Assembly: GCA_019455155.1 (NCBI GenBank)
Contig: JACFMY010000008.1
Span: forward strand, 1-36,145
Source of the DNA: Caldilineaceae bacterium
GTDB taxonomy: Bacteria; Chloroflexota; Anaerolineae; Caldilineales; Caldilineaceae
Direction of reading: 5' to 3'
DNA: 36,145 nt
This document shows positions 1 to 36,145 of this stretch, one piece after another. Each line of letters starts with the position of its first letter. Within the stretch, counting starts at the first letter, position 1. The translations under genes and the position numbers were made by a program. The notes below the pieces were generated by a model. That model had not been told where the DNA came from. It saw only the letters and a list, made by a program, of their open reading frames with translations, and did not search any database.

Positions 1-777
1 CGGCGCCTGGCCGAACACCCCTGTAGCGAAGCTGTCACCCTCTTGCAGGCCGAGGCAGATGGCCTGACGCGCACCGTGGCTACGCCGCAAAATGAGCTCT
101 GGCAGGCGCTGTACCCGTGGCTGCGAGCCAGCTATCAGGTCGCCATCATCGAAGGCTACAATGCCGATGACCGGCCAGCCGCGGCCGTTATCGAGGAGAA
201 GCTGGCGCAGGCAGCTACCAGGGGCGAGTTCTGGTGGATAGAAGAAGGCGAAGAGGCGGCGCAGGGAACCTGGTCGCAGGCGGCGGCGTCCTTCTTTGCG
301 CGGCCCAATGTATATCTGGCAGATGAGCAGACGCTGGGAGATTGCTTGCTGGCCCGGGTCATTCTGTCGCCGGCAGATGAGACCGCTGCCACCTTCGCCA
401 CTGGCGACGCTACGATCGGCCTGCGCCAGGTGAAGCTCGGCACAGCACGCCGCGGCGCTCCGCTGCCAGTGGTGCTATACTGGCTGGCAGACGCACCAGT
501 GGCTGGCAGCTACACGGTCTTTGTCCAACTACTGGACCAGTCCAGCTCCATCATAAGCCAGCAGGACAACCTTCCTGTCCACGGGCTGGCGCCCACAGAC
601 ACCTGGCATCCGGGTGCGCTGATCCGGGACCCGTACCAGCTGGCCGTGCCACCGGACATCGCGCCAGGGCTCTACCAGTTACACATTGGGCTGTACGATG
701 CAGATGGCCGGCTGCCCGCCTCGTTGCCAGATGGCGGCAGCGCCGACCGTCTGACGCTTTCCGTTGAGGTGAAATAG
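1..777 (+). CDS. C-terminal part of a membrane-glycosyltransferase-like protein (5' truncated)
   Basis: The reading frame is open from the first base of the window to TAG at 775-777, so the true start lies upstream; the TTG at 43 is only the first in-frame start-like codon. The visible 258 residues are soluble, with no membrane helix. The last ~100 residues form a beta-rich domain with the pattern VFVQLLD...W.PG..I.D.Y.L..P....G.Y.L.IGLYD. The same pattern ends the next gene, where it follows a multi-helix membrane domain. By analogy this is the extracytoplasmic tail of a second GT-C type membrane protein. Only 6 nt separate the stop from the next GTG start, so the two are almost certainly co-transcribed. 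The enzymatic domain is not visible, so substrate and reaction cannot be stated. Confidence 0.75.
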   Translation, partial: RRLAEHPCSEAVTLLQAEADGLTRTVATPQNELWQALYPWLRASYQVAIIEGYNADDRPAAAVIEEKLAQAATRGEFWWIEEGEEAAQGTWSQAAASFFARPNVYLADEQTLGDCLLARVILSPADETAATFATGDATIGLRQVKLGTARRGAPLPVVLYWLADAPVAGSYTVFVQLLDQSSSIISQQDNLPVHGLAPTDTWHPGALIRDPYQLAVPPDIAPGLYQLHIGLYDADGRLPASLPDGGSADRLTLSVEVK

Positions 778-783
778 CGTATC

Positions 784-3147
784 GTGTCCGTCCAACGCGC
801 GAGTCGAGATATCAGTCCCAAAGACCGCAGCACAGCCTTTCTCATCTTCGGCTTTCTGCTGGCCTGCTACATGTTGACCTACACGGGTCGCATTGATAGC
901 AGTGACGGTCTATCCATGTTTGCCACGACCGAAAGCTTTGTGCGCCACGGCGGCTTCGACAGCAACCAGCTTCTGTGGATGGGCAACCAGCAAGGTAACA
1001 TCGGCGCGGACGGCAGCCTGTACAGCCGCAAGGGATTGGGCATGGTGCTGCTTGGTATTCCGCTGGTTTGGCTCGCCAAACAGTGGCCGTCCGTCGGTCT
1101 GGTCCAAAGTGCCATGCTCCTCAACCCGCTGCTCACGGCGTGGACGGGCGCGCTGCTCTTTCGAGCTGGGCGACGCCTGGGCTGGCGTCGCCACACTGCC
1201 ATGGCGACTGCGCTCCTGTTCGGGCTTTTCACCATGGCATGGCCCTATACACAGACCTATTTTAGCGATCCCATCTGCAGTTGGGGCCTCTTTGCTGCGG
1301 CTTACGGTCTGCTCTCATATGGCCAGTCAGGCCGCAAGCACTATCTCCTGGGCGCGGGGCTGGCCTGGGCCATTGCCTATCTGGCGCGTGCCATCAACCT
1401 GTTGACTCTACCGATCTACTTGGCCGGGCTTTTTCTGGTGTTGGAAACATCACCCTGGCAGCGCACCGCCGGTAGCTGGCCCACACGGTTACGGCTACTC
1501 TTCTGGCGCTACTGGCGGCCGGTGGTGGTCTTTATGATCCCCGTGGCGGCAGCAGGCCTGATCTCGCTATGGTGGAACTGGATCCGCTTTGGCAGCATCT
1601 GGGACACCGGGTATGTGGAGACGGAAGCATTTACCGCGGAGTGGCTCTTTGGTCTCTTTGGGTTGACCGCGGGTCCAGCCCGCGGCCTCCTCTGGTACAA
1701 CCCAATCCTGCTGCTCTCGATACCTGGCGCCATCTGGTTCTGGCGCCAGCAACGCCGCATCCTTTTCCTCACCTTGTTACTGGTGGGTCTTTACTTCGCC
1801 GTCTATGCGAAGTGGTATATGTGGCACGGCGGCTTTAGCTGGGGGCCGCGCTTTATGGTGCCTATCCTGCCCTTCCTCAGCCTTCTCACGGGCCCAGCCT
1901 GGAACTCTCTCGTACACGTACGCGGGCTGGGCCGGGTGGGCTGGGCCGCCGGCATCGTGCTGGCCGTGCTGTCGCTCGCGGTCCAGTGGCTCGGCTTGCT
2001 GGTCCCCTACGGGTTGGTACAGGACTGGCTCGTCGCCGCGGCGCCGCCCCTGTTTGCGCCCGAGACCTTCACCGCCCTGCGCTTTTCACCGCTCTTGCTC
2101 CAGTTTCAATTCTTGAGCCTCGAACAGATTCAACTGGCATGGTGGCGCGGCACCCCGTGGCCCGACACCATCGACTGGCTTCCCCTATCCATGGCCCTGG
2201 CCGGCTTGCTCGTTGGCCTCCTGTTCCTGCGCCAGCAGATGCGTAGCCCGCGCCGCGACGACAGAGAGGAGCGCGTGCGTAACTGGCTCTACGGCGCAGC
2301 CCTCGCGGTCCTCACCATCGCCCTGCTAACGTACTATCAGGTCGCCCTGAGTGACCCGGAGCTAAGCAACGTGGCAAAGCAGGTGCACATGGCCGAACAG
2401 CCTGGGGACGCGATCCTGCTGCTGTGGCCGGAACAGAGCCAGGCATTCGCTGATAGCTATGGCGGCGATCTGCCCGTATATGGGTTCTCCGACCACGAGC
2501 AGTTGGACGTAGAGGAACAGGCGTGGCTACAACGGCTCGAGAACCAATACCGGCGCCTGTGGGTCGTGCCCAGCTATTTGCCACCGGAGCAGTCGGGATG
2601 GGAGTTGCCCCTGCGCACCGGTCACTTCCTGCTCGTCGATAACCGGGTTTCGGGGCCCAGCAACCAACGCATCGCACTCTATGCCCTACAGCCGGCGCAG
2701 GACATGACAGAGGCCGGGTTGGGTACCGTCTTCGGTGATCCAGCGGCGCAGGAACCGATCTCCGAAGCCGTTGGATGGATCCGCCTGAATGGCTATGCCA
2801 TCACGCCAGCGGCCCGGCCGGGCGGCGAGATCCTTCTGACCCTGCTCTGGGAAAGCATACAGCCCGTCGAAAAGAATTACCAGGTCTTCGTCCACCTGCT
2901 CGACAACAAGGGCGACAAAATCGCGCAACGTGACGGCCAACCGGTCCAGTGGCTGCGACCGACCAGTACCTGGCAGCCGGGTGAAGAGATCGTGGACCGC
3001 TATGGCATACTGCTGCCGGGTACCCTCGCCCGCGGCCGCTACACCATCGCGGTCGGTCTCTACGATCCCGTCACGGGGCAACGCCTGCCCGTTAGCGCCG
3101 GTCCCAGCAGCTACGCCATTGAGCTGGGGCCCATCGATATACAATAA
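784..3147 (+). CDS. GT-C fold membrane glycosyltransferase-like protein with C-terminal beta domain
   Basis: 787 residues from a GTG start 6 nt after the preceding stop. The N-terminal half is a polytopic membrane domain of roughly 10-12 hydrophobic helices, beginning near residue 20 (LIFGFLLACYMLTY) and ending near 485. Acidic residues after the first helix (RIDSSDG) match where dolichyl-phosphate-mannose-type GT-C enzymes carry a catalytic Asp. A further helix near 505-520 leads into a soluble region, and the last ~110 residues repeat the VFVHLLD...GLYD domain of the upstream gene. Such proteins in Chloroflexota are usually annotated as hypothetical or family 39-like glycosyltransferases that use polyprenyl-phosphate sugars at the outer membrane face. 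The function is inferred from topology; donor and acceptor are unknown. Confidence 0.7.
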   Translation: MSVQRASRDISPKDRSTAFLIFGFLLACYMLTYTGRIDSSDGLSMFATTESFVRHGGFDSNQLLWMGNQQGNIGADGSLYSRKGLGMVLLGIPLVWLAKQWPSVGLVQSAMLLNPLLTAWTGALLFRAGRRLGWRRHTAMATALLFGLFTMAWPYTQTYFSDPICSWGLFAAAYGLLSYGQSGRKHYLLGAGLAWAIAYLARAINLLTLPIYLAGLFLVLETSPWQRTAGSWPTRLRLLFWRYWRPVVVFMIPVAAAGLISLWWNWIRFGSIWDTGYVETEAFTAEWLFGLFGLTAGPARGLLWYNPILLLSIPGAIWFWRQQRRILFLTLLLVGLYFAVYAKWYMWHGGFSWGPRFMVPILPFLSLLTGPAWNSLVHVRGLGRVGWAAGIVLAVLSLAVQWLGLLVPYGLVQDWLVAAAPPLFAPETFTALRFSPLLLQFQFLSLEQIQLAWWRGTPWPDTIDWLPLSMALAGLLVGLLFLRQQMRSPRRDDREERVRNWLYGAALAVLTIALLTYYQVALSDPELSNVAKQVHMAEQPGDAILLLWPEQSQAFADSYGGDLPVYGFSDHEQLDVEEQAWLQRLENQYRRLWVVPSYLPPEQSGWELPLRTGHFLLVDNRVSGPSNQRIALYALQPAQDMTEAGLGTVFGDPAAQEPISEAVGWIRLNGYAITPAARPGGEILLTLLWESIQPVEKNYQVFVHLLDNKGDKIAQRDGQPVQWLRPTSTWQPGEEIVDRYGILLPGTLARGRYTIAVGLYDPVTGQRLPVSAGPSSYAIELGPIDIQ

Positions 3148-3166
3148 TGGCTGAGGGGGATTCCAT

Positions 3167-3976
3167 TTGAACACCAGGCAACCACATCCATCAGCAATCT
3201 CACGGGGCAGATCAGGCCAGCGTTCCAGGTGGACGAGGCTGGCGATCTTGCCTATCGTTGCGGCCCTACTGTGGGTTTTGGCTGGCTGCGGCGGCGAGGC
3301 GCCAGAGCCCACGCCAACAGCCACACCGGTACCCGCCGTCGCAACACCTACGCCCGCAGGAGAGGTCGGCGCGGCCGCCTCGACCGAAGCGGTCATCGAC
3401 ACACCGCCCGCCACTAATGTCGTGGTGGCCACGCCAGGGGTGCCCGCCACACCGACCATATCGGAACTGACCGTCGTAGAGAACGATGGCAACTGCTCCA
3501 TCGACTACGACCTGGATCTCGCAGGGTTTCCCGACCTGGTTCAGAAGATGGGCTGCGCCCTGGAAGAATCGAGACACGAGCCCGTAGGTATCAATGAGTT
3601 TGGCGCGGGACCTGAATACAACCGCTTTATGCTCTGGTTCAGCGAGGAGATGCAGATCTATGTGCTCTTCCCGGACCAGACCTGGCAGGCCTATCGCGAC
3701 ACATGGGACGAAAGCCAGCCGGAGTTCTTGTGTAACCCGCTGAATGTGCCGCCCTCATCGCCCCCATTGCCGCGACGTGGCTTTGGCAAGCTATGGTGCC
3801 AGGTAGAGGGGCTGGGCGAAAAGATGGGTACCATTGAGCGTGAAGAGCGCCTATGCCAGCATGTTATTGTCCAGCCCTTTGAACGGGGCCGCATGGTGGC
3901 TTGCTTCGAAGATGCGACGATTCGTTATTTCAGCCTGCTGAATGACGGCACCTGGGATCTGCTCATGGTCCAGTAA
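3167..3976 (+). CDS. Secreted lipoprotein of unknown function
   Basis: 269 residues from TTG at 3167, with GAGGGGGA about 6 nt upstream as ribosome binding site. A basic N-terminus (RSGQRSRWTR) is followed by a hydrophobic segment (about 26-40) and the lipobox LAGC, so the mature protein should start with a lipidated Cys. A 50-residue Pro/Thr/Ala/Val linker then precedes a globular C-terminal part (about 105-269) with four or more Cys. I do not recognise this domain. It starts 19 nt after the membrane glycosyltransferase-like gene, on the same strand, and 18 nt before rsmD, so it is probably in one transcript with both. The TTG start is supported by the signal peptide, which would be lost with any later start. 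Confidence 0.65.
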   Translation: MNTRQPHPSAISRGRSGQRSRWTRLAILPIVAALLWVLAGCGGEAPEPTPTATPVPAVATPTPAGEVGAAASTEAVIDTPPATNVVVATPGVPATPTISELTVVENDGNCSIDYDLDLAGFPDLVQKMGCALEESRHEPVGINEFGAGPEYNRFMLWFSEEMQIYVLFPDQTWQAYRDTWDESQPEFLCNPLNVPPSSPPLPRRGFGKLWCQVEGLGEKMGTIEREERLCQHVIVQPFERGRMVACFEDATIRYFSLLNDGTWDLLMVQ

Positions 3977-3994
3977 TGGCACGGGGCAGCCACA

Positions 3995-4630
3995 ATGCGT
4001 GTAATTGCGGGTAAGGCCAAGGGCCGGAAACTGATGATGGTACCGGGGGAGAGTACACGCCCCATCACCGATCGCGCCAAAGAAGCGCTCTTTAGCATCA
4101 TAGGTGACTGGATCGTAGGCGCGCGTGTCCTGGATCTCTTCGCTGGCACCGGCAGCGTCGGCATTGAAAGCCTGAGCCGCGGCGCTGAATTCGCCCATTT
4201 CCTGGACCTCAATCGCCGGGCCGTGGAGACCATCCACGCCAACCTGCGCCACTGTGGGTTTGAGGATCTGGCCGCCACGGAACGGAGCGACAGCTTCGCC
4301 TTTCTCAAGCGCTACACGGGCGAGCCCTTCGACCTTATCTATGTGGCGCCTCCCCAATACCAGGGGCTGTGGGAAAAGGCGCTGCTGGCAATCGAACAGC
4401 GCCCCGATCTGCTGGCCGAATTTGGCACGGTTATTGTGCAGATCCATCCGCGCGAAGATCACCCCATTACACTGGAATGGTTAGAAGAATACGACCGGCG
4501 GCGTTATGGCTCGGTGCTGCTGATCTTTTATGCCGCGGCCGAAGATCTACGAGATGACGAAGACGAGGCGAGCGCTGAGGACGAAACGGTCAATCGAGAC
4601 GCGGAGGTCGGGACGGAGACGGCGGCATAG
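3995..4630 (+). CDS. rsmD: 16S rRNA (guanine(966)-N2)-methyltransferase RsmD
   Basis: 211 residues. RsmD transfers a methyl group from S-adenosylmethionine to N2 of G966 in the small-subunit rRNA. The N-terminus MRVIAGKAKGRKL and the TRPITDRAKEALF segment are the family signature; the SAM-binding loop is DLFAGTGSVGIE (47-58). The catalytic motif IV, [DN]PPY in the E. coli enzyme, reads APPQY (118-122), a variant I associate with Gram-positive and Chloroflexota RsmD proteins, so it is probably not inactivating. The last ~30 residues are a strongly acidic tail (DDEDEASAEDE) beyond the normal domain. It ends about 36 nt before a bidirectional terminator. Confidence 0.92.
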   Translation: MRVIAGKAKGRKLMMVPGESTRPITDRAKEALFSIIGDWIVGARVLDLFAGTGSVGIESLSRGAEFAHFLDLNRRAVETIHANLRHCGFEDLAATERSDSFAFLKRYTGEPFDLIYVAPPQYQGLWEKALLAIEQRPDLLAEFGTVIVQIHPREDHPITLEWLEEYDRRRYGSVLLIFYAAAEDLRDDEDEASAEDETVNRDAEVGTETAA

Positions 4631-4666
4631 CCGGGTACGGATCGATCGATCGGAATAGAAAGAAAT

Positions 4667-4690
4667 GGGGCGCCGGCAATGCGGCGCCCC
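4667..4690. terminator. Bidirectional intrinsic terminator between rsmD and the convergent gene
   Basis: A perfect 9-bp stem (GGGGCGCCG at 4667-4675, CGGCGCCCC at 4682-4690) closes a 6-nt loop. On the plus strand it is followed by ACTCTTTTAT. On the minus strand the bases after the stem read ATTTCTTTCTATT, so it can serve both rsmD and the convergent minus-strand gene. Confidence 0.85.
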
Positions 4691-4730
4691 ACTCTTTTAT
4701 CAAGGAACCCACGGTTGTTGCGACGAACGC

Positions 4731-5591
4731 TTATTGCGCAACCGGCACGTAGACAACTTGGCCCTTGCTGTCGTTGCGACCAATCGATACGGATACCTCA
4801 CCGTTGCCTGCCACCTTGTTGGTAGCGTTGCCAGACAGCGTGAATTTGTACGCACCCGGCTTGAGGTCCTTGACCAGCACCCCGCCGTCGGAGGAGGTAT
4901 ACTCGCCTGCGCTCTTGCCGCTGGCGTCGCTGACAGCTACCTTCATCCCGACTACGTTGTTTTCCGAGTCGTCCATCATGCCATTGCCGTTGGCATCGAC
5001 AAAGAAGAGCACAGCAACCTCGCCCGGTTTTACCGCGCTGTCGCTAACCACGGACGGGTTTGCACTCGCGCGGGGCGCCTCTGCGGCGGCGGGAACGGCG
5101 CTGCTGCTATCCAGCTTCTTCATGGAGGCAATCGCCTGATCCATGGCCAACACAAAGGTGTCAAACTTTTGGCCGGTCACCGCCAGTGTGTCGACCGCAC
5201 TGTTGAGATCGTCGATCGTGGTGCCCTGAACGTTCAATTGGGTCAATGTATTGTCCAACTGGGTCTGTGCCGCGGCCAACTCATCGCGGATCCCATTGAC
5301 CTGGCCGGCCACAGTATCAATATTCTGGCTGACCGCGCCCACATTCTCGTTGACACGGGACAGATTGGCCTCCATCACGGCTAGCCGTTCCGGATGCGTG
5401 AAGTTGAGCGTGCCGCCGTTGATCAACGCCAGCACGAGCAGCGTCGCCAGCATGCCCAGCACAGCGCCGCCAATCGCGGCAAAGAACATGGAGAGCGAGT
5501 CCTGCGTGGCAGCTTTGTACTCCAGTTCGGGCGCTTCGTGTGGTTTGCGCTCCTTGGCTTTGATATCCAACGACTCGTTTTGTACGCTCAT
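4731..5591 (-). CDS. Membrane-anchored coiled-coil protein with a C-terminal SdrD-B-like beta domain
   Basis: 286 residues. I chose ATG at 5591 over the longer frame opening at 5645 because AAGGAG lies 5 nt upstream of it. A charged cytoplasmic N-terminus (1-30) is followed by one membrane helix (about 33-57, [23 protein letters not shown]). An extended region (about 65-145) with regular hydrophobic spacing ([19 protein letters not shown]) is a likely coiled coil. After an Ala/Ser linker comes a beta domain (about 195-286) with [16 protein letters not shown], the Asp/Asn-rich loop typical of SdrD-B/prealbumin-like surface domains, which often bind calcium. It is probably a cell-envelope structural or adhesion protein. 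It stands alone and is convergent with rsmD. Confidence 0.7.
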
Positions 5592-5884
5592 AAGACTCCT
5601 TCCTGATATCAATTGGATCCGCCCATACGGGGATTGTGTGGTCAATGCACACTTTGTCGCACTTTATGCCATAATACACCAGGTCGGCTGCCAGAAACGT
5701 TACCGATCTTGCAATGCCTTCCCGGCTGGCCTCTGGGCGCGCAAGCATGTACATTCTGTAACAATCAGCAAATGAAAAGTTTAGCGGCATCGTAGAAGAG
5801 CGTCAAGCCGCCAAGCCTACAAAACGCGGACGAACAGGGGCCGTTTGCCACCTGATCGCATAGTCCAGAAGACTGTATCACACT
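5592..5884. other. Divergent intergenic region, no gene seen
   Basis: This 293-nt region separates two divergent genes and should hold both promoters. It is more AT-rich than its surroundings. A TATTAT box on the minus strand (5676-5671) lacks a recognisable -35 partner, so I make no promoter call. No RNA gene is visible. Confidence 0.4.
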
Positions 5885-7153
5885 GTGCCACGCTCCACCA
5901 CTCAAGAGATCTCTCTCGCCGAATTTCTGTTGTCGCCGGCCGGCCGCGCCGCTCTTGCCACGCTCCATGACGCCGACCTGAGCGATGCACAGACATTGCC
6001 CGTGCTTTCACAGCTGCGTGCGCGCTTCTCACCGGCTGAGGCGGGCGCGCTGCTCTCCCAGGCGCGGTTGCGCCGCCGCGCAGCCGCCAAATTCCCTGCC
6101 GCGGCGAGCATGTTCTTCACGGCAGAGGCGCTGGAGATGGCGACGTCAGCAACCGTGGCCACACACCACGCCGCTACCCTGGATGTACACGCGGCAGCCG
6201 GCCCGCTGTTGGATCTTGGCTGCGGGATCGGAGGCGATCTCATTGCCCTGGCCAGGCGCCGGCCCGTCATCGCCTACGAGATCGATCCCGTGCGCGCCCG
6301 CTTTGCCCAGGCCAACGTCGATGCCACGGGCCTGGCCGGCCGCGTCCAGATTCGCATCGCCGACTGGGCGGCCGAGCTGCGCCAGGGCCTGCTCCCACCC
6401 GCGGCGGCTGCGTTTGCTGACCCTTCCCGCCGCGTCGACGATCGCCGTGTCTTCAGTCTACACCGCATGCAGCCACCGCTTCCTGAGCTCCTGGCCCTGC
6501 AACGCCAGATCCCGGCCCTTGGCGTGAAGGTGATGCCCGGTGTGGCCGATGCGGAGCTGCCGCCCCACTGTGGCGTGGAGTTCATAAGCCACCAAAGCAC
6601 CTGCAAGGAGGCGATCCTCTGGTTTGGGCCGCTGGCACGCTATGCCCGCTGGGCGTCCGTCTACCGGGAAGGCAGCTGGCACACGCTTGTCAACGACGGG
6701 ACGCCGCCCCCAGTTGGGGAGCTTGCGCCGGGCCAGGTGCTGTTCGAACCTGACCCGGCCGTGATTCGGGCCGGCGCGCTGGCTCCCCTCTGTGCGCGGG
6801 TCCAGGGTCACCTGTTTGACCCGGAAATCGCCTATATCGTCGCACCACGCTGGCGTCCAGAACCGCTGGCCCAGGCCTTTGCAATCCAGGAAGTGCATCG
6901 CTTTGGCCTGAAACGGCTGAATGAGCGGCTGGCTGTCCTTTCCATCGCCCAGGTCGAGTTGCTCAAGCGTGGCTTCCCGCAGGAACCAGAAAGCCTGCGC
7001 CCACGGCTACGCCTGGCAGCCGTGGGCCGGACCGCGGCTATCATCTTTACGCGGCGGGGCCGCGAGCGGCTCATGCTGATCGCCGAACGCGTGCCGGCGG
7101 CCGGCGCCAGCCCTACGCAACGAGTTGAGCAGAACACAGGCGCCGGCCCGTAG
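5885..7153 (+). CDS. Class I SAM-dependent methyltransferase with C-terminal THUMP-like domain
   Basis: 422 residues from GTG at 5885; no clear ribosome binding site precedes it. The N-terminal third (about 10-100) is helical. It is followed by a Rossmann methyltransferase core: LLDLGCGIGGDLIAL (108-122), acidic YEID (131-134) as the likely SAM ribose ligand, and ADPSRR (178-183) in the motif IV position. The C-terminal ~110 residues (VRAGALAPLCA onward, with HRFGLKRL) match the THUMP-like domain that ends the PG_1098-type methyltransferase family. Members are presumed RNA methyltransferases, but the target nucleotide is not established and none is claimed here. It lies 74 nt upstream of pncC on the same strand. 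Confidence 0.8.
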   Translation: MPRSTTQEISLAEFLLSPAGRAALATLHDADLSDAQTLPVLSQLRARFSPAEAGALLSQARLRRRAAAKFPAAASMFFTAEALEMATSATVATHHAATLDVHAAAGPLLDLGCGIGGDLIALARRRPVIAYEIDPVRARFAQANVDATGLAGRVQIRIADWAAELRQGLLPPAAAAFADPSRRVDDRRVFSLHRMQPPLPELLALQRQIPALGVKVMPGVADAELPPHCGVEFISHQSTCKEAILWFGPLARYARWASVYREGSWHTLVNDGTPPPVGELAPGQVLFEPDPAVIRAGALAPLCARVQGHLFDPEIAYIVAPRWRPEPLAQAFAIQEVHRFGLKRLNERLAVLSIAQVELLKRGFPQEPESLRPRLRLAAVGRTAAIIFTRRGRERLMLIAERVPAAGASPTQRVEQNTGAGP

Positions 7154-7227
7154 CCATTTTGCCTGTTGATGCCACGCAAACCTTCGACCTTACTTTGTTT
7201 GACAGACCACGATAGGATGATACTGCC

Positions 7228-7728
7228 ATGATCGACCAAGATTCTGTCGTTGAGCTCGCCCGCCGGGTGGGCCAGGCCCTGCTTGCTCGCAACATGATGT
7301 GCGCCACCGCCGAGAGCTGCACGGGCGGCCTCATTGGCCATCTCATCACCGAGGTGGCGGGTAGCTCGGCCTATTTTGCGGGCGGCGCCATCGTCTACAG
7401 CTACGATGCCAAGGAAGCTGTCTTGGGGGTTAGCCACGAGACGCTGATACACGAGGGCGCCGTCTCCTACGCAGTGGCCCGCCAGATGGCCCAAGGCGCG
7501 CGCCGCCTCTACAACGTCCCAGTCGCAGTGAGCGTTACCGGCATTGCAGGGCCAGGTGGGGGTACGGCAGACAAGCCGGCGGGTACGGTGCATATTCATC
7601 TCAGCGCAGCCGACGGCACAGAGCGCGGGGTACGCCACGTCTGGCACGCCGACCGCAGCGGCAACAAGCTCCTTAGCGCACAGGCTGCGCTCGAGCTGCT
7701 GCTGGAGTACCTGGAAGGCAGCAAATGA
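7228..7728 (+). CDS. pncC: Nicotinamide-nucleotide amidohydrolase (CinA C-terminal domain protein)
   Basis: 166 residues, the size of a stand-alone PncC/YgaD protein. These enzymes deamidate nicotinamide mononucleotide to nicotinic acid mononucleotide, recycling the pyridine ring for NAD synthesis. Family motifs are TAESCTGG (27-34), with the active-site Ser and neighbouring residues, [14 protein letters not shown], and [21 protein letters not shown]. The MoaB-like N-terminal domain of full-length CinA is absent. An NAD(P)HX-repair gene lies two genes downstream, so two pyridine-nucleotide salvage or repair functions are close together. The name follows the biochemically tested E. coli protein; activity is inferred. 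Confidence 0.88.
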
Positions 7729-7815
7729 AGTACAATGATCCTCTACGCTCCTGGCAGCAGCGCAGGACAGAAGGCAGGCTTGCGGCCGCCGAGCGTTGCA
7801 GATATGAGGTGAACC

Positions 7816-8088
7816 ATGATGACAAAAGAAGTGTTGGTCGACGAACCAATTGAGATGTTGATGCGCGTCATGCCCGCGGGTGACATTCGCCCCACATCGT
7901 TTATCTGGCGTGACCGGACGCGATATGTCAGCGAGGTTGGACGCCAGTGGGAAGAACGCGTGGCCGGCCGCATGCAGCGCTGCTACCTGATCCAGGCCGT
8001 GGACAATAACACCTTCGAGGTGCGGTGGGATCCTGCCAACAACACGTGGACGCTACACCGGGCATGGCTGCGCATGCCGGCTGTCTAG
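7816..8088 (+). CDS. Small DUF6504-like protein
   Basis: 90 residues. GAGGTGA lies 4 nt before the first of two adjacent ATG codons (7816, 7819). The sequence has the layout I associate with DUF6504: an N-terminal DEPIE segment, then [15 protein letters not shown], a Trp in GRQWEER, and a C-terminal half ending in [19 protein letters not shown]. No signal peptide or membrane helix is visible. The function of this family is unknown to me. It sits 87 nt after pncC and 14 nt before the NAD(P)HX epimerase gene, so co-transcription is likely. Confidence 0.7.
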
Positions 8089-8102
8089 CGGGAGAAGTGG
8101 CT

Positions 8103-8858
8103 ATGAACCGGATCGCCGTGCCTACGGTGTCCACCGAGCAGATGCAGGAAGTGGACCGGCTTATGGTCGAGGTGTATCACATCGAGCTGATCCAGATGAT
8201 GGAGAATGCGGGTCGCGCATTGGCCACGCTCGCCCGGCGCTTGCTGGATGGCGACATCGTGGACCGGCCGGTTGTGGTGCTGGCCGGCCGGGGCAACAAC
8301 GGCGGCGGCGGGCTCGTTGCGGCCCGCCATCTTCTCAATTGGGGCGCCTGGGTGCAGATCGTCTTGGCGGCTGCGGCGGAGACATATCAGGGCGTGCCGG
8401 GCCACCAGCTGGCGATCCTGCAAGCCATGGCTGCCCCCCTGGCCTGGGCCGAGGAGGGGTGGGAGCTGCCCCCCGCCGATCTGGTTGTTGATGCCCTGAT
8501 CGGCTATGGCCTGAGCGGCGATCCGCGGGGCAGCACCCGCGATCTCATCGAGCTAGCCAACAGCAGCGCCGCGCCCATCCTCAGCCTTGATACACCCAGC
8601 GGTGTGGATGCGGGCACCGGCGCCATCTTTATACCGCACATTCAAGCACAGGCTACGTTGACCCTGGCCCTCCCCAAACGTGGCTTTCTCCAACAGGCCG
8701 CCGCGGCCGCCTGTGGAGAGCTCTATCTGGCCGACATCAGCGTGCCACAAGCACTCTATTTACAGATGGGGATTGACGCGCCCAACCTCTTTGCCCGTGA
8801 TTCCATCGTTCCCCTGGCTGTCGCAGAGGGAGCAATCTGGTCAATGCAGCAGGCTTGA
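8103..8858 (+). CDS. nnrE: NAD(P)H-hydrate epimerase (YjeF N-terminal domain)
   Basis: 251 residues. ATG at 8103 is preferred over an in-frame ATG at 8025, which would overlap the upstream gene, because GGGAGAAG sits 5 nt upstream. The protein interconverts R and S forms of hydrated NADH/NADPH so that the dehydratase can repair them. Motifs are [10 protein letters not shown] (32-41), the dinucleotide-binding loop [10 protein letters not shown] (61-70), [12 protein letters not shown] (128-139) with the catalytic Asp, and [12 protein letters not shown]. In many bacteria the domain is fused to the ADP/ATP-dependent dehydratase; here the kinase-like half is absent, and no separate dehydratase gene is in the window. 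Confidence 0.88.
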
Positions 8859-8969
8859 CGCGCGCAACAACCGAGATTGCGGCGGCTCACATGGGCGCGC
8901 CGCAGGCGTGCCGGCGCTGTTTGGCGTCCTGATAGGTCGTGGCCGGCGCAAACTGATGAGATACATACC

Positions 8970-9629
8970 ATGCGAGCGATTGTATTTGTCAACGGTATGG
9001 TAGAGAACTATGAGCGGCTGGGCAGCTGGCTCTGCCCCGATGACTTGCTCGTGGGCGCGGATGGCGGTACCCTGCATATCCTCGCGCTGGGCAAGCGCCC
9101 GCATGTTGTCGTCGGCGATCTAGATAGCCTGCCCGACTACACTGTGGCCGCGCTGGAGAGTGAAGGTGTGCAGATCGAGCGCCACCGCCCAGACAAGAGC
9201 CAGACGGACCTGGAGCTGGCCATTGAACGGGCGCTGCGCGAGGGCGCTGACGAGATTCTGCTGCTCGGCGCGTTGGGCGGGCGGTTGGACCAGACGCTGG
9301 CCAATTTGCTGATTCTGGCGCAGCGCGAATGGTCTGCACCCATCCGCCTGGCCGAGGGCGAACAGGTTGCTCAGGTCGTGCGGGGCGGCGAACAGCTCAC
9401 CCTGCATGGACAGATCGGCAGCATCGTAAGCGCTATCCCCCTCAGCCCTCAAGTAACTGGGATCACCTATACGGGGATGCGCTATCCATTGCAGAATGCG
9501 ACCCTAAGCTTTGGCAGCACGCGTGGCATCAGCAATGAGATTGCCGGGACGCCTGCCACCATCAGGATCAACAGCGGCTTGCTGCTGGTTGTCTACCATG
9601 TTGACCTGATTCCGGATTGCGGCGCCTAG
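8970..9629 (+). CDS. thiN: Thiamine pyrophosphokinase
   Basis: 219 residues. The enzyme transfers pyrophosphate from ATP to thiamine, giving thiamine diphosphate. Motifs are [11 protein letters not shown] (28-38), [11 protein letters not shown] (47-57) with the metal-binding Asp residues, and the [11 protein letters not shown] segment (75-85), followed by [16 protein letters not shown]. The C-terminal part contains the beta-rich thiamine-binding domain. ATG at 8970 was chosen because homology begins immediately (AIVFVNGM); the longer in-frame opening at 8877 adds a low-complexity Arg-rich stretch. No strong ribosome binding site is seen. No THI-box riboswitch is recognisable in the 111 nt upstream. 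The gene is convergent with the Lgt-like gene, 53 nt away. Confidence 0.9.
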
Positions 9630-9682
9630 ACACACAGTGCCCGTCACCGGGCCACCAGACGCGTTTGACCATCCATCGCTGG

Positions 9683-10477
9683 CTAGTGCTCCGCTGTGTC
9701 GGGCATGGAAGCGACGGAAGCGGTATCGCTCTCCAAAGGCGGTGCGGACGCGGCGGCAGCCGCTCGCTGTTCTGTCCAGGCCAGGCCCACAGCGGCGACC
9801 AGGGCCAGCCCAAACCCCAACAGCTGGTCGCGGCGAAACATGCCGGCCACTGCAGCGTTGGCCGCAAAGGCGTCGGCCACCAGCACCACCAGTCCCCCCA
9901 ATAACACCGCGATCCCGATCGTGCGTCCTGGCCGCTCTGGCCTGGCAGTCAGCCAGACAATGACCAGCGCGGTCCAGAATCCTACGGCACGATAGAGCGC
10001 GGCAGGATGCTGCATTTCTCCATAGTAGGGGCGAGCCCAGGGCAGGTCGCTGGGCAGACCAGTGATGGCGCCCGTCAGATAGTCAGAGACGGCGAGCAGG
10101 CCAGCCGCGGTGAGGAGGCCGGCAGAGAGGGCCGCTAGCATACGCACGGGGTGAAGCGCCTGGCGCAGCAGATAGGCATAGCCGGCGATCAGGGCGGCTG
10201 CTAGCCCCGGCCAGAAGACGAAACCACTGGGCCGCAGGCTGAAGATCAGCGCCGGTTCTGCTGCGTAGACATACCAAAACTGGATTACATTCCACAACCT
10301 CGCTACAATTAGCCCGGCAAGCACGGCAAGGAGGCCGGCATTCCAGACATCGTCTACGCGGAGACCCAAACGCCGCCCAAAGCGGCTGGCCGTTTCAAGG
10401 CCCAAAAAGATGGCCAACAGCGCAATGATCGGACCCGTCGGCAATGTCACCGGGCCAAACGGCAAAGAGGAATACAT
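9683..10477 (-). CDS. Lgt-like integral membrane protein lacking the Lgt active-site residues
   Basis: 264 residues with about seven hydrophobic helices. The layout follows prolipoprotein diacylglyceryl transferase: an [10 protein letters not shown] segment (59-68), a [12 protein letters not shown] stretch (85-96) where Lgt has FHGGL, a [10 protein letters not shown] loop (139-148), and QHPAALYRA (156-164) where Lgt has RHPSQLYE. Two hallmark sites are changed: the His of FHGGL is Trp89 in FWPGL, and the GRxGNF signature with its essential Arg is LAVSDY (128-133). It therefore resembles Lgt in fold but probably does not catalyse lipoprotein lipidation. The C-terminal ~30 residues are Ala/Ser/Asp-rich and likely disordered. 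It is divergent from the sugar-nucleotide gene at 10531. A canonical lgt is presumably elsewhere, since several lipoproteins are encoded here. Confidence 0.65.
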
Positions 10478-10530
10478 AGTCTAGTCCCAATCAATCCATA
10501 TCAATAGCTAGAGAAAGGACGTAACTGCAC

Positions 10531-11472
<942 letters not shown>

Positions 11473-11607
11473 AGGTTTCCCAGGACGGCTCAACGCAAGG
11501 ATTGCAGGCCAGGGCGACAGTGCCAGGCAGTTGGTCTCACACGAGGAGACAAGAGGCGGCCTGCTGCTATTCGATGCTGGGTTACGGCGCTCGAGGGGCA
11601 TTTAGGA

Positions 11608-11613
11608 TATAAT
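11608..11613 (+). promoter_or_regulatory. Perfect -10 box placing lepA on a possibly leaderless mRNA
   Basis: TATAAT occurs at 11608-11613, and only 7 nt separate it from the lepA ATG at 11621. A start 7-8 nt after the -10 would fall on or beside the ATG. No Shine-Dalgarno sequence is present in the 20 nt before lepA, which fits leaderless initiation. There is no convincing -35 element. Confidence 0.55.
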
Positions 11614-11620
11614 CAGCAAT

Positions 11621-13416
<1,796 letters not shown>

Positions 13417-13420
<4 letters not shown>

Positions 13421-14271
13421 GCAGGATACGTACCAAAAAGTCGCTGGCGCAGAACTTCCTGGCCGACAGGCGCTATCTGGCACCCATGGTCGCCGCGGCT
13501 GAGTTGGGCCCGGACGATATCGTGCTGGAGATTGGCCCGGGCCGTGGCGTTCTGACCAGGGAGCTGGCTGCCCGTGCGGCTGCGGTAGTCGCTGTGGAGC
13601 TGGACGATCGCCTTATCGACGAATTGCACCAGACCTTCGCCGGCCAGCCGCATGTCCACATCATACACGGCGATATCCTCGAGCTGGATCCGGCCGCCAT
13701 TGTCTTTGCAGCCACAAAGGCGACGCCAGCCGCTGCGGCCACGCGCGCCGGGGTCGCCGACCGGCCTTTGCCCATCTATAAAGTCGTCGCCAACCTACCT
13801 TATTACATAACCAGCGCGGTTCTGCGGCACCTACTGGAGGCCGCGCCGCCGCCGGTGCGGGCTGTGGTGATGGTACAGTGGGAGGTTGCGCAGCGGATCT
13901 GCGCTACGCCCGGCGCCATGTCCTTGCTGGCAATCAGCGTCCAGTATTATGCCACGCCGCAGTTGGTGCAGCGGGTGCCTGCCGCCGCGTTCTCCCCGCG
14001 CCCCAAGGTAGACAGCGCGATTTTGCGCCTGGATGTGCACGAGCAGCCGGTGGTCGCGGTGGGGGCGGAGCGCTTCTTTGACGTTGTTCGCGCAGGGTTC
14101 AGCCAGAAACGCAAGCAGTTGCTCAATTGTCTTGCGGCTGGCCTCCACCTGCCCAAGGACACTGTCCGCACCTGGCTAGATGGCATTGGCATCGACCCAA
14201 CCCGGCGCGCTGAGACCTTGAGCCTGGACGAATGGGAACGCGTCTGTCTGGCGAGGCCGCCGGCGCAGTAA
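13417..14271 (+). CDS. rsmA: 16S rRNA (adenine(1518)-N6/adenine(1519)-N6)-dimethyltransferase RsmA (KsgA)
   Basis: 284 residues starting at the ATG that overlaps the lepA stop (ATGA, 13417-13420), which implies translational coupling; a longer in-frame opening at 13282 runs inside lepA and is rejected. The enzyme dimethylates the two adjacent adenines in the helix 45 loop of 16S rRNA. Motifs are KKSLAQNFL (7-15), LEIGPGRGVLT (37-47), AVELDDRL (59-66), HGDIL (84-88) and the catalytic NLPYYIT (126-132). Between HGDIL and NLPYY there is an insertion of about 20 Ala/Thr-rich residues (about 97-115) relative to the usual spacing. The C-terminal helical domain is complete. Confidence 0.95.
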
Positions 14272-14442
14272 CCGGTATGTAACCCCCGTATGTATAACTG
14301 TCACCGTCAAGCCCAGCGCCGCCCACGAACCCACGCGCTGAGCCTGCAGATTGACGAACGAGAGTAATTCTGAACGCGCCACTCCTAAAGCGCCCTCCCG
14401 TTCTTGCCAACCACTTGCTCGATAGATGGGAGATCCAGAGGC

Positions 14443-15261
14443 ATGACGATTTCGAATCCAACCGAGGCGACAGACGCAGCCCCCCTGCAGCGTGGCCGGG
14501 GCCGGCTCCAGGATAAGGTCGCTATCATTACCGGCTCCGCGCGCGGCATCGGCGCCGCCACGGCGATCACCTTCGCCCGCGAGGGCGCACAGGTGGTGAT
14601 CTGTGACATCATGGCCGAACAGGGTAAAGAGCTGGCCAGCCAACTGAACAGCACCTACGCGAATGGCCGGCCCACCGCGATCTTTGTCCCCGCCGACGTC
14701 ACGAACGCTAACAGTGTGGCCAATCTGGTGCAGCAGACGGTCCACCATTTCGGTAAGCTTGATATATTGGTCAACAACGCCGGCATTACTCGCGACGCAC
14801 AGCTTAAGAAAATGGACGAGGAAGACTTTGACCTCGTCGTGGATATTAATCTAAAAGGGGTCTTTCTCTGTGGTAAAGCCGCGGCCAACCAAATGCTGGT
14901 CCAGGGCCATGGCGGCGTCATTCTCAACGCGGCCAGTATTGTCGGCATCGACGGCAATTTTGGGCAGACCAACTATGTGGCGACCAAGTCCGCGGTCATT
15001 GGCATGACCAAAGTGTGGGCCCGCGAGCTGGGTCCCAAGGGCATTCGCGTCAACGCGCTGGCGCCCGGCTTCATTGACACCCCAATGACGGCACAGATGC
15101 CCGAGAAGATCTACAACATGATGGTGGAACGCACACCCCTGCGCCGGGCCGGTGTGCCCGAAGATGTGGCCAACGCCTACCTCTGGCTTGCCAGCGACGA
15201 GGCCGCCTTTATCAACGGCGTCGTCCTGCGTGTAGATGGCGGTATCGTAATCGGAACCTAG
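14443..15261 (+). CDS. FabG-like short-chain dehydrogenase/reductase
   Basis: 272 residues from ATG at 14443, preceded by CAGAGG; an in-frame ATG at 14404 has no better signal. The classical SDR pattern is intact: TGSARGIGAA (30-39) for NAD(P) binding, NNAG (111-114), and the Ser165-Tyr178-Lys182 catalytic set in NAASIVG...YVATKSA. The end (FINGVVLRVDGGIVIGT) is as in 3-oxoacyl-ACP reductases. It reduces a 3-oxoacyl thioester or related ketone; the close match to FabG motifs favours fatty-acid or PHB-type substrates, but other SDR roles are possible. About 24 extra residues precede the Rossmann fold. It lies 171 nt after rsmA and probably has its own promoter. Confidence 0.82.
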   Translation: MTISNPTEATDAAPLQRGRGRLQDKVAIITGSARGIGAATAITFAREGAQVVICDIMAEQGKELASQLNSTYANGRPTAIFVPADVTNANSVANLVQQTVHHFGKLDILVNNAGITRDAQLKKMDEEDFDLVVDINLKGVFLCGKAAANQMLVQGHGGVILNAASIVGIDGNFGQTNYVATKSAVIGMTKVWARELGPKGIRVNALAPGFIDTPMTAQMPEKIYNMMVERTPLRRAGVPEDVANAYLWLASDEAAFINGVVLRVDGGIVIGT

Positions 15262-15313
15262 AGAGCACCCGCGGTTCCCTGCCCTATGGCAGGGCAGACC
15301 TAACTTCACATAG

Positions 15314-15342
15314 AGCGCCGATCTGCTGCAGGTCGGCGCTTT
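15314..15342 (+). terminator. Probable intrinsic terminator after the FabG-like gene
   Basis: AGCGCCGA (15314-15321) pairs perfectly with TCGGCGCT (15333-15340) around an 11-nt loop, followed by a short T-rich tail (TTTCGCTT). A smaller 7-bp hairpin, CCCTGCC/GGCAGGG with loop CTAT, lies just upstream at 15277-15294. The tail is weak, so efficiency is uncertain. Confidence 0.5.
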
Positions 15343-15370
15343 CGCTTGGACGAGACCTTTTGTAGAATGA

Positions 15371-15380
15371 GTTGCGCAAC
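15371..15380. promoter_or_regulatory. 10-bp palindrome GTTGCGCAAC before the LuxR-kelch gene
   Basis: The perfect palindrome lies directly upstream of the ribosome binding site and 2 nt after a TAGAAT box (15363-15368). Its position fits an autoregulatory operator for the adjacent HTH protein. This is a position-based inference only. Confidence 0.35.
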
Positions 15381-15397
15381 GAAAGGTCGTGCAGCCA

Positions 15398-16783
15398 ATG
15401 CCAGATGCCCTTGACACGCGGGAACTTCCGCTGGAGAACCCCCTCAGCGAACGTGAAATGGAGGTGGCAAGCTTGCTGGTGACGGGCGCCAGCAATGCCG
15501 AGATCGCGCGTGAGCTCATAATCAGCCCCCATACCGTCAAGGTCCATCTGCGCAACATCTTCGAGAAGCTCCAGGTCAACAGCCGCACAGAAGCATCCAT
15601 GGTGCTGGTCAAACGGGGCTGGGTGGCAGTTCCTGGTGTCACGGTAGAGCCCGATGAAGGCGAGGAGCCAACACCTCCCGAGCCGCCCCCGCTGGCGCCG
15701 ATTCCCCTGCGCTCGACGCCGTGGCAGCGTGTCTACATGGCGGCCAGCCTCCTCTTCTGTCTCCTGCTCTTGGGCACGCCCTATCTTTCCACCTTGCAAG
15801 GACGCACGACGGCGGCCCTGCTCACCGACAGTCATCTGGCGCGGACCGCGGCGCCGGCCGCGCGGCTGGAGCCCCGCTGGGAGCTACGGACACCCTTGAA
15901 GCGCCCCCTGGCCCGGCTTGCCATGACTGCACTGGACGATCGACTCTTCGTCATGGGCGGCGAGACCCCAGCCGGCGAAGCAGTGGCCGATATGCAGATC
16001 TACGATCTGAGCATCAACGATTGGTCCACTGGCACGCCGCTGCCGTTGCCCCTGGCGAACCTGGCCGCGGCCACACTCAATGGGCGTATCTACGTGGCCG
16101 GCGGGAGCACCAATCCGGACGCGCCGGGGGCGAATCCGGTACCCGTTGACAAGCTGCTCCAATATGACGTGGCGCAGGACGAGTGGAGTGAGCTGCTACC
16201 CTTGCCCTACCCGGTGGCCGGCGCGGGCATGGCGGCTGATGACCGGTATCTCTACGTTGTGGGAGGCTGGGATGGCCGCAATATGCATGATGAAGTCTGG
16301 CGCTTCGAACCGGCGCTCAAGGGGGCGACGGCCGTCTGGGAATTGATTGGCCATCTGTCGAAAGCACGCGCCTACATGGGTGTAGCCGCAGCGGGCGGTG
16401 AGCTCTATGTCGTCGGCGGCTACGATGGGCAGCGGGAATATGACCTGGCCGAGGCGCTGAATCCAATCTCAGGCCAGCGACGTGAGCTGCCCGCGCTTGG
16501 CACGCCGCGTGGCGGCCTGGCGCTGGTCTACGACGGCCTGGCGCTCTACGCGCTGGGAGGCGGCTGGATGCAACCGCTGACCAACCATGAACGTTTCGAT
16601 CTCACCGCCAATAGCTGGAGCAACTTCACATCCCCGATCCAGGGTGAGTGGCGCAGCATGGCCGCGACCGGCGTCAATGGCCGGCTCCACATTGCCGGCG
16701 GCTGGGCAGGCGACTACCTGGACAGCCATCTCCAGTATCAAAGCTCGTTCCGCGCCCTACTGCCCGTGATTACCAGCGATTGA
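15398..16783 (+). CDS. Transmembrane LuxR-type HTH protein with extracellular kelch beta-propeller
   Basis: 461 residues from ATG at 15398; GTG at 15389 is possible but lies only 2 nt from GAAAGG. Residues 15-75 are a GerE/LuxR HTH (LSEREMEVASLLVTGASNAE, then SPHTVKVHLRNIFEKLQV), the DNA-binding domain of NarL/LuxR regulators. A Pro/Glu-rich linker (84-107) leads to one membrane helix (about 112-131). The rest, about 160-460, is a kelch propeller: repeated blade endings FVMGGE, IYVAGGS, LYVVGGW, LYVVGGYDG, LYALGGG and LHIAGGW give about six blades. The N-terminus should be cytoplasmic and the propeller outside. This is a one-component, ToxR-like arrangement rather than a response regulator, as no receiver domain is present. 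Ligand and target genes are unknown; the convergent neighbour acts on cell-wall polysaccharide. Confidence 0.8.
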   Translation: MPDALDTRELPLENPLSEREMEVASLLVTGASNAEIARELIISPHTVKVHLRNIFEKLQVNSRTEASMVLVKRGWVAVPGVTVEPDEGEEPTPPEPPPLAPIPLRSTPWQRVYMAASLLFCLLLLGTPYLSTLQGRTTAALLTDSHLARTAAPAARLEPRWELRTPLKRPLARLAMTALDDRLFVMGGETPAGEAVADMQIYDLSINDWSTGTPLPLPLANLAAATLNGRIYVAGGSTNPDAPGANPVPVDKLLQYDVAQDEWSELLPLPYPVAGAGMAADDRYLYVVGGWDGRNMHDEVWRFEPALKGATAVWELIGHLSKARAYMGVAAAGGELYVVGGYDGQREYDLAEALNPISGQRRELPALGTPRGGLALVYDGLALYALGGGWMQPLTNHERFDLTANSWSNFTSPIQGEWRSMAATGVNGRLHIAGGWAGDYLDSHLQYQSSFRALLPVITSD

Positions 16784-16793
16784 CGCAGATCAA

Positions 16794-16848
16794 GCCTGCC
16801 GGCAGTCTGTACCGCCTGCCGGAGGCAAGGGCGTAGGCAGTCTATACC
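16794..16848 (+). repeat. Short interleaved direct repeats in the convergent intergenic region
   Basis: GCCTGCCGG occurs at 16794-16802 and 16814-16822, and CAGTCTGTACC at 16803-16813 recurs as CAGTCTATACC at 16838-16848. The first junction includes the palindrome CTGCCGGCAG (16796-16805). The unit may be a REP-like element or a degenerate terminator between the converging LuxR-kelch and deacetylase genes. Confidence 0.45.
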
Positions 16849-16905
16849 TCGTCAAACACGAACTCAGAGGCGCGGCGATGGGGGCAGCACAGCAGTCGCC
16901 GCAGT

Positions 16906-18039
16906 CTACCAGTCCAGTGACATCAGGCGCAGCAGTTCATCCGCGCTCGTGGTGTTCCGCACACGAATCCGTTCCAGCTCAAACAGGTGGTCCATACGCT
17001 GGGCCATCCCTTGCACGGTAGTGACGCCTCCCCAGTAGCCCGCACTGTGAAAGACGGCGATCGTGTTCTGGTCGTAATCGCCTGCCGGGTAGGAGACAAA
17101 GCGTGGCCGCGTGCCCAGCTCGAACTCGATGGTTTCCAGGCTGCCCAAGGCCTGCCACACGAGATAGTCCGTGTCCTTCTTCTCCAGGCTGAAATGGTTA
17201 CGACCATGTGATTCGATAGACATACCCGCGGCAAGCATTTCTCGCGCCATGTCCCACGTCAGGTATTCGGGCCGCTCTTCATCGAGAAAATCAGAAACAA
17301 CGAAGAAAGTGGCGGTCATCTCCCGCTCGACCAGCAGAGGAAACGCGTTGGTGTAGTTATCCCGGTACCCGTCATCGAAAGTGAGAATAACCGGATGCTC
17401 GGGCAGCGGAACACCGCGCGTGAGGTAGGCCACCAGGTCGTAGAGGCTGACCGTGGTATACCCTGCCGCCAGCAGGTGGTCAAGATGCTCGGCAAAGCGG
17501 TCCGGCGGTACGGAGAGGTCGGTGCGGTAGACATCGGCGCCAGGCGGCGGCGCGCTGAGATAATGGTACATCAGGATGGGTAGCCGGACCGTGCGCGCGA
17601 TGCCGTCAGGGGTCGGCGCCAGGGTAGGAGAGGGTTCAGCTGCAGGTGTTGGCGTGGGCAACAGGCTGGACAGCAAGATGGCCGGCGTAGGCGTGGCGCT
17701 TGCAGTTGGCGTCGCCTCAGCAGCAGGCGTGAACGTTGGCGTGGCAGGGGTTGGTGTGGCTAGCGTAGTTGCCGTTACACCCTGCAACGTATCTTGCAGC
17801 GTCGCGTGCTCGAGGGGCGCACTTATGGTAACTAGCGGCGAAATCGCGCTGTCAGCGGCTGGAGCGCTCACCGTATGATCCGCGGCGGCAGTGTCCAGAT
17901 ATGGCCCGCCACAGCCGCTGATTGCTATGCCTACAGCGATGATTGAAGTTAAGAACCACCATAGCTGGCACCTGGCGCCGGCTTCTGTTCGGTAGTCAGG
18001 GGTCAGGTATTGGCCCATGGATTGTATGGTATCACGCAT
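16906..18039 (-). CDS. Lipoprotein polysaccharide deacetylase (NodB homology, carbohydrate esterase 4)
   Basis: 377 residues. A hydrophobic segment (26-40) ends in the lipobox ISGC (40-43), so the protein is probably anchored outside the membrane by Cys43. A Thr/Pro/Ala-rich linker (about 50-145) leads to the NodB domain. ILMYHYLS (155-162) opens it, ILTFDDGYRDN (218-228) is motif 1 with the catalytic base and metal-binding Asp, and SHGRNH (277-282) supplies the two metal-binding His of motif 2. SYPAGDYD near residue 317 matches motif 3. CE4 enzymes remove acetyl groups from N-acetylglucosamine in peptidoglycan or other glycans; the exact substrate is not decided by sequence. An alternative ATG at 18018 would keep the signal peptide. 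Confidence 0.87.
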   Translation of the reverse strand: MRDTIQSMGQYLTPDYRTEAGARCQLWWFLTSIIAVGIAISGCGGPYLDTAAADHTVSAPAADSAISPLVTISAPLEHATLQDTLQGVTATTLATPTPATPTFTPAAEATPTASATPTPAILLSSLLPTPTPAAEPSPTLAPTPDGIARTVRLPILMYHYLSAPPPGADVYRTDLSVPPDRFAEHLDHLLAAGYTTVSLYDLVAYLTRGVPLPEHPVILTFDDGYRDNYTNAFPLLVEREMTATFFVVSDFLDEERPEYLTWDMAREMLAAGMSIESHGRNHFSLEKKDTDYLVWQALGSLETIEFELGTRPRFVSYPAGDYDQNTIAVFHSAGYWGGVTTVQGMAQRMDHLFELERIRVRNTTSADELLRLMSLDW

Positions 18040-18145
18040 CGACGACGGTAGACAACATAATATATTTGTCGCGCGCCTGCCAGATTTTCATGCAACGTTT
18101 GTCGTCAATCTATGTTTCAATTACACAGAGATTTTCATGGGGTGA

Positions 18146-18174
18146 TTGACAAATCCATTTGTCCCATCTATACT
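18146..18174 (+). promoter_or_regulatory. Sigma-70-type promoter of the rpiR-type gene
   Basis: TTGACA (18146-18151) and TATACT (18169-18174) are separated by exactly 17 nt. Transcription should begin near 18181, leaving a leader of about 110 nt before ATG 18292. A second TTGACA at 18174-18179 has no good -10 partner. Confidence 0.75.
18148..18163. promoter_or_regulatory. 16-bp dyad operator inside the rpiR promoter
   Basis: GACAAATCCATTTGTC is a perfect inverted repeat (7-bp arms, CC spacer) that begins inside the -35 box and fills most of the promoter spacer. A protein bound here would block RNA polymerase, as in an autorepressed gene. Half-sites ATTTGTC and GTTTGTC recur upstream (18064-18070, 18097-18103). 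Confidence 0.6.
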
Positions 18175-18291
18175 TGACAGACGAAAGTTTCACCAATTCA
18201 GATGGATTTCTCCATGTAATCAACAAGGAAGCTGCTATATGTTCACATAGATCTCGGATTGCTCATCACTCGTACATTTTAGGGGGGCCAG

Positions 18292-19170
18292 ATGTATAGG
18301 GAAAAAATCCGTGAATACTACGACCACTTGAGCCGTAGTTACCGAAAAGTCGCGGATTATATCATGAGCAACTACTACGATGTGTCTTTCATGACCGCGG
18401 CGCAGCTTGCGTTTGCCGTGGGTGTGGATACGACCACCGTAGTACGCTTTTCGCAACGACTCGGTTACAACGGCTATCCAGAACTGCTCCACGACATCCG
18501 GGAGCAGGTCAAGACTGAGATCTATGCGGCCTACGAGCCAAAGCCGCTAGCAGCAGACGATCCGGCTGGCGTCTTTAAAGACCGCATCGAGCAAGAACGG
18601 CAGAATCTCCAGCAGATGCTGGTGCACAATCCACCGGAACATCTCGAACAGGTAGCTCGCCTCTTTGAGAGAGCCCGGCACATTGTGATCGTGGGCGAAG
18701 GCTATGCTGAAACGGTGGCAGAGATGGTCGCCCAACAATTCCGCCACCGCGGCATTCCAGCAGAGTACCTTCCCAACGATGCAGTGAAGAAGGCAGCCAC
18801 GCTTATGAACGTGGACAGCTCAGTCCTGGTCATCGGCGTGAGCGCCACCGAGTATGGCCGTGACGTTGCCCGGGCCATGGAGTTCGCCCGTGCCCGCGGT
18901 GCCGTCACGCTGGGCGTGATTGGTTCACTGGCCAGTCCCGCCAACCGTATCTCAGATCTCGTTGTTTACGCCCCCACTGACGTCGCCGGGCCGCTGCCTA
19001 GCATCGTCGCCCTCGTCGCCGCACTGAGCAGCCTCGTCCAAGTCGCCGCCAAAGATAGTCCCGAATCCGTGGACCGCCATGTGGAAACCTTCGAGCAGGC
19101 GTACCAATTCCTGGCTCGCGAGGCAGAGATTACGGCGTTGGAAGCGGCAAACGTCGCTGAGGAATCGTAA
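18292..19170 (+). CDS. MurR/RpiR family transcriptional regulator (HTH + SIS)
   Basis: 292 residues, typical length. AGGGGGG lies 5 nt before the ATG. The N-terminal HTH_6 domain (1-77) has the family pattern YRKVADYIMSNYYDVSFMTA...VGVDTTTVVRFSQRLGYNGYPEL. A linker is followed by a SIS sugar-phosphate-binding domain (about 120-260) with HIVIVGEGYAETVAEM and VLVIGVSATEYGRDVARAM. The usual SxSGxT motif of SIS reads GVSATEYG, a divergence that may change ligand preference. Family members sense phosphosugars and control amino-sugar or carbohydrate genes. No sugar catabolic gene is adjacent, so the target is unknown. The neighbouring deacetylase and its own promoter are the nearest candidates. Confidence 0.88.
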   Translation: MYREKIREYYDHLSRSYRKVADYIMSNYYDVSFMTAAQLAFAVGVDTTTVVRFSQRLGYNGYPELLHDIREQVKTEIYAAYEPKPLAADDPAGVFKDRIEQERQNLQQMLVHNPPEHLEQVARLFERARHIVIVGEGYAETVAEMVAQQFRHRGIPAEYLPNDAVKKAATLMNVDSSVLVIGVSATEYGRDVARAMEFARARGAVTLGVIGSLASPANRISDLVVYAPTDVAGPLPSIVALVAALSSLVQVAAKDSPESVDRHVETFEQAYQFLAREAEITALEAANVAEES

Positions 19171-19204
19171 CAGCTACATCACAGATCAAGTGGTCATGCA
19201 GCAG

Positions 19205-19240
19205 GCGGGCGGGGCACCAACTCCCGCCCGCAATCTTTTT
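19205..19240 (+). terminator. Intrinsic terminator of the rpiR-type gene
   Basis: GCGGGCGGG (19205-19213) pairs perfectly with CCCGCCCGC (19223-19231), loop 9 nt, followed by AATCTTTTT. It works only for the plus strand; no T-run follows on the other strand. It ends at the stop codon of the convergent gene. Confidence 0.85.
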
Positions 19241-20738
19241 ACCCTGCGGTGCGGCCATCCCCGTCGCTGCCATCCCTGCGCGCCATGGCCGGAACCGCCC
19301 CCTCGTCGCTGAGCACACCCCTTGCAAACAAGCCAATCGCCAGAAAACTGAGGATGTAGCCAAGATAGTTCTCGTTGAGAAAGCGGCTGCCGTAGAAGAA
19401 TACGAAAAGCAAGACTCCGTAGTGCCAGCACGCGTTGGCTAGCGTGTTGTCGCGCAGCTGCCGCCGCATAAACCAGATCAGGAGCGGCACCGCCAGGATC
19501 ACTTCCAACAGCCAGAACGGCCACTGGCTAAAGCGATCGGACACCAGGCCCAACGCCAGCACAAAATTGCTCGCGCCCCATCCCCAAATCTGGTACCCGG
19601 TCGGCCCCTGCCCGCTGCTCCACCGCCAGACGTCGTCGTACAGCGCGGCCGGATCCCAGAGTACATAGGGTAAGAGCAGCACAGCAAAGGCAAGCAACGC
19701 GGGCCCGGCCCGGCGCAGGATCGCCGGCAGCGCGTGCCACAGGGCTAGCCAGCCACCATGATCCAGCCCCGCATCGTCCTGGACGAGAAGCAGGCCGTAA
19801 AACGGCGCCAGAAACCACGCGGTCGGCTTGCTGGCGCAGGCCAGGCCGAACAAGAGGGCTGACAGGGGCAGCAGCCAGCGAGATGGCTCCCGGCCTTGCT
19901 GCCGCGCCCGCGACCACTGGCGCCACGCTACCAGGCTAAAGACGATCCAGCTCAAGACATAGCCGTCATTCTGGCCAAAGATCACGTCCAGGCCCATGAT
20001 GGGATTGAGCGCCAGCACGGCCACCAGCGCCAGCCGGCTGCGCGTCCCTTCGACCAGCCGTGGGGCCAGGGCCAGCGCAAGCAACAAAAGGGCGAGATAG
20101 ATAAAACGCTGGTCATAGAAGGCAAAGGTCTCGCCGGCCCAGTAGAACGGCGCGCTGAAAACAAAGGTCCACGGCAGGTAGGGATAATGGTAGAGGGCCG
20201 TCCGGTACTCGCTGAACCCCCATTCGGCCATGGGCGTTTCCGTGTAGTCTTCGCGATAGGGATTCTTGCCCTCGAGCAGATAGCGAATCGTGGCCTCGGT
20301 CTGGATGACACCGCCATCGTGGGTATAGCTGGCCGGGCCGCTGCCCTGGCGCAGCAGGATCAGCTTATAGGTGGGCAACACGAGCGCCGTGACAATCATG
20401 GCAGCCAGCGTCCAGGCCTTCAGGCGACGCCACCACCGGCCGGCAAGGGACAGATCCACCACGAAATAGAGGAGCAACAGCCCCAGGGTTGCCGCGTACA
20501 GGAGCAGGCCGATGGGGTCACCTGGCCGCGGCCCCACGTCGCCCATGGCCGCGTAGCCCGCTGCGGGCAGCAACTTACCCAGGATCGGATGGCGCAGCAC
20601 ATCCTGAACGCGCGTGGGCAGCGCGGCCTGTTCCGCCAATCCCACGATCTGCAGGTGCGCGAAGACCAGCAGCGCCAGCAGCAACGTATCCCAGCCAGGC
20701 CGGCGGCTGTGGGGCGCAGAGGACGGCGCCGGGCTCAC
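19239..20738 (-). CDS. GT-C type integral membrane glycosyltransferase-like protein
   Basis: 499 residues starting at GTG 20738, which overlaps the TGA of the upstream gene (GTGA, 20738-20735) with GAGGGACA a few bases upstream; a longer in-frame opening at 20795 lies inside the upstream gene. About 11-12 hydrophobic helices span most of the protein. After two of them a loop reads [23 protein letters not shown], an extracytoplasmic pattern common in GT-C family proteins of the DUF2029/GT87 type. Next come [20 protein letters not shown] and [16 protein letters not shown], also typical. These enzymes transfer sugars from polyprenyl-phosphate donors on the outer membrane face. Donor and acceptor cannot be read from the sequence. 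Confidence 0.72.
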
Positions 20739-22774
20739 TGTCCTGTCCCTCGGAAGCTGTACACGTTGTTGTCGCTGGCCGGGATAAAGAGCCACTCCCG
20801 GCTGACTGCCGGCCCGCCGTTGACGGAGGTCGGCAGCGCGCTGTTCGCATCTACAATGGCGCCGGTCAATGCCTCAAAGAGGTAGACTGCACCGCCTTGC
20901 GTTACCGCCAGCACGCGGTCGTTGGTGACCAATGGGCCGCCTTTCACCTCGCCGTTGGTCGCCTGCGTCCACAGCGCCTGGCCCGTCTGGCGGGATAGCG
21001 CGCGCAGAACGCCGCCGCCGGCAATGTAGAGCATTGAGTCGTTCACGGCCAGCGCCGTGATCCGGCCGCCGAAATCGTGCACCCAAATGCGCGCGCCGGT
21101 GTTGGCATCAAGGGCAAAGACTTTGCCGCTTTGATCGGCGACATAGAGCTCCGCAAGCTTGCGCACGCCAGGTGCGATGTAGACCGGCGGCGCCACGACG
21201 CCAAAGACATCCGGACTTATCCAGACGACTTCGATGCCCTTCCAGAAGTTGATATCCACAGCCCACAGGCGGTCAGCGCCCACGTAGATCAGCTCCTGGC
21301 CAATGGCAGGCAGCTGCACGCGGCTACCCGGCTCGTTGAACTCGCGGCGATCGTTGGGATTCGCGCGCCTCATGGCCAGCAGCCGGGCGTCAGCGCCGTC
21401 GCCGGTGCCAATAAAGAGCGTGTCGGTCCAGATCATAAATGGCGAGGTTGCGATGCCTGGTAGTTCGACATTCCAGATGAGCCCGGCCTGATTGCCCTGA
21501 TCCTGTAGCGCCGCAGCTTGCGTCTGGCCATAGGGAATAAAGACCAGGTTATCCTGCACGGCAGGCGCTAGCTCCGTGGCGGCGCCCAGGTTATAGCGCC
21601 AGCGCTGGTTCCCGACCTCGCGCAGCAGGCTGTAGAATTGTCCGTCCAGACTCGAGGCCAGCACATTTGAGCCCATCACAGCCACTGGCGAGAGGAAAGG
21701 CTGCGCGGCCTGGGTGAGGATGGACCACCCGTTCTGCATGGGCGGGCGCGGCAGTTCGGGCACGCGTCCCGTGTTCTGTGGATTGTAGCGCGCCAGGGGG
21801 AAATCGCCAGGCGGGATCGCTGTCGGTACCGGCCGCGGCTCCAGCGCGGGATCCGGGGGGTAGACGGCCAGCCATTTGGGGTCGTTCGGGTCGGCGTCCT
21901 GCGGCGCGCCCGACGGCAGCGGGTTGTTGGCGATGGTGACGTAGGCCGTGCGCACCCAGAAGATCTGCCCGTTGTAGCAGCAGCCCACGACCCAGTCGCC
22001 GGTTTGCGTACGGCCCCGGAGCCGGATCGTCGTGTTGGCCGCCATGACACCGGTCTGCGTATAGACTGCGCTGGGCCCAACGAAGATTGCGGTGTCGGCA
22101 GCCCGGATATTGGCGGCCAGCTCTGCCACCGCGATTTGCGTCGGCGTCGCCGTAGGCGGCAGCGGCGCCGGCGTGGGAACAAACGGCGTCGGCGTCGCCG
22201 TCGGCGGCACGAAGACTGGCGTAATGGGCGTTGGCGGCACAAAGGGCTGGGGGAATGTCGCCGTCGGCACCGGCGTATCCGTGGGCGGCGGCGCGTACGA
22301 CACATTCGGAATATAGACGGTCGTTGGCCCGCCGGCAACTATTGCCGGCGTTTCAGACGTATCTGGCTGCTCCGTCACTGGGACTGCCGTCTCGCCGGGC
22401 AGGATCACCACGGGCAGCTGGATGACGGGCGTCTGCGTTTGGGCCGGGCTCTCCCCCCCTGTCCCGCCGGCTGGCGTGCCTGGCTGTGCTGCAAGACCGG
22501 GCGCGATCTGCGCCAGCGACGTCGCCGCAAAGGCGACCTGCGTCAGCATATCTTCCGCTACATGCGTCGCCCGCACGTCAGCGGTTGGGCTTTTGGCCGG
22601 GGCCTGCGTAGGCGTGACAGTCGGCGTCGGCGGCAGACCAAACCCTCTCTGCAGCCCAAACCACATGCAGCTGAGACCGATCAGCAGGAACACGGCCACC
22701 AGCACGCTGGAGGTGATGACGGCGGCAGCCCGGTTGCGATTAGGTTGCGGATACGGCACGTTGGATGGTGGCAT
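20735..22774 (-). CDS. Membrane-anchored protein with SH3-like domain and PQQ-type beta-propeller
   Basis: 679 residues. A short cytoplasmic N-terminus is followed by one membrane helix (about 17-45, [21 protein letters not shown]). Then come a long Pro/Thr/Gln-rich linker (about 48-210) and a bacterial SH3-like domain (about 214-285, [14 protein letters not shown]...WVRTAYVTI). From about 340 to the end are PQQ/quinoprotein-like blades: [96 protein letters not shown]. Such propellers are usually binding scaffolds, not necessarily enzymes, and no PQQ-dehydrogenase active site was identified. It is translationally coupled to the glycosyltransferase-like gene, suggesting a joint envelope role. 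Confidence 0.75.
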
Positions 22775-22797
22775 GAGCTCAATCGCAGGAACAGGAG

Positions 22798-22818
22798 AGA
22801 ATCATAGTGATCATTCTA
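22798..22818 (-). promoter_or_regulatory. Candidate promoter with overlapping dyad for the propeller gene
   Basis: On the minus strand TAGAAT (22818-22813) is a fair -10 box 39 nt before the start at 22774, with a weak TTGGTT 17 nt upstream. It overlaps a dyad, AGAAT at 22798-22802 and ATTCT at 22813-22817, with AT/AT also symmetric inside. This suggests a repressor site. Confidence 0.4.
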
Positions 22819-22966
22819 GCAACAAATGGGGTGGCAACCAAACATGCATGGCAAAGCCGCATATACTTGCTTTTTGCCCCATCCAGCACCATAATGGAGT
22901 GGACGCCGAAATGGGGCGTAAGTGGGCTCACAGATGAGGTGAACACACTTCGCTACGCTGGCCTTG

Positions 22967-22981
22967 TTTCCATATGGGAAA
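22967..22981. promoter_or_regulatory. Dyad TTTCC-N5-GGAAA upstream of the thioredoxin-like gene
   Basis: TTTCC (22967-22971) and GGAAA (22977-22981) flank ATATG, about 40 nt before the start at 23020. It may be an operator for the thioredoxin-like/Crp gene pair. No matching promoter boxes are convincing. Confidence 0.3.
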
Positions 22982-23019
22982 ACCATCGATGGCGATCCCC
23001 AAGAGGGAGGAAGGTTGCT

Positions 23020-23334
23020 ATGAGCCATAAGCGTCCCGTGCCAGACGGTCAGTTGGTCCGGGCCCTGGATAGATCGACGTCGCTGCCACAACATCGCGTG
23101 GCTATTTATGTAAGCGATCATTGCACGATCTGTGCCTATGCACACGAGATCGCGGATCTCATTCGCGAGCGGTTCCCCGACGTGGAGCTGCGGGTCATTG
23201 ATCTGTCCGACCCAGGCGAAACCGTGCCAGAAAGCGTCTTTGCCACGCCAACCTATCTGTTGAATGGACAGGTATGGTCGCTGGGGAATCCGTCGCCCCA
23301 ACAGGTAATCGACACCTTAAGCAAATTGGAGTGA
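23020..23334 (+). CDS. Small thioredoxin-fold protein with a CxxC motif (glutaredoxin-like)
   Basis: 104 residues from ATG at 23020, supported by GGAGGAAGG 5 nt upstream; a longer in-frame opening at 22807 is rejected for lack of such a signal. After about 25 leader residues the fold begins with [22 protein letters not shown], where C35-T-I-C38 is the redox motif after the first strand. [11 protein letters not shown] is the second strand, and [10 protein letters not shown] supplies the cis-Pro typical of thioredoxin folds. Family members reduce disulfides or act as redox sensors. The gene abuts a Crp/Fnr regulator and lies upstream of a ferredoxin, so a redox-related role is plausible but unproven. 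Confidence 0.8.
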
Positions 23335-23342
23335 TTGCAGAC

Positions 23343-24041
23343 GTGGACGACAAGAACAGTGTTGCGACGCAACCTGCCGAGAAGATGAAATATCTCTCGG
23401 AACTTACCGTGTTCCAGGATCTTTCGCCTCGGGAGATGGAGGATCTGAACCGTATCACGACTATGAGCACGGTTCCCAAAGGGCGCGTCTTCTATCGCCC
23501 AGAAGAGCCTGGGGAAGTACTCTTCATCCTGAAGGAAGGGCGCGTGCAACTCTACCGCATCAGTCCAGAAGGCAAGAAACTGGTCATCACAACCCTTGGC
23601 TCCCATACCCTGTTTGGTGAGATGGCTCTGTTGGGCACCAAAATGCACAACACCTTTGCCGAGGCAGTGGAAGACTGCCTGATCTGCGTCATGAGCCGCA
23701 ACGACCTGGAGCGCCTGATCCTGAGCAAACCCCAGGTGGCGCTGCGCATTCTGGAGATCACCGGACGGCGCCTGCGCGAGGCAGAGGAACGGCTGGAAAA
23801 CATGGCCTTCAAAGGTATTCCCGCGCGCCTGGCCAGCTTGCTGCTGCGCCTGTCCGCGGAACAGGGCAGCGCGGAGATTACCGGCCTTACACACCAGGAT
23901 CTGGCTGAGAGCGTCGGGACCTATCGCGAGACGGCGACACAGGTGCTCAACGATCTGAAATCAGATGGTTACATTGATATTGGCCGCAAACGCATCACAA
24001 TTCTCGATGCCGAAGGGCTCGCAGCGGTAGCTGAAAGTTGA
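23343..24041 (+). CDS. Crp/Fnr family transcriptional regulator
   Basis: 232 residues from GTG at 23343, with GGAG (23328-23331) rather far upstream. ATG at 23385 ([10 protein letters not shown]) is a reasonable alternative that still keeps the complete cyclic-nucleotide-binding fold; GTG 23331 would overlap the upstream stop but has no ribosome binding site. The N-terminal beta-roll spans about 15-125 ([41 protein letters not shown]). A dimerisation helix follows, then a winged HTH (about 165-225, [24 protein letters not shown]). There is no N-terminal Cys cluster, so it is not an iron-sulfur FNR. A cAMP-type Arg-Ser pair is not evident either; the effector is unknown. Confidence 0.87.
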
Positions 24042-24421
24042 TGGCCCTTCCAGCGCAACCAGCCGGCTCCACAGGCCTGCCGCCAGAACACACCGGTTGC
24101 CGGCCAGTGGCCCCATGGATCCTGTCTGCCCATTACCTGCCAGCACCTTGATTCGATTGCAGCACTCATCGTCTGCCTGCCCCGCTGTGACGGTAGACGG
24201 CAACTGCGCTTGCATTAGAAAGGTACGAAATCTTTGCATATCTAGTTGACAATTGGAAATACAGCCATTACAATCGACAGCCATATGGGATTGTGCGCAT
24301 TGGAACAAACGTTGGCAGCCGTGTAACAAGCACGCTCACAGCAGCCGCAAATCCCTTCCAGTAGATCCAATTGATCGAATGATCCAAAAAATAAACACCA
24401 TCGACTTAGGAGGTCTACCCC
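24042..24421 (+). other. 380-nt intergenic region ahead of the ferredoxin gene
   Basis: No coding sequence is supported here. The first ~190 nt are GC-rich without clear structure. The remainder is AT-richer and holds the ferredoxin promoter (24246-24274), a leader of about 140 nt, and an imperfect dyad, TTGATC-GAAT-GATCCAA (24371-24387), preceded by a direct copy of GATCCAA (24364-24370). The dyad loosely resembles an FNR box but is not a match to TTGAT-N4-ATCAA. Confidence 0.5.
24246..24274 (+). promoter_or_regulatory. Sigma-70-type promoter of the ferredoxin gene
   Basis: TTGACA (24246-24251) and TACAAT (24269-24274) lie 17 nt apart. The predicted start is near 24281, about 140 nt before the ATG, a long leader for so small a gene. 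Confidence 0.75.
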
Positions 24422-24691
24422 ATGACGCATGTGATCTTTGATCTGTGCATTCGCGACGGCGCGTGTGTGGAAGTGTGCCCCGTCGAGTGTATTGTTCCTG
24501 GCCAGCCCGAGGATGAGTGGCCCTGGTACTACATCGACCCGGATACTTGCATCGATTGCGGCGCATGTGTGCCCGAGTGCCCAGTTGAGGCCATTCTGCC
24601 CGAAGAGGATTTGCCGGACGAATACCAATACGCTGCTGAACTAAACGCGCTCTATTTCTCTGAAGGCCCAGGCTATTCGGCCGTCGAATGA
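24422..24691 (+). CDS. Dicluster ferredoxin, Thermus seven-iron type
   Basis: 89 residues with an excellent AGGAGGT 7 nt before the ATG. It is a soluble low-potential electron carrier. The sequence follows the Thermus-type seven-iron ferredoxin closely: MTHVI, then C9-x5-C15-x3-C19-P-x2-C23, then C43-IDCGAC-VPECP (C43, C46, C49, C53) and AILPEEDLPDEY. In the Thermus protein the first cluster is 3Fe-4S with longer spacing between the first two Cys; here two residues are missing. Asp12 lies where an eight-iron ferredoxin has its extra Cys, so a 3Fe-4S plus 4Fe-4S content is likely. Partners are not encoded nearby. The gene is monocistronic, bounded by its own promoter and a strong terminator. 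Confidence 0.93.
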   Translation: MTHVIFDLCIRDGACVEVCPVECIVPGQPEDEWPWYYIDPDTCIDCGACVPECPVEAILPEEDLPDEYQYAAELNALYFSEGPGYSAVE

Positions 24692-24743
24692 TCGTGACGC
24701 TCTGGGGTGGCCATACTACCTCGAAAAAACTGAAGAAACGATT

Positions 24744-24771
24744 AACCTCTGCGCATGCGGAGGTTTTTTTT
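24744..24771 (+). terminator. Strong intrinsic terminator of the ferredoxin gene
   Basis: AACCTCTGC (24744-24752) pairs with GCGGAGGTT (24757-24765), one T-G wobble, around loop GCAT, and runs directly into eight T residues (24764-24771). Confidence 0.93.
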
Positions 24772-25056
24772 GGCCTGAATTAGCCACAGGCGCGGGGCTG
24801 GAGTACACTACCCAGCTATCTGGAACGCGCAACGCAGCGGGCAGACGCCGTCCCTTACCGTACGGGACGCGCGAGCCCGTTCGAACAACAGCCGGCCACC
24901 CCTGGTGGCGTGACAGACCCCGAGCGCGCAGTCGCCGCGCTACGGCAAACACCAGGTAGGCATCAACGTTGGTGCGCAAATGCAATATTCGATGCCAGGC
25001 TGCGGAGATCGCTCCGCGGTCCGGTCATGTATACGTCATCGAGGAGCTGAGCAGTT
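24772..25056 (+). other. Intergenic region before the PIG-L gene
   Basis: No gene is supported. It contains a 6-bp inverted repeat, CGTCCC (24849-24854) and GGGACG (24864-24869), and no convincing promoter boxes. A TATACG before the PIG-L start has no -35 partner. Confidence 0.4.
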
Positions 25057-25791
<735 letters not shown>

Positions 25792-25853
25792 CACACAATC
25801 GGCACAGCCACCTGGAGTGGCTGGTGCGTGCAGACTGTGTGCGCGGTAACTAG

Positions 25854-25978
25854 CTAGTGGTCTGTCAATCATCAAACTTGAGTTCGGTAGTGGCGACTTT
25901 AGTCGCTGTGGACAGGTGAAGAACGAATCAATTCGTTACTACCGGATGGCTAAAGAATCACGTTTGACAGACCACTAG
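25854..25978. mobile_element. 125-bp MITE-like element with 15-bp terminal inverted repeats
   Basis: CTAGTGGTCTGTCAA (25854-25868) is matched by its exact reverse complement at 25964-25978. Inside are further nested palindromes: GCGAC-TTTA-GTCGC, AACGAAT-CA-ATTCGTT, and CGGTAGT paired with ACTACCG. No coding potential exists. Length, perfect termini and internal symmetry fit a non-autonomous miniature transposable element. The terminal CTAG could be part of the repeat or a target duplication. Confidence 0.75.
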
Positions 25979-26013
25979 TGCCAACCGGCGGGCACCTGGC
26001 GGCAGCCAAATAA

Positions 26014-26050
26014 AAAGGGGCGAACCTGCCTGTGGCGGGCTCGCCCCTTT
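26014..26050. terminator. Bidirectional intrinsic terminator between PIG-L and the ABC operon
   Basis: AAAGGGGCGA (26014-26023) pairs with TCGCCCCTTT (26041-26050); the arms continue inward to an apical GCC-TGT-GGC. The plus strand ends in CCCCTTTCT; on the minus strand the stem is followed by TTTATTTGG. It closes the minus-strand ABC operon after the binding-protein gene and may also stop PIG-L transcripts. Confidence 0.8.
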
Positions 26051-26078
26051 CTATGCCTAGCGCGGCGCTAGGCCGATC

Positions 26079-27515
26079 TTACTGGAGCTCTTCCATCATG
26101 GTCTGCTGCTGCTCGTTGGCGAAGGTCGTCAGATTGTCCAGGGTCTCCTGAATGTCTGCACCCTGCATAATCTCGTTGAAGGCCTTCTGCACCGCGTCCC
26201 GCACCGCCGTGTAGGAAATCAACTGCGGCTCGTACGCACTGTAGGGCAGCAGTGCCACACCCTGGTTATAGGGGCCATTCTCCTTCAGGGCGTCGGAGAA
26301 GAACTCGCTGGTTGCCTGGCGGGTCGGGAAGTAACCGCTGATCTCATCCCAGCGCGCCTGGATCTCCGGCGTGGTGAACCACTTGATAAAGAGCCACGCG
26401 GCCAGCTCCTGCTCCGGTGTCGTCTTGGTGATCATGATGTCGCCACCATAGATGTTCTGCACCGGGTCGGCCGTCGTGTGAGGGATCGCGGTGACACCCC
26501 AGACGTCGGGCTCTCTGCCCTGCTCCTCAGCCACCTTCGCGATGTCGCCGGCATAGAAGGGGATGCCGGAGGTCGAGCCCTGGGCGAAGATACCCTTGCG
26601 CGCGGCAAACTGCGGGTTCGGGAAACCTTCCGTGAAGAAGTACGCGCAACCCTCGTCGTACAACCCCTTGAGGAAGGACAGCGCTTCGACAGTTGCCGGA
26701 CCGTTGAAGACATAGGTGGTGCCGTCTTCGGTCAGAACATCGCCGCCAAAGGCAAACGTCCACGCGGCAATCGCCGAGGCGTCGTCACGCAGGATGTAGC
26801 CGCCGGTACCGTCACCGTTGGCCGCGGCGGCCGCACAGGCCATTTCCTTGAACTCGTCCGGAGTGGCGGGCGGGCCGTCAAAGCCCAGCTCTTCCAGCCA
26901 GGTCTGGTTGTAGAAGAGCACTTCCATGGAGCGGTTCGGCGGGAAGCCCAGCCGCTGGTTGTCATAGAGCGGGTTCACGCTTTGCTCCAGGAACGCCGGG
27001 TAGAAGTCAGCCTTCTCCTCGGCCGTCAGCCCCCAGGTCGGATCGTCGATCAGGGTGTTCAGATCGACCAACGTGTCATTGAGCTGGTAGAAGGACTGGT
27101 CATTCTGATAGCCCACCACCAGGGCCGCCGGCTGCTCGCCGGATGCGATACCGGCGTTCACCTTGTCGCGGATTTCGTCGTAGCCGCCCTGATTCTGAGC
27201 GTCAATCGTGATGCCACAGGGGTTGCTCTGGTTGAACTCGTCCACCAGGGGCAGCAGGCGCTCCTCGCGGGAGCCGCTGTGATTATGCCACCAGACCACA
27301 ACCTGGCCACTGGGATCGACGCCAGCATAGGCGCCCTCCGTGGCCGGAACGCACTCACCGGTCGCTGGCGCTTCCGCTGCAGCGCCTTCTTCCGTGGCTG
27401 CTTCCGTCGCGGCGGGCTGTTCAGCCGCTGGCGCCGCCGGCGTGGCGGCCGCGCAAGCTGACAGCAACAGCACACCGACCATCAAGATCGCAGCCAACCA
27501 ACTATACCTGCGCAT
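26079..27515 (-). CDS. ABC transporter extracellular solute-binding lipoprotein, family 1 (sugar type)
   Basis: 478 residues; AAAAGGAGC lies about 4 nt before the ATG. Signal peptide 1-20 ends in LLLSAC, giving a lipidated Cys21, followed by an Ala/Thr/Glu/Pro-rich linker to about residue 65. The mature domain ([28 protein letters not shown] onward) is a cluster of sugar-binding proteins fold similar to UgpB/MalE, with [13 protein letters not shown] and a C-terminal helical segment. It delivers a solute to the two permeases encoded upstream in the same operon. Substrate is not predictable from motifs; family 1 proteins bind oligosaccharides or glycerol-3-phosphate-type ligands. It is the last gene of the operon and is flanked by hairpins on both sides. 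Confidence 0.9.
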
Positions 27516-27565
27516 ATCTGCTCCTTTTCCTTGATTGTGTTGAACTTCGAGCGGTTTTTATTTGA

Positions 27566-27620
27566 CTGGGCGAACCGGCCGGTCCCGCTTCGGCAGATCC
27601 ACACGCGCCGGCTCGCCCAG
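27566..27620 (-). repeat. Long intercistronic hairpin between the MalG-like permease and binding-protein genes
   Basis: CTGGGCGAACCGGC (27566-27579) pairs with GCCGGCTCGCCCAG (27607-27620) in 13 of 14 positions around a 27-nt loop. The stem starts 4 nt after the permease stop, and no T-run follows. It may stabilise or separate the binding-protein part of the mRNA, as the malE/malF intergenic region does in E. coli. Its arms share GGGCGAACC and GGCTCGCCC with the terminator at 26014-26050. Confidence 0.7.
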
Positions 27621-27624
27621 GTGC

Positions 27625-28518
27625 TCACCCTTTTAGACCAGAGGTCGAGATGCCCTCGATAAAGGTACGCTGTGTGAAGAAATAGAGCACGATCACGGGG
27701 GCCATCGTGATTACGGAGCCAGCCATCTGCAAGTTGAACTGGGCGCCCGCTTCGTCGATAAAGGCAAAGAGCCCGTAAGAGATCGGCCGCCAGTCTGGTG
27801 TCGAGGTCACCAGGATCGGCCAGGCCAGCGCGTTCCACGAACCGATGAAACCAAACAGCACCAGCGTCATGATCGCGGCCCTGGACAGGGGAATCATGAT
27901 GCGCAGCAGATAGAGAACGTGGCCAGCGCCGTCAATTTGCGCTGCATCCCAGAGATCGTTCGGTACCTGCATGAAGAATTGGCGCAACAGAAAGATGCTG
28001 AATGCGCTGGCCATGAACGGAACGGTCAACGCAGGCCAGTTGTTGATCCATGGCACGGGACCCACACGCCCCAGCCAGGAGACAGTAATGAAGTTGGGCA
28101 CCCAGGTGATGGCCTCGGGCAGCATCATTGTGGCCAGCAGCATACTGAACAGCAGGTTCTTGCCCCAAAACTCCATGCGCGCAAACGCATAGGCTGCCAG
28201 CGTACAGAAGATAACCTCACCCACAATCGTAATGGCTGCAATACGCACGCTATTCCAGAAAAACTGCGAAAAATTGGCCTGCGTCCAGGCCGTAAGGTAG
28301 TTTCCCCACTGCGGCGTGCTGGGCAGCCAGGCGCCCCCATTGGCCTCAGTCAGATTCATCAGCGACACACTGACCGAGTAGAGAAATGGCACAATTGCAA
28401 TGACCGCACCCGCGATCAACACAAGATATGTCACCTGATGGCGCATGGGCCGGCGCCGTCTCCAGCGTGGGGTAGTGGGCGTCTTCGGGACGCCACGCTC
28501 TACAATCGATTCAGCCAT
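27625..28518 (-). CDS. ABC transporter permease, MalG type
   Basis: 297 residues from ATG at 28518, which overlaps the end of the upstream permease gene by 8 nt; an in-frame opening at 28539 is less likely. Six membrane helices are visible: one at about 26-48 ([23 protein letters not shown]) and five in the transport domain. The cytoplasmic EAA loop reads [23 protein letters not shown], the contact for the ATPase subunit. The N-terminal MALG-like segment and the C-terminal [13 protein letters not shown] ending are typical of carbohydrate importers. It pairs with the larger MalF-type subunit encoded upstream. Confidence 0.92.
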
Positions 28519-30238
28519 AGTGCACCCGCCTGCTGGCAATACGATTGTTGACCACGGTCAGAATAATGATGATGAGCAGCAGCAGGATCGCCAGCGCAGA
28601 CGCATAACCGTAACGTGTATCCCGCTTGAAGGCCTGAAAGATCACAACGCTTGCCGTGTCCGTGGTGCCCAAGGCAGCCCCAGTCCGCAGCACGTAGATG
28701 TGGTTGAACGCTTTGAAAGTACCGATGACAGAGTAGAGCGTCAGGAAATAGATGGTGGGCGACAGCAGGGGCAAGGTAATGTTGCGAAACTGCGCCCAGC
28801 GTCCTGCCCCATCGATGGCCGCGGCTTCGTACATCTCTTTGGGAATGTTGCCCAGGCCCGCAAGAAAGACCACGGTGTTGAAGCCGAAGAATGTCCACGC
28901 ACCAAAGATCACGATTACGATCAGCGCCAGACTGGGGCCCGCACTCCAAGAGGGCAGCTGCAGACCTGGCGTCAACACGTTCAGGATCCCTGCGGGTTCA
29001 TTGATCCATTGGAGAGCCGGCAAACCTAAGAAGCCAAGCATACTGTTCAGAGGTGCCGTGGGCCGGCTAGAGAAGATAATCTTGAAGACGGCCGCCGTAC
29101 CTACAAACGGGGCGATATAGGGCAAAAAGTAAATAACGCGGAAAAACGAGCGCCCTTTGATGTCCTGGAAAAGGAGGACTGCCAGGAGCAGCCCCAAAAG
29201 CAGTTGGACTGGAATGGTGCCCAGGGAATAGTAGAGCGTGGCCAGGAGTCCATCCCACCAGACTTTGTCTCCTGCCGCGATGGCCCGCGGCACTTCCGCC
29301 ACCAACATCCACGCCGCGACCATCAGCATCGCGGCGGCAGCCAGGCGCAGTAAGGTGCTGCGGTTGGTGGCGCGGTGGCTGGCGCTGCGCCAGAGCACCC
29401 AGGAGAGGAAGAACAGCATAAAGCCAGCGCTGATCATGATGATCTGCGTCCAAAGGTCGAGTCCAGCCCCATTCGCCGCTTCAGCAAGCTGGTTCTGTAG
29501 CTCGCTCCACGTCAGCCAGAACAAGGCAGCAGCCAGACCGAGCAGCATGGTCCCAGCCACGAAACTGCTGGCGTAATAGCCAAGGCGCCGGTCAGAGCGC
29601 TTGAGGAGACGCGGCACCAGGAACAAGGGAAGGAGACCGATAGCGAGCGCGGCCAGCGCAGCCCACCACATCTCTACTACCCCGCTGCTCGACAGGGCTT
29701 CACCCAACAGCCGCCGGAAATTCTCCGGGGTGTTTTGTGCGCCGCGCATTTGATCCGGAATCGATAGTAGCAGCGGCAGCAAGCGGATGATCAAGGCCAG
29801 AGCGAAAAGCAACGCCGCGCCAAGGGGCACACCAGAAAGCGACCAAACCCCAAAGGGCTCATCTTTCTTTGCTGCCTGCGTTCTTCCCTGCCAGATGGCC
29901 CGCGCGGCCAGATAGACCAGCCCCACGGCGCCCCAGAAACCCAACAGATAGGTCAGGCTGTCGATGGCCTTCAGATAGTTGCCCAGCCCATCATAGGTGC
30001 CTACGACCTTGTTCAGCCCCCGCAATGTGCTTTCATAGGCGGCAAAGACCAGGGGGAAGAGTCCAAAAAGCCCCACAATGGCAAATGCGGGCAATAGAAA
30101 TAGATAGGCCAACAACGCTTCACGCAGCCGTCGCCGTTGGCGTCCGGTCAATATTCCGCGGTGCGCTTGCGGCATCGTGTCCGCAGCAATCGCTCGCTCT
30201 GCACTTGTCGTTTTACCAGGAACAACCGCATCACTCAT
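28511..30238 (-). CDS. ABC transporter permease, MalF type, with an expanded membrane region
   Basis: 575 residues, against about 300 for a usual sugar permease. Helix 1 (about 42-68, [20 protein letters not shown]) is followed not by the transport core but by about six extra hydrophobic helices (near 93-115, 137-158, 187-212, 220-245, 262-285 and 296-318). The canonical core begins near 331 ([20 protein letters not shown]) and contains the EAA loop [25 protein letters not shown], followed by the last helices. E. coli MalF also has an enlarged early region, but a soluble one. No ribosome binding site is evident before ATG 30238. No ATPase gene is in the operon, so a shared MsmK-like ATPase probably serves it. 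Confidence 0.87.
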
Positions 30239-30337
30239 GAGGAAGATCTCAGGTGATCAAGGTTTCTGACACGGAGGCATCTTCGAGGCCTCTACTAGGG
30301 TTTGTCAATATTGAGAATACCAACAATAGACAGACTA

Positions 30338-30367
30338 ATAATAGGACGATACCTCATGCCCCGTCAA
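30338..30367 (-). promoter_or_regulatory. Promoter of the ABC importer operon
   Basis: On the minus strand TTGACG (30367-30362) and TATTAT (30343-30338) are 18 nt apart. Transcription would start near 30331, giving a leader of about 93 nt. Confidence 0.6.
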
Positions 30368-30529
30368 TCATGAAGACGGCACAAACGATATCGCGCGCGG
30401 ATTCCGTATGGTCTGCGCGTTTAACCTGGCAATGAGGCTACCACCGCCTTGTTAACAATGTGGATACAGTATGTTAACAGCGTGTGTTCCGGTCGTGCCT
30501 GCCCCGTTGCTCCAGGCCAACCGCGCAAT

Positions 30530-30550
30530 GGCGCCTGCGGCTCAGGCGCC
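30530..30550 (-). terminator. GC-rich hairpin downstream of carbamate kinase
   Basis: GGCGCCTG (30530-30537) and CAGGCGCC (30543-30550) form a perfect 8-bp stem with loop of 5 nt, 20 nt after the carbamate kinase stop. No T-run follows on the minus strand, so it is at best a weak or factor-dependent terminator. Confidence 0.45.
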
Positions 30551-30569
30551 ACAGCCGGCCAGCCGTCGT

Positions 30570-31547
30570 CTACCCGTACGCCGGGTCGTGCACAATGCGT
30601 GTGCCCGTTTCGCCCCGCAGCGCGCGCCCCAGGTTTTCTGGGTTGGTAATTAGGGCGTAGGTGGCGGTATGGTCGCTTTGTTCCATGAACCGGATGCACG
30701 CCTCGATCTTGGGTTTCATGCTGCCGGGTGCAAAGTGACCTTCAGCCATGTATCGCCGCGCCTCGCTGACAGTCATGACATCCAGGTCTATCTGATTCGG
30801 TTTGCCAAAGTTGATGGCAACCTTTTCCACGCCGGTGCTGATCAAGAAGAGGTCGGCGCCGATCTGGCTGGCCAGCAGGCTAGAGGCTCGATCCTTGTCG
30901 ATGACGGCGTAAACCGAGCGTAGCTCGCCTTTGCGATTGCGTACGACGGGGATGCCACCGCCGCCCACGGCAACCACGATCCAACCAAGCTTGACCGCCT
31001 GGGCAATCGCTTCCACTTCGACAATCTCCACCGGCTCCGGCGAAGCGACCACGCGTCGCCACCCCCGGCCAGCATCTTCGATGACCTGCCATCCCTCGCG
31101 CTCAAACTCACGTGCGGCCGGCTCGTCCATGAAGCCGCCGATAGGTTTCGTTGGGTTGTCGAACGCAGGATCGTCCGCCTCCACCCGCGTCTGCGTGACA
31201 AGCGTAATGCATTGGCGCGCGATCTTGCGTTGGAAGAATTCGTTGTTGAGGGTCTGCTGCAACATGAAGCCGATACTGCCCTGTGTATCGGCCACGATCA
31301 GGTCGAGGGGCGTCGGGTGAACCTGGGAGGCAGCCAGCTCGTTGCGCCTGAGAATGAAGCCGACCTGGGGTCCATTGCCGTGGGTGATCACGACCGTCCA
31401 GCCGGCCTCCACCATATCGGCCACATAACTCGCGGTTTCACGCACGGCATCCCACTGGTGGGGCACATCAGGATGCTTGGCATCCATAATAAGTGAATTG
31501 CCGCCAATCGCCACAACGGCGACCGCGGCATTTGAGGCAGCGTCCAT
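30570..31547 (-). CDS. Carbamate kinase (ArcC/YqeA family)
   Basis: 325 residues, full length. The enzyme interconverts carbamoyl phosphate plus ADP with ATP, CO2 and ammonia. Family motifs are VVAIGGNSLI (11-20), VVITHGNGPQVGFILRRNE, VVASPEPVEIVE, IVVAVGGGGIPVV and AVIDKDRASSLLA, and near the end MKPKIEACIRF. It lies 130 nt downstream of a YgeY-like hydrolase on the same strand, the partner seen in the E. coli ygeWXY-hyuA-yqeA cluster. That context favours a catabolic, ATP-forming role at the end of a purine- or hydantoin-type degradation route rather than the arginine deiminase pathway, whose genes are absent. Because arcC and yqeA are hard to separate, no symbol is given. Confidence 0.92.
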   Translation of the reverse strand: MDAASNAAVAVVAIGGNSLIMDAKHPDVPHQWDAVRETASYVADMVEAGWTVVITHGNGPQVGFILRRNELAASQVHPTPLDLIVADTQGSIGFMLQQTLNNEFFQRKIARQCITLVTQTRVEADDPAFDNPTKPIGGFMDEPAAREFEREGWQVIEDAGRGWRRVVASPEPVEIVEVEAIAQAVKLGWIVVAVGGGGIPVVRNRKGELRSVYAVIDKDRASSLLASQIGADLFLISTGVEKVAINFGKPNQIDLDVMTVSEARRYMAEGHFAPGSMKPKIEACIRFMEQSDHTATYALITNPENLGRALRGETGTRIVHDPAYG

Positions 31548-31677
31548 AGATTATCTCACCACCTTGTGTGTGAGGAAAGGCTGCGGTGCTGGCCCGGTCG
31601 CGCGTTCACAACGCCCCCACCCGCCGTCAAGGCAGGGCGCGCGCAGGTCAGACTCACAGGCTGTCGGCTGTATCGAC

Positions 31678-32880
31678 CTACAACAGAGCTGGCAGGATGG
31701 CATAGAACTCGGCCGCTTTGACGACGTCAGCCAGCAGCACGCTGTCCTGTGTCGTATGGGCTGTCTCTTCCTCGCCGGGGCCAAAACCAATCGCCGGTAT
31801 GCCGGCCTTACCCATCCAATAGATGCCGTTGGTGCTAAAGTTCCATTTACTGGGCGCATGGTCGGGCAGGCCGATCAGTCTGGCCGCCTGCAGACCAGCC
31901 TGGACCAGGGGATGACCTTCATCGAGCGCCCAGGCGGGGAAGTACTTGTCTACGGGGAAAACGAAGCCAGTATAGCTTGGCTCCGCGTATTTCATCATCT
32001 CCACAGTCATCTCACCGGTGCCGCTGAGCGGCTTGGGAATCAAGCTTCGCACCTGCTCGATGGCGCCTTCGGCCGATTCGCCAAAGGTTAGCCGCCGGTC
32101 AACGTACACCTTACAGAGATCCGGAACAGCGTTTATGCTGGGTGTCCGCACTGACATGTCCGTTACCGTGATCTTGCCGTGGCCCAGGAACGGATCGTCA
32201 CCCAGCTGTGGTTCCAGCCGGCTGATCTCGTCGATCAGCGGCAGGGCCTTGTAGATGGCGTTGTCCCCAAGATGGTTGCTGGCTGCATGGGCGCTGCGAC
32301 CGCGCACGGTGACCTCGATCTCAACCCGACCCTTATGGCCGCGGTAGACCTGCATCTTGGTTGGCTCGCCAATGACAACAAAGTCGGGACGGATGCCCTC
32401 GTGCTCCACCAGGGCATGGGGGGCAATGCCGTCACACCACTCCTCCATGTTGCCAAAGTAATACGCGGTCCATCCCTCTAGCAGACCCAGGTCCCGGGCC
32501 AGCGCCATGCCGTAGATCATCGGCGGTGTGCTTCCCTTTTCATCGCACGCCCCGCGCGCGTAGAAACGACCTTTTTCCACCTTGCCGCTGAACGGATCCC
32601 AATCCCATTCATCAGGGTTGCCGATCCCCACTGTATCGAGATGGCTGTCAAACAGGATCGAACGCGGGCCGTCGCCGATCTGGCCCACGGTGTTGCCCAT
32701 GCTGTCAAACCAGACCTTATTAAAGCCTAGCTTGCGCATTTCCGCCTGCACCCGCTCGCCCACCGGCCCGATTCTCGAATCCATCGAAGGGATCGCACAA
32801 AGATCGCGCAAAAACCGGGTAATCACCTGACTGTCTTGCGCCACTCGCTGCTGAACGGCAGCTACATCCACATTGGCCAT
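31678..32880 (-). CDS. M20 family metallohydrolase, YgeY type
   Basis: 400 residues. Two-zinc M20 amidohydrolase with the complete ligand set: SHLDTV (79-84, His80 and catalytic Asp82), GACDEKGS (110-117, bridging Asp113), EEW (146-148, catalytic Glu146 and metal ligand Glu147), GEPT (171-174), and TAHTTQD near residue 375 (final His). A dimerisation domain lies between. The wording ILFDSHLDTVGIGNPDEW and YFGNMEEWCDG matches the YgeY branch, annotated as a selenium-metabolism-linked hydrolase, whose true substrate is not established. No selenium gene or UGA-containing frame was noticed here. A perfect-consensus promoter lies upstream; carbamate kinase follows 130 nt downstream. Confidence 0.87.
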   Translation of the reverse strand: MANVDVAAVQQRVAQDSQVITRFLRDLCAIPSMDSRIGPVGERVQAEMRKLGFNKVWFDSMGNTVGQIGDGPRSILFDSHLDTVGIGNPDEWDWDPFSGKVEKGRFYARGACDEKGSTPPMIYGMALARDLGLLEGWTAYYFGNMEEWCDGIAPHALVEHEGIRPDFVVIGEPTKMQVYRGHKGRVEIEVTVRGRSAHAASNHLGDNAIYKALPLIDEISRLEPQLGDDPFLGHGKITVTDMSVRTPSINAVPDLCKVYVDRRLTFGESAEGAIEQVRSLIPKPLSGTGEMTVEMMKYAEPSYTGFVFPVDKYFPAWALDEGHPLVQAGLQAARLIGLPDHAPSKWNFSTNGIYWMGKAGIPAIGFGPGEEETAHTTQDSVLLADVVKAAEFYAILPALL

Positions 32881-33032
32881 CGCTGATGTCCTTACTGCTT
32901 GCGTATTGAGTTCACTTTACCGGGTTGGCACGCCAAGTGTTCGCGTGCCGCTTAGCGTGCACGCTGGACAAGCTGGCATCGCATCCTGTCCGTACTGTGC
33001 ACAGATCCCTGAAGTTGGAATTGGATGGCTGG

Positions 33033-33062
33033 ATTATAAAAGGCGCCAGGAAGGATTGTCAA
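33033..33062 (-). promoter_or_regulatory. Perfect-consensus promoter of the hydrolase/carbamate kinase pair
   Basis: On the minus strand TTGACA (33062-33057) and TATAAT (33038-33033) are separated by 18 nt. Both hexamers match consensus exactly. Transcription would begin near 33026, leaving a leader of about 146 nt before 32880. It should be a strong promoter unless repressed. Confidence 0.8.
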
Positions 33063-33152
33063 AGAGTGGGCGGTTACCCCTATTGCCAGAGAATCGACTT
33101 ACGGCTGGAGGCGTGCACAGCGTGGACCGTGGCCCCAAAGACTGGCGACCTG

Positions 33153-34463
33153 TCATTCGACGCGTTCAATGTGTGCGCCCAGCGCCCGCAGCTTCTCATC
33201 GATGTTCTGATATCCGCGGTCGATCTGCTGGACATTCCCAATAGTGGTGACACCCTCTGCGATCAACGCGGCCAGCACCAGGGCCATGCCCGCGCGGATG
33301 TCCGGGCTCGTCACATGCTGGCCAGTAAGCCGGCTAGGGCCGACCACGACCGCGCGATGGGGGTCGCACAGGATGATTTGCGCGCCCATAGCAATGAGTT
33401 TGTCCACAAAGAACAGGCGGCTTTCATACATCTTCTCATGGACGATGACGGTGCCTTGCGCCTGGGTGGCTGTTACCAGGGCAATGCTCATGAGGTCCGG
33501 CGGAAAGGCAGGCCAGGGCGCGTCGTCGATCTTGGGCACGACTCCGCCAAAATCCGCCCGAATGCAGAGCTCCTGTTCCTCCCCAATGACCAGGGTATAG
33601 CGCTCGTCGAGCGGGGCCGCCGGGTTCTCCTCTAGCTGCATGCGCACGCCCAGGCGGTCGGCAAAGACCATCTGCATCATACGCAAGTGCTCGGGCACCA
33701 CGCCGGCAATGCGCAGCTCGCCCCGCGTGATCGCGCCCAGGCCGATAAAGCTCCCCACTTCGATGAAGTCCGGGCTGATATGGATCTCGGCGCCACCCAG
33801 GCGTTCCTGCCCATGAATGACGAGAACATTGCTGCCGATGCCCTCAATCTGGCAGCCCATGCGCGTGAGCAGGTGGCAGAGATCTTGAACGTGAGGCTCG
33901 CTGGCGGCATTGCGCAGAACGGTGGTGCCGCGGGCCAGGGCGGCCGCCATGATCCCATTTTCGGTGGCCGTGACCGACGCCTCGTCGAGCAGGACATCGC
34001 AACCGCACAGGCGACCAGCGGCGCGCAGCTCAAACGTGCCGTTATGGACCAGCTGGGCACCCAGGGCGCCCAATACTTGCAGGTGGGTGTCGATACGCCG
34101 CCGGCCAATATCATCGCCGCCAGCAGCGGTATCGACCTGAAAGCGGCCGTAGCGGGCGAGCAGCGGCCCCATGAGGGTGAGCGAGCCGCGAATCTGGCCA
34201 AAGAGATGGGGGTCTGGCGCGGCGCCAGTCACACGGCTGGCACAGAGTGTGAAGCTGGACCCATTCTGCTCGATGGTGACGCCCATCCCCGCCAGAATCT
34301 CCATCATGGTACGCACATCCCCAATCATGGGCAGATTGTGCAGCGTCACTGGCTCATCTGTGAGGAGGCACGCCGCCAACATGGGGAGCGCCGCGTTCTT
34401 GTTGCCTATAGGGCGGATGCTGCCATTCAGTGGATGGCCGCCTTCGATAATAAAGGAGCTCAT
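33153..34463 (-). CDS. murA: UDP-N-acetylglucosamine 1-carboxyvinyltransferase (MurA), Cys-to-Asp active-site form
   Basis: 436 residues; GAGAAGG lies about 7 nt before the ATG. MurA transfers enolpyruvyl from phosphoenolpyruvate to UDP-GlcNAc, the first committed step of peptidoglycan synthesis. The fold shows the two inside-out domains. [10 protein letters not shown] (20-29) carries the catalytic Lys22 and Asn23; the active-site loop reads [15 protein letters not shown], so the Cys115 of E. coli MurA (GGCTIG) is Asp117 here. [15 protein letters not shown] and [15 protein letters not shown] (with the Arg397-equivalent) are intact. Asp at this site is a known natural variant that keeps activity and gives fosfomycin resistance in Mycobacterium, Chlamydia and Borrelia. 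It is divergent from the membrane protein gene at 34864. Confidence 0.94.
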
Positions 34464-34515
34464 GACAAGACCTTCTCAATACAATCAGTGCAATTTGGAT
34501 CGTCGCGCCGGCTGT

Positions 34516-34568
34516 CCCGTCACACAGACAGAGATGTAGGTAACAAGGAGGTGTAGTCAGGAAGGTGC
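34516..34568 (+). other. 16S rRNA 3'-end-like sequence lacking helix 44
   Basis: Three blocks in order match conserved bacterial 16S rRNA: CCCGTCACAC (34516-34525, as at the end of helix 28 before helix 44), GTAACAAGG (34540-34548, the 1492R primer region) and GGAAGGTGC (34560-34568, the helix 45 loop region). Helix 44, about 80 nt, is reduced to 14 nt, and the anti-Shine-Dalgarno end is missing. It could be a decayed rRNA fragment, a mimic, or coincidence. Confidence 0.35.
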
Positions 34569-34765
34569 TGCACCAGTTGCTACCACAGATACGGATAGCA
34601 CGTGGACATACGCAGATAACGCCTGGCGGCAGACACATCGTTCCCCGACTCGCAACGCTGCCATTCTAGCCGATCTTGTCGCGTACTGCGAGTTGGACGG
34701 GGGTATAGCACACCGAACACACGTTCGATCCATCGCTTGCCAGAATTCGGTTTTCACAGCTGTTA

Positions 34766-34774
34766 TGGTATAAT
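34766..34774 (+). promoter_or_regulatory. Extended -10 promoter of the membrane protein gene
   Basis: TGGTATAAT (34766-34774) is an extended -10 element with a perfect TATAAT. There is no recognisable -35 box, which extended -10 promoters often do without. The start would be near 34781, about 80 nt before TTG 34864. Confidence 0.65.
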
Positions 34775-34863
34775 TTTTCTATTATTGGCCCTGCCCGTAA
34801 CAGGGTGCATACTCGAGTGATGATCCAGGATCTGGACCATCGCGCCAGTGAAGGTGGATCGGT

Positions 34864-35814
34864 TTGGGCGTCATTGAGTGCCTGTCGGCCGGATATCGTT
34901 TTTTGGGTCGCCGCGCTGAGTTGCTTGTCATTCCAATAGCAATCGATCTGTTGCTTTGGTTTGCGCCGCAGTTCAGCGTTGCCCCCCTTACTGCGCAGAT
35001 GGCGATCTGGTACGAGGGCATGGGCGCGGTGGCGGGCTCGTCGCCGGATATGGTCCAGATGTCACGGCAAATGGCGGACAGCCTGCGCGAGCTTGGACAG
35101 GGCTTCAATCTGCTTTCGGCCCTGGTGAGCAGCGGGTTGATGCACGTGCCGAGTCTGATGGCGACGGGCGTCGGATCGGCATCTGCACGGGTGTTGGAGG
35201 TTAGCTCGGTGAGCGAGGCCGTGGTCTTGTGGCTGGTATTCAGCATCCTTGGCCTGCTCATCGGTGTCATCTATCTTGGCCTGTTGGCCCGCAGCCTGCC
35301 CATTGGCAGACAAGCCAACATACCCGCCGGTCTTTTTGCCGGCAACGTACTGCGCCAGTGGATTCGCGTGCTGGCATTTGTGCTGCTGGTCGCCCTGGCG
35401 TTAACGGCCGTTTACCTGCCCATCAGCTTTGGTATTGGCCTCTTTATGCTCGTCAGCCCCGGCCTCGGTTCCGCCATGGCCGTAGCCTCGGGCGCCTTGA
35501 TCTTGATCGTGTTCTTTTACATGTATTTTACGACGTCTGGCATCGTGATGGACAACCTGCCCGTCACCGCTGCCATGATGCGCAGCGTGCGCCTGGTGCG
35601 CGAGAATTTCTGGTCCACATTGGGCTTTTTTGCAGTCAGCACGTTGATCAGCCTGGGCATTACCTTGGTTTTGGTGCAGCTGGCTGTGTTTGCGCTCTGG
35701 GCAAGGCTCTTTGCCATTGTGCTCAACGCCTATGTTGGTACGGGCCTGGCCATGGCGCTGCTGGTCTTTTATCGCACGCGACAGTTGCGCCGCGAGACCG
35801 AGCTGGCCGGCTGA
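34864..35814 (+). CDS. Polytopic membrane protein of unknown function
   Basis: 316 residues from TTG at 34864, with AAGGTGG about 7 nt upstream. Hydrophobic segments lie at about 18-36 (AELLVIPIAIDLLLWFAPQF), 118-142 (SEAVVLWLVFSILGLLIGVIYLGLLAR), 165-190, 195-224, 243-270 and 275-300, giving roughly six helices. Between the first and second is a soluble stretch (about 45-115), probably extracytoplasmic, rich in Met, Ser and Gly. No enzymatic or transport motif is recognised. GIVMDNLPVTAAMMRSVRLVRENF resembles the cytoplasmic helix-loop found in DUF4013/glycerophosphoryl-diester-type membrane domains, but this is weak. It is bounded by murA on the other strand and gyrB downstream. Confidence 0.65.
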   Translation: MGVIECLSAGYRFLGRRAELLVIPIAIDLLLWFAPQFSVAPLTAQMAIWYEGMGAVAGSSPDMVQMSRQMADSLRELGQGFNLLSALVSSGLMHVPSLMATGVGSASARVLEVSSVSEAVVLWLVFSILGLLIGVIYLGLLARSLPIGRQANIPAGLFAGNVLRQWIRVLAFVLLVALALTAVYLPISFGIGLFMLVSPGLGSAMAVASGALILIVFFYMYFTTSGIVMDNLPVTAAMMRSVRLVRENFWSTLGFFAVSTLISLGITLVLVQLAVFALWARLFAIVLNAYVGTGLAMALLVFYRTRQLRRETELAG

Positions 35815-35878
35815 TGCCAGCGCCTGGTCTGGTAACGAATATCCTGCTGCCGCGGCGGATCGCAAAGTGCGGGTGTGA

Positions 35879-35934
35879 TAGCAGCAATAATGTAGCAGCA
35901 TTGACATAGCAGCATTGACATAGCGGCATTGATG
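35879..35934 (+). repeat. 14-bp tandem repeat upstream of gyrB
   Basis: TAGCAGCATTGACA occurs exactly at 35893-35906 and 35907-35920, with diverged copies TAGCAGCAATAATG (35879-35892) and TAGCGGCATTGATG (35921-35934). Each intact unit contains a TTGACA hexamer, but no -10 box at the right distance was found. The array ends 67 nt before the gyrB start. Confidence 0.8.
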
Positions 35935-36001
35935 GCAATTCGCGGTGGCGGCGGATCCGCAGCTCCAGCCTGATACGCGAACCTGTGTTGTGGAGGAAGC
36001 A

Positions 36002-36145
36002 GTGACGGATAACAACAAGAACAAGCCAAGTTTTGTGTACACAGCCGACCAGATTCAGGTCCTGGAAGGTCTAGAAGCTGTGCGCCGGCGCCCCGGCATG
36101 TATATCGGTGGCACAGACCAGAAGGCGCTTCACCACATGGTTTAC
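36002..36145 (+). CDS. gyrB: DNA gyrase subunit B, N-terminus only (3' truncated by window)
   Basis: GTG at 36002 follows GGAGGA at 35992-35997. The visible 48 codons read into [20 protein letters not shown] and then [14 protein letters not shown], the start of the GHKL ATPase domain of type II topoisomerase B subunits. LHHMVY favours GyrB over ParE, although the two are hard to separate on so few residues. GyrB hydrolyses ATP to drive introduction of negative supercoils with GyrA. A supercoiling-dependent promoter is usual for gyrB; here the only distinctive upstream structure is the 14-bp tandem repeat. Confidence 0.9.

Follow-up and report, generated by a model that had tools for sequence, protein, structure and literature searches.

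Can a LuxR-type DNA-binding domain be governed from outside the cell by a kelch propeller, through a single membrane helix and without phosphotransfer? The question is raised by one open reading frame in the window, that is, the whole stretch of 36,145 nucleotides of Caldilineaceae DNA that was analyzed. The first-pass annotation read its product as a one-component membrane regulator and took a nearby palindrome for its candidate operator. We consider it probable that the protein is a bitopic, membrane-tethered one-component transcription regulator, with a NarL-type helix-turn-helix (HTH) domain inside and a kelch propeller sensor outside. Comparisons were made over 102 distinct loci, comprising 32 loci, the best 80 of 560 from a search with a family alignment (A1), and the window, with identical ones removed. 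The features of the locus are as follows.

15312–15342, + strand: 14-bp terminator-like hairpin with a T-poor tail, lying after the SDR gene and ahead of the promoter (−23 kcal/mol, z −4.0)
15360–15371, + strand: TTGTAGAATGAG, the window's counterpart of the family 12-mer TTGTGGAATAAT (9 of 12), with a −10-like TAGAAT at 15363–15368
15371–15380, no strand: palindrome GTTGCGCAAC, judged to be chance
15389–16783, + strand: open reading frame of the HTH–TM–kelch protein, 464 aa, GTG start, with an alternative ATG at 15398
15440–15601, + strand: GerE/LuxR (NarL-type) HTH, residues 18–71 (Pfam PF00196, E 4.5e-20)
15626–15712, + strand: disordered Pro-rich linker, residues 80–108, with low pLDDT; 20% proline over the 102 loci
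15719–15796, + strand: single transmembrane helix, residues 111–136 (AlphaFold2 model, hydrophobicity peak)
15878–16741, + strand: six-bladed kelch propeller, residues 164–451 (Pfam, model, fold match, conserved GG pairs of the blades)

Domain architecture and membrane topology

The order of a LuxR HTH, one transmembrane helix, and a kelch propeller is borne out by Pfam, an AlphaFold2 model, hydrophobicity, and the orthologues. In the window protein, GerE scores 71.5 bits against a curated cut-off of 23.5, and Kelch_1 matches five stretches (E 5e-41). A Pfam search of the protein for a receiver domain (Response_reg) gave no match, in agreement with the earlier description of an architecture free of phosphotransfer, and among the 18 Pfam families run on it, the winged helix Trans_reg_C gave none either. 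The protein carries no kinase domain. The AlphaFold2 model, which was built from A1 (29 sequences; L031, with one stop, was left out), has a mean pLDDT of 89.3 and a pTM of 0.70, and consists of a four-helix HTH (residues 21–75), the helix at 111–136, and propeller strands at 164–451, with a low-confidence linker (pLDDT low at 90–96). The propeller matches solved kelch domains, including Keap1, NS1-BP, and the designed SAKe6, with Z of 36–38 (Foldseek, VIA-align), and the nearest solved relatives of the isolated HTH mostly come from NarL-type response regulators; they include VraR, NarL, DesR, FixJ, and also GerE. No other kelch gene above the cut-off lies outside the 15389–16783 frame in the window's genome. 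A second membrane-anchored LuxR copy was sought among the seven next-best matches (L002–L008, apart from 30 further matches), and none of the seven has the HTH–TM–kelch order; on reading, L002, L003, and L008 carry a receiver ahead of the HTH, L007 begins similarly, and L004–L006 are partial or ambiguous.

The window protein has one hydrophobic peak, with a mean Kyte–Doolittle value of 1.62 over 21 residues. A peak between the HTH and the propeller occurs in all 102 proteins (at least 1.6 in 94 of them, lowest 1.19), and only one of the 102 has a second peak of at least 1.6. Because a DNA-binding domain at the N-terminus has to stay in the cytoplasm and only a single helix follows, the propeller is likely to lie outside the membrane and the HTH in the cytoplasm (N-in/C-out), as family knowledge suggests. 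A propeller placed in the cytoplasm, named earlier as the outcome that would speak against the reading, is not what the evidence suggests: one transmembrane helix follows the DNA-binding N-terminus, and 19 of 20 close relatives have cysteine-free propellers, compared with 41 of 357 neighboring ORFs of 250–400 aa. This near-absence of cysteine would fit export in the close relatives; over the whole set, only 24/102 propellers are cysteine-free. In positive-inside counts, Lys and Arg residues are more numerous before the helix in 51/102 proteins and fewer in 26/102, while the column-wise means run in reverse (1.14 before vs. 1.36 after); the two ways of counting disagree, and the charges favor neither orientation.

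The proline in the linker is often consecutive, with PP in 63/102 and PPP in 13/102 linkers of about 35 aa, compared with PPP in 3/102 for the remaining ~426 aa. In the CadC linker, according to the available text of PMC5936718, consecutive prolines stall the ribosome, EF-P relieves the stalling, and CadC is held to 3–5 molecules per cell. That a similar limit on copy number applies to the HTH–TM–kelch protein is a guess by analogy.

Distribution and conservation of the family

HTH–TM–kelch is a conserved, usually single-copy Chloroflexota family. A first search of the genome contigs with the window protein alone gave no match, and alignment A1 as the query did. Matches at E up to 1e-15 occur in 34 of 41 genomes, the window's own included (in G003 only as a fragment); the 34 include 15 of the 16 relatives that belong to other families within the class. 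In a sample of the phylum, 31 of 400 genomes match at 1e-25, possibly a lower bound with four candidates scored per genome for most genomes; they are the genome of the window, 23 further members of its class, and seven outside the class, among which four alignments span the HTH and propeller jointly. Most matching genomes have one full-length copy. Relatives from the A1 search (best 80 of 560 confirmed) are titled, for example, Caldilineaceae, Litorilinea, Thermoflexus, Anaerolineales, and Ardenticatenaceae, and the full architecture is present at 101 of the 102 distinct loci, the exception being L174, from which part of the propeller is missing. The gene seems dispensable, since no match was obtained in at least five near-complete genomes from the same taxonomic family (G007, G015, G019, G021, and G024).

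Conservation over the 102 loci is highest in the HTH, with a mean information of 3.23 bits per column, followed by the kelch propeller (2.31), the helix (1.70), the linker (1.58), and the juxtamembrane stretch (1.17). Within the recognition helix, Thr49, Val50, and His53 are invariant, and Lys51 (100/102), Asn56 (99/102), and Arg55 (97/102) are nearly so. Lys51, Val52, and Arg55 occupy what we take to be the DNA-contact positions of NarL. An HTH without DNA-contact residues in homologues had been named as a second result that would count against the proposal; the recognition helix is instead nearly invariant. The HTH appears to be constrained more strongly than the propeller, which argues against a vestigial HTH.

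Upstream region and neighboring genes

The palindrome GTTGCGCAAC lies where the first-pass annotation had placed it, but only in a loose sense does it stand just before a ribosome binding site: measured from the nearest AGG, the GTG is only 2 nt away and the ATG 11 nt. Its candidacy as an operator was rejected, as it occurs at chance level (the 6.85 Mb genome contains it 22 times, and the reversed control 23 times) and was not seen upstream of 17 family orthologues. The palindrome sits where the predicted transcription start would fall.

What is conserved upstream is the layout TTTG-N15-TTGTGGAATAAT. The 12-mer TTGTGGAATAAT is matched at 11 or 12 of 12 positions in 11 of the 102 loci, a level that none of 510 windows drawn at random from these loci attains; in eight of the 11, an in-frame start codon follows after 6–7 nt, and TTTG often stands 15 nt before. 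Near-identical TTTG-N15-TTGTGGAATAAT-N6-(A/G)TG arrangements occur in L040, L046, L047, L051, L052, L053, and L096, a candidate leaderless start conserved over genera. Judged from the sequence, the layout is probably an extended −10 (TRTGn) sigma-70 promoter that would give a leaderless or near-leaderless mRNA. A score of at least 9 of 12, which is that of TTGTAGAATGAG in the window, is also reached by 29 of the 510 control windows, and a sigma-70 promoter scan ahead of the gene in the window found no promoter. The 13-mer TTGTGGAATAATG has four matches in 25 genomes, all four in front of an HTH–TM–kelch gene. The 11-mer TGTGGAATAAT has 47 matches in 41 same-family genomes vs. 10 for the reversed control; its exclusivity to this gene was rejected, with 10 of the 47 matches at loci known to hold the gene. 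For the 12 largest clusters of neighboring genes, some of them small, shared upstream words occur in fewer loci; the ksgA word, in 6 of 10 loci, is taken to be coding sequence of the preceding gene. Since the strong hairpin at 15312–15342 separates it from the preceding SDR gene, the HTH–TM–kelch gene is probably transcribed alone.

One neighbor is strongly recurrent while the others change: a convergent Xer-type tyrosine recombinase (Phage_int_SAM_1 and Phage_integrase; for example L038:7935-8924), which occupies position +1 or +2 in 36 of the 102 loci and in every case runs on the opposite strand. Among the 81 loci with at least 2.5 kb downstream it is present in 32, and by falling band of identity it accompanies 17/19 (42–60%), 5/9, 4/25, and 6/27, with 0/1 for the window itself. 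In the window, the usual Xer position is occupied by a polysaccharide deacetylase ORF (16906–18039, − strand), and a rearrangement just downstream of the regulator gene is therefore probable; the best match to Xer in this genome lies on a different contig. The tie between regulator and Xer is loose, because Xer is also found in six relatives without a match for the regulator gene (G006, G007, G015, G019, G021, and G024); the two genes also lie apart in G000, G009, and G034. Nothing about the Xer neighbor points to a sensory pathway. Upstream neighbors are variable, lepA–ksgA being the commonest in close relatives (names from reading translations), and no constant membrane-protein neighbor was seen over the collected loci. 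Farther along the window, a regulator with an RpiR-type HTH and SIS is encoded at 18292–19170 (+ strand).

Two words recurred upstream of Xer, and a dif-like site was then sought beside it; no shared inverted repeat was found. Repeated CGTATAGTCA words surround the start of the Xer gene in the four related loci L046, L047, L051, and L096, likewise with no inverted repeat. In the closed genome G034, the regulator gene is ~1.0 Mb from dnaA, which, with dnaA taken as the origin, places it away from both ends of the replication axis. A location at the terminus was dropped as a proposal, the GC skew of G034 being weak (20 stretches) and dnaA lying off the skew switch that adjoins the gene.

Proposed mechanism and comparison with known systems

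In the mechanism that we favor, the N-terminal NarL-type HTH would be kept in the cytoplasm, with one helix crossing the membrane, and the external six-bladed propeller would bind a ligand or partner, which might be a small molecule, a peptide, a glycan, or an envelope protein. Binding would alter the chains in their dimer state or their geometry, and the flexible Pro-rich linker would relay this change so that the paired HTHs grip the operator or do not. Both DNA binding as a dimer and sensing by the propeller are suggested by knowledge of related families.

Other readings keep much of the same layout and differ in what the parts do. The same topology could signal by cutting, whereby an external signal leads to proteolysis near the membrane and frees the HTH as a soluble factor. 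A long flexible linker joins the HTH to the helix (low pLDDT at 90–96), and conservation is lowest in this linker and the juxtamembrane stretch; both points would suit such a route, but the juxtamembrane alignment columns hold no conserved motif, no protease gene was recognized among the recurrent neighbor clusters listed (most without a Pfam run), and cleavage of CadC, once proposed, was then rejected according to the available part of PMC5936718; we regard release by cutting as unlikely. Somewhat more doubtful is a propeller that constitutively docks an envelope protein or transporter, so that the regulator reports the state of that partner, in the style of CadC and LysP, and the kelch domain is no ligand sensor. 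CadC senses lysine via LysP (PMC5936718, in its available part), and many of the nearest solved kelch domains, such as those of Keap1 and LZTR1, were solved with protein or peptide partners according to their entry titles; against this, function is not carried by similarity of fold, and the neighborhood offers no constant membrane protein.

The recurrent recombinase lends itself to a further reading, in which the protein would anchor the chromosome at the membrane during segregation or division, would regulate no genes, and would have Xer as its neighbor for that reason. An HTH conserved above the sensor would agree with it, as would the frequency of Xer at +1/+2 (36/102, and 17/19 in the 42–60% band); it is at odds with the six relatives that have Xer and no match for the regulator, with the three genomes in which the two genes lie apart, and with the position of the gene in G034, and we hold it to be very improbable. 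A membrane-tethered regulator with an external propeller sensor thus remains the reading that we prefer. A wider version of it is decidedly speculative: a class-wide family of Anaerolineae type, in which a NarL-type HTH was re-wired from phosphotransfer to reading an external kelch domain directly, with an extended −10 promoter of its own, unusually conserved and often leaderless, and a tie to Xer, perhaps coupling envelope state with chromosome resolution. As the model membrane-integrated regulators use winged helices, a class-wide NarL-HTH/kelch family would show the same topology reached with other parts. The poorly cultivated Chloroflexota would gain a conserved sensor, the ligand of which could be searched for directly with the soluble propeller.

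Two groups of proteins share a propeller outside, an HTH inside, and the lack of a kinase: the periplasmic propeller–TM–LuxR/HTH proteins of Bacteroidota (Reg_prop/Y_Y_Y), in which the domain order is reversed, and the winged-helix–TM–PD40 proteins. Both groups use propeller families other than kelch. A literature search that combined Reg_prop, LuxR, and Y_Y_Y found no paper. A search for the HTH–TM–kelch family found no description, which is weak evidence of novelty, as subscription papers and preprints were mostly outside its scope; LuxR–kelch fusions are not mentioned in the available parts of PMC5936718, PMC6978683, and PMC9218822.

The six-bladed kelch fold is shared with Keap1, NS1-BP, and the bacterial NanM/YjhT mutarotases, but in the window protein it is fused to a transmembrane helix and an HTH. 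There is no sign of the enzyme NanM in its sequence: profile PF24996 scores 44.6 bits against a cut-off of 45, with one blade as its best stretch, and TIGR03547 scores 35.3 bits against a cut-off of 256. The type of HTH is that of the NarL/FixJ response regulators, from which the protein differs in having no receiver, an N-terminal HTH, and a membrane anchor. Membrane-integrated regulators make up 3% of one-component systems, and ToxR-like regulators are defined by a cytoplasmic N-terminal DNA-binding domain, a flexible linker, one transmembrane helix, an extracytoplasmic C-terminal domain, and no phosphoacceptor (both from the available part of PMC5936718). The window protein has the order of DNA-binding domain, linker, transmembrane helix, and C-terminal domain in common with ToxR, CadC, and TcpP, and many family members also have the consecutive linker prolines of CadC; unlike the ToxR-like regulators, with their winged helix, it combines a NarL/GerE HTH with a kelch propeller in Chloroflexota hosts. 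By analogy, it most likely works as a ToxR-like regulator, yet it is not classed as one, because it lacks the winged helix by which that class is recognized.
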